From: Novosphingobium barchaimii LL02
GTDB taxonomy: Bacteria; Pseudomonadota; Alphaproteobacteria; Sphingomonadales; Sphingomonadaceae
DNA: 64,000 nt
Direction: 5' to 3'
Assembly: GCF_001046635.1 (NCBI RefSeq)
Contig: NZ_KQ130456.1
Coordinates: 282,013 to 346,012, forward strand
Below, in pieces: positions 1-64,000 of the stretch. Positions within the stretch are counted from its first letter, which is position 1. Each line of letters begins with the position of its first letter. The position numbers and the translations under genes were made by a program. The notes under the pieces are model-generated. The model did not search any database and had not been told where the DNA came from. It worked only from the letters and a program-made list of their open reading frames with translations.

Positions 1-466
1 GTTCGATCCATGACGGGCCACCTGTAATGGTGCTGTGGCCAAGCAGTGCCGCGAGCGGGTAGCCGAACTGCGGGTCGGCGATGAAGGGCTTCCACGCCTC
101 CATGTCGAGATGCATGGCTGTGAAGAACCCGTTGGCGAAGTCCTCGAGCAGTACCTCGCCTTCCTCGGTGCGCATGTAGATCGGCGCGTACGCCTCGGGC
201 TTCTCGGCAAGCTCGATGCAGATGCGGTTATACCGCTTGAGGATCGTTCGGCGCGCAGGCGCCGAGCGCGCGTTGAGAGCGTGCTCGCGCAGGATGCTCT
301 TAATCCATACGTCGGGGTCAATGACGCTGGGGCCTGCGGCGACTGCGGCCAGGAAGCCGTCGATCGATGAGACGCCAGCTACGGGGGGATCAAGCTCGTC
401 GAGCCATATCTCGAGCTGTTCGAGCGAGAGGGTCCGGCCCTGCGATGTGCGAGGTTTGAAGTTCAT
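1..466 (-). CDS. UPF0149 (YecA-like) family protein, passenger of IS66, partial
   Basis: An open frame of 155 codons runs off the left edge of the window without a stop. It begins MNFKPRTSQGRTLSLEQLEI and contains the stretch SIDGFLAAVAAGPSVIDPD, which resembles the UPF0149/YecA family (the 'DGFLAA' segment and an alpha-helical body). The ATG overlaps the tnpC stop in an ATGA junction (463-466), so it is probably translationally coupled to the transposase. Proteins of this family are often found next to IS66 tnpC genes in alphaproteobacteria (from memory). The biochemical role is unknown. The C-terminus, where some members carry a SEC-C zinc motif, is not visible. Confidence 0.7.
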   Translation of the reverse strand, partial: MNFKPRTSQGRTLSLEQLEIWLDELDPPVAGVSSIDGFLAAVAAGPSVIDPDVWIKSILREHALNARSAPARRTILKRYNRICIELAEKPEAYAPIYMRTEEGEVLLEDFANGFFTAMHLDMEAWKPFIADPQFGYPLAALLGHSTITGGPSWIE

Positions 467-2022
467 GCCGCCAGCGCTTTTACCGGTTCTGCCGCCGGCC
501 GCCAGTTCCATGGGAGCAAGATGTCCAGTTCGTTGATCTTCACAGCGCCCGTGACGATACGCTCCAGCACGTCATTCAGCCAGGTGTAGGGATCCAGGCC
601 CCCCAGGCGAGCCGTCTGGAGAAGCGATGCCATGACGGCCCAGGTCTGAGCTCCTTCCTCGCTACCAGCGAAGAGGCTGGACTTGCGGCCCTGGGCCACA
701 TTTCTCATGCCGCGCTCGACGGTGTTGGTATCGACCTCGATCCGGCCGTCTTCCAGGAACAGGGTTAGCCCCTTCCAGTGGTTGAGCGTGTAGCGCATCG
801 CCTTGGCCAGGTCGGACTTGGGCGACAGACCTGGAAGCATGATGTCGATCTGCGCCTTGATCTTCGCCATGACGTCGGCGGTTTCGGCGAGACGAGCCTG
901 GAGGCGCTGTGCGGCGGTGCCTTTGCGCACACGCGCCTCGATCGCGTAGACCTCACCGATCAGGGTAAGGATCGCCGCTGCCACCGGCGATGGCGATTTG
1001 CGGAAGGCATCGACGAACTTGCGCCGGGCGTGGGCAAGACAGAAGGCGAGTGTGATCTTGCCTCGGCCCGGACCACCGCGCACAAGCGCCTTGTAGGCAC
1101 CATAGCCGTCGACCTGGATAACGCCCTGGTAGCGGGCGAGTTGTTCGAACGCCTCGGCATGCCGCCGTCCGCGAGCATGGATATACACCACTGCCGGATG
1201 GGCCGGGCCTGACCACGGTCCGTCATCACAAGCGTGCGCCCAGAACTGTGTCGTGCGGGTTCGTCTTCGCCCTTTCTCGAGGACCGGCATGCGGGTCTCA
1301 TCGCAGAAGATCCGGGACTGGCTGTGGATGTAGGCAAGCAGGCGATCATAGAGCGCCTTCACCCACCATGCGATCTTACGCATCCAGCGGCTCGGTAACG
1401 CCCGATCGAGGATGACGCCCTGGCCTGCGAGCATCTGCAACTGCCGATTGAGCGGGATCGACCAGGCGTAGCGCGCCGTCGCCATCCAGGCCAGCGTCGA
1501 GGTAGTGACCATCGAGCCTGGGATCGCGCGGCGCGGCGCCGGCGCTTGAACGACGCCCTCCCGGCATTCCCGGCAGGCGTAACGAGGGCGCACTGTGCGG
1601 ATGACGCGAACGATGGCCGGCACCCAGTCGAGTGCCTCACTGGCATCTTCGCCGATCCTGTGGAGCTTGCCGGCGCAGCAGGGGCAATCCAGCGTGTCGG
1701 GATCAATCACGCGCTCCACGCGCTCGATATGGGCCGGCAGTGCCATCAGGCCGCGCTTGCGGCGTGGGCGACCGACGGCAGGCTTGTCTTCGGCGTCGCC
1801 ATCGTCGTTGGCTGCGGTAGCCGGCGTGGTTACGAGGTCGCCGAGATCAAGGAGACCTTGATCACCCAGGATGACGCTGGCGCGTTCTGAACGGCTGCCG
1901 AAGGCCTGGTGGGCCATGCCTTTGAGCAGTGCGCGCAGTTGGGCGTTTTCTGCCTGCAGTTCACGCACCAGAGCCGCCATTTGCTCCATATCTTCAGGGA
2001 GATCGTCGGCTTGGGCGGGCAT
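463..2022 (-). CDS. tnpC: IS66 family transposase TnpC
   Basis: A 519-residue DDE transposase that cuts and joins the ends of the IS66 element. The N-terminus has a leucine-rich coiled coil (about 10-35), then a cysteine-rich zinc-binding part (C113, C115, C116, C150, C153). The catalytic triad is visible as D241 (FCDETRMPVL), D305 (VDGYGAY) and E436 (NTVERGMRN), and the C-terminal IS66 tail DPYTWLNDVL follows. Length and motif order fit an intact family member. It lies 49 bp after tnpB and overlaps the downstream UPF0149 gene by 4 bp. No frameshift is seen. Confidence 0.95.
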   Translation of the reverse strand: MPAQADDLPEDMEQMAALVRELQAENAQLRALLKGMAHQAFGSRSERASVILGDQGLLDLGDLVTTPATAANDDGDAEDKPAVGRPRRKRGLMALPAHIERVERVIDPDTLDCPCCAGKLHRIGEDASEALDWVPAIVRVIRTVRPRYACRECREGVVQAPAPRRAIPGSMVTTSTLAWMATARYAWSIPLNRQLQMLAGQGVILDRALPSRWMRKIAWWVKALYDRLLAYIHSQSRIFCDETRMPVLEKGRRRTRTTQFWAHACDDGPWSGPAHPAVVYIHARGRRHAEAFEQLARYQGVIQVDGYGAYKALVRGGPGRGKITLAFCLAHARRKFVDAFRKSPSPVAAAILTLIGEVYAIEARVRKGTAAQRLQARLAETADVMAKIKAQIDIMLPGLSPKSDLAKAMRYTLNHWKGLTLFLEDGRIEVDTNTVERGMRNVAQGRKSSLFAGSEEGAQTWAVMASLLQTARLGGLDPYTWLNDVLERIVTGAVKINELDILLPWNWRPAAEPVKALAA

Positions 2023-2071
2023 GCCTGACTATACCACACCGACTCCTCGTCGCCACAGAAAACCGCAGATA

Positions 2072-2425
2072 TCAGCCAAAAATCAGGGGTCTGCGCACCT
2101 CGGGTGCGGGCAGTTTCTTCCAATCCAGACCCGACAGCAATGCCGTGCATTGCGGTCCGCTCAGGACCATCGTGCCGCCTTGCACGGCAGGCCAGTAAAA
2201 CCTTCCTCGGTCGAGCCATTTCGTCGCCATAACCGCGCCTGACCCGTCATGACGGAGCAACTTCACCTTATCCGCGCCCTTGTTGCGGAACACGAAGACA
2301 TCGCCCGCGCAGGCATCATGCCCCAGCACGTGCGTCACCAGCCCCATCAATCGGTTAATCCCGGCTCTGAAGTCGACCGGCTGTGTCGCCACGAAGATCC
2401 GTACGCTTCCGTCGATCGGGATCAT
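2072..2425 (-). CDS. tnpB: IS66 family accessory protein TnpB
   Basis: A 117-residue protein of the IS66 Orf2 family, recognised by MIPIDGSVRIFVATQPVDFR near the start, FVFRNKGADKVKLL in the middle, and the WPAVQGG segment. TnpB is needed with TnpA for efficient IS66 transposition, but its chemistry is not established. The start chosen is the ATG at 2425: it overlaps the tnpA stop in ATGA and matches the family's N-terminus. A longer upstream frame to 2608 is only the shadow of tnpA. Confidence 0.93.
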   Translation of the reverse strand: MIPIDGSVRIFVATQPVDFRAGINRLMGLVTHVLGHDACAGDVFVFRNKGADKVKLLRHDGSGAVMATKWLDRGRFYWPAVQGGTMVLSGPQCTALLSGLDWKKLPAPEVRRPLIFG

Positions 2426-2826
2426 TCCCGGATCGCCGCCAGTACCGCGCGCAGGTGGTCCATCTCGACCGCGCCCATGATCCGAACCGTCACGTCTCGT
2501 ACCACCAACTCCAAGCCGCCAGGTTCGAGTTGCTTCTCCTGAGCCAGCGTGACGGGTACGAACCGCAATTCCTCGACGGCTCCTGCTGCTCGCGCTTGCC
2601 GACGCCAATAGTGCAAAAGGCCAAGGCCGACGCCGTTATCGCGGGCGACCTGCGCCACAGTCATTCCTGGCACAAAGCTCTCAGCCAGAATGCGGTCGCG
2701 TACGTCATCCGGCCAACGCTCGTAGCGCCGACGTCCGGGCGGCAAACTGACGGTCAAACGCGCAGTTGTACTGTGCGACGCACACGTCAAACCGCCGTTT
2801 GACCCTGCATCAATTTCATCCGACAT
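2422..2826 (-). CDS. tnpA: IS66 family accessory protein TnpA (HTH)
   Basis: A 134-residue helix-turn-helix protein of the IS66 Orf1 type. The segment RYERWPDDVRDRILAES followed by MTVAQVARDNGVGLGLLHYW is the typical DNA-binding half, and the C-terminal half ending MDHLRAVLAAIRE is also usual. It is the first gene of the element and lies 78 bp inside the right end. Its stop overlaps the tnpB start. Confidence 0.93.
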   Translation of the reverse strand: MSDEIDAGSNGGLTCASHSTTARLTVSLPPGRRRYERWPDDVRDRILAESFVPGMTVAQVARDNGVGLGLLHYWRRQARAAGAVEELRFVPVTLAQEKQLEPGGLELVVRDVTVRIMGAVEMDHLRAVLAAIRE

Positions 2827-2884
2827 TGCCCGATCTCCTCCTCGTCTCGGGCGAGCCTAACCATCAGCAAGCTCTCGGAATACG

Positions 2885-2904
2885 TGGGGCGGGTGCAGCG
2901 GTTA
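2885..2904 (-). repeat. right terminal end of IS66 element (putative inverted repeat)
   Basis: Read from outside inward on the minus strand this is GTAACCGCTGCACCCGCCCC. The GTAA tip fits IS66 terminal repeats, and the position coincides exactly with the break in the acyl-CoA synthetase gene. The partner repeat is outside the window, so the length of the inverted repeat is not known. Confidence 0.65.
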
Positions 2905-3279
2905 CGCCCTACCCAGCTTGGCGGTAGAGACGATCGCCGCGCGGGCACCCGAATTCTCAAGAATGTGGATGTGATCGCGCGTGGTGTTGGTGGTGTAGGT
3001 CGGCACCGTCACGCAGCCCGCAGCCATGATCGCGAGGTCCGCGATGCACCACTCAGGCCGGTTTTCGGACACAATCACCACCCGCTCCCCCGGCCTGAGG
3101 CCCAGCCGGCGCAGCGAAGCGGCCATCAGGCACACGCGGCGCGCGGCCTCTGCCCAGCTGATCGCGGTCCACTGCCCGCCCTGCTTGGCCCTCAGCATCG
3201 GCGCATCGCCCAGCGCATCGGCGCGGGACAGGAAGAGCGACACGATGTTCGCGCTCCTGTCGAAGTCGGCAATTTCCAT
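2902..3279 (-). pseudogene. fadD-type long-chain acyl-CoA synthetase, 5' fragment broken by IS66
   Basis: The first about 125 codons of an AMP-forming acyl-CoA synthetase remain. Visible are AISWAEAARRVCLMAASLR, then LRPGERVVIVSENRPEW and the substrate-side segment VTVPTYTTNTTRDHIHIL, typical of the N-terminal domain of long-chain fatty-acid CoA ligases (usually about 600 residues). The frame ends with VSTAKLGRA and a TAA supplied by the insertion element. The AMP-binding signature and the C-terminal domain would lie on the far side of the element, beyond the window. The gene lies downstream of ggt in the same direction. A functional synthetase from this locus is not expected. Confidence 0.85.
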
Positions 3280-3366
3280 GGCGGCCCCTAAATCCTCTCA
3301 GCGTTCCGAGTTGTGCAACGTCTAGGGGGATGCGCGGGTTGCGACAACAGCCTTGGCGCCCGCGCT

Positions 3367-5103
3367 CTATTGAGAGACTGCGACACCTTCGCTACGCGGA
3401 TCGCCCGCACCGACGAGGCGGCCATCCACCACCGCAACCGCATTGGTCTTGAGCGGCATCTCCAGCGCCCGCACCGAACCATGGCCAAGCGCGGTGAGCT
3501 GCGGGATCATCGCCTCAAGCCGGGATCCCTTCTCGACGTTGATGGTATCGGTGGGCGCGAAGAGGACCGGCAGCGCCAGCGCTTTGTCGACAGGCAGCTT
3601 CCAGTCGAGCACGCCGATCAGCGCACGGATCACCTGCACCGGGATCGTCGCTCCGCCCGCCGCGCCGACGACCAGCAGCAGCTTGCCGTCCGGCCCATAG
3701 ACCAGCGTGGGCGCCATCGAACTGCGCGGCCGCTTGCCGCCCTCGACCCGATTGGCAACCTTGGCACCGTCCTTTTCGGGGATGAAGCTGAAGTCGGTCA
3801 GCTCGTTGTTGAGGTAAAAACCGCCAACCATGATGCCGGACCCGAAAGCGCTCTCCACCGTCGAGGTCCACGAGGCGGCATTGCCTTGCCGGTCGATGAC
3901 GACGAAGTGCGAGGTCCCGTGTTCCTCATAGCCCTTGCCCAGCGCCAGATGCGGCGCGGGCAGCCCGGCGGTGACCTTGGCCATAGTCCTGTCCGCCGCA
4001 ATCAGCGCGCCGCGCTGGTGGAGGTAGGAGGGGTCCAGCAGTTCCTTGACCGGCACGGTCACGAAATCCGGGTCGGCAAGGAACAGCTCGCGGTCGGCAT
4101 AGGCGAGGCGCTGCGATTCGGCGATCAGGTGCCAGGCGACCGGCGAATCGGGCCCGAGCGCGCCGATATCGAAGTTTTCCAGCTGCACCAGCGTCGCCAG
4201 CACCGTGGTCGCGCCGGAGGACGGCGGACCCATGCTGCAAATCTTGTAAACACGGTACTGCGCGCAGACGCCGGGGCGCTGCTTCGCGGTGAAGGCAGTG
4301 ATATCGGCGGCGGTCATCTTGCCATCGGACGGAGTTTCGGCGGCTACTTTGGCAGCAATCTCGCGGGCCAGTTCGCCCTTGTAGAATCCGTCAGGCCCCT
4401 TTGCGGCAAGCATCTCCAGCGTGCTGGCAAGCGCGGGGTTGCGGATCGTGGTGCCCTGCGGCAGCGGCTTGCCGTCCACGCCGTAGAAGATCGCACGGGC
4501 CTGCGGATCGTGCGCGCCGGTGTCAGCTGAACGGGCGAGCGAGGCATAGCCGCGCGGCGACAGCACGAAGCCTTCGCGGGCCAGATGAATGGCGGGCTGG
4601 AAAAGCTGCGCCCAAGGCAACCGGCCATGCGCGGCGTGGGCCTTGGCGGCCATGGCGATATTGCCCGGAATGCCCACGCTGAGCCCCCCGATCACCGCCG
4701 TGCGGAACGGCAACGGCTGGCCGGAGGCATCGAGGAAGCGCGAAGGGGTAGCGGCCTTTGGCGCCGTTTCGCGCCCGTCCCACGATTCGACGTGCCCCTG
4801 CTCGTCTGCCAGCAGAAGGAAACCACCGCCGCCGATGCCCGAACTTTGCGGTTCGACCACGTTCAGCGCCAGCATCGTCGCGATCGCCGCGTCGGTGGCA
4901 GTGCCGCCCTGCCGCAGGATCTCTGCCCCGGCGTCGGCCGCGCGCCGATCAGCAGCGCTGACCATGCCCGCATCGAAAACCGCAGGCTGGTTCGCTGCCA
5001 AAACGGACGAAGGGGCGGTGGCCGTGGTAGCGGCGCAGCCGCCCAGGGTCAGTGCAATCGGGGCGAGCGAGGCAAGCAGCCCCAGGGTCAGGCTTCTGGA
5101 CAT
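3367..5103 (-). CDS. ggt: gamma-glutamyltransferase (gamma-glutamyltranspeptidase) lipoprotein
   Basis: A 578-residue member of the Ntn-hydrolase gamma-glutamyltranspeptidase family. It cleaves glutathione and other gamma-glutamyl compounds and works in the periplasm. The N-terminus has a lipoprotein signal with LTLGGC (Cys23). The large subunit shows DAAIATMLALNVVEP and SGIGGGGF. Self-cleavage should occur before Thr397 in the motif EEHGTSHFVVID, giving the small subunit with catalytic Thr. The start at 5103 is chosen because it gives a proper signal peptide and lies 11 bp after pyrD; a longer frame to 5271 overlaps pyrD. It is probably co-transcribed with pyrD. Confidence 0.93.
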   Translation of the reverse strand: MSRSLTLGLLASLAPIALTLGGCAATTATAPSSVLAANQPAVFDAGMVSAADRRAADAGAEILRQGGTATDAAIATMLALNVVEPQSSGIGGGGFLLLADEQGHVESWDGRETAPKAATPSRFLDASGQPLPFRTAVIGGLSVGIPGNIAMAAKAHAAHGRLPWAQLFQPAIHLAREGFVLSPRGYASLARSADTGAHDPQARAIFYGVDGKPLPQGTTIRNPALASTLEMLAAKGPDGFYKGELAREIAAKVAAETPSDGKMTAADITAFTAKQRPGVCAQYRVYKICSMGPPSSGATTVLATLVQLENFDIGALGPDSPVAWHLIAESQRLAYADRELFLADPDFVTVPVKELLDPSYLHQRGALIAADRTMAKVTAGLPAPHLALGKGYEEHGTSHFVVIDRQGNAASWTSTVESAFGSGIMVGGFYLNNELTDFSFIPEKDGAKVANRVEGGKRPRSSMAPTLVYGPDGKLLLVVGAAGGATIPVQVIRALIGVLDWKLPVDKALALPVLFAPTDTINVEKGSRLEAMIPQLTALGHGSVRALEMPLKTNAVAVVDGRLVGAGDPRSEGVAVSQ

Positions 5104-5114
5104 TGCGGGAATGC

Positions 5115-6182
5115 CTATTCGCTTCCCACCGCCTCTGCAATCGACGCAAAGCCATCGCGCTTCATCAATTCGATCAGACCCTTGCAGATTTTGCGCGCGA
5201 TCGTCGGCCCTTCGTAGACCATCGCGCTGTAAAGCTGGACAAGGCTGGCCCCGGCCCGGATGCGCGCCCACGCGTCTTCGGCATTGGCAATGCCGCCCAC
5301 ACCCACCAGCGCCACCGCGCCGCCGGTCGCCTTGCGGAAATCGCGCAGGCGCTGCTGGGCAAGATCGCGCAGCGGTGCGCCGGATAATCCTCCGGATTCG
5401 CCCTTGTGTACCGATGCAAGCGCAGGGCGCGAAATCGTCGTATTGGATACGATCAAAGCGCCAAGACGCTTGTCGATGGCGATGCGGGCGATCGCGTCGA
5501 TGTCCGCAGGCTCAAGATCGGGCGCCACCTTGAGGAACACCGGCGGGCGTTTAGCCGGGGGGCAGGCAGCATCGCGCGCCTCGATCACCGCATCCAGCAG
5601 GCCGGTCAGCGCCGATTCGTCCTGCAGGGCGCGCAGGCCTGGCGTGTTAGGGCTGGAAATGTTGACCGCGAGATAGCTCGCAATCGGCGCCATCAGCTTC
5701 GCCATGATCGCATAGTCGGCCACGCGGTCGGTCGAATCCTTGTTCGCACCGATGTTGATGCCCACCACGCCGGACGTATCCGCGCGCGCTTCAAGGCGGT
5801 CCACCGCGACTTGCGCGCCGCTGTTGTTGAAGCCCATGCGATTGATGACCGCGCGGTCTTCCACCAGCCGGAACAGGCGCGGGCGGGGGTTGCCGGCCTG
5901 CGGTAGCGGGGTGATCGAGCCGACCTCCGCAGAGCCGAAACCCATCCGCAGCAGCGCATCGGGCACTTCGCCGTCCTTGTCGAACCCGGCGGCCATGCCG
6001 ACAGGGTTGGGGAAAGCGATTCCCGCCACCACGCTCGCCAGCGACGGTGGGTAGGCGGGTGCGCGCGCGGGGGCGGCAAGCCTGAGCGCGGAAAGCGCCA
6101 GGCCATGCGCTTTCTCGGCGTCGATTCGGAAAAGGGCGGGCTTTATGAGGGAGTACAGCACCGCTGTCGCATAACGGGACAT
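5115..6182 (-). CDS. pyrD: dihydroorotate dehydrogenase (quinone), class 2
   Basis: A 355-residue class 2 dihydroorotate dehydrogenase, which oxidises dihydroorotate to orotate in pyrimidine synthesis and passes electrons to membrane quinone through FMN. The N-terminal helices that bind the membrane (SLIKPALFRIDAEKAHGLAL) are present, followed by NPVGMAAGFDKDGE, the motif NISSPNTPGLR, and the FMN-phosphate site VGVGGIANAEDA. The ATG at 6182 is chosen to fit the family N-terminus; a longer frame to 6494 has no family resemblance. It is the first gene of the unit with ggt and the truncated fadD. Confidence 0.95.
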   Translation of the reverse strand: MSRYATAVLYSLIKPALFRIDAEKAHGLALSALRLAAPARAPAYPPSLASVVAGIAFPNPVGMAAGFDKDGEVPDALLRMGFGSAEVGSITPLPQAGNPRPRLFRLVEDRAVINRMGFNNSGAQVAVDRLEARADTSGVVGINIGANKDSTDRVADYAIMAKLMAPIASYLAVNISSPNTPGLRALQDESALTGLLDAVIEARDAACPPAKRPPVFLKVAPDLEPADIDAIARIAIDKRLGALIVSNTTISRPALASVHKGESGGLSGAPLRDLAQQRLRDFRKATGGAVALVGVGGIANAEDAWARIRAGASLVQLYSAMVYEGPTIARKICKGLIELMKRDGFASIAEAVGSE

Positions 6183-6277
6183 GAGGTGTTGCTCAAACGC
6201 TTCTTCCCGCTGCGGTTGCGAGATGAAAAAGTCCGTTAGCCTTTCCCAGAAGCTAACCGTGTCGCGTTTATACAATA

Positions 6278-6395
6278 AATCCCCCGGGCCGGGGCATACA
6301 CGATCCCTGCGACCCGAAGGGCTCGTCGCGGATGCGTTCGAGTTCTTTATTACCTTGATGGCGGTTTCCGGCTTCGGCCGGGAACCGCCTTTTTT
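6278..6395 (+). ncRNA. candidate small RNA upstream of suf operon
   Basis: An intrinsic terminator on the plus strand at 6360-6395 has no protein gene in front of it: the flanking gene pyrD runs the other way. A TATACAAT sequence lies at 6270-6277. Between them there is a GCGAC/GTCGC stem with an 11-nt loop around 6315-6340. This arrangement suggests a transcript of about 110 nt. No known RNA family was recognised, and a leader or antisense role for pyrD's 5' region is equally possible. Confidence 0.3.
6360..6395 (+). terminator. rho-independent terminator
   Basis: A 13-bp stem (6360-6372 with 6377-6389, one G-T wobble) closed by a TTCG tetraloop is followed by TTTTTT at 6390-6395. It acts on the plus strand, where no upstream protein gene is visible. 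Confidence 0.8.
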
Positions 6396-6463
6396 CTGCG
6401 ATTCGCACAGGCCGGCAGCGGGCCCAGTTTTTGCCGGGACAGATTTTCCATTGTTTGCGAGTC

Positions 6464-6496
6464 GGTTGAGGCGCGCTAAGGGGGCGCGCCTCAACC
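6464..6496. other. long perfect hairpin upstream of rrf2
   Basis: GGTTGAGGCGCGC at 6464-6476 pairs perfectly with 6484-6496 around a 7-nt loop. There is no T-run, so it is not a classic terminator. It may be a regulatory structure or a dispersed palindrome. Confidence 0.6.
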
Positions 6497-6549
6497 CTCA
6501 ATTCCTATGCGAAACGCCCATTGAAACCGGAGCCGTGCTGCACTAGGTG

Positions 6550-6574
6550 AAATCGGAATGATTTGATCCGATTT
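6550..6574. promoter_or_regulatory. inverted repeat, likely operator of Rrf2 regulator
   Basis: AAATCGGA (6550-6557) and TCCGATTT (6567-6574) form perfect 8-bp arms with a 9-bp spacer, 26 bp before the ATG of the Rrf2 gene. Rrf2 regulators (IscR, SufR type) bind dyads and commonly repress their own operon. Assignment to Rrf2 is inferred from position. Confidence 0.5.
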
Positions 6575-6600
6575 AGTCACAGGTTCGGAAAACCACCGTT

Positions 6601-7041
6601 ATGCGCCTGTCCAGCATGGCCGATTATGCGGTCATCATCATGTCCGCCGCAGCGCGGCATTGCGGTACCTGTTCGTTGATAGAGCAGGCCGGCGGGAAAC
6701 GCGCGCGCATATCGGCCGCCCAGTTGGCGGAGGAAACCGGCCTGCCGGTGCCGACCGTGCAGAAACTGGTCAGCAAGCTGACCGCCGCCGGCCTGATGCG
6801 TTCGTCGCGGGGCGTGGGCGGTGGGCTGAAACTGGCCCGGCCACCGGCGGCGATTTCGCTTGCCGACATCGTCGAGGCGGTAGAAGGGCCCATCGCGCTC
6901 ACCTCCTGCCTCGACCGCGTCAAAAGCGACTGCACGCTGGAAGAAGGTTGTAACGTGAAGGGCCACTGGCCGCAGGTGAATGCCGCCGTTCGCGGCGCGC
7001 TTGCCCAGGTCGTGCTGACCCAGCTCGTCGAGGAAGTTTGA
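6601..7041 (+). CDS. Rrf2 family transcriptional regulator of the SUF operon
   Basis: A 146-residue Rrf2-family winged-helix protein. The DNA-binding part covers [20 protein letters not shown] and the wing [15 protein letters not shown]; the cluster-binding loop [15 protein letters not shown] holds three cysteines that can carry a [2Fe-2S] or [4Fe-4S] cluster. Proteins of this type (IscR, SufR, RirA relatives) sense iron-sulphur status and control suf genes. It is the first gene of the operon, with sufB starting 1 bp after its stop. A perfect dyad lies just upstream. Whether it is closest to IscR or another branch cannot be decided by eye. Confidence 0.9.
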
Positions 7042-7042
7042 G

Positions 7043-8548
7043 ATGACCGAGGAAAACATCCGCATGGCCGAGCGTGAGGCCCCCCTTCGTGACCAGGCTG
7101 CACACGATGCCGCCGCCCGTGCGGCCGACTACGAGCATGGCTGGTCGTCCGACATCGAGCAGGAATACGGCCCGAAGGGCCTGTCCGAAGACACCGTTCG
7201 CTACATCTCGGCCAAGAAGGACGAGCCGCAGTGGATGCTCGACTGGCGGCTGAAGGCCTATGCCCGCTGGCTGCAGATGACCCCGCCGGATTGGGCGAAG
7301 CTGAACGTGCCGCCGATCGACTACCAGGACGCCTACTATTGGGCCGCGCCCAAGAAGAAGGACACGCTGGCCAGCCTGGACGAGGTCGATCCCGAAATCC
7401 TGCGGGTCTACGAAAAGCTCGGCATTCCGCTGGAAGAGCAGAAAGTGCTCGCCGGCGTCGAGGGCGCGCGCAAGGTCGCCGTGGACGCGGTGTTCGATTC
7501 GGTTTCGGTCGCCACCACCTTCCGCAAGGAGCTGGAGCAGGCGGGCGTCATCTTCCGCTCGATCTCCGAGGCGATCCGCGAATTCCCCGAGCTGGTAAAG
7601 AAGTGGCTCGGCAAGATCGTGCCGATGAACGACAACTACTTTGCCACGCTGAACTGCGCGGTCTTCTCGGACGGCACTTTCGTCTACATCCCCGAGGGCG
7701 TGCGCTGCCCGATGGAGCTGAGCACCTATTTCCGCATCAACGCCGAAAATACCGGCCAGTTCGAACGCACTCTGATCGTCGCCGAGAAGGGCAGCTACGT
7801 CTCCTATCTGGAAGGCTGCACCGCCCCGATGCGCGATGAAAACCAGCTTCACGCCGCCGTGGTGGAACTGGTCGCGATGGAAGATGCCGAGATCAAGTAT
7901 TCCACCGTCCAGAACTGGTATCCCGGCAATGCCGAGGGCAAGGGCGGCATCTACAACTTCGTCACCAAGCGCGGCCTGTGTCAGGGCGCACGCAGCAAGA
8001 TCAGCTGGACCCAGGTCGAGACCGGCTCCGCGATCACCTGGAAGTACCCCTCCTGCGTCCTCAACGGCGAGGATTCGGTGGGTGAGTTCTACTCGGTGGC
8101 CGTCACCAACAACTACCAGCAGGCCGATACCGGCACCAAGATGATCCACAATGGCAAAGGCAGCCGCTCGACGATCATCTCGAAGGGTATTTCGGCCGGC
8201 AAGTCGAACAACACGTACCGCGGCCTAGTGCGCGTGGCGCCGGGCGCTGAGGGTGTACGCAACTTTACCCAATGCGATTCGCTGCTGCTGGGCAAGGAAT
8301 GCGGCGCCCATACCGTGCCCTATATCGAGGTTCGCAATCCCAGCGCCCAGATCGAACACGAGGCGACCACCAGCAAGATCAGCGACGACCAGCTGTTCTA
8401 CGCCATGCAGCGCGGCCTCGACACCGAGAGCGCCGTGGCGCTGATCGTCAACGGATTCGCCAAGGAAGTGCTGCAGCAGCTGCCGATGGAGTTCGCCGTC
8501 GAAGCGCAGAAGCTGCTGGGTATCAGTCTCGAGGGCAGCGTAGGGTGA
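7043..8548 (+). CDS. sufB: Fe-S cluster assembly scaffold protein SufB
   Basis: A 501-residue SufB, the scaffold subunit of the SufBCD complex on which iron-sulphur clusters are built in the cytoplasm. Diagnostic stretches are [30 protein letters not shown], and the C-terminal [20 protein letters not shown] with [17 protein letters not shown]. Length fits the family. The ATG lies 1 bp after the rrf2 stop, with GAGGAAG ahead of it as ribosome site. The next gene begins 43 bp downstream. Confidence 0.97.
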
Positions 8549-8591
8549 TAACACCCGCGCTCCCCTTCACCCGTATCGAAGGACAAAATCC

Positions 8592-9101
8592 ATGACCGCC
8601 GCCCGCAAAACCCTGGGCATAAGCCTCGCGACAGGGGCGCCCAAAGGCGACGTAAAGGCCAATTTCGCCGTGACCGGCGCCCGTCTGGAAACGCTTAAGG
8701 AGCGTGCCAGGGACCAGCGCCGCAACCCCACCGAAGCGCAGAAGGCGCTATGGGCGGAACTGTCCGGCTCGAAGCTGTCCGGCGTGAAGTTCATTCGCCA
8801 GTCGATCGTCGGCTCGGCAATCGTCGACTTCGCCTGCCCCTCGCGCTGGATTGTGATCCAGCTGAGCGCCGAGGATGCCAATCCCGACGTCAACGAGTTG
8901 CAGGACCGCAAGCTGATCGAAGTCGGCATCCGCGTGCTGCGCTTCTCGGAAGAGGAAGTGGTGGACAACGTCGCCAGCGTCCTGCGCGAGATCAGCACCG
9001 AACTGGCCGTGCCGTTCGACAAGCGCAACGCCCGCAAGAAAGTCGCCTCACGCGCGCCCGGTTCATACGGGGCCAACACGTTCCAGAGCGACGAGGTATA
9101 A
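8592..9101 (+). CDS. DUF559 (Vsr-like fold) protein inside the SUF operon, likely catalytically inactive
   Basis: A 169-residue protein with one DUF559 domain, related to very-short-patch repair endonucleases of the PD-(D/E)XK fold. The family pattern is clear: RNPTEAQKALWAEL (45-58), FIRQSIVGSAIVDFAC (67-82), and GIRVLRFSEEEVVDN (112-126). Asp79 of the IVDF motif is kept, but where active members have I-E-x-D-G this protein has IQLS (89-92), so the expected Glu and Asp are Gln and Ser. It starts 43 bp after sufB and ends 2 bp before sufC. The C-terminal 30 residues are basic and outside the domain. Function in the SUF operon is unknown. Confidence 0.8.
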   Translation: MTAARKTLGISLATGAPKGDVKANFAVTGARLETLKERARDQRRNPTEAQKALWAELSGSKLSGVKFIRQSIVGSAIVDFACPSRWIVIQLSAEDANPDVNELQDRKLIEVGIRVLRFSEEEVVDNVASVLREISTELAVPFDKRNARKKVASRAPGSYGANTFQSDEV

Positions 9102-9103
9102 TC

Positions 9104-9859
9104 ATGCTCGAAATCAACAATCTGCAGGCGACCGTCGCCGACAAGCCGATCCTCAAGGGTCTCTCGCTCACCATCAACGCGGGCGAGATTCACGCGATCA
9201 TGGGCCCGAACGGCGCCGGCAAGTCGACGCTGGGCTACACCCTCGGCGGCCGTCCGGGCTATGAAGTGACCGGCGGCAGCGCCACCTTCAACGGTCAGGA
9301 CCTGTTCGAACTGGCCCCGCACGAGCGCGCCGCCGCCGGCCTGTTCCTGGGCTTCCAGTACCCGGTAGAGATTCCCGGCGTCTCCTTTGTGCAGTTCCTG
9401 CGCGAATCGGCCAACGCCCAGCGCAAGAGCCGCGGAGAGGCCCCGCTTTCGGGCGGCGAATTCCTCAAGCTGGCGCGTGAAAAGGCCGGACTGCTGCGCA
9501 TGGATATGGACATGCTCAAGCGCCCGGTGAACGTCGGGTTCTCCGGCGGCGAAAAAAAGCGCGCCGAGATGGTCCAGATGGGTATCCTCGACCCAAAGCT
9601 GGCGATCCTGGACGAAACCGACTCCGGTCTCGACATCGACGCCCTGCGCGTCTGCGGCGAAGGCATCAACGCCATCATGCGCAAGAGCGACAAGGCCGTG
9701 CTGCTCATCACCCATTACCAGCGCCTGCTGGACTACGTGAAGCCGGACTTCGTGCACGTTCTGGCGGCGGGCCGCATCGTCAAGTCGGGCGGCGCCGACC
9801 TTGCCCTGCGCCTTGAGGAAGAAGGCTACGAGGCGGTGGTGCAAGAGACCGCCGCATGA
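9104..9859 (+). CDS. sufC: Fe-S cluster assembly ATPase SufC
   Basis: A 251-residue ABC-type ATPase that drives the SufBCD scaffold. Walker A is GPNGAGKST, the signature is FSGGEKKRAE, and Walker B is LAILDETDSGLD; the H-loop TH follows in LLITHYQRLL. The start at 9104 (MLEINNLQATV) fits the family and is preceded by GACGAGG; a longer frame to 8750 overlaps the DUF559 gene. The stop overlaps the sufD start in ATGA. Confidence 0.97.
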   Translation: MLEINNLQATVADKPILKGLSLTINAGEIHAIMGPNGAGKSTLGYTLGGRPGYEVTGGSATFNGQDLFELAPHERAAAGLFLGFQYPVEIPGVSFVQFLRESANAQRKSRGEAPLSGGEFLKLAREKAGLLRMDMDMLKRPVNVGFSGGEKKRAEMVQMGILDPKLAILDETDSGLDIDALRVCGEGINAIMRKSDKAVLLITHYQRLLDYVKPDFVHVLAAGRIVKSGGADLALRLEEEGYEAVVQETAA

Positions 9860-10593
9860 CCCTCGAACTGACCCTGCCCACCCGCAAGGACGAAGACTTC
9901 CGCTACTCGGACATCGAGGCACTGCGCTCCGTCTGGCCGATCGTGACCGAGGAGATCGAGGTCGCGGCCGATGCTGAAGGCGCGCTGGAAATCGTCGAGA
10001 CCGGCGCCGGCGCGGTGGCGCGCCATGTCGCGATCACGCTGGGCAAGGGCGCGAAGTTCGACCTTCGCGTGCTGACTGCCGGGCCGGCCTATGGCCGCAT
10101 CGCCGTCGACGTGAAGCTGGGAGAAGATGCCGACTTCACGCTGGGCGCGGCGCAACTGGCAACCGGCAGCGAAACGCTGGAAGTCGTCACGCAAGTGACG
10201 CACGCTGGGCTGAACGCGACGTCCGCGCAGATCATCCGCACCGTCCTGGCGGGCGCGTCGGTCGGCACGTACCTGGGCCGTATCGCGGTGGAGCGCGGGG
10301 CCGATGGCACCGACGCCGAGCAATCGGTGCGCGCCATGCTTCTGGAACGCACCGCCACCGCCAATGCCCGCCCGGAGCTGGAAATCTACGCCGACGACGT
10401 CAAGGCCGCGCATGGCTGCGCGGTGGGCGAACTCGATGCGCAGGGCCTGTTCTACCTGATGTCGCGCGGGCTCACTCCGCCGCAGGCCAAGCGCCTGATG
10501 CTTCAGGCCTTCATCGCGGAAGCCTTCACCGGCGCGCCCGGCGAAGAGACGCTGAGCGAGGCGGCACTGGCGCGGCTGGAGGCCATACTGTGA
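9856..10593 (+). CDS. sufD: Fe-S cluster assembly protein SufD (short form)
   Basis: A 245-residue SufD, partner of SufB in the SufBCD scaffold. The C-terminal beta-helix and helical end are recognisable in KAAHGCAVGELDAQGLFYLMSRGL and PPQAKRLMLQAFIAEAF. The N-terminus MTLELTLPTRKDEDFRYSDI matches the usual 'KDEDWRYT' region. At 245 residues it is much shorter than the about 420-residue E. coli form, so part of the N-terminal or middle region is reduced; the frame is intact and overlaps both neighbours, so this is not a decay product. Confidence 0.93.
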   Translation: MTLELTLPTRKDEDFRYSDIEALRSVWPIVTEEIEVAADAEGALEIVETGAGAVARHVAITLGKGAKFDLRVLTAGPAYGRIAVDVKLGEDADFTLGAAQLATGSETLEVVTQVTHAGLNATSAQIIRTVLAGASVGTYLGRIAVERGADGTDAEQSVRAMLLERTATANARPELEIYADDVKAAHGCAVGELDAQGLFYLMSRGLTPPQAKRLMLQAFIAEAFTGAPGEETLSEAALARLEAIL

Positions 10594-11789
10594 CCACGGA
10601 CACCCTTGTCATCAAGGATCAGTTCCCTGGATTGGCAGGCGACTGGCACTATCTCGACACCGCCGCCACCGCGCAGAAGCCCCTCGCCGTGATCGAGGCT
10701 ACCGTGCGCGCGATGGGCGATGACTATGCGACGGTGCACCGCGGCGTCTACGCCCGCTCTGCCGACATGACGCTGGCGTTCGAGGCGGCCCGCCGCCGCG
10801 TCGCCGCCTTCATGAACGCGCATGAGGACGAGATCGTCTACACGCGCGGCGCCACCGAATCGATCAACCTCGTCGCCCAGACCTGGGGCGCGGCCAATCT
10901 CAAGGCCGGCGACCGCATCCTGCTCTCGGTGCTGGAGCATCACTCCAACATCGTGCCCTGGCAGATGCTGCGGGACAAAACCGGCGTCGAGATCGACGTC
11001 TGCCCGCTGACCGACGATGGCCAGATCGACCTTGAAGCCGCCGAACGCATCCTGACCCCGGCCCATAAGCTGGTCGCCTTCGCGCATGTGTCCAACGTGC
11101 TTGGCTCGGTGCTCCACGTGGAACATGCGGCCAGGCTGGCCCATGCGGTCGGCGCCAAGCTGCTGATCGACGGCTGCCAGGCTGCCCCGCGCCTGGCGCT
11201 CGACATGGCGGCGTTCGGTTGCGACTTCTACGCCTTCTCGGCGCACAAGCTCTATGGTCCTACCGGGATCGGCGTGCTGTGGGCGCGTAAGGAGATCCTC
11301 GATAGCATGCAGCCCTGGCAGGGCGGCGGCGCGATGATCGACCGCGTGACCTTCGAGAAGACCACTTACGCTCCTGCGCCGCAGCGCTTCGAAGCCGGCA
11401 CGCCCAACATCATCGAGGCGCTGGGCATGGCGACGGCGATGGACTGGCTTTCGGACATCGGCCTCGACCGCGCCGAACGCCATGAGCGCGACCTTGCCGC
11501 CCTGCTGCGTGTTGAATTGCGCAAGCGCAACGACGTGACCCTGTTCGGGCCGGAAAATGGCCTTGGCATCGTCAGTTTTGCGCTCGACGGGGTGCATCCG
11601 CACGACCTCGGCACCATATTGGACGAGGAAGGCGTGGCGATCCGCGCCGGACACCACTGCGCACAGCCGCTGATGGAGCATCTGGGCGTGCCGGCAACGG
11701 CACGGGCCAGCTTTGGTCTCTACAGCGACGAAGGCGATATCGAGGCGCTCCTGAAGGGAATCGAGCGCACACGGAGAATTTTCGGATGA
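10590..11789 (+). CDS. sufS: cysteine desulfurase SufS
   Basis: A 399-residue class V aminotransferase-fold enzyme that takes sulphur from cysteine, giving alanine and an enzyme persulphide for cluster assembly. The PLP lysine lies in FSAHKLYGPTGIG and the catalytic Cys357 in RAGHHCAQPLM. It starts with GTG at 10590 in a GTGA overlap with sufD, and its stop overlaps the next gene in ATGA. A parS-like 16-mer lies in its coding sequence at 11110-11125. SufE is not seen in this operon. Confidence 0.96.
   Translation: MTTDTLVIKDQFPGLAGDWHYLDTAATAQKPLAVIEATVRAMGDDYATVHRGVYARSADMTLAFEAARRRVAAFMNAHEDEIVYTRGATESINLVAQTWGAANLKAGDRILLSVLEHHSNIVPWQMLRDKTGVEIDVCPLTDDGQIDLEAAERILTPAHKLVAFAHVSNVLGSVLHVEHAARLAHAVGAKLLIDGCQAAPRLALDMAAFGCDFYAFSAHKLYGPTGIGVLWARKEILDSMQPWQGGGAMIDRVTFEKTTYAPAPQRFEAGTPNIIEALGMATAMDWLSDIGLDRAERHERDLAALLRVELRKRNDVTLFGPENGLGIVSFALDGVHPHDLGTILDEEGVAIRAGHHCAQPLMEHLGVPATARASFGLYSDEGDIEALLKGIERTRRIFG
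11110..11125. other. parS-like palindrome inside sufS
   Basis: TGCTCCACGTGGAACA is a near-perfect 16-bp palindrome around CACGTG. It is the exact reverse complement of the site at 56682-56697. It differs from the widely used parS consensus TGTTTCACGTGAAACA at three positions. ParB binding is inferred, not shown. Being in coding sequence (residues V-L-H-V-E-H), it could also be chance. Confidence 0.4.
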
Positions 11790-12274
11790 GTGACGAGACC
11801 CCCTCTTTCCGCGTTGAGGAAATCGATGCCGCGCCGCCCCCGCCGCGCGCTCGCGTCGACGACGTGACCCCGCCTGCCGAAAGCGCGGGAGAAAAGCTGG
11901 AGCGCAAGCGCGATTATCTCGACGGCTTCCTTGCCGAAAAGCCGCTTGCCGCTGACCCGTCCGGTCCCGGCGGCGCGATCTACGAAGGCGTGATCTTCGC
12001 GCTCAAGGAGATTTTCGACCCGGAAATCCCGGTCAATATCTACGATCTGGGCCTGATCTACGGCGTCGACGTTTCGCCAGAGGCTTCGGTCATGGTGCAG
12101 ATGACGCTGACCACGCCGAATTGTCCGGTCGCCGAATCGATGCCGGGCGAAGTGGAAATGCGCGTCGCGGCGGTGCCCGGCGTGCGCGACTGCGAAGTTA
12201 ACCTCGTCTGGGATCCGCCATGGGACATGGCCAAGATGACCGACGAGGCCAAGCTGGAACTGGGAATGCTGTGA
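11786..12274 (+). CDS. sufT: SUF system Fe-S assembly protein with DUF59/MIP18 domain (SufT-like)
   Basis: A 162-residue protein with a DUF59 domain from about residue 65: IFDPEIPVNIYDLGLIYGVDV, MTLTTPNCPVAESMPGEV and NLVWDPPWDMAKM are the family marks, including the conserved Cys in the TPNCP segment. DUF59 proteins help mature iron-sulphur proteins. The N-terminal 60 residues are charged and proline-rich. It overlaps sufS by 4 bp and the next gene by a GTGA junction, so it is firmly part of the SUF operon. Confidence 0.9.
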   Translation: MSDETPSFRVEEIDAAPPPPRARVDDVTPPAESAGEKLERKRDYLDGFLAEKPLAADPSGPGGAIYEGVIFALKEIFDPEIPVNIYDLGLIYGVDVSPEASVMVQMTLTTPNCPVAESMPGEVEMRVAAVPGVRDCEVNLVWDPPWDMAKMTDEAKLELGML

Positions 12275-12783
12275 GCGGCCTGCTCGCCCCTACTGTGACC
12301 GCCAAAGTGGCTGTACGCCTTGCCGACTATACCGATGCGGCCGATGCCGCGCGTGTGGTCGCTCTGCTGGACAGTTATGCCCGCGATCCGATGGGCGGCG
12401 GGCAGGGGCTTACCGACAACGTGCGCGCAAGGCTGGTTCCCGGGCTTGCCGCGCATCCCGGCGCCTTCTCGCTACTCGCCTTTGCCGGCGAGGAAGCGGT
12501 GGGGTTGGCCAACTGCATCACTGGCTTCTCCACTTTCGCGGCCCGCCCGCTCGTGAACATTCACGACATGGCGGTACTGCCCGGTCAGCGCGGTCGGGGC
12601 GTAGGCCGCGCGCTAATGCTGGCGGTCGAGGCGGAGGCGAAAACGCGCGGCGCCTGCAAGATCACCCTCGAAGTGCTGAGCGGTAATGCGCCCGCAAAGG
12701 GGCTTTACGCAGCCCTTGGCTATGGAGACTATGCGCTGGACCCGCAGTCTGGGACCGCGCTGTTCTGGGAAAAGAAACTATGA
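12271..12783 (+). CDS. GNAT family N-acetyltransferase in the SUF operon
   Basis: A 170-residue GNAT acetyltransferase. The acetyl-CoA site is seen in DMAVLPGQRGRGVGRALM, and the fold continues through LEVLSGNAPAKGLYAALGY. The start is taken as GTG at 12271, overlapping the sufT stop; this gives a normal domain length. Its stop overlaps the ATG of the A-type carrier gene. The substrate is unknown. Its tight coupling on both sides suggests co-translation with the SUF machinery. Confidence 0.88.
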   Translation: MSGLLAPTVTAKVAVRLADYTDAADAARVVALLDSYARDPMGGGQGLTDNVRARLVPGLAAHPGAFSLLAFAGEEAVGLANCITGFSTFAARPLVNIHDMAVLPGQRGRGVGRALMLAVEAEAKTRGACKITLEVLSGNAPAKGLYAALGYGDYALDPQSGTALFWEKKL

Positions 12784-13136
12784 CCACGACAACCGCACGG
12801 GTGCGCCCTGCCGCCGTAATCCTGACGGCCAACGCCGAGGCCCGTATCACCAAGCTCATGGGCGAGGCACCCGAGGGTTCGATCGGCGTCAAACTGTCCA
12901 CCCCGCGCCGGGGCTGTTCGGGCCTTGCCTACTCGGTCGACTATGTGAGCGAAGAGGCAAAGTTCGACGAGAAGATCGTGACGCCCGGCGGCACTTTCTA
13001 CATAGATAGCGCCTCCGTCCTGTACCTGATCGGCAGCGTGATGGACTGGAAGGAAGACGACTTCACCGCCGGTTTCGTCTTCGACAACCCCAACGCCAAG
13101 GGCGCCTGCGGTTGCGGCGAAAGCTTCACGGTCTGA
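12780..13136 (+). CDS. sufA: A-type iron-sulphur carrier protein (SufA/ErpA/HesB family)
   Basis: A 118-residue HesB/IscA-family carrier that moves clusters from the scaffold to target proteins. The three cluster cysteines are visible: Cys in TPRRGCSGLAY and two in GACGCGESF at the C-terminus. It is the last gene of the SUF operon, overlapping the GNAT gene by 4 bp. SufA is preferred by context; ErpA or IscA cannot be excluded from sequence alone. Confidence 0.92.
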   Translation: MTTTTARVRPAAVILTANAEARITKLMGEAPEGSIGVKLSTPRRGCSGLAYSVDYVSEEAKFDEKIVTPGGTFYIDSASVLYLIGSVMDWKEDDFTAGFVFDNPNAKGACGCGESFTV

Positions 13137-13143
13137 TAGGCAC

Positions 13144-13170
13144 GTCGTCCCGGATCACGTCCGGGACGAC
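13144..13170. terminator. bidirectional hairpin between convergent genes
   Basis: GTCGTCCCGGA (13144-13154) pairs perfectly with 13160-13170 around a 5-nt loop, 8 bp after sufA and just before the end of the convergent lipoprotein gene. There is no clear T-run. The 'CGTCxTCCCGGA' core resembles a palindrome dispersed in sphingomonad genomes, so it may be a repeat serving as terminator. Confidence 0.55.
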
Positions 13171-13178
13171 AGAGTTTC

Positions 13179-14336
13179 TCAGCTCTTGCCGCCTGGAAAA
13201 AGTGCAAGCAGCGAGCCGAGACGATCGTGGACCTCCCGCTCTTGCGCGGCGTCGCTATGGCCGATGCGCACGATGGTCAACAACTGGTCGGGCGAGCCGA
13301 TCACGTACTGGCCATATTCGCCCACGCACCCGAACACGTTCTTCGGCGCCGTACCGGGATAGAGCTTGGCCCCCTCCCCCGCTGCAGCGCGGTTCAGCCA
13401 TACGCCCGCGCCGTAGCCCGGCTCACGCGGGGACGGCTCCAGCATGAATTGGATCCAACGGCGCGGCAGGATCTGCGCGCCCCCAACCGAGCCATTATGA
13501 CGCAGGAATTCGCCCAGCTTCGCCCAGTCGCGCGCGGAAGAGGCGATCATGCCGGAGCCGATCATCGTCCCGGCCCGGTCATAGCTCACAATCGTCGAGC
13601 CCATGCCGATCGGCAGCAGCACGCGGTTCTTGAGATAATCGCTCACCGCCTGACGCCGCCGCCCCGGATCGTGGTCGGGCGAGAGCACCCGCGCCGCGAG
13701 GTCTGACAGAATCACCGCGCTGGCCGAGGAATGCTCGAACACCTTGCCGGCCGGAGCCTCAAGCGGCTGCGCCTCGGCGTAGGAGGCCATGTCGTCGCGC
13801 CCATCAAGGAAGAGCATTCGCATCCGGTCCGATTCGCGTTCGAGCATACCGGTACCGGCAACCGCCGATTCGTCGTGACGCAGGCCCGAGCGCATCTGGA
13901 GCAGTTGCTTGAGAGTCACCGCGCCGCGCGGGTCGCCCGGGCGCTGCCATTCAGGCACTGGGGCCGATTCGTTCAGGCGCAACCGGCCGTCGCTGACCAG
14001 CTGGCCGATCATCAGCGCCGTGACGCACTGGCCCACACCCCAGCCGGGCAGGCGAGTTTCGGGCTTGATGTCGTCGCCGTAGCGTTCGGCGATCACGGCG
14101 CCGCGCTTCATCACGACCAGAGCGTCGGTGCGGCCTACCGCCTCATCATCGAAAATCGTGTCGATCGCACGGCCCAACGCCTCGCGCGGGGCGCCGCCGT
14201 CATCGCTGATGGCGGCCTGCGACCTGGCGCTTGGCGGCGGCGGCCCCTCGGGCGCGGACTGTCCACAGCCTGCCAGCAGGGCAAGGGCTGGCAGCGCGCG
14301 TAGGGCGAGGATAAGGGGGAGGCGGCGCACCGGCAT
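13179..14336 (-). CDS. serine hydrolase-fold (class C beta-lactamase-like) lipoprotein lacking the catalytic residues
   Basis: A 385-residue protein of the beta-lactamase/NylB-like serine hydrolase fold. The N-terminus is a lipoprotein signal ending LLAGCGQ (Cys24). Family landmarks are VVMKRGAVIAERYGDD, VTLKQLLQMRSGLRHDES, GYGAGVWLN and the C-terminal GCVGEYGQYVIGSPDQLLTIV. The SxxK motif that should hold catalytic Ser and Lys reads GVGQ (100-103) in LPGWGVGQCVTALMIG, and the Tyr motif (usually YSS) reads HSS. It is therefore probably a pseudoenzyme. The start at 14336 gives the signal peptide. Its promoter faces the membrane protein gene at 14369. Confidence 0.8.
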   Translation of the reverse strand: MPVRRLPLILALRALPALALLAGCGQSAPEGPPPPSARSQAAISDDGGAPREALGRAIDTIFDDEAVGRTDALVVMKRGAVIAERYGDDIKPETRLPGWGVGQCVTALMIGQLVSDGRLRLNESAPVPEWQRPGDPRGAVTLKQLLQMRSGLRHDESAVAGTGMLERESDRMRMLFLDGRDDMASYAEAQPLEAPAGKVFEHSSASAVILSDLAARVLSPDHDPGRRRQAVSDYLKNRVLLPIGMGSTIVSYDRAGTMIGSGMIASSARDWAKLGEFLRHNGSVGGAQILPRRWIQFMLEPSPREPGYGAGVWLNRAAAGEGAKLYPGTAPKNVFGCVGEYGQYVIGSPDQLLTIVRIGHSDAAQEREVHDRLGSLLALFPGGKS

Positions 14337-14368
14337 GACGCGCGGTGTGATGTGCGAGGCGCTGAAGA

Positions 14369-14779
14369 ATGGCAACAGGCGGGAAATCCGCAGCGGGGGA
14401 CAAGGTTGGTACTCCCGACCCCTGGGCGTCCCATCCGATCCGGCAGCCCTCGCGGTGGCGCCGCAACCTGATCCTGCTGGTGATACTGGTTCTGGCTGGT
14501 TGGCTGACCTGGGCGTGGCAAGGCCTGCGCGAAGAAGCACTGGTCGGCGCCGCTTACGGAGCGCGAGTGGGCTGTGTGTGCCGCTACGTCTCGAAGCGCC
14601 CGCTGGCCGCCTGCGAGGCCGACCTCAAGGTTGCGGGCCTCGGCGGTATCGCGCGCCGGGTTTCGCTTTCGGAAGACGCGGGCAAGCAGGCGATCACCGG
14701 TTCGGTCCCGCTGCTGGCAAGCCAGAACGCCGATTTCCAAGAGAGTCGCGGCTGCCAGCTGGAACCGTGGCAGGACTGA
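14369..14779 (+). CDS. single-pass membrane protein of unknown function
   Basis: A 136-residue protein, not recognised. It has a charged N-terminus, one transmembrane helix (about 32-50, NLILLVILVLAGWLTWAWQ), then a roughly 85-residue part that would face the periplasm. This part has four cysteines (RVGCVCRYV, LAACEADL, SRGCQLEP), suggesting disulphides. It is divergent from the beta-lactamase-like lipoprotein with 32 bp between starts, so the two may share regulation, and it converges on mnmA. Confidence 0.65.
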   Translation: MATGGKSAAGDKVGTPDPWASHPIRQPSRWRRNLILLVILVLAGWLTWAWQGLREEALVGAAYGARVGCVCRYVSKRPLAACEADLKVAGLGGIARRVSLSEDAGKQAITGSVPLLASQNADFQESRGCQLEPWQD

Positions 14780-14813
14780 CCCCGCGCACCGCGCCGTCAT
14801 GGCGAGCTATGGA

Positions 14814-15983
14814 TCAGGCTGCTGCCGAAACGGCACTCTCCGTCGAATCGATCCAGCCGCCACCGACTACTCGCTCACCTGCGTAGATAACCGCTGCCTG
14901 GCCGGGCGCGACGCCGTATTCAGGGTTCTCGAACCGAATCGTCACCCCGGCGCTCTCGCCCAGCGGACCTTCCAGCGTGACCGGCACCGGCTTTGCCAGT
15001 GAACGGACCTTCGCGGTCAGCGGACCATGCGGCAGCGGACCGATGCGGTTCGTCTCCACCACCCGGGCCGAGCCGGTGGCGAGAAGGCGGCGCGGGCCGA
15101 CTCGCACTCGGCGCGTTTCAGCGTCGATACCAGTAACGTAGAGCGGCTCGGGCTGGCCGCCGATCTCCAGACCCCGGCGCTGACCGACCGTGTAGTGGAT
15201 CACGCCGCGATGGCTGCCCAACACGTCGCCGGTCTCAGCATGGACGATCTCGCCGGGCGCTTCGCCTTCGGGGCGCACAGCGCGCACGATCTTGGCGTAA
15301 TCGCCGTCGGGCACGAAGCAGATGTCCTGGCTGTCGGGTTTGGCGGCATTCCTCAGGCCCGCCGCCTCGGCAATCCGTCGCGTTTCGCTCTTGGGCAGAC
15401 CGCCCAGCGGAAAGCGAAGGAAATCGAGCTGCGCCTCGGTGGTGCCGTAGAGGAAATAACTCTGGTCGCGCGCGGGATCGAAAGCGCGGTGCAGCTCTGC
15501 GCCCGCCGGACCCATCTCGCGGCGGACGTAGTGGCCGGTGGCAAGGCAGTCTGCGCCCAGTTCGCGCGCCATCGCCAGCAGATCGGTGAATTTTGGACCC
15601 ATGTTGCAGCGGATGCAGGGGATCGGGGTACGGCCATTGAGGTAATCGTCGGCGAAACGCTCGACCACTTCCTCGCGGAAGGCGCTTTCATGGTCGAATA
15701 CGTAGTGGGCGATGCCCAGGCGATCGGCCACAGCGCGCGCGTCGCGGATATCGTCGCCGGCGCAGCAGGCGCCCTTGCGGCCCGTCGCAGCGCCGTAGTC
15801 GTAAAGCTGGAGCGTGACGCCGATAACTTCGGCCCCGCTGGCAGCGGCAAGCGCGGCAACGACCGAACTGTCGACCCCGCCGGACATGGCGACCACGATC
15901 TTGCGCTGCGCAAGTGGGCCGGAAAGCTGGAACAGTTCAGCGGCATCGAGGCCGGAAAGAAGCTCGGGAAGCACAGTCATCAC
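14814..15983 (-). CDS. mnmA: tRNA-specific 2-thiouridylase MnmA
   Basis: A 389-residue enzyme that puts sulphur on U34 of Lys, Glu and Gln tRNAs. The PP-loop SGGVDSS is at 34-40. Catalytic cysteines are seen in [11 protein letters not shown] and in DSQDICFV. The C-terminal beta-barrel includes [20 protein letters not shown]. The start may be either of two adjacent ATGs (15983 or 15980). It consumes sulphur from cysteine desulphurase relay systems, fitting the nearby SUF genes loosely. Confidence 0.95.
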
Positions 15984-16136
15984 CCGCGCCCCTTACAGGC
16001 AAATGCGCCGATTTCCTACCTGCGCCTTGATGGCACCGGATTTCCGCCGGCTCGGGCATCCACAAGGTCAATGGTGAACAGAGGGTAAAAGACGCCTTTA
16101 CGATCCCTTGACCAAGCATGGTCTATAGTCAGCCTC

Positions 16137-16484
16137 ATGAATATCGCACGTAACCATTTAGCCCCGAACACAGGGGATGCGCAGGGTCGCGCTGGTGACG
16201 AGTTCGTCGATCTCCAGTTCCCTGCCGATCTTGCACACATAGATTGGCAGGCGCTGCGTTCGCGCCTCTTCGCATCACGCGACACGCTTGCCGTGATGAC
16301 AACGGATTCAGCCGCGTCACGGCTACATCTGCGGGGTAGCTTCGACGGCTATGCCGCCAACAGGCTGACAACCTATCAGACATCGTTAAGGCCCGTTAAC
16401 CTTGATGGTTCAAGCAATGGCAAGCCCGCGGATGGCACTACCAGCACTGCCGCCGACGCGAACGATAACGGCGAGCGAGGGTGA
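16137..16484 (+). CDS. conserved-looking hypothetical protein upstream of sciP
   Basis: A 115-residue protein, not recognised. The first 75 residues look folded (DEFVDLQFPADLAHIDWQAL, SRLHLRGSFDGYAANRL), the rest is a low-complexity tail rich in Ser, Thr, Asp and Asn. It ends 1 bp before the sciP start, so the two are likely co-translated. GC-typical codon use in the first part supports a real gene. The role may be linked to cell cycle or motility by position only. Confidence 0.6.
   Translation: MNIARNHLAPNTGDAQGRAGDEFVDLQFPADLAHIDWQALRSRLFASRDTLAVMTTDSAASRLHLRGSFDGYAANRLTTYQTSLRPVNLDGSSNGKPADGTTSTAADANDNGERG
16386..16399. promoter_or_regulatory. CtrA-like paired half-sites upstream of sciP
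   Basis: TTAAGGCCCGTTAA holds two TTAA half-sites with a 6-bp spacer, followed by CC. The CtrA consensus is TTAA-N7-TTAA, so the spacing is one base short. It lies 87 bp before the sciP ATG, inside the preceding gene. In Caulobacter, sciP is transcribed under CtrA control, which makes the match suggestive. Confidence 0.35.
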
Positions 16485-16485
16485 T

Positions 16486-16785
16486 ATGATCGAGAACCAA
16501 AAAATCCGTCCGGCCCAGGTAATCGGCCCCCTTGGCGAACCGCTGACTGTCGATTCCCTTCCGCCCGCCAACACCACGCGTTGGGTCGTCCGCCGCAAGG
16601 CGGAAGTCGTCGCGGCTGTAAATGGCGGCCTGCTGTCGATCGACGATGTGTGCGAACGCTATCATCTCACGCTTGAAGAGTTCGCCTCGTGGCAGCGGGC
16701 TGTCGATCGCTCGGGCATGCAGGGCCTTCGTGTGACCCGAATCCAACACTATCGCGATCTTTACGAGCGCCAGCAGAAGTACTGA
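16486..16785 (+). CDS. sciP: CtrA inhibitor SciP (DUF1153 HTH protein)
   Basis: A 99-residue DUF1153 protein. The N-terminus MIENQKIRPAQVIGPLGEP and the helix-turn-helix RRKAEVVAAVNGGLLSIDDV with RVTRIQHYRDLY are near-identical to what is known for SciP, the small protein that binds CtrA and stops it activating promoters in Caulobacter. The ATG at 16486 fits the family N-terminus; an in-frame upstream ATG at 16402 lies in the preceding gene. A strong terminator follows. Confidence 0.93.
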   Translation: MIENQKIRPAQVIGPLGEPLTVDSLPPANTTRWVVRRKAEVVAAVNGGLLSIDDVCERYHLTLEEFASWQRAVDRSGMQGLRVTRIQHYRDLYERQQKY

Positions 16786-16812
16786 CCGCGTCCGGCAAGT
16801 CCGGCAACACTC

Positions 16813-16858
16813 AAAAGGCGACCGTGAACAAGGCTTCACGGTCGCCTTTTTGTATTTT
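16813..16858 (+). terminator. rho-independent terminator of sciP
   Basis: A 16-bp perfect stem (16813-16828 with 16835-16850) and a 6-nt loop are followed by TTTTTGTATTTTT. It lies 27 bp after the sciP stop. Confidence 0.93.
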
Positions 16859-17081
16859 TGCGCAATAATATAACACTCTTGCCCAAACTTGCCGTGATGA
16901 AGTCGTTCGTCGATGCAAGTCGACCGCGATCCCACTGAAGATTGCCTCGCTGTTTGCGCAGGTATATGAAACAAGCGGATTTGAGCCACGTCGGCAGCGT
17001 GCCCCCCAAAAGGGCCGGGAAGCCGTGTGGCGGGGGAAAGCACGCCGCCCAAGACGCGCGTGTGGTGCTTGCGGTGACCAG

Positions 17082-18302
17082 ATGAACTACGACAGCAGGA
17101 TTGAGCCCGGCCAGATGACCGCCGGGGAACCCGAAACCTATGAGGCGGGCCACAACCCGCTGACCGGCGACACCGAACAGGATCGCCGCTCGCGCCGCTG
17201 GATCTGGCTAGTCGCGATCGTCGTGGCCATGCTCGTCGTGGGCATCTGGTTCGTGGTCCATGACGGCGACAAGGGCGTGAGCGAAGCCGGCAAGGACGCC
17301 GCGCAGGTTCCCGTGGTCACGGTCGTCGTGCCCGGCCGGTCTACAGTCGCCGGAGAGATCAGCGCCACCGGCTCGCTGGCCGCGCGCCGGACGATGCCGG
17401 TCGGCTCAGTAGGTGAAGGCGGCGAAGTGCGCGAAATCCGCGTCGAAGCGGGGGATTGGGTCAAGCAGGGCCAAGTTCTCGCCGTCATCGATCGCTCGGT
17501 GCAGTCACAGGCGGCAGCCAGCCAGTCCGCCCAGATCCAGGTCGCCGCGGCCGATGCCCGCATCGCCCAGTCGAACCTCGATCGCGGCCTCAAGCTTGTC
17601 GACCGCGGGTTCATCTCCAAGGCCGATATCGACCAGCTTACCGCCACACGCGATGCAGCCGTGGCACGGGTCGGCGTCGCACGCGCAACGCTCGGCCAGC
17701 TCCGCGCTCAGAACGCCCGCCTCGACATCGTCGCGCCCGCTGCCGGCCTCGTCCTTGAGCGTAACGTCGAGCTCGGACAGGTCGTCGGCGGCGGCACCGG
17801 CGTCCTGTTCAGCCTTGCCAAGGGCGGCGAGATGGAACTGCTCGCCAACCTTTCCGAAGCCGATCTTTCTTCCCTGTCGGTAGGTGTGGAGGCCAAGGTG
17901 ACGCCGGTCGGCTCAGGCCGCACCTTCACGGGCCAGGTCTGGCAGCTTTCCCCGGTGATCGACACCACCACCCGTCAGGGTACTGCCCGCATCGCCCTCC
18001 CCTACGACGCCGCGCTGCGGCCCGGCGGCTTTGCCAGCGCCGTGATCGAAAGCGGCGCGGTAGTGGCGCCGATGCTACCCGAATCCGCGATTCAGAGCGA
18101 TGCCAAGGGCTCGTTCGTCTACGTCGTCGACGATACCGGCAAAGTCCACCGCCGCCCGGTCAAGACCGGACTGGTCACCGCCAATGGAATCACCGTCCCG
18201 TCCGGGCTGACCGGCACCGAAAAGGTCGTGCTGCGCGCCGGCGGGTTCCTCAACGACGGGGACAAGGTCAAGACCCGGCTCGTTTCCGCCACCGCCAAGT
18301 AA
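17082..18302 (+). CDS. RND efflux pump periplasmic adaptor (MFP family)
   Basis: A 406-residue membrane-fusion protein that links an RND pump to an outer-membrane channel. One N-terminal transmembrane helix (WIWLVAIVVAMLVVGIWFVV) anchors it; then come the lipoyl half-domains (VGEGGEVREIRVEAGDWVKQ and VLAVIDRS), an alpha-helical hairpin, and IVAPAAGLVLERNVELGQVV. The start at 17082 is one of several in-frame options; 17025 and 17115 are possible. It is followed 17 bp later by the pump gene. No outer-membrane channel gene is nearby, so TolC-like partner must be elsewhere. Confidence 0.9.
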   Translation: MNYDSRIEPGQMTAGEPETYEAGHNPLTGDTEQDRRSRRWIWLVAIVVAMLVVGIWFVVHDGDKGVSEAGKDAAQVPVVTVVVPGRSTVAGEISATGSLAARRTMPVGSVGEGGEVREIRVEAGDWVKQGQVLAVIDRSVQSQAAASQSAQIQVAAADARIAQSNLDRGLKLVDRGFISKADIDQLTATRDAAVARVGVARATLGQLRAQNARLDIVAPAAGLVLERNVELGQVVGGGTGVLFSLAKGGEMELLANLSEADLSSLSVGVEAKVTPVGSGRTFTGQVWQLSPVIDTTTRQGTARIALPYDAALRPGGFASAVIESGAVVAPMLPESAIQSDAKGSFVYVVDDTGKVHRRPVKTGLVTANGITVPSGLTGTEKVVLRAGGFLNDGDKVKTRLVSATAK

Positions 18303-18319
18303 CGGACGGACCCTCAGCC

Positions 18320-21300
18320 ATGCGTAACATGTCGGCCTGGTCGATCCGCAATCCGATCATTCCCATCGTTTTCTTCATCGGCCTGATGATCGCGGGCATC
18401 GTCTCGTTCAATCGGATGGACGTGAACAACATGCCGGACATCGAGTTCCCCGGTGTTCACGTCGCGGTCTCGCAGCCGGGCGCAGCGCCTACCGAGATCG
18501 AGACGCAGATCACCCAGATCGTCGAGGGCGCGGTGCGCTCCATCCCCGGCGTCGAGGAAATCCAGTCGACCGCGTCCGAAGGACGCTCAACCACCCTCGT
18601 TTTCTTCTCGGTCGGCACCAATGCCGACGTTGCGACCCAGCAGGTCAAGAACGCGGTCGACCAGGTGCGCGGAGAACTGCCCGACGGCATCCTCGAACCG
18701 CAGGTGTCCAAAGTCGAGGCCGGCGGCGGCGGCAGCCTCGCCTATTTCGCGGTCGCGGCCGACGACATGACGATCGAGCAGCTGAGCTGGTTCGTCGACG
18801 ACACCATCTCCAAATCGCTGCTTTCGGTCCCGGGCATGGCCACGGTAAGCCGGGACGGCGGCGTCACCCGCGAGATCCGCGTCGTGGTCGACCCAGCCCG
18901 GATGATCTCGCTGGGCGTCAGCGCGAACGACCTCAACAACGTGCTGCGTCAGGTCAACGTCGACGCGGCGGGCGGCCAGGCGGAAATCGCCGGATCGCGC
19001 CAGTCAGTCCGGGTGCTGGGAAATGCGCAGGATGCCTATGCCCTGTCGCAGACCCGCATCAACCTGGGCGGCGGCCGCCAGGTCAAACTGGCCGACATCG
19101 CCAGCGTATCTGACGGCTATTCCGACCGTACCGACATTGCCCGCGTTGGCGGCCGCGAAGTGGTGACCTTCGGATTCGAACGCGCACGCGGCGCTTCCGA
19201 CGTTTCGGTCTACGACGAGGCCGAGAAGAAGCTCGACGTCATCCGCAAGGCCCACCCCGATATCCACATCACTCGGCTGTTTAGCCAAGTGACCTATACG
19301 CGCGGCCAGTACACCAGTTCGATGGAGGCGCTGGTCGAGGGCGCGGTGCTGGCGATCGTGATCGTCTACCTGTTCCTTCGCGACTGGCGCGCGACGATGA
19401 TCTCGGCGCTGGCCATCCCGCTTTCCGCGATCCCGACCTTCTGGTTCATGGACATGCTCGGCTTCTCGCTGAACTTCCTGTCGCTGCTGGCCCTCAGCCT
19501 TGTCGCGGGGGTGCTGGTCGACGATGCCATCGTCGAAATCGAGAACATCGTGCGCCATATGCGCATGGGCAAATCCGCCTATCAGGCCTCGATCGACGCC
19601 GCGGACGAGATCGGCCTCGCTGTCGTGGCGACCACATTCTCGATCGTCGCGGTCTTCCTGCCGGTGGGCCTGATGCCCGGAATTCCCGGCCAGTTCTTCA
19701 AGGCTTTCGGCCTCACCGTCGTCGCGGCAGTGCTGATGAGCCTGGCCGTCGCGCGCATCATCACCCCGATGGTCGCCGCCTATTTCCTCAAGTCGCACGG
19801 CCATGCCGAACATGGCGGCGGCAAGGCGATGGACTTCTACATGAAGGTCCTCGCCTGGACGCTCGACAGCCGCGACGCGCACCGCCGCAAGGCAGCGCTG
19901 GTGCCGCAGCCGCGTGCCTGGTGGTATGTGGTCATAGCGACGCTGGCATTCGCCCTGCTTATCGGTGCGGGCCTCGGCCTTGCCGTCCTGCTGTTCTCGG
20001 CGCTGCAGGGGGGCCTTGCCAAGATCGGCCTAGCCAAGGCGGCCTTCGTCCTGGCCGCTGTCCTCGCCCCACTCGGCATTCCCGCGGCAATCTGGACGCT
20101 GGGCTGGCTGCTGCGCACGATTGCTGGCGCCCTGGGCGCGCTGGGCCGGTGGTATCGGTATTTCACCGACCGCGTGATCTCGCGCATGCATGACCACAGG
20201 TTCTACGCCTTCTGCGCCAGTATCTACGCATTGGTCGTTACCTTCGCGCTGCTCGCCGGTCTGCCTCAGCAGTTCCAGCCGAACACCAACGACGACACCA
20301 GCCAGGTCAAGATCGAGATGGTGCCCGGCACAACCCTTGAACAGAGCGAGGAAGTTGCCGGCCGCGTCACGAAGCTGCTCGAAAAGCAGCCCGAGGTTGA
20401 GCGGGTACTCGAATTTGCCGGCGAAGGCTCGGCGAACCTTCACATCGCTCTCAAGCCGGCGAACGAGCGTAAAGCCACCAGCATCGAGTTCGAGCGCCGC
20501 CTTGCCCCCACGCTTCAGGGCATCGCCGATGCGCGCGTCACTTTTGCCACCCAATCCGGCGGCTTCGGCAGCGGGCGCGATATTTCGGTCATGCTGTCGG
20601 GCAGCGATTCGGAGCTGCTCAACAAGACCGCCCAGACCCTGGTCGAACAGATGCGCGCAATTCCCGGCATTGTCGCCCCGCGTATCGCGGCCGACCTGCA
20701 GCGCCCCGAACTGGTCATCGTCCCCCGCCTTGACCTGGCCGCCCAGCTTGGCGTGACCACCGGCGCGCTGAGCCAGACGATCCGCATCGCGACAATGGGC
20801 GAGATCGACCAGAACACCGCCAAGTTCTCGCTCTCGGATCGCCAGATTCCGATCCGGGTGATCCTCGACCGCACCTCGCGCCGTGAATTCTCGACCATCG
20901 AGAACCTCCCGGTCGCCACCGCGAGCGGCGGCTCGGTGCCGCTCAGCCGCGTGGCCGAAATCCGCTTCGGCGCCGGTCCCACGCAAATCCAGCGCTACAA
21001 CCAATCGCGCCGCATCTTCGTGGGCGCTGACCTTGGTCAGGGCCAGATCAAGGGCCCAGCGATGGCCGCGATCCAGCAACTGCCGATCATGAAGAACCTT
21101 CCCGCCGGCGTCTCCAACGCACCCGTGGGCGAGGATAAGTGGCAGGCCGAGATGATCAGCAACTTCATCATCGCGGTGGTCAGCGGCATCTTCCTCGTCT
21201 TCGCGGTGCTGGTGCTGCTGTACAAGCGCTTCGTCTCGCCTCTGGTGAACATGGCGTCGCTGCTGCTCGCACCGCTGGGGGGTATGCTGGCGCTGACCGC

Positions 21301-21763
21301 GTGGGGCCAGCCGATCTCGATGCCGGTCTACATCGGCATCCTGATGCTGCTGGGCATCGTCGCCAAGAACTCCATCCTGCTGATCGACTTCGCGATCGAG
21401 GAGATGGCCAAGGGCGTCGACAAGCTGACTGCGATCATGGACGCAGGCCACAAGCGCGCCCAGCCCATCGTCATGACCACAGTGGCGATGACCGCCGGCA
21501 TGGTGCCCACCGCCCTCTCCCTCTCGGGTGACGGCGCGTTCCGTGCGCCGATGGGCGTCACCGTGATCGGGGGCCTGGTGCTATCCACCTTGCTCACCCT
21601 TGTCATCGTGCCGGCAGCCTTCAGCCTCGCCGATGGTTTCGAAAAGAGGGTCGGACCGAAGCTGCGCAAGTCGCTCCTGACATACGACCCCACCGAGCAT
21701 GGGCCAAAGGCCCCCGCGCAGGCCCATACCGGGGACGATCACCAGCCGCACCCGGCCGAATAG
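18320..21763 (+). CDS. RND efflux transporter permease (HAE1/AcrB-like) with extra membrane insertion
   Basis: A 1147-residue resistance-nodulation-division pump, a proton-driven exporter of the inner membrane. The N-terminus [20 protein letters not shown], the loop [20 protein letters not shown] (the proton-relay acidic pair in TM4), and the C-terminal [20 protein letters not shown] are typical. Length is about 100 residues more than usual AcrB-type pumps; the surplus is at about 515-620, after TM6, and contains two extra hydrophobic stretches. Substrate is unknown. It forms an operon with the adaptor. Confidence 0.93.
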
Positions 21764-21775
21764 GAAGAACGCACA

Positions 21776-23053
21776 TTGCCGCCAGCCGGGCGTAGTTCAG
21801 CAGGTCTCGCATTGAAGGGCATCCCGCAGGACCGGGCACAGCGCATGCGCCTTTTCGCCACTGGCCTGCTGTTGGCGATGGCGGTCGCGTTCATCCTGCT
21901 TCGGCGCTTCGGGGGTGAACACCCTGGCTGGGGTTATGCCATTGCGTTCACCGAAGCGGCCATGGTCGGCGGTCTGGCGGACTGGTTCGCGGTAACCGCG
22001 CTGTTCCGCCGCCCGCTTGGCCTTCCTATCCCGCACACCGCGATCATCCCCGAGAACAAGAACCGTATCGCCGATTCGATGGCGACATTTCTGCGTGACA
22101 ATTTCCTCACCCCTCAGGTCGTCGCCCGCCGGGTAAACGCCTTCAACTTCGCCAGTTCCGCTGGCGGTTTCCTGTCCGACCCCGGTCGGGGCGGCGAATC
22201 GCGCCTGCGCGCGGGCGCCGCCAACCTCGTTGCCGACGTGCTCGAATCGCTCGACCCCGACCGGCTGGGTAATCAGATCCGCGCCGGGATGGCGCGCCAA
22301 TTGGAGCGGGTAGAGATCGCCCCCCTGCTTGGCCAAATGCTCTCGGCCACGATTGCCGACCGCCGCCACCTACCCCTGCTGGATGGGGCGATCCGCTGGG
22401 CGGGCGAGGCGCTGGAGGCAAACGAGGAGCTGGTGCGTACCATGATCCGCGAGCGCGCGCACGGCCTGCTGCGCTTCACCGGTCTCGACAGCCGCATCGC
22501 CAATTCGGTGCTGGACGGCCTCTACAAGCTGCTGGCGGAAATGATCGTCCAGCCCGACCACCCGCTCAAAGCCAAAGTCGAGCAGATGCTGCAGGGTCTG
22601 GCCCACGACCTCCAGCACGACGGGGCCCTGCGCGCGCGCGTCGAGAACGCCAAGCGCGAGCTCATCGCCAACCCGGCCGTAAGCCAGTGGTGGCAGGGCG
22701 TGTGGGAACGTCTGCGCCAACAGCTCATCGCCGCCGCGCGCGATCCGCACACGGCGTTGGGCGGCCAGCTGACGACGATGCTGGGCGAACTGGGCAACGC
22801 CCTGCGTGACGACCCTCGCCTGCAAAGCCAGATCAACCGCTTTGCACGCCGCACTTTGGTCGGCGTGACCGCGCGCTACGGCGACGAGATCGTTCGCTTG
22901 GTCTCGGAAACGGTAAAACGCTGGGACGCCCGCACCGTTAGCGACCGTATCGAAGGCGCGGTCGGCCGCGACCTCCAGTTCATCCGCATCAACGGTACCT
23001 TGGTAGGCGGACTGTTCGGGGTCTGCATCCACGCGGTCGACCGGTGGCTATGA
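21776..23053 (+). CDS. DUF445 family membrane protein
   Basis: A 425-residue DUF445 protein. The N-terminal helix MRLFATGLLLAMAVAFILL is followed by the family mark EAAMVGGLADWFAVTALFRRP and PIPHTAIIPENKNRIADS; the long middle is helical, and the C-terminus RINGTLVGGLFGVCIHAV holds a second membrane helix. Members are inner-membrane anchored proteins without a settled function. The start TTG at 21776 has AGGAAG at good spacing; ATG at 21845 is the alternative. The stop overlaps the next ATG in ATGA. Confidence 0.9.
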   Translation: MPPAGRSSAGLALKGIPQDRAQRMRLFATGLLLAMAVAFILLRRFGGEHPGWGYAIAFTEAAMVGGLADWFAVTALFRRPLGLPIPHTAIIPENKNRIADSMATFLRDNFLTPQVVARRVNAFNFASSAGGFLSDPGRGGESRLRAGAANLVADVLESLDPDRLGNQIRAGMARQLERVEIAPLLGQMLSATIADRRHLPLLDGAIRWAGEALEANEELVRTMIRERAHGLLRFTGLDSRIANSVLDGLYKLLAEMIVQPDHPLKAKVEQMLQGLAHDLQHDGALRARVENAKRELIANPAVSQWWQGVWERLRQQLIAAARDPHTALGGQLTTMLGELGNALRDDPRLQSQINRFARRTLVGVTARYGDEIVRLVSETVKRWDARTVSDRIEGAVGRDLQFIRINGTLVGGLFGVCIHAVDRWL

Positions 23054-23595
23054 GCGGAAAACCGATACTGACGACGCAGCGTTTGGAATTGTACCGCCCT
23101 GCCCCCGGCGACCTCCCCGGCCTGTGCCGCCTGATCGCGGACGAGGAAACACGCCGCTACCTCGGCCCCGCCAGCGCCGATCCCCAGCCCCAGTTCGAGC
23201 GCCTGCTGCGCAATGCAGGGTCCTGGGCACTATATGGCTACGGCAGCTTCATGGTGCGATTCCGGGGCGAGGGCGAGATCATCGCGAGCGGCGGAATTTT
23301 CCATTCCTACCGCGGCTATGGAGAAGCGCTGGGCTTGGACGACGTGCCCGAAGCCGGCTGGATCGTGCGCGCCGACCATTGCGGACAGGGCATCGCCGGC
23401 GAGGTCATGGAGGCCGTGCTCTCATGGTTCGACGAGGCTCACGGCTCCCGCCGCATCGCCTGCATGATCGAGGATGGCAACACCGCATCTCAGCGGCTCG
23501 CAGCCAAGCTCGGCTTCGCGCACTATGGCGCCCATGAGGTAACCGATGGCCCTGTTCCGGTAGTTCTGGGGTTGTACGAACGTCTGAGGCCCTGA
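23050..23595 (+). CDS. GNAT family N-acetyltransferase (RimJ/RimL type)
   Basis: A 181-residue GNAT of the Acetyltransf_3 type. N-terminal LTTQRLELYRPAPGDLPGL and LIADEETRRYLG, the acetyl-CoA motif ADHCGQGIAGEVMEAVLSW, and ACMIEDGNTASQRLAAKLGF are typical of RimJ-like enzymes. The ATG at 23050 overlaps the DUF445 stop, so the two are coupled. The acceptor substrate is unknown. Confidence 0.88.
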   Translation: MSGKPILTTQRLELYRPAPGDLPGLCRLIADEETRRYLGPASADPQPQFERLLRNAGSWALYGYGSFMVRFRGEGEIIASGGIFHSYRGYGEALGLDDVPEAGWIVRADHCGQGIAGEVMEAVLSWFDEAHGSRRIACMIEDGNTASQRLAAKLGFAHYGAHEVTDGPVPVVLGLYERLRP

Positions 23596-23610
23596 CGCGG
23601 GCACATACGA

Positions 23611-24504
23611 TCAGCCCATCTTGTACAGGATCGTCGCCGTATAATAGGAATCGATAGGCTGCCCGCTCTGGTCGAGGGCAGGCTGGAAGCGCGCCTCCTT
23701 GAGAACAATGCCGCAGGCGCGGACCTTGAAATCCGTGTTGGCGAAAGCCTGCGCAGTATCGCAGCGCGTCGCCGCGCCTGTCTTGTCCACCACGATCTGC
23801 ATGTTCACACGCGCTTCCCTGCGCTTTAACATGAGTTCGGCCGGATATATCCGCTGGATGTGCTCGATCCACGAAACATCCCCCACCCTTACCCGGCGGC
23901 TCAGCTTGGACTGGGCGACCGGATCAAGTCCCCACCGGGTAACCAGGCCATCGGTACATTGACGCATGGTCGCCAGCGCTTTCGCCATGGGGCCGGTCTT
24001 GAGGATGAAACGCTGGCCGGAAGTGGCGATCGAGATGGTGTCGATCTGCGCCTCGACAGCCAGATCAATCGCTACCGGCCGAATGTCGTCCTCCTCTTCC
24101 AATTCCGTTTTCTCCTGCGGAGGTGCCGTCATCGAAAGCGTGTTGGAGAAGACCACAGCGGCGCCGTAGTCTTCGTTCTTGCCCATCTGGTGCGAACGGA
24201 CCGGCAGCGGTTCTCCCCCTCCGTAGGCGATAGTGAACCTGTGCGCGGTCTGCAGAATTCTGGCCGGCGCGCCTGACAGCGTGATTTCGAAATGATAGCC
24301 CGGCGCATAGGTCCGCATGCCAAGCAGCACAGGTTTGTCATCGGTGCCGAACTTGCGCGCCAGCAGACAGCTTTTCTCGCCCGCGTCGAGGAGCCAGTTC
24401 GACGCTTTCGGCAGGATCGTTTCCTTGGTCTTCGCATGGACGGGCGAGGCGGCAGCCGTCAGTCCGCCAAAAACAAAAAGCGCGAGAAAATACCGATGGA
24501 TCAC
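23611..24504 (-). CDS. secreted protein with C-terminal TonB-like domain
   Basis: A 297-residue protein with a signal peptide cleaved near SPVHA-KT. The middle is not recognised. The C-terminal 75 residues (MQIVVDKTGAATRCDTAQAF, then LKEARFQPALDQSGQPIDSYY) resemble the TonB C-terminal fold. It has no transmembrane anchor and no proline-rich spanner, so it is not a working TonB. Such proteins are frequent in sphingomonads as secreted 'energy transducer TonB' annotations of unknown function. It converges on the GNAT gene with 15 bp between. Confidence 0.7.
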   Translation of the reverse strand: MIHRYFLALFVFGGLTAAASPVHAKTKETILPKASNWLLDAGEKSCLLARKFGTDDKPVLLGMRTYAPGYHFEITLSGAPARILQTAHRFTIAYGGGEPLPVRSHQMGKNEDYGAAVVFSNTLSMTAPPQEKTELEEEDDIRPVAIDLAVEAQIDTISIATSGQRFILKTGPMAKALATMRQCTDGLVTRWGLDPVAQSKLSRRVRVGDVSWIEHIQRIYPAELMLKRREARVNMQIVVDKTGAATRCDTAQAFANTDFKVRACGIVLKEARFQPALDQSGQPIDSYYTATILYKMG

Positions 24505-24557
24505 GTCTGACCTGCCCCTTCACTTCGGCGCGCCCGTGAACGCCGTCCATACGAAAT

Positions 24558-24583
24558 AACCCCCGGACTTGCATCCGGGGGTT
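24558..24583 (-). terminator. terminator of etfBA operon
   Basis: AACCCCCGGA (24558-24567) pairs with TCCGGGGGTT (24574-24583) around a 6-nt loop; read on the minus strand it is followed by ATTTCG. It lies 26 bp after the etfA stop. Confidence 0.75.
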
Positions 24584-24609
24584 AAATCTTTGTGACGGCA
24601 AGGAAAAGC

Positions 24610-25539
24610 TCAAAGCTTGCCGGTAAGCTCCGGTACGGCAGTGAACAGGTCAGCGACCAGGCCGATATCGGCGACCTGGAAGATCGGCGCGTCCTCGTCC
24701 TTGTTGATGGCGATGATGGTCTTGGAGTCCTTCATGCCGGCAAGGTGCTGGATCGCGCCCGAGATGCCGACGGCGATGTAGACTTCCGGTGCGACGATCT
24801 TGCCGGTCTGGCCAACCTGATAATCGTTGGGCACATAACCCGCATCGACCGCGGCGCGCGATGCGCCAACGCCGGCGCCCAGCTTGTCCGCCAGCGGCAG
24901 GATGATCGATTCGAAAGTCTCCGAATCCTTCAGCGCGCGGCCGCCGGAAACGATGATCTTCGCGCTGGTCAGTTCGGGACGCTCGGACTTGGCAAGCTCT
25001 GCGCCAACGAACGCGGACAGGCCGGCATCACCGGCGCCCGACACGTCTTCGACCGTGCCCGAACCGCCCGTGGCTTCCGCCTTGGCGAAGGCGGTGCCGC
25101 GCACGGTGATGACCAGCTTGGCATCGCTCGATTCCACGGTGGCGATGGCGTTACCGGCATAGATCGGACGCGTGAAGGTCTTCTCGCCCTCGACCGAGAG
25201 GATGTCCGAGATCTGCATCACATCGAGCAGCGCGGCAACGCGCGGCGCGATGTTCTTGCCGGTGGTGGTGGCGGGCACCACGAAGGCATCGTGATGGCCC
25301 ATCAGCTCGGCGACGAGCGGGGCGACGTTTTCGGCCAGGCCATGCTCGTAGGCGGCGTTGTCGGCGAGGTGGACCTTGCCCACACCGGCGATCTGCGCAG
25401 CGGCATCGGCCACGGCGCGGCAGCCAGACCCTGCAACCAGCAGATGCACTTCACCCAGCTTGGCAGCGGCGGTGACGACGGCGAGGGTGGCGTCCTTGAC
25501 GACAGCGTTGTCGTGCTCAACCCAAACAAGAGTCTTCAT
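24610..25539 (-). CDS. etfA: electron transfer flavoprotein subunit alpha
   Basis: A 309-residue ETF alpha subunit, which with the beta subunit carries electrons from acyl-CoA and other flavin dehydrogenases to ETF-ubiquinone oxidoreductase. The FAD-binding C-terminal part is clear: [37 protein letters not shown], and [19 protein letters not shown]. It starts 1 bp after the etfB stop. Confidence 0.96.
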
Positions 25540-25540
25540 T

Positions 25541-26287
25541 TCAGGCTACTCCCATTTCCTTGAGCTTCGCGACGAGGGCGTCGACGTCAGCGATCTTGAT
25601 ACCTGCGGAACGCACCGGCGGCTCGGAAACCTTGAGGGTCTTGAGACGCGGCGTGATGTCGACCCCGTAGTCGGCGGGGCTCTTGGTATCGAGCTGCTTC
25701 TTCTTTGCCTTCATGATGTTGGGCAGCGAAGCATAGCGCGGCTCGTTCAGGCGAAGGTCGGTGGTGACGATGGCGGGAAGCGTCAGCTTCACCGTTTCGA
25801 GACCGCCGTCGACTTCGCGGGTGACGACAACCTGCTCGCCGTCGATCTCGATCTTGTTGGCGAAGGTGCCCTGAGGGCGGCCCAGCAACGCGGCGAGCAT
25901 CTGGCCGGTCTGGTTCGAATCGTCATCGATCGCCTGCTTGCCAAGGATCACCAGGCCGGGGTTTTCTTCGCCGACGATGGCTTTCAGGATCTTGGCGACG
26001 GCCAGCGGCTCGACCTCCGCGTCGGTCTCGATCAGGATCGCCCGGTCGGCGCCCATGGCAAGCGCGGTACGCAGGGTTTCGGCAGCCTTGGCCGGCCCGA
26101 CCGAGACCGCGATGATCTCTTCAGCCTTGCCCGCTTCCTTGATACGGATGGCTTCTTCCACCGCGATCTCGTCGAACGGGTTCATGCTCATCTTGACGTT
26201 GGCAAGGTCAACACCCGTGCCGTCGGCCTTGACCCGCGGCTTCACGTTATAGTCGATGACCCGCTTTACGGGCACGATGATCTTCAT
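25541..26287 (-). CDS. etfB: electron transfer flavoprotein subunit beta
   Basis: A 248-residue ETF beta subunit that binds AMP and forms the docking loop for dehydrogenases. Marks are [53 protein letters not shown], and the recognition loop [17 protein letters not shown]. First gene of the etfBA operon; its promoter lies in 26288-26432. Confidence 0.97.
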
Positions 26288-26432
26288 GCGATCTGTCCTC
26301 TCACTGCTGGGACGGCAAAATTTAACCGCGCGATTAAACTGGTGGGGGAGCTATCGCGTTCCTAGTCCACCGCGTCAAGTCTCACATAGCGCTAAGAGCT
26401 TGGCCGGCAGATAGCTGAGCTACATATGCAAA

Positions 26433-26460
26433 ACGGCGGGGGTCGCGAAACCCCCGCCGT
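26433..26460 (-). terminator. terminator of sucC
   Basis: ACGGCGGGGGT (26433-26443) and its complement (26450-26460) form an 11-bp perfect stem with a 6-nt loop; on the minus strand it is followed by TTTTGC. It separates sucC from etfB. Confidence 0.8.
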
Positions 26461-26521
26461 CTCAATATTCGTCATGTGATCGCGCGCACGACGTTTCGTC
26501 GCCCGCGCGAACGCAGCCCGA

Positions 26522-27721
26522 TCAGGCCACGTTCTTCACTTCGGCGACGATCTTCTTGGCGGCATCGCCCAGATCGTTGGCGGCGACGATCGGCAGGCCC
26601 GAGCCGGCCAAGATGTCCTTGCCCTGCTGGACGTTGGTGCCTTCGAGGCGAACCACCAGCGGAACCTGCAGGTTCACTTCCTTCGCCGCGGCAACGATGC
26701 CCTCGGCGATGACATCGCACTTCATGATGCCGCCGAAGATGTTCACGAGGATGCCCTTTACGGCAGGATCCGCGAGAATGATCTTGAACGCCGCCGTCAC
26801 CTTCTCCTTGTTGGCGCCGCCGCCAACGTCGAGGAAGTTGGCCGGGAACATGCCGTTGAGCTTGATGATGTCCATCGTCGCCATGGCAAGGCCGGCACCG
26901 TTGACCATGCAGCCGATGTCGCCATCGAGCTTGATGTAGGCAAGGTCGTACTTCGACGCTTCGACTTCAGCGGGATCTTCTTCGGTCTCGTCGCGCAGGG
27001 CCATCACGTCGGGGTGACGGTACAGGGCGTTCGAATCGAAGCTCATCTTGGTGTCGAGGACCAGCAGGTTGCCGTCCTTGGTTTCCACCAGCGGGTTGAT
27101 TTCCAGCATGTCGCAATCGAGGGCGACGAACGCCTCGTAAAGCTGCTTGGAAATCTTCTGCGCCTGCTTGTTCAGCTCACCCGTGAGCTTGAGCGCGAAG
27201 GCGACGGCGCGGCCGTGATGGGCCTGGAAGCCCGTGGCGATGTCGACGGTGATGGTGGTGATGCGCTCAGGCGTCGAGTGGGCGACTTCCTCGATGTCCA
27301 TGCCGCCTTCGGTCGAGACGATCAGGGCGACGCGGCTGGTTGCGCGGTCGACGACCATCGAGAGATAGTATTCCTTCTCGATGTCGACGCCGTCGGTCAC
27401 GTAGAGGCGGTTCACCTGCTTGCCGGCATCACCCGTCTGGATGGTGACGAGGGTGTTGCCGAGCATTTCCTTGGCGAATGCCTCGACTTCCTCGATCGAC
27501 TTGGCGAGGCGCACGCCGCCCTTGGCGTCGGCGGCGAGTTCCTTGAACTTGCCCTTGCCGCGTCCGCCAGCGTGGATCTGCGCCTTCACGACGTAGAGCG
27601 GCCCGGGGAGCTGCCTGGCGGCGGCAACCGCTTCCTCTACGGTCAGCGCGGCGATGCCGGCGGGGATGCCCACGCCATACTTCGACAGCAGTTCCTTGGC
27701 CTGATATTCGTGAATGTTCAT
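26522..27721 (-). CDS. sucC: succinyl-CoA synthetase (ADP-forming) subunit beta
   Basis: A 399-residue ATP-grasp beta subunit of succinate-CoA ligase, in the citric acid cycle. The N-terminus [20 protein letters not shown], the ATP-grasp region [37 protein letters not shown], and the nucleotide-binding [19 protein letters not shown] are diagnostic. The alpha subunit gene sucD is not adjacent: downstream is a terminator then etfBA, upstream the divergent cysQ. Confidence 0.97.
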
Positions 27722-27921
27722 CGCTCAAATCGCTTTCTGCTGGAGGTTCCTTGGGAAGGCGCCGTAGCCATAGTTATGCCCCGCCGCATAAGCACATCCC
27801 CGCTGGCTTGAAAAGTCCCGTAGCCTGCGCAATTTCATAGGAGAGAACGATTTGTTCGAACCTAATTGATATGAATACGCAATAGCAATGCCAGAATGAA
27901 TGCAGCAACGAAAGTCGGTAG

Positions 27922-28716
27922 ATGATTGACCGGAACAGACTGGAAGCCATCGTTCGAGAAGCCGGGCGCATCGCGCTGGCAGGCTGGCCGGGTGATGGCC
28001 ACAGCCTCGAATCGTGGGAAAAGACCCCCGGCAGTCCGGTATGCACTGCCGATCTGGAGGTCGACGCCTTTCTCAAGGCCGAACTTCACACCCTGTTGCC
28101 AGCGGCCGGATGGCTTTCCGAAGAGACGACCGACAGCCTCGAACGTCAGAACCACGAACTGGTCTGGCTGGTCGACCCGATCGACGGCACCCGCGACTTC
28201 ATCCGCGGCCGCACGGGCTGGGCGATCTCTGTGGCGCTGGTGAACATGCGGCGCCCACTGCTGGGCTACCTCTATGCCCCGGTGCGGCGGCGCGAGCATG
28301 GCGGCGAGTTCTGGTTCGCCGAAGCAGGCAAAGGCGCCTGCCGCAATGGCGAGCAGCTTGTCGCCAGTCGACGCGATTCGCTGGCCGGCTCGCGCGTGCC
28401 CGCCCTGAAGCTGGCGGCCGAAGATGCCGACCTCACCCTTGTCGACCAGCCCAATTCCATTGCCCTGCGCATGGCGATGATCGCCGCCGACGAGGCGGAC
28501 CTGCTCGTCACCTTGCGCTGGGGCTATGAATGGGACATCGCCGCCGCCGGGCTGATCGCGCGCGAGGCAGGAGCGGTTGTGACTGATGCTTTCGGCAAGC
28601 CGCTCAACTACAACAAGCACGACCCGCGTGCCTTCGGAGTGATGGTCGCCTCGACCGGCATTCATGAAGCCGCAGTGGAACGTCTGGCGGAACGAGCGGT
28701 GCGCTACTCCGCCTAG
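27922..28716 (+). CDS. cysQ: 3'(2'),5'-bisphosphate nucleotidase CysQ / inositol monophosphatase family
   Basis: A 264-residue metal-dependent phosphatase. The motifs LSEETTD, LVWLVDPIDGTRDFIRGR, and YEWDIAAAGLIAREAGA carry the metal ligands of the family. CysQ hydrolyses 3'-phosphoadenosine 5'-phosphate left after sulphate assimilation; an inositol-1-phosphatase role is the main alternative. The gene is divergent from sucC; its end abuts the convergent peptidase gene by 3 bp. Confidence 0.85.
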   Translation: MIDRNRLEAIVREAGRIALAGWPGDGHSLESWEKTPGSPVCTADLEVDAFLKAELHTLLPAAGWLSEETTDSLERQNHELVWLVDPIDGTRDFIRGRTGWAISVALVNMRRPLLGYLYAPVRRREHGGEFWFAEAGKGACRNGEQLVASRRDSLAGSRVPALKLAAEDADLTLVDQPNSIALRMAMIAADEADLLVTLRWGYEWDIAAAGLIAREAGAVVTDAFGKPLNYNKHDPRAFGVMVASTGIHEAAVERLAERAVRYSA

Positions 28717-28719
28717 GCT

Positions 28720-30252
28720 TCATTCGGAAACGCCCTCGCTGCCTTCTTCCGATAAATCCCCCTCACCCTTCCAGGCCGGGTCCTTGTCCATCCGTTCCAC
28801 CATCTTGCGGGCAAAGTCGCTCATGCCGCCGCCGTGCGGGCTATAGGCCACGGGTAGCAGGACGATGCGGGCGTCGTCCCGCCGGCCGAGTAGTATCAAT
28901 GCCTGGCCAAGGTTCATGCGCAGCCCAAGGTCGAAAGGAGCCAATTGCATTGCCCGAATCAGCGCATCGAGCGCCAGCGTCGGCGGCTTCTCGCCCTGCT
29001 CCACAAAGCTGCGATAAAAGTACATCAACGGGAGCGGATGGTCGTTCTCGATGCGGTTGAGAGCAATGAACGGCGCGCGTGCCGCCTTGTAGGCCGCAGC
29101 GCTATCATCGGCCTCGGACGCGATGCGGAACAGCGCCAGCCCCTTCTGGACATAGGCGTTGACCTGTTTGGGATCGAGCGCCAGCGCCGCATCGGCGGCG
29201 GCGATCGCTTCCTTGTCGTTGCCGGCATCGTACTCGCTCTCGGCCAGAGCGGACAGGACGGCACTGTCGCCCGGGTAGCGCGCCGCGACGGCGCGGGCCT
29301 CAACCAGCAGCGCGGGCGCCTCCTCGCGTGAGATACCACGCTTCGAGCGAATGCGCACCGGCATCATTGCCGATTCCCCCGCTGGCAGGACACGAAGACT
29401 GATCGCACCGATCGGCACCTTATCCGCCGTCAGTTTAAGCGCCGACATCCGGTTCTTGCTCAGGTACTTGTCGAGGTCCTTTTCCAGCGTGTCGATATCC
29501 CCGAACGCTTCCAGCGCAGCATCACGCTGGGCCTTCCCATCCTGAAGCAGCGCAATGTAGCGCCCGAGCTGGCCTCTGCGTGCGACATCAAACGTCAGGT
29601 AGTGATAGAGCAGCCAGCTCTTGCCGTAGAAGGCATCGTAGGTGGTGTGCTTGCTCTTGTCGTATTCGGCGGGGTCGAGCAGGTCAGCTGCTTTCACGTC
29701 CTTGGCAAAGTACAGCTCGCCCGCGCGGTGCTGCGCCGGACGGCCCAGCCATACCGCGCCATCCGGCTCGAACTTGGCCGAGGCGAAGAATTCGGCCGCA
29801 CCTTCGCTGAACCAGCGCGGCATCGGCATGGAATTCGACGAGATCAGGAAGTGGTGGGCATATTCGTGCAGCAGCACAACCATCGACATAGTGACCGCGC
29901 CATTGCCCGAATCGACCTTGGGTACGATGGCCAGCGAGCCGCCGGCACGCGGGACGTAAAAACCGCCGAGGAACTTGTTGTCGCCGCCATGCAGTTCCTG
30001 CACCTCGCGCTTGTTGCGCACGACATAGACCGTGACCCGGTTCGAGGGGCTGGGTACCGTCGACTTGGAAGCCAGCAGCAGCGCCATTCCCGCATGATAG
30101 CGTTCAAGCTGTTGCGAGAAGCGGGTGATGTCCCGCTCATTATCATCGGCGTAGATGACGAAGTGTTCACTGGACGCTTCGAGCCAGGCGGCTTGGGCAA
30201 GGCCAGGCCATAGGAATACGGAAAGAGCCGCAGCCAACATCTTGAATTGCAT
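28720..30252 (-). CDS. secreted HEXXH metallopeptidase-like protein with TPR region
   Basis: A 510-residue protein with signal peptide (MQFKMLAAALSVFLWPGLAQA). The N-terminal half looks like a gluzincin zinc peptidase (DUF1570/peptidase-MA type): HEYAHHF (129-135) gives the HEXXH, and PRWFSEGAAEFFA holds the third ligand Glu150 or Glu154. The C-terminal half is helical with TPR-like repeats (ALSALAESEYDAGNDKEAI, ADAALALDPKQVNAYVQKG). Function is not known; periplasmic proteolysis is inferred. The start at 30252 is chosen for the signal peptide. Confidence 0.8.
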   Translation of the reverse strand: MQFKMLAAALSVFLWPGLAQAAWLEASSEHFVIYADDNERDITRFSQQLERYHAGMALLLASKSTVPSPSNRVTVYVVRNKREVQELHGGDNKFLGGFYVPRAGGSLAIVPKVDSGNGAVTMSMVVLLHEYAHHFLISSNSMPMPRWFSEGAAEFFASAKFEPDGAVWLGRPAQHRAGELYFAKDVKAADLLDPAEYDKSKHTTYDAFYGKSWLLYHYLTFDVARRGQLGRYIALLQDGKAQRDAALEAFGDIDTLEKDLDKYLSKNRMSALKLTADKVPIGAISLRVLPAGESAMMPVRIRSKRGISREEAPALLVEARAVAARYPGDSAVLSALAESEYDAGNDKEAIAAADAALALDPKQVNAYVQKGLALFRIASEADDSAAAYKAARAPFIALNRIENDHPLPLMYFYRSFVEQGEKPPTLALDALIRAMQLAPFDLGLRMNLGQALILLGRRDDARIVLLPVAYSPHGGGMSDFARKMVERMDKDPAWKGEGDLSEEGSEGVSE

Positions 30253-30333
30253 CAGGTCCCCCGAACCCCGTTCGCCATTCAGGCTAAGCGGTCGGCATGA
30301 CAATTCAAGACGTTATTGCCTCTATACGAAGAC

Positions 30334-30365
30334 AAGGGGCCAGCGCTTCTCAGCACCAGCCCCTT
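30334..30365 (-). terminator. possible terminator of OmpA-family gene
   Basis: AAGGGGC (30334-30340) pairs with GCCCCTT (30359-30365) with an 18-nt interior. It lies about 35 bp after the ompA-like stop on the minus strand and ends in TTGTCTTCG. Weak. Confidence 0.4.
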
Positions 30366-30398
30366 CCCTGATATCGGCATTCCTTGCAGGAGACGATA

Positions 30399-31073
30399 TT
30401 ATTTGGCGCGGGAAGCGTCGTCCGTCGTCACCGGGGTGATCTTGATTTCGACACGGCGATTAAGCGCGCGGCCTTCGGCCGTGGTATTGTCAGAGACCGG
30501 GTAGTTCATGCCCATACCCTGCGTCTGAATGCGCGAAGAGGAAACTCCGCGGCTGATCAGATAGCGGCCCACCGAATCGGCACGGCGCTTGGACAGGTCC
30601 ATGTTGTGCGCCGCCGATCCGGTCGAATCGGTGTGGCCGTACACATCGACGAGGCTGTCGGGATACTGGACCATCGACTGCGCGACCTTGTCCAGCGAAG
30701 CCTGGAACGAGGGGCTGATGACCGTAGAATCGACGGCGAAGGTCACGTCGGGCAGGTTCACCAGGATGCCATCGCCCTGCTGGGTTACATCGATGCCAGA
30801 ACCTGCGGTCTGCTCCTTCAGTTCCTTGATCTGCTTGTCCATCTGATAGCCGACGACGCCGCCAGCCACGCCGCCGATGCCCGCACCGACGATACGCGCG
30901 GTTTTGCCGCCGATGACACTGCCCAGCAGATAGCCAAGGCCGGCGCCGCCGGCGCCGCCGATCGCGGTGCGTGAGACCTTGCGCTCACCGGTGTTGGGGT
31001 CGGTGACGCAGGCGGAAACGGCGACCAGCGCGAACACTGCCGCTGCCGATGTAACGAGGCGCGAATTCTTCAT
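30399..31073 (-). CDS. OmpA family lipoprotein with glycine zipper
   Basis: A 224-residue lipoprotein. The signal ends LVAVSAC (Cys22). A glycine-zipper region ([18 protein letters not shown] and GAGIGGVAGGVVGYQMD) precedes an OmpA-like peptidoglycan-binding domain (FAVDSTVISPSFQASL, DVYGHTDSTGSAAHN, LNRRVEIKI). It would tie the outer membrane to peptidoglycan, as in the YiaD type. The ATG at 31073 is chosen over 31106 because it directly starts the signal peptide. Confidence 0.92.
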   Translation of the reverse strand: MKNSRLVTSAAAVFALVAVSACVTDPNTGERKVSRTAIGGAGGAGLGYLLGSVIGGKTARIVGAGIGGVAGGVVGYQMDKQIKELKEQTAGSGIDVTQQGDGILVNLPDVTFAVDSTVISPSFQASLDKVAQSMVQYPDSLVDVYGHTDSTGSAAHNMDLSKRRADSVGRYLISRGVSSSRIQTQGMGMNYPVSDNTTAEGRALNRRVEIKITPVTTDDASRAK

Positions 31074-31272
31074 AGTATGGCCCTCCTCTATGTGCCCTTG
31101 AGACATGCCTTACGGGCATCTGTGTGCTCTAGTGATCATGAATGGCAAATGGATAATGCCCGCTCAACCCCCGTCCCGCGCTTGTGTTCCCAAGGCACAG
31201 TACATTGCAAAGCATTGCGCCGCATCACGGGCCCTTCGCGAATGCCGCAATCTCTGCTAGCGATAGCGCATT

Positions 31273-32607
31273 GTGACGCCCTTTCCCTGGACTGACCTCC
31301 TCATCATCGCCGGCCTGATCCTGATCAATGGCCTGTTCTCGATGTCCGAACTGGCCATCGTTTCCGCGCGCGCAGCGCGCCTCCGGGCCTTGGCCGACAA
31401 GGGAAGCCGCGCGGCGCAAACCGCGCTGGACCTGGCCGCCGACCCGGGCCGCTTCCTTTCCACGGTGCAGATCGGCATTACCCTGATCGGCATCATCGCC
31501 GGTGCTTACTCGGGTTCCAGCCTGGGCGGCCCGGTCGGCGAACGGCTGACCGCAATGGGCCTGCCGTTGCGTTTCGGCGGGGAAGCCGGCTTTGCGCTGG
31601 TCATCATCGCCACGACCTATGCCAGCGTCGTGGTAGGCGAACTGGTGCCCAAGCAGCTGGCCCTGCGCATGGCGGAACCGGTGGCGCTGATCATGGCGCG
31701 GCCGATGAGCCTGCTGGCCACGATCATGGGCCCGTTCGTCTGGCTGCTCGACCGGTCTTCCGCGGTGATCCTGCGCCTCTTCTCGATTCGGCGCGGCGAT
31801 TCCGAACAGCTCACCGCCGAAGAACTGCACATGATCTTCGCCGAGGCCACCCGCTCGGGCGTGATCGAGGAGGAGGAGCGCGCGATGATGACCGGCGTCA
31901 TGCGCCTTGCCGAACGTCCCGTTCGCGAATTGATGACCCCGCGCAACCAGATCGACTGGATTGATGTCGATGCCGACGAAGCCCAACTGCGCGCCCGGAT
32001 CGAGGCGTCACCGCACTCGCTGCTGCCGGTAGCCGGCGACGGTTCCGCCGACAACGTCATCGGCATTCTCAAGGTGCGCGAAGTGCTGGCTTGCTGGGTG
32101 GCCGGCCGGCCGGTCGACGTGCGCGCGATGATGCGCAAGGCCGAGGTCATCCCGGACCAGCTCGACGCCATGGACGCCTTGCGCAAGCTGCAGACCGCCG
32201 AAGTGGCGATGGCTGTGGTCCACGACGAATACGGTCACCTGGAAGGCCTCGTCACGCCTTCTGACGTGCTGGCAGCACTGGCGGGCAATTTCGTCGCGCA
32301 TCAGGACGAGGGCGACGAGCCGATGATCGTCGTGCGCGAAGACGGCTCGCTGCTCGTTTCCGGCGCGATGCCGGCCGATGCACTGGCCGACCGGCTGGCC
32401 ATCACCCTGCCCGACGATCGCGAATTCGCGACATTGGCGGGCTATGTGCTGGCGGTGCTCAAGAAGGTCCCGCGTGAGGGGGAACACTTCATCGAGCAGG
32501 GCTGGCGCTTCGAGGTCATCGACATGGACGGCCTCAAGATCGACAAGATCCTGGTGAACGAACTCATCGACGAGGACGGCGACGACGGGGTCTCCGGCGA
32601 CGGCTGA
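31273..32607 (+). CDS. hemolysin C/CorC-type membrane protein (CNNM DUF21, CBS, transporter-associated domain)
   Basis: A 444-residue membrane protein. The N-terminal DUF21 domain has helices in LLIIAGLILINGLFSMSELAI and FLSTVQIGITLIGIIAGAYSG; a CBS pair covers VRELMTPRNQIDWIDVDAD to LEGLVTPSDVLAAL; the C-terminal CorC_HlyC domain holds GWRFEVIDMDGLKIDKILV. Relatives are linked to magnesium or cobalt efflux. It starts with GTG at 31273. No convincing ribosome site was seen, so the start is moderately certain. Confidence 0.9.
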   Translation: MTPFPWTDLLIIAGLILINGLFSMSELAIVSARAARLRALADKGSRAAQTALDLAADPGRFLSTVQIGITLIGIIAGAYSGSSLGGPVGERLTAMGLPLRFGGEAGFALVIIATTYASVVVGELVPKQLALRMAEPVALIMARPMSLLATIMGPFVWLLDRSSAVILRLFSIRRGDSEQLTAEELHMIFAEATRSGVIEEEERAMMTGVMRLAERPVRELMTPRNQIDWIDVDADEAQLRARIEASPHSLLPVAGDGSADNVIGILKVREVLACWVAGRPVDVRAMMRKAEVIPDQLDAMDALRKLQTAEVAMAVVHDEYGHLEGLVTPSDVLAALAGNFVAHQDEGDEPMIVVREDGSLLVSGAMPADALADRLAITLPDDREFATLAGYVLAVLKKVPREGEHFIEQGWRFEVIDMDGLKIDKILVNELIDEDGDDGVSGDG

Positions 32608-32649
32608 CGTCGGCGGTAGCACTCCGGCAGCCTTCCTCCATCCACAACG

Positions 32650-32680
32650 AAAAAGGCCGGACTTGCGCCCGGCCTTTTTT
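32650..32680. terminator. bidirectional terminator
   Basis: AAAAAGGCCGG (32650-32660) pairs with CCGGCCTTTTT (32669-32679) around an 8-nt loop, with A and T runs on both sides. It lies between two convergent genes and can serve both. Confidence 0.9.
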
Positions 32681-32701
32681 CTGTTCTGCGAACCCGAAAG
32701 T

Positions 32702-33118
32702 TCAGGTGCCGACGGAGGTCTGCGCGTCGCGGCCGTCGCCTTCCGGCGCGGCGAGGATCGCGCGGGTCACCTGCCCCTTGGCGACGGCGTAAGTCCCCGG
32801 ATCGCCCACGGTGGAACGGATAGCCGGCTCCGACGTGCCGGCCAGCGCCAGCGCTGACTTCTCGATGTCGCTGCGGGCCTGCGGGCCGCCGAACAGCGCA
32901 TCGAGCGTCTGCTGCTGGAGCGAATCGTCGGCGGGCCGGGGCTGGCCTTCCTTGGGCGGGCTCAGCGAGAAGTCTGGTGGCACGACCAGCGGCGTCTGGC
33001 GCTGCACGGCAAATTCATCAGGTCCGGCCCGGTTGAACAGGCCGGTGCTGCCGCAAGCCGACAACAGGACGGCGCCGGTCGCAACAAGGACGAAGGCACC
33101 GGTTTTCTTCATGCGCAT
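32702..33118 (-). CDS. DUF3035 family lipoprotein
   Basis: A 138-residue lipoprotein with signal ending AVLLSACGS. The body GPDEFAVQRQTPLVVPPDFSL is typical of DUF3035, a family of unknown function in alphaproteobacteria usually encoded next to lspA and ileS. The start is at 33118 (MRMKKTG) or 33112 (MKKTG); the former lies 4 bp after the lspA stop. It is third in the ileS-lspA unit, so it would be matured by the LspA encoded just upstream. Confidence 0.85.
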   Translation of the reverse strand: MRMKKTGAFVLVATGAVLLSACGSTGLFNRAGPDEFAVQRQTPLVVPPDFSLSPPKEGQPRPADDSLQQQTLDALFGGPQARSDIEKSALALAGTSEPAIRSTVGDPGTYAVAKGQVTRAILAAPEGDGRDAQTSVGT

Positions 33119-33122
33119 CAAT

Positions 33123-33665
33123 TCAACTCGCATTCTTTTGAGCCTCGGGGGCGGAATCCGCCTCTGCATCGGGCTTTTCGCGCGAAAGCAGGGATCGGGC
33201 AAGGATAATCAGGACGCCGATGGTGATGGCCGCGTCGGCGAGATTGAAAATGAGGAAAGGGCGAAACCCGCCAATGTGCAAGTCAGCATAGTCAATCACA
33301 TAGCCAACCGCGAAACGGTCGCGGATGTTGCCGGCAGCGCCACCCAGCACCATGCCAAGCGCGGCGATCTCGGCCAACTTGCGCTCTCGCAGCAGCCAGA
33401 CGAAAACGAAGGCGGCAATCGCGCCGGTCATCGCCACCAGCGCCCAGCGCGCCTCGGGCGAGCCGGCGGTGAACAGGCCCAGCGAAACGCCGAAGTTCTG
33501 CGTCCAGGTGAAGTTGAAGAACGGCAGCACGTAAACCTGACCGATCTCCTGCAGGCGCAGGCCGTGAACCACCCAATCCTTGATGCCGACGTCGATGGCG
33601 AAAACCATCGCCGCGATCAGCAGGCCGATCAGGCGATTGCGCCAGGGGTTTGTCGCAGCGCTCAC
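33123..33665 (-). CDS. lspA: lipoprotein signal peptidase (signal peptidase II)
   Basis: A 180-residue inner-membrane aspartic protease that removes signal peptides from prolipoproteins. Four hydrophobic helices are seen, and the two catalytic motifs are present: GGAAGNIRDRF and IDYADLHIGGFRPFLIFNLADAAI with its aspartate. The C-terminal tail after residue 160 is charged and longer than usual. Its ATG overlaps the ileS stop by 4 bp. Confidence 0.95.
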   Translation of the reverse strand: MSAATNPWRNRLIGLLIAAMVFAIDVGIKDWVVHGLRLQEIGQVYVLPFFNFTWTQNFGVSLGLFTAGSPEARWALVAMTGAIAAFVFVWLLRERKLAEIAALGMVLGGAAGNIRDRFAVGYVIDYADLHIGGFRPFLIFNLADAAITIGVLIILARSLLSREKPDAEADSAPEAQKNAS

Positions 33666-36559
33666 GCCTGCACCTCCACGGCGCCGACAACGTCATCGCA
33701 GCGCGCGCACAAGTCGCCGTCCTCGGTCACTTCGGGAAGGTGGCGCCAGCAGCGGCCGCACTTGTGGTCATGGGAAGGGGTGACGCTCACGCCTTCTGCC
33801 TGCCCGCGCGTGACTGTCCCGGTGATGAACAGTTCCGCCAGGTCGGCATCAGGCGCCGATGCCGGCACGGTGACTTCGGCCGCAAGGCTGGAGCCGATGA
33901 TCTTTTCGCGGCGCAGCGGCTCGATCGCCTCGGTCACGGCGGCGCGCAGGGCGCGAAGCGCCTGCCACTTGAGAAGATCGGCTTCGGCAGCGGGCACTTC
34001 AGGCCATTCGAGCAGGTGGACGCTCTCGCCCGGATAGCGGCTCTGCCAGGTCTCCTCGGCGGTGAAGACGATCACCGGCGCGGCGTAGCGGATCAACGCG
34101 TGGAACAGGGTGTCCAGCACGGTGCGATAGGCGCGGCGCTTCGGGTCCGCGGGCGCATCGCAGTAGAGGCAGTCCTTGCGGATATCGAAGAAAAACGCCG
34201 AGAGGTCTTCGTTGCAGAAGTCCAGCAGCGACCGGACATACGTGTTGAAGTCGAAGGCATCGACCGCGCCGCGCAAGGTAGTGTCCAGATTGCCCAGCAG
34301 CGCCAGCACGTAGCGCTCCAACTCGGGCATTTCGGCCACCGGCAGGCGCTCGGCCTCATCGAACCCGTCCAGCGCGCCCAGCAGGTAACGCAAGGTGTTG
34401 CGCAGCTTGCGGTACTGGTCGGCCACGCCCTTGAGGATCTCGTCGCCGATGCGGTGGTCTTCGGTGAAGTCGACCGACAGAGCCCAGAGGCGGATGATGT
34501 CGGCGCCGTTGGTCTCCATGACCTTGAGCGGGCTGATCGTATTGCCCAGTGACTTCGACATCTTGAAGCCCTTGGCGTCCATCGTGAAGCCGTGGGTCAG
34601 GACCGTCTTGTAAGGCGCATGGCCCCGCGTCGCGCACGATTCCAGCAGCGAGGACTGGAACCAGCCGCGATGCTGGTCGGAACCTTCCAGATACAGGTCG
34701 GCCTTGGGACCGACATAACCTTCGGGGCGAAGGAGGTCGGGCCAGCGGCCAGATTCGAGCACGAAGGCATGGGTCGAACCCGAATCGAACCAGACGTCGA
34801 GAATGTCAGCGACGCGCTCGTAGTCCTCGGCATCGTAGTCGGGGCCTAACAAGTCCTGCGCGGTTTCGTCCGACCAGGCATCGACGCCCTTGGCGAGAAC
34901 GGCGTTGACGATGCGGGCGTTCACGGCCTCGTCGACGAGGTACTCACCGGTCTTGCGGTCCACGAACAGGGTGATCGGCACGCCCCACGCGCGCTGGCGC
35001 GAGAGCACCCAGTCAGGGCGTCCTTCCACCATCGCACCGATACGGTTGCGGCCCTTTTCGGGGACGAAGCGGGTTTCTGCGATGGCCTTCAAGGCGGCGG
35101 CACGCAGCGTGGGCGCATCGAATTCGCCCTCCTCGGCGGGATTGACCGCGCCGCCTTCGGCTTCCCAGCAGTTCTCGCCGGCGGACTTGGGCGAGATATG
35201 GGTCATCGCCTTGTCCATCGGCACGAACCACTGCGGGGTGCAGCGATAGATCACCTTGGCCTTGGAACGCCACGAATGCGGGTAGGAATGCTTGTAATCA
35301 GCCGAAGCAGCCAGCAGGCCGCCCGCTTCGCGCAGGTCAGTGCAGACCGGGCCGTCGGGCGCGTTGAACTTGGGGTTGATGACCGAGCCTTGGCCCGCCA
35401 GCCACAGCCAGTCCTCGCGGTACTTGCCATCGGCTTCGACCACGAACTTCGGGCCAAGGCCATTGGCCTTGCAAAGGTCGAAGTCGTCCTCGCCGTGATC
35501 GGGCGCCATGTGGACAAGCCCGGTGCCGCTCTCGGTGGTGACGAAATCGCCGCTGAGGAACGGACGCGGCTCGGCGAAGAAACCGCCCAACGCATGCATC
35601 GGGTGCCGCGCGACGGTGCCGGCGAGGTCGGAGCCCTTGTAGGTGCCGAGGGCATATTCGGAGATATCCGCATCGCCTTCGACGTTTTCGGCGACGGGGC
35701 CAAGCCCGGTCCGCGCGAAGAACGCTTCGAGCAGGGGCACTGCCACGATGAAGCGCCGCCCGTCGTGGGCCCGGTAATGGTGATATTCGACCTCAGGCCC
35801 GTAGGCTAAAGCCTGGTTCACCGGGATCGTCCACGGCGTGGTCGTCCAGATCACCGCGTAGGCGCCGACCAGTTCCGGCACTGCCGATTCGACAATCTCG
35901 AACGCCACGTCGATCTGGGTCGAGACGATGTCCTCGTATTCGACCTCGGCCTCGGCCAACGCGGTCTTTTCGACCGGGCTCCACATCACCGGCTTGGCGC
36001 CGCGATAGAGCATCCGGTTCTCGGCGAATTTCAGCAGTTCGCCGACGATGGTGGCTTCCGCCTGGAAATCCATCGTCAGGTACGGGTTGTCCCAGTCGCC
36101 GTTGATGCCCAGGCGCTTGAGCTGCTCGCGCTGCACGTTGACCCAGTTCTGGGCATAGGCGCGGCATTCGGCGCGGAATTCCTCGGCGGGAACCTCGTCC
36201 TTGTTCTTCTTTTTCTTGCGGTATTCTTCCTCGACCTTCCACTCGATGGGCAGGCCGTGGCAATCCCATCCCGGAACGTAGGGCGCGTCCTTGCCCAGCA
36301 GCGTCTGCGTGCGCACCACCATGTCCTTGAGGATGTGGTTGAGCGCATGGCCGATGTGCATGTCGCCATTGGCGTAGGGAGGGCCGTCATGGAGGATGAA
36401 TTTTTCGCGGTCGCTGCGCGCATCGCGGGTCTTGCGGTAAATATCCTCGGCCTGCCAGCGCGACAGAATACCCGGCTCCTTCTGGGGGAGCCCGGCCTTC
36501 ATGGGGAAATCGGTCTTCGGCAGGAAGACGGTCGATCTATAATCACGCTGTTCGGTCAT
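33662..36559 (-). CDS. ileS: isoleucine--tRNA ligase
   Basis: A 965-residue class I aminoacyl-tRNA synthetase. The HIGH motif is in GDMHIGHALN, the KMSKS loop in FKMSKSLGN, and the editing domain lies between. The C-terminal zinc finger has CGRCWRHLPE and CARCDD. Length is as in other bacterial IleRS. It heads the ileS-lspA-DUF3035 unit. About 100 bp lie upstream before the next gene, with no T-box-like structure noted. Confidence 0.98.
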   Translation of the reverse strand: MTEQRDYRSTVFLPKTDFPMKAGLPQKEPGILSRWQAEDIYRKTRDARSDREKFILHDGPPYANGDMHIGHALNHILKDMVVRTQTLLGKDAPYVPGWDCHGLPIEWKVEEEYRKKKKNKDEVPAEEFRAECRAYAQNWVNVQREQLKRLGINGDWDNPYLTMDFQAEATIVGELLKFAENRMLYRGAKPVMWSPVEKTALAEAEVEYEDIVSTQIDVAFEIVESAVPELVGAYAVIWTTTPWTIPVNQALAYGPEVEYHHYRAHDGRRFIVAVPLLEAFFARTGLGPVAENVEGDADISEYALGTYKGSDLAGTVARHPMHALGGFFAEPRPFLSGDFVTTESGTGLVHMAPDHGEDDFDLCKANGLGPKFVVEADGKYREDWLWLAGQGSVINPKFNAPDGPVCTDLREAGGLLAASADYKHSYPHSWRSKAKVIYRCTPQWFVPMDKAMTHISPKSAGENCWEAEGGAVNPAEEGEFDAPTLRAAALKAIAETRFVPEKGRNRIGAMVEGRPDWVLSRQRAWGVPITLFVDRKTGEYLVDEAVNARIVNAVLAKGVDAWSDETAQDLLGPDYDAEDYERVADILDVWFDSGSTHAFVLESGRWPDLLRPEGYVGPKADLYLEGSDQHRGWFQSSLLESCATRGHAPYKTVLTHGFTMDAKGFKMSKSLGNTISPLKVMETNGADIIRLWALSVDFTEDHRIGDEILKGVADQYRKLRNTLRYLLGALDGFDEAERLPVAEMPELERYVLALLGNLDTTLRGAVDAFDFNTYVRSLLDFCNEDLSAFFFDIRKDCLYCDAPADPKRRAYRTVLDTLFHALIRYAAPVIVFTAEETWQSRYPGESVHLLEWPEVPAAEADLLKWQALRALRAAVTEAIEPLRREKIIGSSLAAEVTVPASAPDADLAELFITGTVTRGQAEGVSVTPSHDHKCGRCWRHLPEVTEDGDLCARCDDVVGAVEVQA

Positions 36560-36664
36560 AACGGCACGCGCACTAGAGCAAATACGGGTTGGTTGGAAGT
36601 GCTCCTTACCTGCGCCCGGACGTGCAGATCATCATCCCGGTGCTGTTCCAGGATGAGGGGCGGC

Positions 36665-37339
36665 CTACTGACGTACCGGGTCGGTCAGGCGCGCCATGAT
36701 CGCGGCAACATAGAGGCGCGTCTCGCGGATGTTGGGAATGCCGCCGGCTTTCACCACGCGCCCGGGGCCGGCGTTGTAGGCGGCAAGCGCCTTCTCGATA
36801 TTACCGCCGAACGCGTCGAGCTGCATCCGCAGATAGCGCGCGCCGCCTTCGAGATTGGCCATCGGATCGGCGGAATTGACTCCCATCTGCGCGGCAGTGC
36901 CGGGCATCAGCTGGGCAAGGCCGCGCGCGCCAACCGGGGATACGGCCAGTTCGTTCCAGCGGCTTTCCTGCCAGACCACCGCTTCCAGCAGCGCCGGACT
37001 GATGTCGTACTTGGCCGCGAGCAGGGCCACCCGGTCACGCCAGCGACTGGGCCCGGCCGCATCGAGCGCCTGGGTGAAGGAGAGTGGGTGCAGGTTCGCA
37101 TCGACCGAAAGCGGCGCTTCCTCCACCTGTTCGGGCGCGCTGGCCACAGTGGTGCCGATGAAGCCGACGCCCGAGCCCGGGTCGATCTGGGTCAATTCCG
37201 GCGCGGCGAAAGTGATAGGGCCGCCCGCGACCCATTCAGCGCCGGACGCGCCGATCTGCAGCACGTCTGCGCGGGCAAGGCCAGGCTGAACAGCACCTGC
37301 AAGCACCAGGATGCTCCATAGCGCGTCGATCCGCCTCAC
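36665..37339 (-). CDS. lytic transglycosylase (SLT domain)
   Basis: A 224-residue periplasmic enzyme that cleaves peptidoglycan between MurNAc and GlcNAc. A signal peptide (to LARA) is followed by a 75-residue linker, then the SLT domain: ALLEAVVWQESRWNELAV with catalytic Glu125, SPVGARGLAQLMPGTA, and ALAAYNAGPGRV. It is a family 1 type, similar to those encoded near conjugation or flagellar genes, but no such genes are near. Confidence 0.92.
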   Translation of the reverse strand: MRRIDALWSILVLAGAVQPGLARADVLQIGASGAEWVAGGPITFAAPELTQIDPGSGVGFIGTTVASAPEQVEEAPLSVDANLHPLSFTQALDAAGPSRWRDRVALLAAKYDISPALLEAVVWQESRWNELAVSPVGARGLAQLMPGTAAQMGVNSADPMANLEGGARYLRMQLDAFGGNIEKALAAYNAGPGRVVKAGGIPNIRETRLYVAAIMARLTDPVRQ

Positions 37340-37361
37340 CGATTCGTTTCCCTCACCATGG

Positions 37362-37418
37362 GCGCCGCCCTACCGCATACCGGGTGAAATTCACAGCCGG
37401 ATGAAGGCAGGGCGGCGC
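37362..37418 (-). terminator. inverted repeat after phytase gene, possible terminator
   Basis: GCGCCGCCCT (37362-37371) and AGGGCGGCGC (37409-37418) form a perfect 10-bp stem with a 37-nt interior. It lies between the phytase stop and the transglycosylase start. No T-run, so factor-independent termination is uncertain. Confidence 0.4.
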
Positions 37419-37432
37419 GCATCTGAGTGGCC

Positions 37433-38557
37433 TTACCGGATGCCCATGGCGGTGCGGATCGAACGCCAGGACAGCAGCTTGAAGTTCTGCGCCTTGGGGG
37501 CGTTGTTGCCGTCCTGCGCCATGAACACGCCTTCGGGGAAGGCCGGGCCGAAATCGCCGAGCACGACTTCGATGCCGTCGGTGTCGCTGGTGCCGCCGAT
37601 CGCGCCGCCTTCGACGCGGAAGCGGCCAGCGGGCTTGCCGGTTTCGGCGTCGAACAGCGCATAGGCATTATCGCCCTGGCTGGAGGCGACGAGCCAGGTG
37701 TGGCCGTTCGCTTTACGCGCTATGGCAAGCCCCTCGACATCATCGACGAGACCGTCCGCCGCACCGACTTTTGCGAAAGGCTGCGCGGTGAGGGCGGCGC
37801 CGGAAAGCGGCACCTTCCAGATGCCCACGTCCTCCTCGGCGACGTAAAGCGTCTTCCATACGTCATCGACGACGCAGCCCTCCGACTGGGTCGCGAACTT
37901 CACGTCGCGCAGGTGCTGGGGCACGATCCTGCCACCGTTTTCGACGAGGCGACTTTCCGCCACGGTGCCGTCCTTGAGGACGACATAGGCGCGCGCCAGT
38001 TCACCGGCGGCGAGGGGAGCGCCCATGCAGAAGCCGTAAGCCTCGGCCGGGGCATGGCCCGGCTTGAGGAACGAATCGGAGCCCAGCACGGTCAGCTTGC
38101 CGGTGGCGCCGTCGAGACTGAACAGCGCGATGCGCGGCTCGGTACGGTCGGTACGGTCGCTGGCGCCCACGAGGATGCGCGTCGAACCATCAGCCAAGCG
38201 CACTTCGCGCAGGTCGGTGTTGTTAAGCGCGCCTGCGGGCGAGAAATCGCGCACCGTGCCGTCGAGGCCGTAGACGTAGAGACCGGCCTTCTTGTCGGTG
38301 CCCAGCAGCAGGCTGGCGGCGGGGTTGGCGGCGTTGCGCCAGATCGCCGGATCGTCCGCGGCATCGGCATCGCCGGTGCCGACCGGGACGGTCTCCGCCT
38401 CGGCAGGAATGTCGGTTGCGGGATAACGGGGGCGCGCAGCTTCGGTTTCTGCTCCGGTGCCAGCCGCAGTGGTTGTGCAGGCCGAGAGCAGGAGCGCCGG
38501 GAGCAATGCTCCCGGCCCAACCTTCGCGGCAACCTTCAGGATGTCGCGTGCGTGCAT
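37433..38557 (-). CDS. beta-propeller phytase (3-phytase) lipoprotein
   Basis: A 374-residue beta-propeller phytase, which releases phosphate from phytate using calcium. Signal peptide ends LLLSACTTT (Cys27). Family motifs are DADAADDPAIWRN, GLYVYGLDGTVRDF, NNTDLREV, EGCVVDDVWKTLYVAEEDV, and DDVEGLAIAR with DTDGIEVV, which carry the calcium and phosphate ligands. Its ATG overlaps the stop of the upstream receptor gene (TGATG), so the two are coupled. It is expected to work on the cell surface or in the periplasm. Confidence 0.92.
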   Translation of the reverse strand: MHARDILKVAAKVGPGALLPALLLSACTTTAAGTGAETEAARPRYPATDIPAEAETVPVGTGDADAADDPAIWRNAANPAASLLLGTDKKAGLYVYGLDGTVRDFSPAGALNNTDLREVRLADGSTRILVGASDRTDRTEPRIALFSLDGATGKLTVLGSDSFLKPGHAPAEAYGFCMGAPLAAGELARAYVVLKDGTVAESRLVENGGRIVPQHLRDVKFATQSEGCVVDDVWKTLYVAEEDVGIWKVPLSGAALTAQPFAKVGAADGLVDDVEGLAIARKANGHTWLVASSQGDNAYALFDAETGKPAGRFRVEGGAIGGTSDTDGIEVVLGDFGPAFPEGVFMAQDGNNAPKAQNFKLLSWRSIRTAMGIR

Positions 38558-41337
38558 CAGAAGGTAACCCGCGCGCCGAACTTCACGGTCGAGCCATATT
38601 CCTCGTACTGCAGGACGCGCTTGGCATCTGCGAGGTTCTGGTAGGCGAAGTACTTGGCATTGTTGACGTTCACCCAATCCGCAAAGATGCGGATGTTGTC
38701 GGTGATCTTGTACTTGGCCGAGAGGTCCAGCTGGAAGTGCTGGTTGACGGTGCGATCGGTGTCAGCCGAATCGCCCACCTCGTCCAGGTACTTGTCGCGG
38801 AAGGTGCCGGCAGCACGCAGGCTGACGGGGCCCTTCTCGTAGCCGAGCACGACGTTGAAGGTGTTCTTCGATGCGTTGGGCAGCGAGATCCGGCGAGCGA
38901 CGTCGTCACTGTCGAACACGGTGCCACGGGCATAAGTGTAGGTGTAGTTCAGCTGGGTCAGCAGGCCGTCGAAGGGCGAGGGCAGCATCGAGAAAACCTG
39001 GCTGTAGCTGACTTCCACGCCGGCGATCTCGGCCGTGTCGCCGTTCACCGGCATCAGCACTTCGTCATAGGTCACGCCGTCGATCGTGTAATCGTAGAAG
39101 CGGCGGTCGACCGAGTAATCCTTGATCGACTTGTAGAAGCCGCCCACCGAGAACGCACCGTTGTTGGCGAAATAGTACTCGAAACCAGCGTCGAAATTCC
39201 ATGCCTGGTAGGGCTTGAGGTTCGGGTTGCCGAATTCCGCCTCGAGGTCCTCGTTAACGGTGAAGCGCGGCGCCAGCTGCGAGAGCTTGGGACGCACGAT
39301 CGTCTTGTAGCCGGCAAAGCGGGCAACGAGGTTCTGCTCGGGGCTGTAGCGCAGGGTCAGGCTGGGCAGCCAGTTGGTGTAGTTGCGCTTGTACTGGACC
39401 GGGTCGACGGTGATGGTGTCATCGCCGTTGTCGGTGGTCAGGAAGCCGTTCAGCTCATTGTGGGTGCGCTCCATGCGCACGCCGCCAATGACGCGCAGCG
39501 TCGAGCTGTCCCAGCGGGCCATCGCATAGCCGGCCTGGATGTCTTCACGCACCGAGTAGTCGCTGACGGCCGAATTGAGCGCGCTTTCATAGTCGTTGAC
39601 CACGAAGTCGCCGGGGTTCGCCAGCAGATAGTCGGCCGGGCCGCCCTTGCTGGACACCGGCCCCATGTCGAGCAGGCGGTAAGTCTGCGAACCCAGCACG
39701 TCGGCCAGGGTATAGTCCGTGTCGTCGGCCGCTTCGTAGTAGGTCATGTTGAAGTCGTAGGACTTCTTGCGCCAGCGCGCCTTGCCGCCTGCCTGAATGG
39801 TGAAGTCACCGTCCGAACCGGCGAAAGTGCGGGCGAGGTCGGCCTTGATCGCCCATTCCTCGTCCTGGCTGTCGGACAGGGTGGTCAGCTCGGTCTTGTC
39901 GAATTCGTACTCGGAGGCATCGTTGAACGTGTCTGCGCCCTCGGAAACCGAATAGGTCGGATAGTACGTGTTCGAGTAATCCATATCGACCGTCGTGCCG
40001 GCGCGGAAGCGGGCGCGGAAGCGGGTCGGGTCGATGGAGAAAGTCTCCTTCTCGGAAGACTTGGCGTAGCTGCCCTGCCAGTTGAACTTCAGCGTGCCCG
40101 TGTCGGTGTCGCTGCCGATCGAGACGGAGCGGATGCGCTGGCGCTCGAAACGATCCTTCAGGTCGCGCTCGACGGTAATGCGCTCGTCGCTGCCGTCGAA
40201 GCTGGCGCCGGTGTCGGAGATGCTGCTCGGGCCGTCCCCGAAGTCGCCGAAGTCGAGAGTGGTGCGGCGGCGATATTCATGGTCGTCGAACTGCGCCCAG
40301 TTGCCGCGGATATAGGCCTTGGTCGTGTCCGAGGCACGCCAGTCAGCCGAAAGCGCGGCGTTGATGCGGGTACGCTCGACGTCATAGTCGCGGTACTCGA
40401 CGCTTTCTGCCCAGGCCTGGCCATCGTCGTTGGTCTGCCACCCGCCGGTCTCGACGTTGTCGGTCTCGAACTTGCGCTTGTAGTAGCTGACCGAACCGGC
40501 GACGCCGAAATCGTCGCCGATCTTCTGGGTGAAGTCGAACGCGCCCTTGGGCATGACCTTGCCCGAGTAGTCGTTGTAGCTGCCTTCAGCGCTGACCGAG
40601 TAGCGGTTCTTCTTCGAATCGAAGGCGCTGGTGGTGTTGATCTCGACCGAGGCGCCGATGAAGTCGCCGTCCATGTCGGGGGTGAAGGACTTCTTCACTT
40701 CGATCGATTCGATCGTGTCCGAGGAGATCACGTCGAGCGCGACCGAACGGGCATCCGATTCGGGTGCAGGCATGCGCACGCCGTTGACCGAGGTGCCGTT
40801 AAGGTCCGGGTCGAGGCCCCGAACGGAAACGTAACGGCCTTCACCCTGGTCGTTGAGAATGTTGACGCCCGGCAGGCGGCGCAGCGATTCGGCCACGTTC
40901 TGGTCGGGGAACTGGCCTACGGCATCGCGCGTCAGGACCGATTCGATGCCGTCGGCGGCCTTCTGGCGTGACAAGGCGCTGGTCAGGTTCGCGGTCTGGC
41001 CGGTGACGAGGATGTCGGCGCCGCCGATTGCGGTAAGGTCGAAGTCACCCGGGGTCGTGCCGGTCGCTGCGACGGTGACCGTCTGCGTGGTGACTTCCGC
41101 ACCGACATAGCGGGCTTCCAGGGTGTAAGTGCCCGCGGGGACGTCGCCGAACACATAGCTGCCCGCACGGTCGGTTTCGGCGGTTCGGTTAAGTTCGACG
41201 ATGCGCACGGCGGCCGACTGCAGGGCGCGCGTGCCGGTGGAATCGCTGACGTGGCCGGCAACCTCGCCCGCGTGGGCGATGGTGGCGAACGAGGCCGAGG
41301 CGAGCAGCCCCGCAAGGAGCTGGATCGAACGTGTCAT
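38557..41337 (-). CDS. TonB-dependent receptor, putative phytate/inositol-phosphate uptake
   Basis: A 926-residue outer-membrane receptor. Signal peptide (to AHA), a carboxypeptidase-regulatory-like domain (about 25-100), a TonB box DILVTGQ (108-114), the plug (FPDQNVAESLRRLPGVNIL, YVSVRGLDPDLNGTSVNGV) and a long barrel ending KFGARVTF are present. The type is like the TonB receptors paired with beta-propeller phytases in sphingomonads and Caulobacter. Coupling to the phytase gene and the Pho-box-like repeats upstream suggest it imports phytate or its products under phosphate starvation. The start at 41337 is chosen for the signal peptide. Confidence 0.92.
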   Translation of the reverse strand: MTRSIQLLAGLLASASFATIAHAGEVAGHVSDSTGTRALQSAAVRIVELNRTAETDRAGSYVFGDVPAGTYTLEARYVGAEVTTQTVTVAATGTTPGDFDLTAIGGADILVTGQTANLTSALSRQKAADGIESVLTRDAVGQFPDQNVAESLRRLPGVNILNDQGEGRYVSVRGLDPDLNGTSVNGVRMPAPESDARSVALDVISSDTIESIEVKKSFTPDMDGDFIGASVEINTTSAFDSKKNRYSVSAEGSYNDYSGKVMPKGAFDFTQKIGDDFGVAGSVSYYKRKFETDNVETGGWQTNDDGQAWAESVEYRDYDVERTRINAALSADWRASDTTKAYIRGNWAQFDDHEYRRRTTLDFGDFGDGPSSISDTGASFDGSDERITVERDLKDRFERQRIRSVSIGSDTDTGTLKFNWQGSYAKSSEKETFSIDPTRFRARFRAGTTVDMDYSNTYYPTYSVSEGADTFNDASEYEFDKTELTTLSDSQDEEWAIKADLARTFAGSDGDFTIQAGGKARWRKKSYDFNMTYYEAADDTDYTLADVLGSQTYRLLDMGPVSSKGGPADYLLANPGDFVVNDYESALNSAVSDYSVREDIQAGYAMARWDSSTLRVIGGVRMERTHNELNGFLTTDNGDDTITVDPVQYKRNYTNWLPSLTLRYSPEQNLVARFAGYKTIVRPKLSQLAPRFTVNEDLEAEFGNPNLKPYQAWNFDAGFEYYFANNGAFSVGGFYKSIKDYSVDRRFYDYTIDGVTYDEVLMPVNGDTAEIAGVEVSYSQVFSMLPSPFDGLLTQLNYTYTYARGTVFDSDDVARRISLPNASKNTFNVVLGYEKGPVSLRAAGTFRDKYLDEVGDSADTDRTVNQHFQLDLSAKYKITDNIRIFADWVNVNNAKYFAYQNLADAKRVLQYEEYGSTVKFGARVTF

Positions 41338-41392
41338 GACTGGAGAGGTTCCCTGTTGCGACGTTGTAAGTCTTGCAGGCGCCCCTAGGCGG

Positions 41393-41437
41393 GTTTCATG
41401 ACACTCCGGTGAGAGTGCAAAGACAGTTTGATGACAA
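41393..41437 (-). promoter_or_regulatory. tandem Pho-box-like repeats (PhoB sites) upstream of receptor-phytase operon
   Basis: On the minus strand four units repeat every 11 bp: TGTCATCAAAC (41436-41426), TGTCTTTGCAC (41425-41415), TCTCACCGGAG (41414-41404) and TGTCATGAAAC (41403-41393). The first two form TTGTCATCAAACTGTCTT, 15 of 18 positions matching the Pho box CTGTCATAWAWCTGTCAY. The 11-bp spacing is that of PhoB direct repeats. The last unit ends 55 bp before the receptor ATG. Confidence 0.75.
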
Positions 41438-41452
41438 TTGGGATATCCCAAT
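41437..41452. promoter_or_regulatory. 16-bp perfect palindrome next to Pho boxes
   Basis: ATTGGGATATCCCAAT is a perfect palindrome beginning at the edge of the Pho-box repeats, 100 bp before the receptor ATG. It is a candidate for a second regulator's operator. Confidence 0.45.
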
Positions 41453-41549
41453 GTCCGGTGCATCGAGACGCACCAACACGCAAAATTACGCGCGCAACCT
41501 CTGTGGTTGCGAGCGCTCCGAACATGTCACGATGTAGAGAACGGCGGAA

Positions 41550-41624
41550 TGGTGCTGCTAGGGAGGATTGAACTCCCGACCTCGTCATTACCAATGACGC
41601 GCTCTACCACTGAGCTACAGCAGC
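41550..41624 (-). tRNA. tRNA-Thr (GGT)
   Basis: A full cloverleaf can be drawn on the minus strand: acceptor GCTGCTG with TAGCAGC (last pair G-U), D stem GCTC/GAGC, anticodon stem CGTCA/TGACG with loop TTGGTAA, and T arm GGGAG-TTCAATC-CTCCC. The anticodon is GGT, reading threonine ACC and ACT codons. Discriminator A and an encoded CCA (41550-41552) follow. Confidence 0.97.
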
Positions 41625-41734
41625 GCCGTTCCAAAGCCCCGGTCACCCGGGGCAGGGGCGCGCTATTGTCTGGAGGCGGGCAGGTTGTCAAGCGCCGCTT
41701 GCGCTTTATCTGAGGTGGCTGCATTGCCAGCGTC

Positions 41735-41965
41735 ATGAATGATAAGCGGACAAAGTCAGGGCAGGGCGTAAATTCAGGCGGGAAACCCCCGGAAAAGCTG
41801 ACGCGTGAGGAGCGGCTGGCGGCCAAGTTGCGAGAAAATCTGCGTAGAAGAAAGACGCAGGCACGCGCGATGTCATCACCTGACGAAAGCGGCAGACAGG
41901 GGGCGGCGCCTTTAGATAAGGATGACGAATCGGTCAGGCTTCCCAAATCGCCCTCGGAAAGCTAG
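41735..41965 (+). CDS. small basic hypothetical protein upstream of gpmA
   Basis: A 76-residue protein, rich in Lys, Arg and Ser, with a helical core LTREERLAAKLRENLRRRKTQ (34-54). It has no membrane part or known domain. Small proteins with a 'REERLAAKLRENLRRRK' core are, from memory, common in sphingomonads near this locus. It precedes gpmA by 54 bp in the same direction. Codon use is plausible; function unknown, possibly nucleic-acid or ribosome binding by charge. Confidence 0.6.
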   Translation: MNDKRTKSGQGVNSGGKPPEKLTREERLAAKLRENLRRRKTQARAMSSPDESGRQGAAPLDKDDESVRLPKSPSES

Positions 41966-42019
41966 GGCCTGCCACCAGACTGCATCCGTCCCGTCCCATT
42001 CTAAAAAGGGAGCTACGCC

Positions 42020-42706
42020 TTGCCTCGCCTGATCCTTCTCCGCCACGGCCAGAGCCAGTGGAACCTGGAAAACCGCTTCACCGGATGGTGGGACGTGGAC
42101 GTCACCGAGAAAGGCGAGGCCGAGGCCCGCGCCGCCGGCGCCCTGCTGAAGGACAAGGGCATGCTGCCCGACGTCGCTTTCACATCCTTGCAGAGCCGTG
42201 CGATCAAGACGCTGCACCTTGCTTTGGAAGCCGCCGGCATTCTGTGGATCCCTGAAACCAAGGACTGGCGCCTGAACGAGCGGCACTATGGCGGCCTCAC
42301 CGGTCTGGACAAGGCCGAAACAGCCGCCAAGCACGGCGAGGACCAGGTCAAGATCTGGCGGCGCAGCTTCGACATCCCGCCCCCCGTCATGGAGCGCGGC
42401 ACCGAGTTCGACCTGTCCACCGACCCGCGCTACGCCGGGATCGACGTGCCGATGACGGAAAGCCTCAAGGACACCATCGCACGCGTCCTGCCTTATTACG
42501 AAGGCTCGATCGTGCCCCACCTCAAGACCGGCTCGACCGTGCTGGTCGCCGCGCACGGCAATTCCCTGCGCGCACTGGTGAAGCACCTGTCGGGCATTTC
42601 CGATAACGAGATCACCGGTCTTGAAATCCCGACCGGCCAGCCGATCGTTTACGATCTCGACGACGATCTCGCAGTGCTCGACCGCTATTACCTTTCGGAG
42701 CGTTGA
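42020..42706 (+). CDS. gpmA: 2,3-bisphosphoglycerate-dependent phosphoglycerate mutase
   Basis: A 228-residue glycolytic enzyme interconverting 3- and 2-phosphoglycerate. The catalytic motif LRHGQSQWN holds the phosphohistidine; [15 protein letters not shown] and [14 protein letters not shown] carry the other catalytic residues. It starts with TTG at 42020, with AAAAGGGAG ahead of it. purE follows 3 bp after its stop. Confidence 0.96.
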
Positions 42707-42709
42707 AGC

Positions 42710-43198
42710 ATGGCTGAAACGCCGGTGTCGGTAGCGATCGTCATGGGGAGCCAGTCCGACTGGCCGACCATGATCCGCGCCGCCGAGATGCTCGACAAGC
42801 TGGAAATAGCCTACGACGCGCGGATTGTCTCGGCGCACCGCACGCCGGAGCGCCTCGTCGATTTCGCCAAGGGCGCGGACGGTGAGGGCTTCAAGGTCGT
42901 CATCGCCGGGGCAGGGGGCGCAGCCCACCTTCCCGGCATGATCGCCTCGATGACACATCTGCCGGTACTGGGCGTGCCGGTGCAGTCCAAGGCGCTTTCG
43001 GGCCAGGACAGCCTGCTCTCCATCGTCCAGATGCCTGCGGGTATTCCCGTCGGCACTCTGGCGATCGGCGAGGCAGGCGCAGCAAATGCCGGTCTGCTCG
43101 CCGCCGCGATCCTCGCCACCTCGGACGAGGCGCTGGCCGGGCGGCTCAAGGCGTTCCGCAGCGAGCAGACCGCCAGTGTGGCCGAACGGCCGGTCTGA
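42710..43198 (+). CDS. purE: 5-(carboxyamino)imidazole ribonucleotide mutase
   Basis: A 162-residue PurE, which converts N5-CAIR to CAIR in purine synthesis. Marks are [23 protein letters not shown] with the catalytic His, [11 protein letters not shown], and [22 protein letters not shown]. It follows gpmA closely and works together with purK, 111 bp downstream. Confidence 0.97.
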
Positions 43199-43206
43199 CG
43201 TGTTAC

Positions 43207-43234
43207 GACAACCCCTGCGCAGGCGGGGGTTGTC
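43207..43234. terminator. hairpin between purE and purK
   Basis: GACAACCCC (43207-43215) and GGGGTTGTC (43226-43234) form a 9-bp stem. There is no T-run, so it may only weaken read-through or stabilise the purE message. Confidence 0.4.
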
Positions 43235-43257
43235 ACAGACTATAGTGAAGCCCGCTC

Positions 43258-43278
43258 GCCCTGAGCTTGTCAAAGGGC
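43258..43278. repeat. REP-like dispersed palindrome
   Basis: GCCCTGAGCTTGTCAAAGGGC. The core CTGAGCTTGTC is shared in inverted or direct form with the elements at 45836 and 45923. Confidence 0.55.
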
Positions 43279-43309
43279 CGGCACCCCAAGCAGGCGAATT
43301 GGCATAACG

Positions 43310-44368
43310 ATGATACCCCCCGGCGAAACGATCGGCATTCTCGGCGGCGGCCAGCTCGGGCGCATGATCGCCGTCGCGGCGGCGCAGCTTGGCTACCGCT
43401 GCCACGTCTATGCGCCCGAAGCCGATTCGATCGCCGCCGACGTCTGCGCCGAGTTCACCTGCGCCGCCTGGGATGACGCCGAGGCCATGGCCCGCTTCGC
43501 CGCCGACTGCGCGGTAGTCACCTATGAATTCGAGAATGTGCCCGTCGGCCCGCTTGCGGCGCTGGGCGATACCCCGCTGCTGCCGCACCCCCGCGCGCTG
43601 GAAACCGCGCAGGACCGCCTGAGCGAGAAGCACTTCGTGTCGCAGCTGGGCGGCAATCCTGCCCCCTACGCCCCCGTGGACAGCGCCGCCGACCTTGCTG
43701 AGGCCATTGCCGCGATCGGCGTGCCCGGCATCCTCAAGACCCGCCGCGACGGCTACGACGGCAAGGGCCAGTGGCGCATCATGACACCCGCCGATGCCGA
43801 CGGCCTCGACCTTCCGGCCACGCCGCTGGTCTACGAAGGCTTCATCACCTTCTTTGCCGAATTCTCGGTGATACTGTGCCGGGGCGCGGACGGCGACATC
43901 CGCTACTTCGATTCGGCCCACAACGTCCACGAAAGCGGCATCCTCGCGCTCAGCACCCTGCCGGCGCCCGCCGCACTGCTGGAACAGGTGCCTGCCGCCC
44001 GCGAACTCGCCGCAAAAGTGGCACAGGCGCTGGACTACGTCGGCGTGCTGACGCTGGAATTCTTCGCCACCCAGGACGGCCCGGTGTTCAACGAAATGGC
44101 CCCCCGCGTCCACAACTCCGGTCACTGGAGCATCGAGGGCGCGGTCACCAGCCAGTTCGAGAACCACGTGCGCGCCATCTGCGGACTGCCGCTCGGCGGC
44201 ACCGGCCTCGCCGCCAAGGGCGTGGAGATGCGCAACCTCATCGGCGATGACGCGCATGACTGGCCGGCGATCCTGGCCGATCCCGCCAATCACCTCCATC
44301 TTTACGGCAAGGCCGCGGCGCGCCCCGGCCGCAAGATGGGCCACGTCACCCGGCTGACGCTGGGCTGA
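43310..44368 (+). CDS. purK: 5-(carboxyamino)imidazole ribonucleotide synthase
   Basis: A 352-residue ATP-grasp enzyme that makes N5-CAIR from AIR, bicarbonate and ATP; its product goes to PurE. Marks are TIGILGGGQLGRMIAVAAAQ, VTYEFENVPVG, LKTRRDGYDGKGQW, and FNEMAPRVHNSGHWSIEGA. The ATG at 43310 fits the family. Confidence 0.97.
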   Translation: MIPPGETIGILGGGQLGRMIAVAAAQLGYRCHVYAPEADSIAADVCAEFTCAAWDDAEAMARFAADCAVVTYEFENVPVGPLAALGDTPLLPHPRALETAQDRLSEKHFVSQLGGNPAPYAPVDSAADLAEAIAAIGVPGILKTRRDGYDGKGQWRIMTPADADGLDLPATPLVYEGFITFFAEFSVILCRGADGDIRYFDSAHNVHESGILALSTLPAPAALLEQVPAARELAAKVAQALDYVGVLTLEFFATQDGPVFNEMAPRVHNSGHWSIEGAVTSQFENHVRAICGLPLGGTGLAAKGVEMRNLIGDDAHDWPAILADPANHLHLYGKAAARPGRKMGHVTRLTLG

Positions 44369-44385
44369 CGGATAAAGGCCGCGCG

Positions 44386-44865
44386 ATGCAGGGCATCTTC
44401 CTCATCTACGCCCGCGCGGCGAACGGCGTGATCGGCCGCGACGGCGCGCTGCCGTGGCGCCTGCCCGCCGACCTCAGGCGGTTCAAGGCGATGACCACCG
44501 GCAAGCCGATGATCATGGGCCGCAAGACCTTCGACAGCTTTCCTGCGCCGCTGCCCGGCCGCCGCCACATTGTCCTCACCCGCCATACCGGCTGGGGCGC
44601 GCCCGGCGCCGAAACCGCGCATTCGGTGGACGAAGCCCTGGCACTTTCAGGCCGTGACGTGGCAGTGATCGGCGGCGCGGAAATCTACGCACTGTTCGCG
44701 AGCCACGCTGCCCGAATCGAGCTGACTGAAATCCATGGTATTTACGAAGGCGATACGTATGTACCCGAGCCCGGCCCCGAATGGCGCGAAACGGCGCGCG
44801 AGGAACATCCGGCCGAAGGTACATTTCCAGCGTATGCTTTCGTGACGCTCCTGCGCGACCTATAG
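44386..44865 (+). CDS. folA: dihydrofolate reductase
   Basis: A 159-residue NADPH-dependent reductase that makes tetrahydrofolate, the trimethoprim target. The pattern ARAANGVIGRDGALPWRLPADLRRFK, then GKPMIMGRKTFDSF, and VIGGAEIYALF is diagnostic, with the acidic residue Asp in PADL binding the pterin. It lies 17 bp after purK and 12 bp before ribF; thyA is not adjacent. Confidence 0.95.
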   Translation: MQGIFLIYARAANGVIGRDGALPWRLPADLRRFKAMTTGKPMIMGRKTFDSFPAPLPGRRHIVLTRHTGWGAPGAETAHSVDEALALSGRDVAVIGGAEIYALFASHAARIELTEIHGIYEGDTYVPEPGPEWRETAREEHPAEGTFPAYAFVTLLRDL

Positions 44866-44877
44866 GCTCTGGCACTC

Positions 44878-45810
44878 ATGATTCGCCTCGACAACCGCCT
44901 GCCTGTTCCCGATTCGCTGCGCGGTGCCGTGCTGGCGCTGGGCAACTTCGACGGGTTCCATCAGGGCCATCAGGCCGTCGTCGGCGAAGCGATCCGCTGG
45001 GCCAGAGCGGAAGGCCGTCCGGCCATCGTCGCCACCTTCGATCCGCATCCCGTGCGTCATTTCAAGCCCGATGCCGAACCCTTCCGCCTGACCACGCTGG
45101 ACCAGCGGCAGGAGCTGTTCGCCGCCGCCGGGGCAGACGCCATGCTGGTGCTGCATTTCGACACCGCCATGGCCGCGATGACCGCACCGGCCTGGGCCGA
45201 GGAAATGCTGGTGCGCCACATGGGTGCGGCCGGCGTCGTAACCGGCGATGACTTCACCTTCGGCAAGGCGCGCGGCGGCAACCCGCAGGTGCTGAGCGAA
45301 ATCGGCGCGCGCAACGGCATGGAAGGCCGCACGGTCGGCCCGGTCAGCGACGGGGAGGGCACGATCTCCTCCAGCCGCATCCGCCATGCACTCAAGACAG
45401 GCGATTGCGAGACGGCGGCGCGCCTGCTGACCCGCCCGTTCTCCATCCGGGGCCGCGTGCAGCATGGTGACAAGCTGGGCCGCACCATCGGCTACCCCAC
45501 CGCCAACATCGACATGGCGACTTATCTGCGACCGCTCTACGGCATCTACGCAGTGACCGGGCGCATGCCCGACGGCCGCGTGGTGACGGGGGCTGCGAAC
45601 ATCGGCATTCGCCCCACCTTCGACCCGCCCAAGGAGCTGCTGGAGCCCCACTTCTTCGATTTCGCGGGCGACCTCTACGGGCAGGAGATCGAGGTGGCGT
45701 TCCACCACTTCCTGCGGCCCGAGGCGAAGTTCGATTCGCTCGACGCGCTGATCGACCAGATGGGCCGCGACTGCGACCGCGCCAAGGAACTGCTGGCGAA
45801 GTTCGTTTGA
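44878..45810 (+). CDS. ribF: bifunctional riboflavin kinase/FAD synthetase
   Basis: A 310-residue enzyme that makes FMN and then FAD. The N-terminal nucleotidyltransferase domain shows LALGNFDGFHQGHQAV and GDDFTFGKARGGN, then ISSSRIRHALKTGD; the C-terminal kinase domain shows GRVQHGDKLGRTIGYPTANI and GAANIGIRPTF. Length is normal for the family. It ends the purEK-folA-ribF run. Confidence 0.97.
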   Translation: MIRLDNRLPVPDSLRGAVLALGNFDGFHQGHQAVVGEAIRWARAEGRPAIVATFDPHPVRHFKPDAEPFRLTTLDQRQELFAAAGADAMLVLHFDTAMAAMTAPAWAEEMLVRHMGAAGVVTGDDFTFGKARGGNPQVLSEIGARNGMEGRTVGPVSDGEGTISSSRIRHALKTGDCETAARLLTRPFSIRGRVQHGDKLGRTIGYPTANIDMATYLRPLYGIYAVTGRMPDGRVVTGAANIGIRPTFDPPKELLEPHFFDFAGDLYGQEIEVAFHHFLRPEAKFDSLDALIDQMGRDCDRAKELLAKFV

Positions 45811-45835
45811 AGACCGGGCAAGCGCTGTGGCGGTG

Positions 45836-45945
45836 CTTCGACAAGCTCAGCATGAGCGGATGTCGGCTTAAATCGAAAAGCCAAAGCGCGGGGATATAGC
45901 CCCCCGATATACACTACCTCCACTCAGGCTGAGCCTGTCGAAGCC
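45836..45945. repeat. two inverted REP-like elements
   Basis: Copy one, at 45836-45859, reads CTTCGACAAGCTCAGCATGA and on. Copy two, at 45923-45945, read on the minus strand begins GGCTTCGACAGGCTCAGCCT. They match at about 22 of 25 positions and face each other over about 60 bp, as in bacterial interspersed mosaic elements. The family recurs at 43258. Confidence 0.65.
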
Positions 45946-45946
45946 C

Positions 45947-45971
45947 CCGCACCGCACCGCACCGCACCGCA
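45947..45971. repeat. CCGCA pentanucleotide tandem repeat
   Basis: Five perfect copies of CCGCA lie between ribF and galU. It is in noncoding DNA and has no evident role. Confidence 0.85.
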
Positions 45972-45980
45972 CCAAAAACC

Positions 45981-46018
45981 AAAAAAAGCGCGCCGCCCTG
46001 AAGGCAGCGCGCTCTTTT
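45981..46018. terminator. bidirectional terminator between ribF and galU
   Basis: AAAAAAAGCGCGC at 45981-45993 pairs in its AGCGCGC part with GCGCGCT (46007-46013), with a short inner GCC/GGC pairing and CTTTTT following. It serves the two convergent genes. Confidence 0.8.
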
Positions 46019-46040
46019 TGAACGCGAGGTCGGGCTGAAA

Positions 46041-46946
46041 TCAGCCGAGCATTTTCTGCACCATGGCGCGCACATCGTCGCCCAGGTCGGGACGGTCGAG
46101 CGCGATGGCCAAGGTTGCCTCGACGAAGCCCAGCTTGGAACCGCAGTCGAACCGGCGGCCCGCGAACGTCACTGCATGGAACGGCTGCTGACCGATCAGC
46201 TTGGCCATCGAATCGGTCAGCTGAATCTCGCCGCCCGCGCCCTTGCCCTGCGTTTCCAGCAGACTCATGACCTCGGGCTGGAGGATATAACGGCCCGAGA
46301 CGATCTTGTTCGAAGGCGCATCCTCTACCTTGGGCTTCTCGACCAGGCCCTTGACCTCGGTCAGCGCACCATTGACGGCGCCAGGCGCGATCACGCCGTA
46401 GCTGGATACTTCTTCCATCGGCACTTCCAGCACCGAGACGAGGTTGCCGCCCACTTCGTTATAGGCCTCGACCATCTGCTTCATACAGCCGGGCGAGCCA
46501 TACATCAGTTCGTCCGGCAGGAAGATCGCGAAAGGCTCGTCGCCAATCACGGCGCGGGCGCACCACACCGCATGGCCCAGACCCAGCGGCACCTGCTGGC
46601 GCACGGTGACGAGGTTGCCCGGCTGGATACGCGTCGGCTCCAGCGGATCGAGCGACTTGCCGCGCGCAGTCATGGTCGCTTCGAGTTCGTAGGCGGTATC
46701 GAAATGCTCGACGATCGCGGTCTTGCCGCGGCCGGTCACGAAGACGAATTCCTCGATCCCCGCCTCTCGCGCTTCATCCACCGCGTACTGGATCAGCGGA
46801 CGATCGACGACGGGCAACAATTCCTTCGGAATCGCCTTAGTGGCGGGAAGAAAACGAGTGCCTAGACCGGCGACGGGGAAGACGGCCTTTCGGACGGGCT
46901 TGCGGAAGGTGTTGTCACTCATGGAACCGGATATTGCCTCGCTCAT
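46041..46946 (-). CDS. galU: UTP--glucose-1-phosphate uridylyltransferase
   Basis: A 301-residue enzyme making UDP-glucose, precursor for surface sugars. Motifs are KAVFPVAGLGTRFLPATKAIPKE, GRGKTAIVEHFD, and PLGLGHAVWCARAV; the C-terminal part AVTFAGRRFDCGSKLGFV is typical. Two in-frame ATGs compete: 46946 (MSEAISGS) and 46922 (MSDNTFRK); the second better fits the family's short N-terminus, but no clear ribosome site decides. Confidence 0.94.
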   Translation of the reverse strand: MSEAISGSMSDNTFRKPVRKAVFPVAGLGTRFLPATKAIPKELLPVVDRPLIQYAVDEAREAGIEEFVFVTGRGKTAIVEHFDTAYELEATMTARGKSLDPLEPTRIQPGNLVTVRQQVPLGLGHAVWCARAVIGDEPFAIFLPDELMYGSPGCMKQMVEAYNEVGGNLVSVLEVPMEEVSSYGVIAPGAVNGALTEVKGLVEKPKVEDAPSNKIVSGRYILQPEVMSLLETQGKGAGGEIQLTDSMAKLIGQQPFHAVTFAGRRFDCGSKLGFVEATLAIALDRPDLGDDVRAMVQKMLG

Positions 46947-47078
46947 GTTGCATTGCGGTTAAAGCGGCTAAACCGCCGTAGCGCAACCAAAGGGCGTTAA
47001 TCTTGTTCCTACTTTAATCCGTCGTTCTTTTGATCGGCCTCCCGTTGCCCCTGCCGCGATTCGCGCTAAAGCGGGGCC

Positions 47079-48362
47079 ATGGACAAGATCATCATCGAGG
47101 GCGGCAAGCGCCTTTCCGGCACCATCCCCGTTTCCGGCGCCAAGAACGCGGCACTGACCCTGCTCCCGTGCGCGCTGCTGACCGAAGAGCCGCTGACGCT
47201 GCGCAATCTGCCGCGTCTGGCCGACATTGACGGTTTTCAGCACCTGATGAACCAGTTCGGCATTTCCACCGCGATCGCCGGCAGCCGCCCCGAAGACTTC
47301 GGCCGGGTGATGACCCTGCAGGCGACCCGCATCACCAGCTCGGTCGCCCCATACGATCTGGTGCGCAAGATGCGCGCCTCGATCCTGGTGCTGGGCCCGA
47401 TGCTGGCCCGCATGGGCGAGGCGACCGTATCGCTGCCCGGCGGCTGCGCCATCGGCAACCGCCCGATCGACCTGCACCTCAAGGTGATCGAAGCGCTGGG
47501 CGCGACCATCGAGATGGCAGCCGGTTACGTGCGCGCCATCGCCCCTGACGGCGGCCTTCCGGGCGGGCGCTATTCCTTCCCCGTCGTGTCTGTCGGCGCG
47601 ACCGAGAACGCGCTGATGACCGCCGTGCTGTGCAACGGCAAGTCCACCCTGCACAATGCCGCGCGCGAGCCGGAAATCGTCGACCTGTGCAATCTGCTGG
47701 TCGCCATGGGCGCCCAGATCGAAGGCATCGGCACTTCCGACATCACCATCCACGGCGTACCCCGCCTGCACGGCGCGACCTACATGGTCATGCCCGACCG
47801 TATCGAGGCTGGCTCCTACGCCTGCGCCGCTGCCATCACCGGCGGCGAAGTCCTGCTCAAGGGCGCCCGGATCGAGGACATGGAAGCCACCGTGCAGGCC
47901 CTGCGCGATGCCGGTGTCCATGTCGAACCCAAGGCGGACGGCATCTATGTCGCCGCCGAGGGCAAGCTGAAGCCCGTCACCCTTTCCACCGCGCCGTACC
48001 CCGGTTTCGCCACCGACATGCAGGCCCAGCTCATGGCGCTGCTGTGCCGCGCCGAAGGCTCCAGCGTCCTGACCGAGACAATCTTCGAGAACCGCTACAT
48101 GCACGTTCCCGAACTCAACCGCATGGGCGCGCGCATCGAGACCAAAGGCCGCACCGCCATTGTCCACGGCGTCGACAAGCTGACCGGCGCCGATGTGATG
48201 GCGACCGACCTGCGCGCCTCGATGAGCCTCGTGATCGCCGGACTCGCTGCCGAAGGACAGACCCAGGTCCACCGCCTCTACCACCTCGACCGCGGTTACG
48301 AGCGGCTTGAGGAGAAACTCGCACTGGTTGGCGCACAGATCGAACGGGTCGGCGGGGACTGA
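47079..48362 (+). CDS. murA: UDP-N-acetylglucosamine 1-carboxyvinyltransferase
   Basis: A 427-residue enzyme of the first committed step of peptidoglycan synthesis, the fosfomycin target. Marks are [30 protein letters not shown], and the active loop [15 protein letters not shown] with the reactive Cys, so the usual fosfomycin-sensitive form is expected. It stands alone, divergent from galU. Confidence 0.97.
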
Positions 48363-48417
48363 AACCTTCCGCAGACATGGCGCGTTCTTCTTTCGAGATA
48401 CCGAGAGGAGAACCGTT

Positions 48418-48636
48418 ATGGGCCTGATCAAGTTGGCTGCGGCCGGTGCCGTTGGCTATGCGCTCTACAAGTACGTGAACAAGGAAAAGCTGGAGGAGGT
48501 CTTCGCCGGCGGCGATCGCGCCAATGTGCGCGGTTCCGGGCCGGATCACATGACCTCTCCGCCGAAAGACTGGAGCAAGACCGACGAAGCCATCGATGAG
48601 AGCTTCCCGGCCAGTGATCCGCCGTCCACCTACTGA
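48418..48636 (+). CDS. small protein with C-terminal DESFPASDPPS motif
   Basis: A 72-residue protein that starts MGLIKLAAAGAVGYALYKYV, a short hydrophobic stretch that may insert in or lie along the membrane, and ends with DEAIDESFPASDPPSTY. The latter motif (E/D-S-F-P-A-S-D-P-P) is a recurrent ending in small alphaproteobacterial proteins of unknown function. A strong ribosome site GAGAGGAGAA precedes the ATG. A 16-bp stem terminator follows. It is downstream of murA in the same direction by 55 bp. Confidence 0.8.
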   Translation: MGLIKLAAAGAVGYALYKYVNKEKLEEVFAGGDRANVRGSGPDHMTSPPKDWSKTDEAIDESFPASDPPSTY

Positions 48637-48649
48637 CCCCCAAAAGACC

Positions 48650-48692
48650 GCGAAAAGGGCGGAAGGAGCAGCGCTTCTTCCGCCCTTTTCGC
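48650..48692. terminator. strong terminator hairpin
   Basis: GCGAAAAGGGCGGAAG (48650-48665) pairs perfectly with 48677-48692 around an 11-nt loop. It ends the small-protein gene at 48636. Confidence 0.75.
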
Positions 48693-48830
48693 GTCCGCTC
48701 CACCATTGGTCGCAAAATCGTCGCGAACGCCCGTTATCATGGCCGCACGCTGGAACGAATCGCCCTGCCAAGCCGTTGAAAGTGTTCCGAGAACGGCGGG
48801 AGAGCCGGTTCTGGGCCCTGGAGTTGAGCG

Positions 48831-49322
48831 ATGGCGATCCATTTTGTCGCGGACCTGCATTTCAACGGCGACAACGCACGCCACGCCCATCCCTACGGCT
48901 TCGCCGACAGCGCAGAAATGACTCGCCGCATCTGCGAAACATGGTGCGCCCGCGTCAACCCGGCCGATACTGTGTGGATTCTCGGCAACGTCGGTAATCC
49001 GGTTCACCTCGCCATGCTGCCCGGCATCAAGCACCTTGTGCGCGGGGCGCTGGACCCGCAGCCATGGAACTGCCTCGCGACCGGCCGCTACGCCAGCGTC
49101 TGCGACTTCCGCCGCCTCGAGACTGAATATGGCGAGGTAGCGCTGTTCAGCGATCCCTCTGCCGCTCCCGAGACAGACGGCCTCGTCCTCCATGGCCGAG
49201 GGTTTGGGCAGGCATGGACGCGCGAGGGGTTCGTCTGCGTCGCCGCCGAGCAGACCGGCTGGGGGCCTGTAAGCCTCGACCAAATCCTGCGCGGGCCGCT
49301 TGACCTCCGCCACGCAGCCTGA
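48831..49322 (+). CDS. metallophosphoesterase-fold protein with altered metal ligands
   Basis: A 163-residue protein that follows the calcineurin-like phosphoesterase pattern but departs at key positions. Motif one is kept (ADLHF, Asp8 and His10). The GD motif reads GN (52-53, in WILGNVGNP) and the RGNHD motif reads RGALD (71-75). The final GHTH-like motif reads LHGRGF. Loss of several ligands suggests it no longer hydrolyses phosphoesters. It is followed 3 bp later by a convergent ribbon-helix-helix gene. Function unknown. Confidence 0.65.
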   Translation: MAIHFVADLHFNGDNARHAHPYGFADSAEMTRRICETWCARVNPADTVWILGNVGNPVHLAMLPGIKHLVRGALDPQPWNCLATGRYASVCDFRRLETEYGEVALFSDPSAAPETDGLVLHGRGFGQAWTREGFVCVAAEQTGWGPVSLDQILRGPLDLRHAA

Positions 49323-49325
49323 GCC

Positions 49326-49559
49326 TTAGCGCAGGCCCGAAGTCGCCAGCCACACCCGGATCGCACTCGCCAGCCCTGGCGGCGTCTCCGCTTCCAGCCG
49401 TTCCGCATCGATACGTGCCACCAGCGCGTTGATCGGCATGCCTTCCTGCGCGGCAACCTGCTTCAGCCATGTCCAGAATACTGGCTCAAGGCTGATGGAA
49501 GTCTTGTGCCCGGCAATCTCGACAGAGCGCTTTATCGGCGGGTGGTAGGGGGTTGTCAT
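49326..49559 (-). CDS. ribbon-helix-helix domain protein
   Basis: A 77-residue protein of the RHH_4 type: KRSVEIAGHKTSISLEPVFW forms the beta strand and first helix, and PINALVARIDAERLE the second; RVWLATSGLR ends it. Related proteins are small DNA-binding regulators found widely in alphaproteobacteria. It converges with the phosphoesterase-like gene. Target unknown. Confidence 0.8.
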   Translation of the reverse strand: MTTPYHPPIKRSVEIAGHKTSISLEPVFWTWLKQVAAQEGMPINALVARIDAERLEAETPPGLASAIRVWLATSGLR

Positions 49560-49857
49560 CGCCTTGATCTAGCGGGTGGGGGCAGGGGGCGAAAGAAAGT
49601 CCTGCGGTCATCGTCTCAGACCCCGGAAATGCAATTGCTGCGAGCGCGGGCGCGCCGGGCGCGTCCGTGACGCCCCAAGCTATCATATCCCAATTCTTCC
49701 CTATTTCTCCCACCTTTGCGCCGTTGTAGAAGTCAGCACACCGCAAGATACCTGGCCATAACAAGGTATCTTGCCGCGCACTGTACTTTTCACCGCAAGG
49801 TATCTTGCATCACACAGTAGCTGTCGATATACACTCGGTCATCGAGGAGATGGTTCG
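49560..49857. other. intergenic region before padR
   Basis: No convincing gene is seen in these about 300 bp. The left two thirds show nothing recognisable; the right third holds the three operator-like palindromes at 49743-49808 and the padR promoter, with GATATACACT near 49826 as a possible -10 area. Confidence 0.6.
49743..49808. promoter_or_regulatory. three GCAAG-N4-CTTGC operator-like repeats before padR
   Basis: Three copies of a 14-bp palindrome lie here: GCAAGATACCTGGC (49743-49756, imperfect), ACAAGGTATCTTGC (49761-49774) and GCAAGGTATCTTGC (49795-49808, perfect arms). Starts are 18 and 34 bp apart. The last is 50 bp before the padR ATG. PadR proteins usually repress their own promoter, so this is a likely autoregulatory site. 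Confidence 0.65.
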
Positions 49858-50244
49858 ATGTCCGAAATCGAAATTCAGTTGAAGAAAGGGGTGCTCGGGC
49901 TTTGCGTGCTCGCCCTGCTGTCACGCGGTGACAGCTATGCCTACGAGATCGCGAGCCGCATGGCCGACGCGGTCGATATGGGTGAAGGGACGATCTATCC
50001 GCTCATGCGCCGTATGCAGTCCGAAGGCCTTGTCGCGACATATCTGGAGGAATCGCCCTCCGGTCCTTCGCGCAAGTATTACCGCATCACCGCAACCGGG
50101 CACGCGCGCCTGGCCGAGCAGACCGCCGAATGGCGCGGGTTCACCGCCGCCGTCGACGCAATGATCGATGCCGCCGCGTCCGCACCCGAAACCGCAGATA
50201 CCGCAGCGCAATTGCAGGAAGGGGAACCCAGCCATGAAGCGTAA
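49858..50244 (+). CDS. PadR family transcriptional regulator
   Basis: A 128-residue PadR winged-helix regulator. MSEIEIQLKKGVLGLCVLALL, SYAYEIASRMADAVDMGEGTIYPLMRRMQ and KYYRITATGHARLAEQ are the family core. The start at 49858 fits; a longer frame to 49771 would cross the operators. It overlaps the next gene by 11 bp. Its ligand is unknown; with DUF1700 and DUF2807 partners, an envelope-stress role is inferred. Confidence 0.92.
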   Translation: MSEIEIQLKKGVLGLCVLALLSRGDSYAYEIASRMADAVDMGEGTIYPLMRRMQSEGLVATYLEESPSGPSRKYYRITATGHARLAEQTAEWRGFTAAVDAMIDAAASAPETADTAAQLQEGEPSHEA

Positions 50245-50800
50245 CGAATTCATCAAGCGCCTGAAGGCGGGCCTCAAGGGCGTGCCGCAGGACGTGGTCG
50301 ACGAGATCGTCGCCGACTACGAAGAGCACTTTGAAGCCGGTCTTGCAGAAGGCCGCAGCGAAGAGGAGGTAGCCTCCGCCCTCGGCAATCCTGGCCGGCT
50401 AGCGCGCGAACTGCGCTTCGAGGCAGGCATGCGCAACTGGAAGACAGAGGGCACACCCTCTTCGGCCTGGAGCGCGATCCTGGCCTTCATGGGCCTGGCA
50501 ACGATCGACATCCTGATCCTGCTGCCCATCGTACTGCCCATGCTGGGCGTGATGTTCGGCCTGTTCGTGGCCGTGGTTGCCTGCTTCATCGGCGGCGGGT
50601 TCATGCTCATCGCAGGACCGTTCAGCGGTTTCCCAGGCGGCGCGCTTGTCGCCATCCTGGCGGGGCTGGGCACCATGAGCGCATCGGTCGCAGCGGCTGC
50701 ACTGCTCACTCTGGTCAGCATCTGGATCGTGAACGCCCTGATGTGGTTCGGCCGCCTGCACTACCGCGTGATCGAACCCGCCATCCATTCCGAAACCTGA
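50234..50800 (+). CDS. DUF1700 family membrane protein
   Basis: A 188-residue protein. The N-terminal soluble part MKRNEFIKRLKAGLKGVPQD and DYEEHFEAGLAEGRSEEEVASALGNP is the DUF1700 signature; the C-terminal part has about four membrane helices. Such proteins lie next to PadR regulators in many bacteria. It overlaps padR by 11 bp and is followed by a DUF2807 gene 24 bp later, forming a three-gene unit. Confidence 0.9.
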   Translation: MKRNEFIKRLKAGLKGVPQDVVDEIVADYEEHFEAGLAEGRSEEEVASALGNPGRLARELRFEAGMRNWKTEGTPSSAWSAILAFMGLATIDILILLPIVLPMLGVMFGLFVAVVACFIGGGFMLIAGPFSGFPGGALVAILAGLGTMSASVAAAALLTLVSIWIVNALMWFGRLHYRVIEPAIHSET

Positions 50801-50824
50801 AGACGAAAGAAGGAGGACCAAGAC

Positions 50825-51541
50825 ATGCTCAGGAAACTGCTCATCGTATTCGCCAGCGGCGTGATCCTTTCGATCGTCGCCTTCAGCGCGGCCTGGATCG
50901 TCGGCGGAGATAAGCTGCGCCAGGAATTCAACAACGGCCACGGCTGGTACATGAACTTCGACGACGAAGACCATGACCACAAGGGACCGCGCAAGACCCG
51001 CAGCTTCGCCATCCAGTCCGGCAGCCAGATCGCCATGGAAATCCCCGTGGAACTCGTATTCACACGCGGAGAAAAAGCAGGAATGACCGTGGAAGGCCCC
51101 GCTGATGTCGTAGACCGTCTGGTCTGGCAGGGGGGGCACCTTTCGGTCACCGGATCGAAGTCGATCCACCACGGCGTCAAGGTGCGCATCACTGCACCCG
51201 AGATCGCCGGACTGGACCTCGACGCCCCCGGCGACGTGACGCTCAACGGCCTCGATCAGGAAGAACTGCGCCTCAACTCGCGCGGCGCGATCGACCTGGA
51301 AGCCTCGGGCAAGGTGAACCGCATGTTCGTCAATTCCGCAGGTGCAGGCGACATCGACCTCGGCAAGGTCCAGGGCCGCGACGCCACCATCCGCATCGAC
51401 GGCGTGGGCGACGTGACCATCGGCGCCACCGGCACTGTCGACGTCGAAATCAACGGCGCAGGCAATGTCACGCTGATCCGCAAGCCCGCCACCCTGCGCA
51501 GCCGCATGCACGGGATCGGCGATATCGACCACGACTACTGA
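50825..51541 (+). CDS. DUF2807 (GIN-domain) exported beta-helical protein
   Basis: A 238-residue protein with an N-terminal signal or anchor (LLIVFASGVILSIVAFSAAWI), then an acidic-His segment DDEDHDHK, then the GIN/DUF2807 beta-solenoid: repeating strands in LDLDAPGDVTLNGLDQEELR, AIDLEASGKVN, DGVGDVTIGATG, NGAGNVTLI. Members are called head-GIN or putative adhesin domains. It completes the PadR-DUF1700-DUF2807 unit; a terminator follows. Exact function unknown. Confidence 0.85.
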   Translation: MLRKLLIVFASGVILSIVAFSAAWIVGGDKLRQEFNNGHGWYMNFDDEDHDHKGPRKTRSFAIQSGSQIAMEIPVELVFTRGEKAGMTVEGPADVVDRLVWQGGHLSVTGSKSIHHGVKVRITAPEIAGLDLDAPGDVTLNGLDQEELRLNSRGAIDLEASGKVNRMFVNSAGAGDIDLGKVQGRDATIRIDGVGDVTIGATGTVDVEINGAGNVTLIRKPATLRSRMHGIGDIDHDY

Positions 51542-51568
51542 GGTAACTTTCGGGAGGAGAGCGAAGGG

Positions 51569-51598
51569 CCGCGCTGTCGAAAGACAGTGCGGTCTTTT
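51569..51598 (+). terminator. rho-independent terminator of the padR unit
   Basis: CCGCGCTGTC (51569-51578) and GACAGTGCGG (51583-51592) pair around a GAAA tetraloop, with one G-U, followed by TCTTTT. Confidence 0.85.
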
Positions 51599-51662
51599 GC
51601 TGTGCTTCGGGAAGAAAAGGGCAAGTAAGACCGGGGGCGGTGGCCCAGGTCTTACCTCAAGC

Positions 51663-52550
51663 TCAATGCACCGGCGGATCGACCGGCGGCACTGCACCGA
51701 CCGGAGAAACCGGCTCCTGGGGAGTGCGCGGCGGCAGGGCGTTCTCCGGGACCTCGTCAATCTGCATGTCGCGCGTCGCCACCTGTTCGAGATTGCGTGC
51801 AGTGACGCGGATCTCGTCCCCGTCGATCACGATTTCGTTGAAACTGGGCGGGGTCGAGCGAATGCGCATCGACAGCGTACCCGCGCCGATCATTCGCAGC
51901 GGGCCTGCGGGCGTTGCCTTGGTCAGATCGAAGGGGTCGTGGATGTGACCCGAAAGCACGCCCATCACGCCGCGGCTGGCGAGCGTTTCCATCGTGCGGG
52001 TGCCGTTGATCGTCAGCAGTTTGCCATCGCGTTCGCGCCGTTCGGTCAGCGGGTGGTGGCACGCGATCAGGATGCGCGTGCCTTTCGGCAGTTCGTCGAT
52101 CGCCGCCAGCGTCTGGGCCAGCGCTTCCTGCGTCACCCAGCCGTTTGACCAGGGGAAACGCTGCCACTGTGCGCGAGTGGTGGTACGAAGCGGCACGATC
52201 GCCAGGTTGGGCAGATCGAGCCGACTTTCCACCATGCGCTCGATCGCCTTGAACCGCTTATACGGCGCAAAGAAGCGTTCGTAGAGGTTGAAATAAGGAA
52301 TGTCATGGTTGCCGACTTCGACCGTGACCGGCACGTCCAGCGCTGTGATCCATTCGCAGGCGGCGCGGAATTCAGGGTGCCGGGCGCGCATGGTCAGATC
52401 GCCGGTAATGGCGACGGCGTGCGGCTTTTCGCGTTCTATGCACTCCTTGGCCCAAGCGATCGCGCGGGTATCTTCCAGCCCGAAGTGGATGTCGCTCAGA
52501 TGGAACAACCGCAGCGGGCCGCTGTGCATCGAGGCGGACTTTCCGTGCAT
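51663..52550 (-). CDS. metallophosphoesterase
   Basis: A 295-residue calcineurin-like phosphoesterase with a complete set of ligands: SDIHFG, TGDLT, VGNHD, ACHHP and GHIH. It may be a 3',5'-cyclic nucleotide or other phosphodiesterase of the CpdA-like type, but the substrate is not determined. The ATG at 52550 overlaps the upstream lipid-kinase stop in TAATG, so the two are coupled; an alternative ATG lies at 52529. The C-terminal 30 residues are proline-rich. Confidence 0.9.
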   Translation of the reverse strand: MHGKSASMHSGPLRLFHLSDIHFGLEDTRAIAWAKECIEREKPHAVAITGDLTMRARHPEFRAACEWITALDVPVTVEVGNHDIPYFNLYERFFAPYKRFKAIERMVESRLDLPNLAIVPLRTTTRAQWQRFPWSNGWVTQEALAQTLAAIDELPKGTRILIACHHPLTERRERDGKLLTINGTRTMETLASRGVMGVLSGHIHDPFDLTKATPAGPLRMIGAGTLSMRIRSTPPSFNEIVIDGDEIRVTARNLEQVATRDMQIDEVPENALPPRTPQEPVSPVGAVPPVDPPVH

Positions 52551-53422
52551 TATCCGTCTAACTCCTTCGTCGTCACCAGGTCGACCTCGCAAGCGCCTAG
52601 TTCGAAAATTTCTTCGGCCGCGCCATCGAACGGTTCGCCATCGATGAGCAGGCCCATCGGTTCACCCGTCGGGCTAAGCAGCCGCAACCGTTCGTGGCGG
52701 CCCAGTTCGTCATGCGGGCCGTTTCGAAAGTCCCGGTTGAGCAGAGCGATGCCCTGTCCCGCATAATCGGCCAGCGATTCGGCATAGTATCCGTTAGCCT
52801 TGAGGCCGTCTTCCCGCGGGACCACCGTAATCGCGGCATAGCCGTCCTCGCGGCCGCAGTCGACCTCGGCGCAGACCACGCGGGGACCATTCGCGGACTC
52901 GGCGATCGCCTCGCGCGCGGTGGCGATGAAATCCAGGACGTTGGCGCTGCGCATCGCCTCGCGCACTTCGTTCCAGACCGTGCCGGGCCCCGCAAGCGCC
53001 CCGGTCAGGCCGATACCGTGCCGCGAACGGATGACGTTGGGGCGTGTAGTGCTTGGCTTTTTACCCCTAAGCCGCGCAACGATATCCGGGGCAGGGGCAT
53101 CGCCGTGCATGCGCTTGGCGAGCAGGTTCATCGTGCCGCCGGGCAGGACGAGGACCGCGCCGCGCCAGCCATAGGCAGCAGCAACGATGGAGTGGGTCGT
53201 GCCATCGCCGCCAAACACGGCAAGAATATCCACGCCGGCAGCATCGAGATCGGCGGGCTTTGGGGCGGCATCATCCGGGAAACGGACTACTCGGGCCAGA
53301 TCGAGCCCGGCATCGGCGATGGCGCTCGCCAATGCCTCCACCGCCGCCTCGTCATTGCTGCCGCTGGCCGGGTTGCATACCAGCCAGACCTTGGCCGCCG
53401 TATCGCTGCTTGCTTGTTCCAT
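52550..53422 (-). CDS. diacylglycerol/lipid kinase family protein
   Basis: A 290-residue protein of the DAGK catalytic family. The nucleotide-binding motif VFGGDGTTHSIV is preceded by VWLVCNPASGSNDEA and followed by VLPGGTMNLLAKRMHGD. It likely phosphorylates a lipid such as diacylglycerol or a sphingoid base; sphingomonads make sphingolipids, so this is an interesting possibility but not shown. Coupled to the phosphoesterase downstream. Confidence 0.9.
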   Translation of the reverse strand: MEQASSDTAAKVWLVCNPASGSNDEAAVEALASAIADAGLDLARVVRFPDDAAPKPADLDAAGVDILAVFGGDGTTHSIVAAAYGWRGAVLVLPGGTMNLLAKRMHGDAPAPDIVARLRGKKPSTTRPNVIRSRHGIGLTGALAGPGTVWNEVREAMRSANVLDFIATAREAIAESANGPRVVCAEVDCGREDGYAAITVVPREDGLKANGYYAESLADYAGQGIALLNRDFRNGPHDELGRHERLRLLSPTGEPMGLLIDGEPFDGAAEEIFELGACEVDLVTTKELDG

Positions 53423-53458
53423 GCCCGCAATAGTCCTCGAAACGCCGGGGGGTTCCCG

Positions 53459-53728
53459 TCAAAGGCGCCCGCTGAAGATCAGCCAGGCGGAAACACTGTG
53501 TAGCCCCGTGTAAAAGGCATAAGTCCAGGTCCACCCATCCCATCCGTGCCCGGCCATGATCATCGCGCCCACCAGCATCACGAACTCGACCACCAGGCTT
53601 AGTCGTCCGGCAAGCGGCCGGAAGAACCACGGAATCTGGGCCAGCATCTGATGGCCGCTATCTATCACCGCCTTGTGCGCGGCGAAGTTGAGAACCCCGA
53701 AGCAAAATACGAACAGAAGCGGCAACAT
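53459..53728 (-). CDS. small membrane protein of unknown function
   Basis: An 89-residue protein with three hydrophobic stretches (LPLLFVFCFGVLNFAAHKAVI, SLVVEFVMLVGAMIMAG, TYAFYTGLHSVSAWLIF). It is not recognised. The ATG at 53728 is chosen to begin at the first helix. It lies 36 bp upstream of the lipid kinase in the same direction, so it may be in its unit. Confidence 0.7.
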   Translation of the reverse strand: MLPLLFVFCFGVLNFAAHKAVIDSGHQMLAQIPWFFRPLAGRLSLVVEFVMLVGAMIMAGHGWDGWTWTYAFYTGLHSVSAWLIFSGRL

Positions 53729-53969
53729 CGGACGCGATCCTATCTCGCGGCGCACGAATCGCAAAGTGCAGGGGTTGGATGCGCGCATCCTTGTTGCAAG
53801 TCGTTCGTCGACTACAGATGTCGCTGATCATGCGGCCGATGCCTTCGTCGACCTGGCATGGCGGGCAGTCGACCCCCGCGTGATCGGGGCCGGGTTCGGG
53901 TGCACATCACACTCATCGAGCCGGACGGAGAGTTTCTTCCCCAAGGCTCACTTTGAGGAGGAAAACACC

Positions 53970-54284
53970 ATGATCAAGACCAACGCCATTATCGTCGCCG
54001 CCCTTTGCACCGTCGGCCTGTTCTCCGCTCCGGCCGCCTTCGCCAAGTCCACCGAGGTAACTTTCAAGGACCTCGACCTGGCGACAAGCGACGGCCAGCA
54101 ACAGTTGCAGACCCGCATCGAGAAGGCCGCACGCAACGTATGCCGCATCGAGCGCCCCACCACCGGCACCCACATTCACGAGAACGTCGACCGCAAGTGC
54201 TACAAGCAGGCGCTTGCCCAGGTTCGCCAGCGCGTCGCCACCGTGATCGACACCGCATCGAACGACACCCGTCTCGGCGGCTGA
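53970..54284 (+). CDS. UrcA family protein
   Basis: A 104-residue exported protein. Signal peptide to PAAFA-KS, then VTFKDLDLATSDGQQQLQTRI and AARNVCRIE with a second Cys in RKCYKQALAQVR, the family's paired cysteines. UrcA proteins are abundant in sphingomonads and lack a known function. A good ribosome site GAGGAGGAAAA precedes the ATG. Two tandem terminators follow. Confidence 0.92.
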   Translation: MIKTNAIIVAALCTVGLFSAPAAFAKSTEVTFKDLDLATSDGQQQLQTRIEKAARNVCRIERPTTGTHIHENVDRKCYKQALAQVRQRVATVIDTASNDTRLGG

Positions 54285-54348
54285 CCCCGGCCCAGGCCAA
54301 CCCCTTCCATCCAGGTCCCATAAGAAGAAAAGACCCGGACAACGCCTG

Positions 54349-54453
54349 GCGGGCCCTAGTGGCCCGCCATTTCTTTTTCGGTGAGGGAGGGGCGGGCCCT
54401 AGTGGCCCGCCATTTCTTTTTCGGTGAGGGAGGGGCGGGCCCAGTGGCCCACG
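54349..54453 (+). repeat. tandem 43-bp repeats, each an intrinsic terminator
   Basis: Two identical 43-bp units (54349-54391 and 54392-54434) are followed by a degenerate start of a third (54435-54453). Each unit carries the hairpin GGCGGGCC-CTAGT-GGCCCGCC followed by ATTTCTTTTT: stems at 54348-54368 and 54391-54411. They lie 64 bp after the UrcA stop. Confidence 0.9.
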
Positions 54454-54481
54454 ATTTGTGGTCCGGTCAGAGCGGCAAGCC

Positions 54482-55264
54482 CTAACGGCCCGCCATCTTC
54501 TTCACCGCCGGAAGGTATGTGCGTCCAATCCGCAGCGCTTCGCCGTCCGCCGTTTCCGCCGACCATACACCAAGCCCTTCGTGGCGAAGCCCCGAGACGT
54601 GACTGCGCTGCACAATGCAGCTGCGGTGGATGCGAATAAACAGGTTGGGATCAAGGCGTTCCTCCAGACTGGTGATGGTCTGGAGCAGTAGATAGCTCTG
54701 CCCCCCTGCGTTTTGGCCTCCCGCAGCCTGGCCGCCCACATGGAGCCGCACGTAATCGCGCTCGGCATCGATGCGGTGCACCTCGGCCGCCGCCACACGC
54801 ACCAGTTCGGAGCGGTGTGGCACCCAGAATTCGTCCAGCCAGCGACTAGCCGGCGGCTGCGCGCGTTCGCCACGCCGCGCCACCACGCGCACGACGGCGC
54901 GCTGCAGCCGATCCGGCGCCACAGGCTTGAGCACATAGTCCACGGCATCGAGATCGAACGCCTCGACCGCAAATTCATCGTGGGCGGTGACGAAGATCAC
55001 TGCCGGAGCGTTGGCCTGTCCGCCCAATTGCCGCGCCACCGTCAGCCCGTCGGTTTCAGGCATCGTCAGATCGAGCAGGACGAGATCCGGGCCCAGCGCC
55101 TCGATCAGTCGCAGGGCGGCCTGGCCGTCGCTGGCGGTGCCGATTACCGTGATTCCCTCGATCCGCGAACAGATCACCTGCATGCGCTCCACCGCCAGCG
55201 GCTCATCGTCGACGATGAGCGTACGCAGCGGCGGGGAAGGGGGGGCGCCGTCAGTCTCAGCCAC
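54482..55264 (-). CDS. LytTR family response regulator
   Basis: A 260-residue response regulator. The receiver shows LIVDDEPLAVERM, VLLDLTMPETDG with the phosphorylated Asp, and DYVLKPVAPD. The LytTR DNA-binding domain follows: VHRIDAERDYVRLHV and FIRIHRSCIVQRSHV. The GTG at 55264 is chosen since GGAGAA precedes it and it overlaps the kinase stop; a TTG at 55279 is less likely. It forms a pair with the kinase at 55257. Targets unknown. Confidence 0.92.
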   Translation of the reverse strand: MAETDGAPPSPPLRTLIVDDEPLAVERMQVICSRIEGITVIGTASDGQAALRLIEALGPDLVLLDLTMPETDGLTVARQLGGQANAPAVIFVTAHDEFAVEAFDLDAVDYVLKPVAPDRLQRAVVRVVARRGERAQPPASRWLDEFWVPHRSELVRVAAAEVHRIDAERDYVRLHVGGQAAGGQNAGGQSYLLLQTITSLEERLDPNLFIRIHRSCIVQRSHVSGLRHEGLGVWSAETADGEALRIGRTYLPAVKKMAGR

Positions 55265-56591
55265 GCCCGTTCTCCGCAAGACCCAGTTCCAGCGCGCCAG
55301 TGTGCAGGGGAAGCCGCAGGATCGTTGCGTAACCGCCGTTGCCCTGCTTGCCGTTCACGATGGTGGCGCTATCGCCGTAGCGGGTCCGCAATCGGTCGCG
55401 CACATTGACTAGGCCGATGCCGCAGCCCTGCGCCTTGTTGGCAAGTGGCTCGCCCGGGCCGTCGTCGTGGACGGCGATCACCAGTTGACCGCCTTCGCGG
55501 CGGGCCTCGATGGATATGGTGACCGGCCGCTGCGTAGCGGCAACGGCATATTTCACGGAATTTTCGACAAGGGGCTGCAAAATCATGCCCGGGACTTTCG
55601 CATCGAGGACAGCGTCGTCAACATCGATGTTCGCCAGCAATCGATTGGGAAAGCGAATGGCCTCGATCGCGAAGTACAGGCGTTGCAGCTCGATCTCGTC
55701 TTCCAACGAAATATCGTTGGTCGTGTCGCCCGACAAAGTACGCCGATAGAACGTCGAAAGCGTCTGGATCATCTCCTCGGCATCGTCCTGTCGCCCTGTC
55801 ATGACCAGAGCCGACAACGAATTGAGCGTATTGAACAGGAAGTGCGGATTGACCTGATAGCGCAGCGAGCGCAGTTCGGCCGCCTCGGCCGCACGCCGAT
55901 ATTCCCCCTCGCGCCGCTCCGCCCCGCGGGCTTCCTCGGCCTTGGCGAGCGCGAAATAGAGTGCGACCCAGGCCAGCACCAGAAAGTAGCGGCCGAACGC
56001 AGTGTCGGCGATGGCCGCCCAGCGCCCCAGGCCTTCGCCCAGCGCCTCACCGGTGTTGATGGTGATGCCCGAGCTGCTCGTCGTCTCGCTGCGGGAAGCA
56101 GGGGCCGCGGGCACGCTCTCGGTCGCGGCCTCTCCGGGCTGAGGCGGAGCGGGCGGGGCAGGCGGCTCGATCTTGGGCAGGTCAACCAGGATATTGCCGG
56201 CCTCATCGCGCGAAATGCGCACGTTGCCCGATTTGATCGCGGCCGCGTCCTCCTCGTCGCCATAAGCGGCCGGCATGTCGATATCGGCAAAGATGACGTC
56301 GTTGATGACGCTCAGCGCCAGCGACAGCGGCAAGGCGCCCACCAGTACGATACCGAGGCGCATCCCCCCGGACTTGCGGTCGAGCAGTTGCAACAGCGGC
56401 CATACCGCCGCCATCACCAGCATCGACACGATACAGATCGTCAGCCTGCGCGAGATGATCGGCCAGGCGAGGTCGAACCCCATGACCGCACCGCGCAAGG
56501 TCGCGACGATGAAATAACAGGCCCATAGCGCGGCAAGCGAAAGCAGGACGAGCCGCGCGGGAACACGAGGGTTGGAAAGGTCAGGCGCCAT
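55257..56591 (-). CDS. LytS-type sensor histidine kinase
   Basis: A 444-residue histidine kinase of the His_kinase (PF06580) type. The N-terminal half has several membrane helices (RLVLLSLAALWACYFIVAT, LTICIVSMLVMAAVW, LGIVLVGALPLSLALSV), with a proline-rich stretch after them (PPAPPAPPQPGE). The phospho-acceptor is in QVNPHFLFNTLNSL and the ATPase in VHDDGPGEPLANK, GIGLVNVRDRL. It is first of the two-component pair. Confidence 0.93.
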   Translation of the reverse strand: MAPDLSNPRVPARLVLLSLAALWACYFIVATLRGAVMGFDLAWPIISRRLTICIVSMLVMAAVWPLLQLLDRKSGGMRLGIVLVGALPLSLALSVINDVIFADIDMPAAYGDEEDAAAIKSGNVRISRDEAGNILVDLPKIEPPAPPAPPQPGEAATESVPAAPASRSETTSSSGITINTGEALGEGLGRWAAIADTAFGRYFLVLAWVALYFALAKAEEARGAERREGEYRRAAEAAELRSLRYQVNPHFLFNTLNSLSALVMTGRQDDAEEMIQTLSTFYRRTLSGDTTNDISLEDEIELQRLYFAIEAIRFPNRLLANIDVDDAVLDAKVPGMILQPLVENSVKYAVAATQRPVTISIEARREGGQLVIAVHDDGPGEPLANKAQGCGIGLVNVRDRLRTRYGDSATIVNGKQGNGGYATILRLPLHTGALELGLAENGRG

Positions 56592-56681
56592 TATCTTGAC
56601 GAATAGCGCGAAACGGGCGGACCGCGCCAGTTCGCCGATCGGTGGCAGTCAGCAGTTCGTCGAGCAGGACAGGGGGCGGAA

Positions 56682-56697
56682 TGTTCCACGTGGAGCA
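56682..56697. other. parS-like palindrome
   Basis: TGTTCCACGTGGAGCA has a CACGTG centre and near-perfect arms. It is the exact reverse complement of 11110-11125. It lies in the noncoding gap between the sensor kinase and the MaoC gene, which favours a real site. It differs from TGTTTCACGTGAAACA at three positions. ParB binding is inferred. Confidence 0.5.
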
Positions 56698-56725
56698 TTC
56701 GCCGTTCCCCCCCCGCCGCCTGCTT

Positions 56726-57178
56726 CTACCCGTCCTTCTTCTTCAGCAGCACTGTGCGCAGCATCGACAGGGCAATTTCCCCGCGCTGGTTGGTCAATTC
56801 GTGCTTGAATACGACGATGCCCTGGCCAGGCCGCGACTTGCTTTCGCGCATCTCCACCACTTCGCTCGAACAGGTGACGGTATCGCCTATGAAGGTCGGC
56901 TTTGGCGTGACCACTTTGTCGAAACCCAGATTGGCCACCAGCGTGCCGACCGTCGTATCCGCGATCGACAGCCCTACCGCTAGACTGAAGGTAAAGGTCG
57001 AATTGACCAGGATTTGTCCGAACTCGCTGGCCTTGGCCGTTTCAGCATCAAGGTGGAGCGGCTGCATGTTGTGCGTCATTGCCGAAAACAGCAGGTTGTC
57101 GGTTTCGGTTACGGTGCGGCTGGGTTGGTGGGTGATCCGTGTCCCCACCTGCCATTCGTCGAAAAAGCGTCCGGGCAC
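56726..57178 (-). CDS. MaoC family dehydratase
   Basis: A 150-residue hot-dog fold protein of the MaoC type: TVTETDNLLFSAMTHNMQPLHLDAETA with the catalytic Asp/His pattern (hydratase motif 'xTxxDnxxFsxxTxdxxxxHxD'), then SIADTTVGTLVANLGFD. It probably hydrates or dehydrates an acyl-CoA. It lies 74 bp after the carboxylase alpha gene in the same direction, suggesting a role in leucine or related acyl-CoA breakdown. Confidence 0.9.
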   Translation of the reverse strand: MPGRFFDEWQVGTRITHQPSRTVTETDNLLFSAMTHNMQPLHLDAETAKASEFGQILVNSTFTFSLAVGLSIADTTVGTLVANLGFDKVVTPKPTFIGDTVTCSSEVVEMRESKSRPGQGIVVFKHELTNQRGEIALSMLRTVLLKKKDG

Positions 57179-57252
57179 GTCTGTTCATTCCTTCTGGTAG
57201 TGTCCCCGCCGAGCCCCAGCATCGGCGAAGAACGAAACATCATCGCGCCATG

Positions 57253-59100
57253 TCAGTGCGCCGCGGCTTCCTCGATCTTTGCGAGCAGGGCCTCGACCTG
57301 CACCTGCTGGCCTGCCGAAGCGCCCAGTTCCGCGACGATACCGTCGAACGGAGCGGTCAGCGTGTGCTCCATCTTCATGGCTTCCAGCGTGAGCAGCTTC
57401 TGCCCCTTGGTCACCGCCTGTCCCTGCGTCACTTCCACCGCGATGACCTTGCCCGGCATCGGCGCCAGGATCGCGCCCGATCCCGCCGCAGCGCCGTGCG
57501 ATCCGTTGCGCCGCCAAGGGGACAGCAGCCAGGCCTGCCCCTGTTCGGTCACCAGTACACCCGGCACAGGCTCGTCGCTGCCGTGCGCGTCGATCTCTAT
57601 CTCGATCTTCTCGCCATCCAGAAGGAACCATGCGGAGCGCACCGGCGCAGCGTTGAGGCGCAGGCCCTGTGCCAGCGCGGCCGGGACCAGCGACCGCGCG
57701 GCAATACGCAGGGATTCGGCGGAAGGCACAGGTGGCCGGGCCAGCGCCTCGCCGTCGCGGCCGATCAGGCCGGTATCGACGTTGCCCGCAGCAAAATCGG
57801 GATGCTGCAGCGCCTTCACAAGAAACGAGGCGTTGGTCCTGACTGGCCAGACGGCGGTATCGTCCAGCATTTCACCAAGGTGCGTCCGGGCTTCCTCGCG
57901 GTCCTCGCCCCAGGCGATCACCTTGGCGATCATCGGGTCGTAGAAGGGGGAAACTTCCCCGCCTTCGTAAACGCCGGTATCGATGCGGCCACACTCGGCC
58001 TCGCCGAACTGGAGGAGTTCCAGCCGGCCGATGCTGGGCAGGAAGCCCTTCGCGGGGTCTTCGGCATAGAGGCGCGCTTCCATCGCCCAGCCGTCGATCG
58101 TCAGGTCATGCTGCGCGCAGGGGAGCGGCTCGCCGCTGGCGACGCGCAGCTGCCATTCGACCAGATCGACGCCGGTGATCGCCTCGGTGACGGGGTGCTC
58201 CACCTGCAGGCGGGTGTTCATTTCCATGAACCAGATGCGGTCCGCACTCAGCGCACCGGAGCCATCGGCGATGAACTCGATGGTGCCCGCGCCCACGTAA
58301 TCAACGGCCTTTGCCGCACGCACCGCCGCGCCGCAAAGCGCCTCGCGCGTGGCGGCGTCCATGCCGGGAGCAGGCGCTTCCTCGATCACCTTCTGGTGGC
58401 GGCGCTGGAGCGAGCAGTCGCGCTCGAACAAGTGGACGACATTGCCGTGCCTGTCGCCGAACACCTGCACTTCGATGTGGCGGGGAGAGGCGATGTACTT
58501 TTCGATCAGTACATGGTCGTTACCGAACGAAGCCGCCGCCTCGCGCTTGCACGAGGCGAGCGCATCGGCGAAATCGGCCGGGGCCTCGACCAGCCGCATA
58601 CCCTTGCCGCCGCCGCCGGCGACCGCCTTGATAAGCACCGGATACCCGATCTTCGCAGCCTCTGCGCCAAGAAATTCGGGGGCCTGCTCCGCGCCCATGT
58701 AGCCGGGCGTCACCGGCACGCCGGCCGCAGCCATCAGCGTCTTGGCGGCATCCTTGAGCCCCATCGCGGTGATCGAGCCAGGATTCGGCCCGACCCAGAC
58801 GATCCCGGCGTCGATCACGGCCTGCGCGAACTCGGCGTTCTCGGAAAGGAAACCATAGCCGGGGTGAATGGCCTCGGCCCCCGTCTCCTTCGCGGCGGCG
58901 AGGATCTTTTCGCCCACCAGATAGCTCTCGCGCGTGGGCGAGGACCCAATGTGAACCGCCTCGTCGGCCTGCCGCACGTGCAGGGCCTGCGCATCGGCAT
59001 CGGAATAGACCGCAATTGTGCGGATACCCATTTCGCGAGCGGTGCGGATGATGCGGCAGGCGATCTCGCCGCGATTGGCGATGAGGAGGGACGTGATCAT
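57253..59100 (-). CDS. methylcrotonyl-CoA carboxylase biotin-containing alpha subunit
   Basis: A 615-residue subunit with biotin carboxylase ([64 protein letters not shown]) and a C-terminal biotinyl domain (TLEAMKMEHTLTAP with the biotin Lys). Together with the beta subunit it carboxylates an acyl-CoA. The partner's type favours 3-methylcrotonyl-CoA, hence leucine catabolism (liuD-like); geranyl- or acetyl-CoA carboxylase are alternatives. The ATG at 59100 overlaps the DUF3088 stop by 4 bp. Confidence 0.9.
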   Translation of the reverse strand: MITSLLIANRGEIACRIIRTAREMGIRTIAVYSDADAQALHVRQADEAVHIGSSPTRESYLVGEKILAAAKETGAEAIHPGYGFLSENAEFAQAVIDAGIVWVGPNPGSITAMGLKDAAKTLMAAAGVPVTPGYMGAEQAPEFLGAEAAKIGYPVLIKAVAGGGGKGMRLVEAPADFADALASCKREAAASFGNDHVLIEKYIASPRHIEVQVFGDRHGNVVHLFERDCSLQRRHQKVIEEAPAPGMDAATREALCGAAVRAAKAVDYVGAGTIEFIADGSGALSADRIWFMEMNTRLQVEHPVTEAITGVDLVEWQLRVASGEPLPCAQHDLTIDGWAMEARLYAEDPAKGFLPSIGRLELLQFGEAECGRIDTGVYEGGEVSPFYDPMIAKVIAWGEDREEARTHLGEMLDDTAVWPVRTNASFLVKALQHPDFAAGNVDTGLIGRDGEALARPPVPSAESLRIAARSLVPAALAQGLRLNAAPVRSAWFLLDGEKIEIEIDAHGSDEPVPGVLVTEQGQAWLLSPWRRNGSHGAAAGSGAILAPMPGKVIAVEVTQGQAVTKGQKLLTLEAMKMEHTLTAPFDGIVAELGASAGQQVQVEALLAKIEEAAAH

Positions 59101-59417
59101 GGGTGACGCTCCGGAAATCCGTGGCGGGTGTGCAGCGCGGCCAGCAGCGCCTCGATTTCGTTGACGAAGCCGCCCTCGGCGAAAGCCAGAGAGGGCAGGT
59201 TCTGGTTGTCCTCGCCCAATGCAGCCACGACAGCGGTGCGCGGGCGGGGCCAGGGAACGCGCACAAGCTCGATATTGGCGGCGCGTTTGGGGAACAGCGC
59301 CAGCAATCCCTCCACCGTCACGCAATCCTTGCAGTAGAACCGGCGAGGCGCGAAATCGGGATCGGGGTAGTCGAGGTCGAGAACGAACAGTCGGTCTTTC
59401 ACGGCCATCTCCATCAC
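59097..59417 (-). CDS. DUF3088 family protein between the carboxylase subunits
   Basis: A 106-residue protein of the DUF3088 family: [20 protein letters not shown], then [16 protein letters not shown] and [20 protein letters not shown] with [14 protein letters not shown] is a CxxC and the fold may be thioredoxin-like. It overlaps both neighbours by 4 bp, so it is made with the carboxylase. Function unknown. Confidence 0.85.
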
Positions 59418-61015
59418 ATCCTGAACACGCCGAACTGGGGCCTGTCGGCAATCGGCGCCTCAAGACAGGCCGACAGCGCCAGCCCCAGCACGTCCCGCGT
59501 CTGGACCGGGTCGATCACGCCGTCGTCCCACAGGCGGGCAGTGGCGTAATAGGGGTTGCCCTCATCCTCGTACTTCTGGCGGATCGGCGCCTTGAAGGCT
59601 TCGGCGTCCTCGGGCGTCCATTTGGCGGCATCGCGGTGGACGGTCGCCAGCACGCTTGCCGCCTGTTCGCCGCCCATCACCGAAATGCGCGCGTTGGGCC
59701 AGGTGAAAAGAAAGCGCGGGTCGTAGGCGCGCCCGCACATGCCGTAGTTGCCCGCGCCGAACGAACCGCCGATCAGCACCGTCAGCTTGGGCACCTGCGC
59801 GGTGGCGACGGCTGTGACCAGCTTGGCGCCGTGTTTGGCGATACCTTCCGTCTCGTATTTCCCGCCGACCATGAAGCCGGAAATGTTCTGCAAAAACAGC
59901 AGCGGAATACCGCGCTGGCAGGCCAGTTCGATGAAGTGCGCCCCCTTCTGCGCGCTCTCCGAAAACAGCACCCCGTTGTTGGCAAGGATCGCCACCGGAA
60001 TCCCATGGATATGCGCAAAACCGCAGACCAGCGTGGCGCCGTAAAGCGCCTTGAATTCATGGAATTCGCTGGCGTCGACGATGCGGGCGATCACCTCGTG
60101 CACGTCGTACGGCGCGCGCACGTCCTCGGGCACGATGGAATACAGCTCCTCCGCCGCATATTTCGGCGGCCGCGCATTGCGCACGTCCAACTGGTGGCGA
60201 TGCGCCGGGCCGAGATGGCTGACTATGTCGCGCACGATAGTCAGTGCATGCTCGTCGTCCTCGGCGAGGTGGTCGGTGACGCCGGACTTGCGGCTATGCA
60301 GGTCGCCGCCGCCGAGATCCTCGGCACTGATGATCTCGCCCGTCGCGGCCTGCACCAGCGGCGGCCCGGCGAGGAAGATCGTGCCCTGCTCCTTAACGAT
60401 CACGCTCTCGTCGCTCATGGCGGGGACATAGGCGCCGCCGGCCGTGCAACTGCCCATGACACTGGCGATCTGCGGGATGCCCGCGGCGCTCATCTGCGCC
60501 TGGTTGAAGAAGAAACGGCCGAAATGGTCGCGGTCGGGAAAGACTTCCGCCTGGTTGGGCAGGTTCGCGCCGCCGCTGTCGACAAGATAGACGCAGGGCA
60601 GGCGGTTGGCCGCGGCGATTTCCTGCGCGCGTATGTGTTTCTTGACGGTCAGAGGAAAGTACGTGCCGCCCTTCACCGTCGCGTCGTTGGCGAAGATCAT
60701 GCACTGGCGCCCCGAAACCCGCCCGATCCCGGCGATCAGCCCCGCGCCCGGCACTTCGTCGCCGTAAAGGCCGTTGGCGGCAAGCTGGCCGATCTCGAGA
60801 AAGGCGGAGCCTGCATCCAGCAGCCGCTCCACCCGGTCACGCGGAAGCAGCTTTCCGCGCGACAGGTGCCTTTCGCGCGAACGCTCGTCCCCGCCTAGCG
60901 CGGCTACCGCAACCCGCGCACGAAGCTCACTGGCGAGCGCGCGGTTGTGGGCATCACGCGCCTTGGCCTCGGGACTGTCGAGGTTGATCTGGGTCTGCAG
61001 GACCGGCGCGCTCAT
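59414..61015 (-). CDS. methylcrotonyl-CoA carboxylase carboxyltransferase beta subunit
   Basis: A 533-residue acyl-CoA carboxyltransferase. Length and stretches [60 protein letters not shown] and [20 protein letters not shown] match the methylcrotonyl-CoA carboxylase beta type rather than propionyl-CoA or acetyl-CoA types. It transfers CO2 from biotin to 3-methylcrotonyl-CoA in leucine breakdown. First gene of the operon; divergent LysR regulator 121 bp upstream. Confidence 0.93.
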
Positions 61016-61136
61016 GCATCTTCCTTCTCACTCCGGGCGGCGCGAAAGGCCACCTCTGGATTTGCGACGTCTATCTAACCCAGCTGCAACGCGGGCGAAA
61101 ATTGAAAGTTTCCGCGTCTTGGCATAGACACTGTCT

Positions 61137-62009
61137 ATGATCGACCAGTACCTTCTGCGTTATTTCCTGGCCGTGGCGGAAACCGGCAGCTTCAGCCGCG
61201 CTGCCAAACGGGTGAGCGTTACGCAGCCCACACTGTCCTCCGGCATCGCCAAGCTGGAGCGCGAACTGGGCGCGCGCCTGTTCGACCGGGACCGCCAGGG
61301 CGTGGCCCTGACCCCCGCAGGCAGCCGTTTTCTGGTGCGGGCAAGGCGCATCGCGGCGGAATACGAACACGCGCTGGTCGAACTGAGCGAGGTTACCGAC
61401 CCCACCCTTCTGCGTATCGGCGTCCTGAACACCATCCCGGCCCGCTTCGTGGAAGACTGGCTCACCCGCCACCGCGCGCAGGGTTCAGGCGAAGCGCTGG
61501 AGATCCTTGACGGCACCGAACGTGACATTGCCGAACGCCTGGAGCGCGGCCGCATAGACATCGCCCTCACGGTAATCCGCCCGCATCACGCTCGCTTCCA
61601 TCCTGAGGTTCTCGCCCGCGAACGCTACATGATGGTGCTGCCCCCGGCGCACCCGCTTGCCGGCGAAAGCGAGGTGCAGGCCGAAGACCTCGCGCGTAAC
61701 CGTATGGCCCTGCGCCGTCATTGCGAAGCGCTGCCGGAGATCAACCGTTTCTTCGTGGAACGCGGCGTGCGCCCCCGCTTCGTCCTCAAGACCACCAGCG
61801 ATGAACGCGTACTGGCGGTGGTGCGTAGCGGTGCCGGGATCGGCATGATGCCCGAATGCTTCGCCGCTGGGCCCGAGCGGTTCGTGCCGGTGCGGGACTT
61901 CGAACTGGCGCGGGAGGTGGGGTTACTGCACGCAGGCCAAGAGGCCGCAGCGCAGGGGCTTTCCAGTCCGTTCGTCGGGCTTTTGAAAGAGCATTATCGA
62001 AAAGGGTAG
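61137..62009 (+). CDS. LysR family transcriptional regulator
   Basis: A 290-residue LysR regulator. The winged HTH covers LLRYFLAVAETGSFSRAAKRVSVTQPTLSSGIAKLERELG; the C-terminal ligand-binding half follows (LLRIGVLNTIPARF, GIDIALT-like region, SGAGIGMMPECFA). Divergent from the carboxylase operon, so it probably controls it; inducer unknown. Confidence 0.93.
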   Translation: MIDQYLLRYFLAVAETGSFSRAAKRVSVTQPTLSSGIAKLERELGARLFDRDRQGVALTPAGSRFLVRARRIAAEYEHALVELSEVTDPTLLRIGVLNTIPARFVEDWLTRHRAQGSGEALEILDGTERDIAERLERGRIDIALTVIRPHHARFHPEVLARERYMMVLPPAHPLAGESEVQAEDLARNRMALRRHCEALPEINRFFVERGVRPRFVLKTTSDERVLAVVRSGAGIGMMPECFAAGPERFVPVRDFELAREVGLLHAGQEAAAQGLSSPFVGLLKEHYRKG

Positions 62010-62158
62010 AAGACCTGGGGCCATCGCCCCAGACCCCTTTTATGTGGAGGTTGCACGAGCAGCTCCGGCACCGCGCACACTTCATTGCATATAGCCTGCC
62101 GGCGGCAGGGGGCGCACGTCCTAGCTGCGCCCCCTACGCTTCCCCTTCACCGTATTCT

Positions 62159-63682
62159 TCAGTTCGCCAGCAGATGTTCTTCCGCGATCTTCGCCTTCCA
62201 CTGCTGCGGGGCGAGGGTGTGGACGTTGGCCCCTTCGCTGTCGACCGCGACCGTCACCGGCATGTCCTGCACGGTAAACTCGTAGATCGCCTCCATCCCA
62301 AGGTCCGCGAAGCCCACGACCCTCGATTCCTTGATCGCGCGGGCAACGAGGTATGCCGCGCCCCCGACGGCCATCAGATAGGCCGACTTGTGATTGGCGA
62401 TCGACTGCGTGGCGGCCGGTCCGCGCTCCGACTTGCCGACACTGGCGAGCAAGCCAAGGTCGAGCATCGTATCGGAGAACTTGTCCATGCGCGTCGCGGT
62501 GGTCGGACCTGCGGGGCCGACGACCTCGTCGCCAACCGGGTCGACCGGGCCGACGTAGTAGATCACCCGTCCCTTGAAATCGACGGGCAGTTCCTCGCCC
62601 TTCGCCAGCATGTCGGCAATGCGCTTGTGCGCGGCATCGCGGCCAGTCAGCATCTTGCCGTTGAGGAGGAGGCGGTCGCCCTGCTTCCAGCTCTGCACTT
62701 CTTCCGGGGTCAGCGTGTCGAGGTTGACCTTCTTCGCTTCCTTGCTGGGCGCCCAGTGGACCTTGGGCCATTCGTCGAGGTTGGGGGTTTCCAGGAAGCT
62801 CGGCCCCGAACCGTCAAGGGTGAAGTGCGCGTGCCGGGTCGCGGCGCAGTTGGGGATCATCGCGACGGGCTTGCCGGCAGCGTGGCACGGCCAGTCAAGG
62901 ATCTTGACGTCGAGGATAGTGGCAAGGCCACCCAGGCCCTGCGCGCCGATGCCCAGTGCGTTGACCTTGTCGAAGATTTCGATGCGCAGCGCTTCGATAT
63001 CGTTCTGGGGGCCGCGCAGCTTGAGCTGGGCCATGTCGATCGGCTCCATCAGGCTCTGCTTGGCCAGCTTGACGCAGTGTTCGGCGGTGCCGCCGATGCC
63101 GATGCCCAGCATGCCCGGCGGACACCAGCCGGCCCCCATCTGCGGCAGCATCTCTACCACCCAGTCAACAATGGAATCGCTGGGATTCATCATCTTGAAC
63201 TTGGACTTGTTCTCGGACCCGCCGCCCTTGGCCGCGACGTCTACCGAAATCTTAGACCCCGGCACCATCTCCACCGAGAGCACGCAGGGCGTGTTGTCCT
63301 TGGTGTTGCGGCGGGTAAAGGCGGGGTCGGCCAGCACCGAGGCGCGCAGCTTGTTTTCCGGGTGGTTGTAGGCGCGGCGCACGCCTTCATCGACCACGTC
63401 CTGGAGCGACTTGTCGGATTCGAGGCGGCAGTTCTGGCCCCACTCGATGAAGACGTTGACGATGCCGGTGTCCTGACAGATCGGCCGGTGGCCTTCCGCG
63501 CACATGCGGCTGTTGGTCAGTATCTGCGCGATGGCATCCTTGGCGGCCGGGCCGACTTCTGCGTCGTAGGCATCGCCCAAGGCGCGAATATAATCCATCG
63601 GGTGATAATAGCTGATGTATTGCAGCGCGTCGGCGACGGAATCGATCAGGTCGTCTTCGCGGATGGTTACCATATCTGTCAT
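62159..63682 (-). CDS. fumA: fumarate hydratase class I
   Basis: A 507-residue [4Fe-4S] fumarase that interconverts fumarate and malate in the citric acid cycle. Cluster cysteines are in RPICQDTGIVNVFIEW, AGWCPPGMLGIGIGGTAEH and IPNCAATRHAHF; the C-terminal beta part has GKMLTGRDAAHKRIADM and YVGPVDPVGDEVVGPAGPTT. The ATG at 63682 fits the family; a frame continues to 63949 without family likeness. It depends on the SUF pathway for its cluster. Confidence 0.95.
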   Translation of the reverse strand: MTDMVTIREDDLIDSVADALQYISYYHPMDYIRALGDAYDAEVGPAAKDAIAQILTNSRMCAEGHRPICQDTGIVNVFIEWGQNCRLESDKSLQDVVDEGVRRAYNHPENKLRASVLADPAFTRRNTKDNTPCVLSVEMVPGSKISVDVAAKGGGSENKSKFKMMNPSDSIVDWVVEMLPQMGAGWCPPGMLGIGIGGTAEHCVKLAKQSLMEPIDMAQLKLRGPQNDIEALRIEIFDKVNALGIGAQGLGGLATILDVKILDWPCHAAGKPVAMIPNCAATRHAHFTLDGSGPSFLETPNLDEWPKVHWAPSKEAKKVNLDTLTPEEVQSWKQGDRLLLNGKMLTGRDAAHKRIADMLAKGEELPVDFKGRVIYYVGPVDPVGDEVVGPAGPTTATRMDKFSDTMLDLGLLASVGKSERGPAATQSIANHKSAYLMAVGGAAYLVARAIKESRVVGFADLGMEAIYEFTVQDMPVTVAVDSEGANVHTLAPQQWKAKIAEEHLLAN

Positions 63683-63906
63683 GGAATTTTCGCTCCCGGT
63701 TCTGGCGGATAACGTGAATTTTCCGGTGCCATAGGCCGCGAGGGGCCTATCGTCAAAGTGCTTGATCTGATCGACCGGCGTATACGCAAATGGCTTGGCC
63801 TGACCGGCGGCTTCGCCTAGAAGCGCCCTATTAGTGCCGTCTTCGCAAGGCTTCGTTGCCCCACGCGCCAGCCGGACCTGCGAACGAATTAGGGAAATGC
63901 ACCTGA

Positions 63907-64000
63907 TGACCTTGACCGAGGAACGGTCGGCACCGACCGGCGCCGCCATCTCCGTAGCGCGCCGCGCGATGATTTCCAGCCAGCTGCGTACCAGCGGCGT
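63907..64000 (+). CDS. pcm: protein-L-isoaspartate O-methyltransferase, 5' end only
   Basis: The window ends after 31 codons: MTLTEERSAPTGAAISVARR and on to AMISSQLRTSGV. The pattern ARRAMI-x-SQLRTSGV is typical of the start of alphaproteobacterial isoaspartate methyltransferases, which repair damaged aspartyl residues. AGGGA at 63891-63895 is a likely ribosome site. It is divergent from fumA. Confidence 0.75.

Follow-up and report, generated by a model that had tools for sequence, protein, structure and literature searches.

Organization of the locus

We analyzed a 64,000-nt window from the genome of Novosphingobium barchaimii LL02, in which the genes of a TonB-dependent receptor and of a beta-propeller phytase follow each other on the minus strand, downstream of an array of 11-bp repeats (Table 1). 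The receptor presents both the plug (PF07715) and the barrel (PF00593) of the family and scores 574.9 bits against TIGR01782 (cut-off: 310), a subfamily to which many non-iron receptors belong. Its only kin by sequence in the PDB are the colicin I receptors (best match: 3.8e-08), and this match, limited to the plug region, says nothing on the cargo. The phytase matches its family profile at full length (PF02333; 9.1e-66; profile positions 10-358 of 375) as well as the structure of a Bacillus phytase (3amr; 5.9e-52; residues 50-374), with which the motifs DAADDPAIW, KK-GL, Q-EG, AEED--IWK, D-EGL, SSQG and GTSDTDGI align. We take these motifs to line the active site, with its phosphate and calcium sites. 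The nearest named loci belong to Novosphingobium, and the phytase is 92% identical to that of Novosphingobium sp. 18050. The identities of the receptor (PF00593, PF07715 and TIGR01782) and of the phytase, which the initial annotation had already proposed, are firm on these matches.

The phytase carries a signal sequence ending in LLLSAC, which presumably corresponds to a lipobox motif, and the protein is therefore probably a lipoprotein. By eye, a lipobox-like sequence was seen in many phytases of the same genus and a plain signal peptide in others. The stop codon of the receptor (TGA; 38559-38557) and the start codon of the phytase (ATG; 38557-38555) have one base in common. The receptor start given in the list of open reading frames (41463) would make the gene run through the array, and we preferred the ATG at 41337. 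This codon begins an apparent signal peptide (judged by eye) and orthologues of the same receptor class (class A, defined below) align there.

Table 1. Features of the receptor-phytase locus (positions are those of the window)
Feature	Position	Strand	Description and evidence
Beta-propeller phytase	37433..38557	-	374 aa, probable lipoprotein (LLLSAC; lipobox by eye); PF02333, 3amr
TGATG junction	38555..38559	-	receptor stop and phytase start, one-base overlap
TonB-dependent receptor	38557..41337	-	926 aa, N-terminal CarboxypepD_reg, class A; PF00593, PF07715, PF13620
TAGGGG, proposed -10 element	41382..41387	-	separated from the last TGTCAT by exactly 10 nt; same spacing in pstS promoters of 14 of 20 relatives
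Four-unit array	41393..41436	-	11-bp PhoB-type half-sites, equal to two Pho boxes end to end; direct reading, pstS matrix, same-genus orthologues
Unit 1 of array	41436-41426	-	TGTCATCAAAC
Unit 2 of array	41425-41415	-	TGTCTTTGCAC
Unit 3 of array	41414-41404	-	TCTCACCGGAG
Unit 4 of array	41403-41393	-	TGTCATGAAAC
tRNA-Thr (GGT)	41550..41624	-	upstream neighbour

A four-unit array of 11-bp repeats precedes the operon

The array sits in the gap between the tRNA-Thr gene and the receptor start. Read on the minus strand, its four units are contiguous, head to tail, with no gap and in one register, and they present the TGTCAY-N5 direct repeats at 11 bp that characterize Pho boxes. Unit 3 is weak: with TCTCAC, it constitutes a poor half-site, which counts against a reading as a PhoB site. 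The last unit lies 55 nt and the first unit 99 nt from the ATG of the receptor. The initial annotation had described four minus-strand units with an 11-bp period, a first pair matching 15 of 18 Pho-box positions, a distance of 55-100 bp to the receptor and a receptor stop overlapping the ATG of the phytase; direct reading (41436-41393) bears out each of these statements, the match of the first pair to the E. coli Pho-box consensus extending over 41420-41437 with three mismatches and the overlap amounting to one base. It had also drawn the feature from 41393 to 41452, but the units end at 41436 and the remainder holds a 14-bp palindrome. Its emphasis fell on the first pair, which is real; however, the pair that faces the promoter consists of units 3-4, and the -10-like element had been missed. 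The palindrome is perfect (TTGGGATATCCCAA; 41438-41451) and adjoins the array, and near-copies of it were seen by eye in only two (L031 and L032) of the 26 loci aligned.

The E. coli Pho-box consensus finds one match in the window against 0.24 expected, and at least one match was also obtained in 23 of 100 shuffles. A scan with this consensus alone was thus rejected as evidence and, since its match is no better than chance, we built a matrix from the promoters of another gene.

The array resembles pstS promoters of the same lineage

We located pstS, a standard PhoB target, in 20 relatives (by PF12849 in locus L197, and by phmmer searches with the pstS of L197 in the others). Upstream of pstS, 14 of the 20 relatives present a last half-site followed, after exactly 10 nt, by TAGGRG, and six do not show this layout. 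The matrix spans 44 positions and was derived from 14 pstS promoters (L197-L208, L211 and L216), down-weighted for relatedness; L210 was left out as a spurious training site. When both strands of the window were scanned, the array ranked first with 29.1 bits at 41382-41425 on the minus strand, a position that comprises units 2-4, the spacer and TAGGGG. The best non-overlapping sites of the window reached 7.9 and 7.8 bits. All of 20 random windows with matching dinucleotide frequencies remained below the array (maximum: 16.7 bits), and in G001, the nearest relative, the upstream regions of 30 other receptors (the best 30 of 150 plug matches) reached no more than 8.4 bits. The array still ranked first with the half-site hexamers alone (19.4 against at most 16.8 in random windows) and, by a small margin, with the 28 nt of the units alone (20.7 against at most 19.5). 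A scan with a PhoB weight matrix, which the initial annotation had recommended, therefore places the site first in the window when the matrix is taken from pstS promoters. The significance of the array comes from this ranking and from its conservation, not from the E. coli consensus match.

In E. coli, PhoB-dependent promoters have no -35 element: the Pho box stands in its place, about 10 nt from the -10 element. The array and TAGGGG show this same arrangement, with a fixed spacing and no -35 element, and we propose that TAGGGG is the -10 element of a PhoB-dependent promoter. Between 36500 and 42000, a scan for sigma-70 pairs found none. A terminator scan returned five candidates against 4.0 expected.

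Conservation of the array across phytase loci

We searched 148 relatives, of which 57 presented a phytase match. Two of these genomes were left out (G037, with a weak match and stops, and G143, with a match of 46 residues), and the remaining 55 genomes provided 57 loci for the analysis. A receptor gene lies just upstream on the same strand in 46 loci and is divergent in seven. No receptor was seen in four: L070, where the contig ends, and L075, L081 and L082, for which absence was judged with one receptor query (E 1e-5) and by inspection of open reading frames. The same-strand partner receptors fall into five classes, A to E, three of which occur in the genus (single linkage at 38% identity and 75% coverage), although A and D are not sharply apart since identity drops to 32% within class A and reaches up to 38% for an A-D pair.

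Among the 15 class A loci of the genus, 14 score above every control receptor with the pstS matrix; the exception, L036, scores 5.1 bits although an array is visible. TAG is found at the expected place in 14 of the 15 (the exception being L033, with TACGGG), as compared with two of the best matches of the 30 control receptors with the same matrix. The array exceeds the controls in 6/16 class B loci (in one of which, L068, it is far from the start), 2/6 class C, 1/2 class D and 0/2 class E loci, and the best match has TAG at the expected place in 11/16 class B and 4/6 class C loci. L057 was read for its junction and stood outside this scoring. In class A outside the genus, L074 and L077 fall below the threshold with no convincing site, whereas L071 (8.8 bits) and L079 (16.1 bits) exceed it with a different layout. 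These scores indicate that the array is plain in class A, visible in part of classes B and C, and not demonstrated elsewhere. The conservation of the repeats in orthologous loci, which the initial annotation had set as a check, consequently holds for class A within the genus but is not demonstrated in L071, L074, L077 and L079.

A second set of 80 named loci, drawn partly from the same genomes, contained 56 same-strand receptors, 13 divergent ones and 11 that were absent or cut. An in-frame one-base overlap was present in 49 of the 56 same-strand loci (47 TGATG and 2 TAATG), and 39 of the 55 upstream regions scored exceeded 8.4 bits, some of which had a different layout.

Several loci depart from the common organization. 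In L067 (G079:C1:39844-42179), a match to the PhoX family (PF05787) starts 143 bp after the end of the phytase match, and the operon may thus be ordered as receptor, phytase and phosphatase. L075 (G012:C1:37000-45600) encodes a same-genus double-domain phytase with no adjoining receptor seen; upstream of it lie an apparent response regulator and sensor kinase (identified by eye), recalling the UrpRS system of Caulobacter. Seven double-domain phytases were found outside the genus (L072, L073, L076, L078, L080, L081 and L082), and in five of these loci the receptor gene is divergent.

Similar arrays in the genomes of relatives

We searched ten genomes of relatives for the four-unit pattern with at most three mismatches and found 48 places, against five for the reversed control. 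Ten of these places are phytase operons, which are the best or tied best in each genome; because the pattern was drawn from the array of the window, these ten matches are partly circular, whereas those in pst regions are not. Eighteen places (16 arrays, two of which were found in two registers) fall in the pst regions examined, which were 12 to 17 kb wide, the region of G007 having been extended to include a match. Two further places precede phoX matches by about 550 nt, in one case on the other strand, and the remaining 18 are outside the phytase operons, the pst regions examined and the phoX neighbourhoods. We also tried a pattern of two units and TAGRGG in six genomes. Although pstS and phytase sites were among its matches, it was discarded as not specific, since it found 84 places and the reversed pattern 68.

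The pst locus of G001 contains pstS, a PstC-type permease, PhoU, a PhoB-like regulator and a phosphate-selective porin. Near the pst genes, the PhoB-like regulator has an array before its estimated start (L197:1865-1908), which suggests autoregulation. In the same locus, pstS and the porin (PF07396) are divergent, with a separate array of 11-bp repeats for each direction (L197:11433-11944). The array on the porin side is inside the 5' part of the longest porin open reading frame, ahead of the PF07396 match; the true start of the porin is therefore probably further in. The 6.6-Mb genome of G001 also presents at least 150 TonB receptor plug matches (172 candidates, 150 of which were scored).

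Different receptor classes behind a constant phytase

Within the genus, phytases that are close in sequence are found behind very different receptors. Receptor identity is at most 34% between class A and classes B or C and at most 28% between B and C. In three pairs of loci, the phytases are 80.9% (L044 and L049), 78.8% (L045 and L046) and 76.1% (L045 and L047) identical, whereas the receptors are only 27.5%, 28.0% and 28.7% identical, respectively. The junction is the same throughout: a TGATG overlap after a terminal TTC codon was found in all 38 same-genus same-strand loci and in all three classes, with L048 (divergent), L070 (cut) and L075 (no receptor seen) standing outside this count. On a phytase tree of 58 rows, we counted at least seven changes of receptor class among the 39 same-genus rows, or six among 38 rows when L069, which belongs to class A but falls among class B rows, is removed. 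The hypothesis that the 16 class A rows are held together on this tree was rejected (P = 1.5e-07), for a grouping that was chosen after the tree had been seen.

With phytase and junction constant within the genus, the receptor seems to be exchangeable. It is conceivable, but we advance it only tentatively and at somewhat less than even odds, that the PhoB promoter and the TTC-TGATG junction form a slot into which very different receptors were repeatedly swapped within a single genus. Alternatively, the changes of class might have arisen if an older operon carried several tandem receptors and lost them differentially, or if the phytase was transferred into other receptor loci. The tree is unable to tell which gene moved, and a second receptor does lie upstream of the phytase-linked one in L247 and L248; these second receptors, however, are close to none of the classes A to E, and the 14 class B or C loci that were read further upstream never combine receptors of classes A, B and C in tandem. 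Although this sample is small, it does not support simple loss from a tandem operon, and we regard loss or transfer as a possible but somewhat unlikely origin of the pattern. In a search of titles and the beginnings of abstracts, covering few subscription papers, we found no description of receptor exchange beside phytases.

If receptors have been exchanged, three very different receptor classes should share a cargo, which would constitute a natural test of what the cargo is. If the promoter and junction do act as a slot, the role of the phytase would be constant while the receptor would track the form of phytate of the habitat (free, bound to Ca or Fe, or lower inositol phosphates), and phytate transport would have arisen in several receptor lines.

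Proposed function and alternative explanations

From the site, its likeness to pstS promoters and its conservation, together with the gene families and the junction, all of which are read in the sequence, we infer PhoB binding, the arrangement of its dimers, induction at low phosphate, coupled translation, the cargo and the membrane side of the phytase. When phosphate is scarce, two dimers of phosphorylated PhoB would bind in tandem to the four half-sites. The one further downstream, on units 3-4, would end near TAGGGG and recruit RNA polymerase, replacing the -35 contact. One mRNA would serve the receptor and the phytase, with translation coupled through TGATG. The receptor would then import phytate, either intact, partly dephosphorylated or complexed with metal, across the outer membrane with the energy of TonB, and the membrane-anchored phytase would strip off the phosphate, which would enter through PstSCAB. 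We assign a probability of about 0.85 to the reading of the receptor-phytase pair as a PhoB-controlled operon that obtains phosphate from phytate. The initial annotation had interpreted the pair as a phosphate-starvation-induced phytate scavenging system, and the present analysis supports this interpretation. That phytate, in any of the forms named, is the cargo of the receptor appears fairly probable.

Phytate binds Fe and Ca strongly. It is conceivable that the operon is driven by PhoB but that the receptor takes up iron or another metal, either released from phytate or bound by it, the phytase working outside or serving for metal release. The solved structures found by sequence, which are colicin I receptors only (3.8e-08, in the plug region), and the very different sequences of the partner receptors would agree with such a cargo. 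Yet membership in TIGR01782 (574.9 bits), with its many non-iron receptors, and a promoter control of the phosphate type both speak against it, and phytic acid has been proposed as the cargo in Citromicrobium on the basis of a phytase neighbour (PMC3400609, available part). On balance, we consider uptake of a metal unlikely.

Other explanations concern the repeats themselves. OmpR-family regulators often bind tandem repeats, and another regulator of the OmpR/PhoB type, dedicated to the operon as UrpR is, might bind the array, in which case phosphate would not be the signal or not the only one. An apparent two-component pair, seen by eye, does accompany the double phytase of G012 (L075), and the available part of a study of Caulobacter reports that UrpRS regulates the phytase CCNA_01353 (PMC8963506). 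Against this, the site is best matched by the pstS-promoter matrix, like arrays are found in pst regions and beside phoX, and no regulator was seen by eye next to the operon among the adjoining open reading frames of at least 100 aa in the window, so that a different regulator seems improbable. The repeats might also be due to chance, or represent an upstream repeat of a general kind that plays no part in regulation, and taken by itself the E. coli consensus match is indeed not significant; however, the site ranks first with a matrix from another locus and far above the 30 control receptors, and its register and spacing are conserved, which makes this explanation extremely improbable.

Phytate constitutes a large store of organic phosphorus in soil, and the analysis points out receptors whose likely cargo is phytate or one of its products. 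It also provides a description of the PhoB promoter in Novosphingobium and related bacteria (half-sites at 11-nt intervals followed by 10 nt and TAGGRG), and the full matrix should aid the prediction of Pho regulons in these bacteria.

Comparison with known systems

Receptor-phytase neighbours and the induction of such a pair by low phosphate are already published, as far as the available parts of the literature go, and this kind of operon is known. In Flavobacterium johnsoniae, the phytase Fjoh_1367 and the TonB-dependent receptor Fjoh_1368 are induced by low phosphate (PMC8115612, available part). As in the window, a receptor and a PF02333 phytase are co-localized; this is, however, a Bacteroidetes system whose expression was measured according to that part of the paper, whereas the promoter of the window is read from sequence alone. 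The window operon does not resemble a SusCD-like phosphate utilization system of Bacteroidetes, in which a SusD-like surface lipoprotein accompanies the receptor, since the gene coupled to the receptor belongs to PF02333 and not to a SusD family.

Citromicrobium is a member of the order Sphingomonadales. In Citromicrobium bathyomarinum JL354, a TonB-dependent receptor adjoins a phytase and phytic acid has been proposed as its cargo (PMC3400609, available part). The adjacency of receptor and phytase is the same as in the window, but the available part of that account includes neither a promoter analysis nor receptor exchange. The PhoB regulon of Caulobacter crescentus comprises pstSCAB, TonB receptors and a phytase (PMC11208175, available part). 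It likewise places a phytase and TonB receptors under an alphaproteobacterial PhoB; the one-base-overlap operon and the four-unit array, both present in the window, do not appear in the available part of the account. The Caulobacter phytase has also been tied to the two-component system UrpRS (PMC8963506, available part).

With respect to the promoter, the pstS promoters of relatives share with the window the 11-bp half-sites, the 10-nt spacer and TAGGRG, but they were scored over three units and their spacer mostly ends in CCAA, whereas the window presents four units and a spacer ending in CGCC. A promoter of the E. coli phoA type has one Pho box and a TATAGT-like -10 element, whereas the window presents two boxes and TAGGGG.
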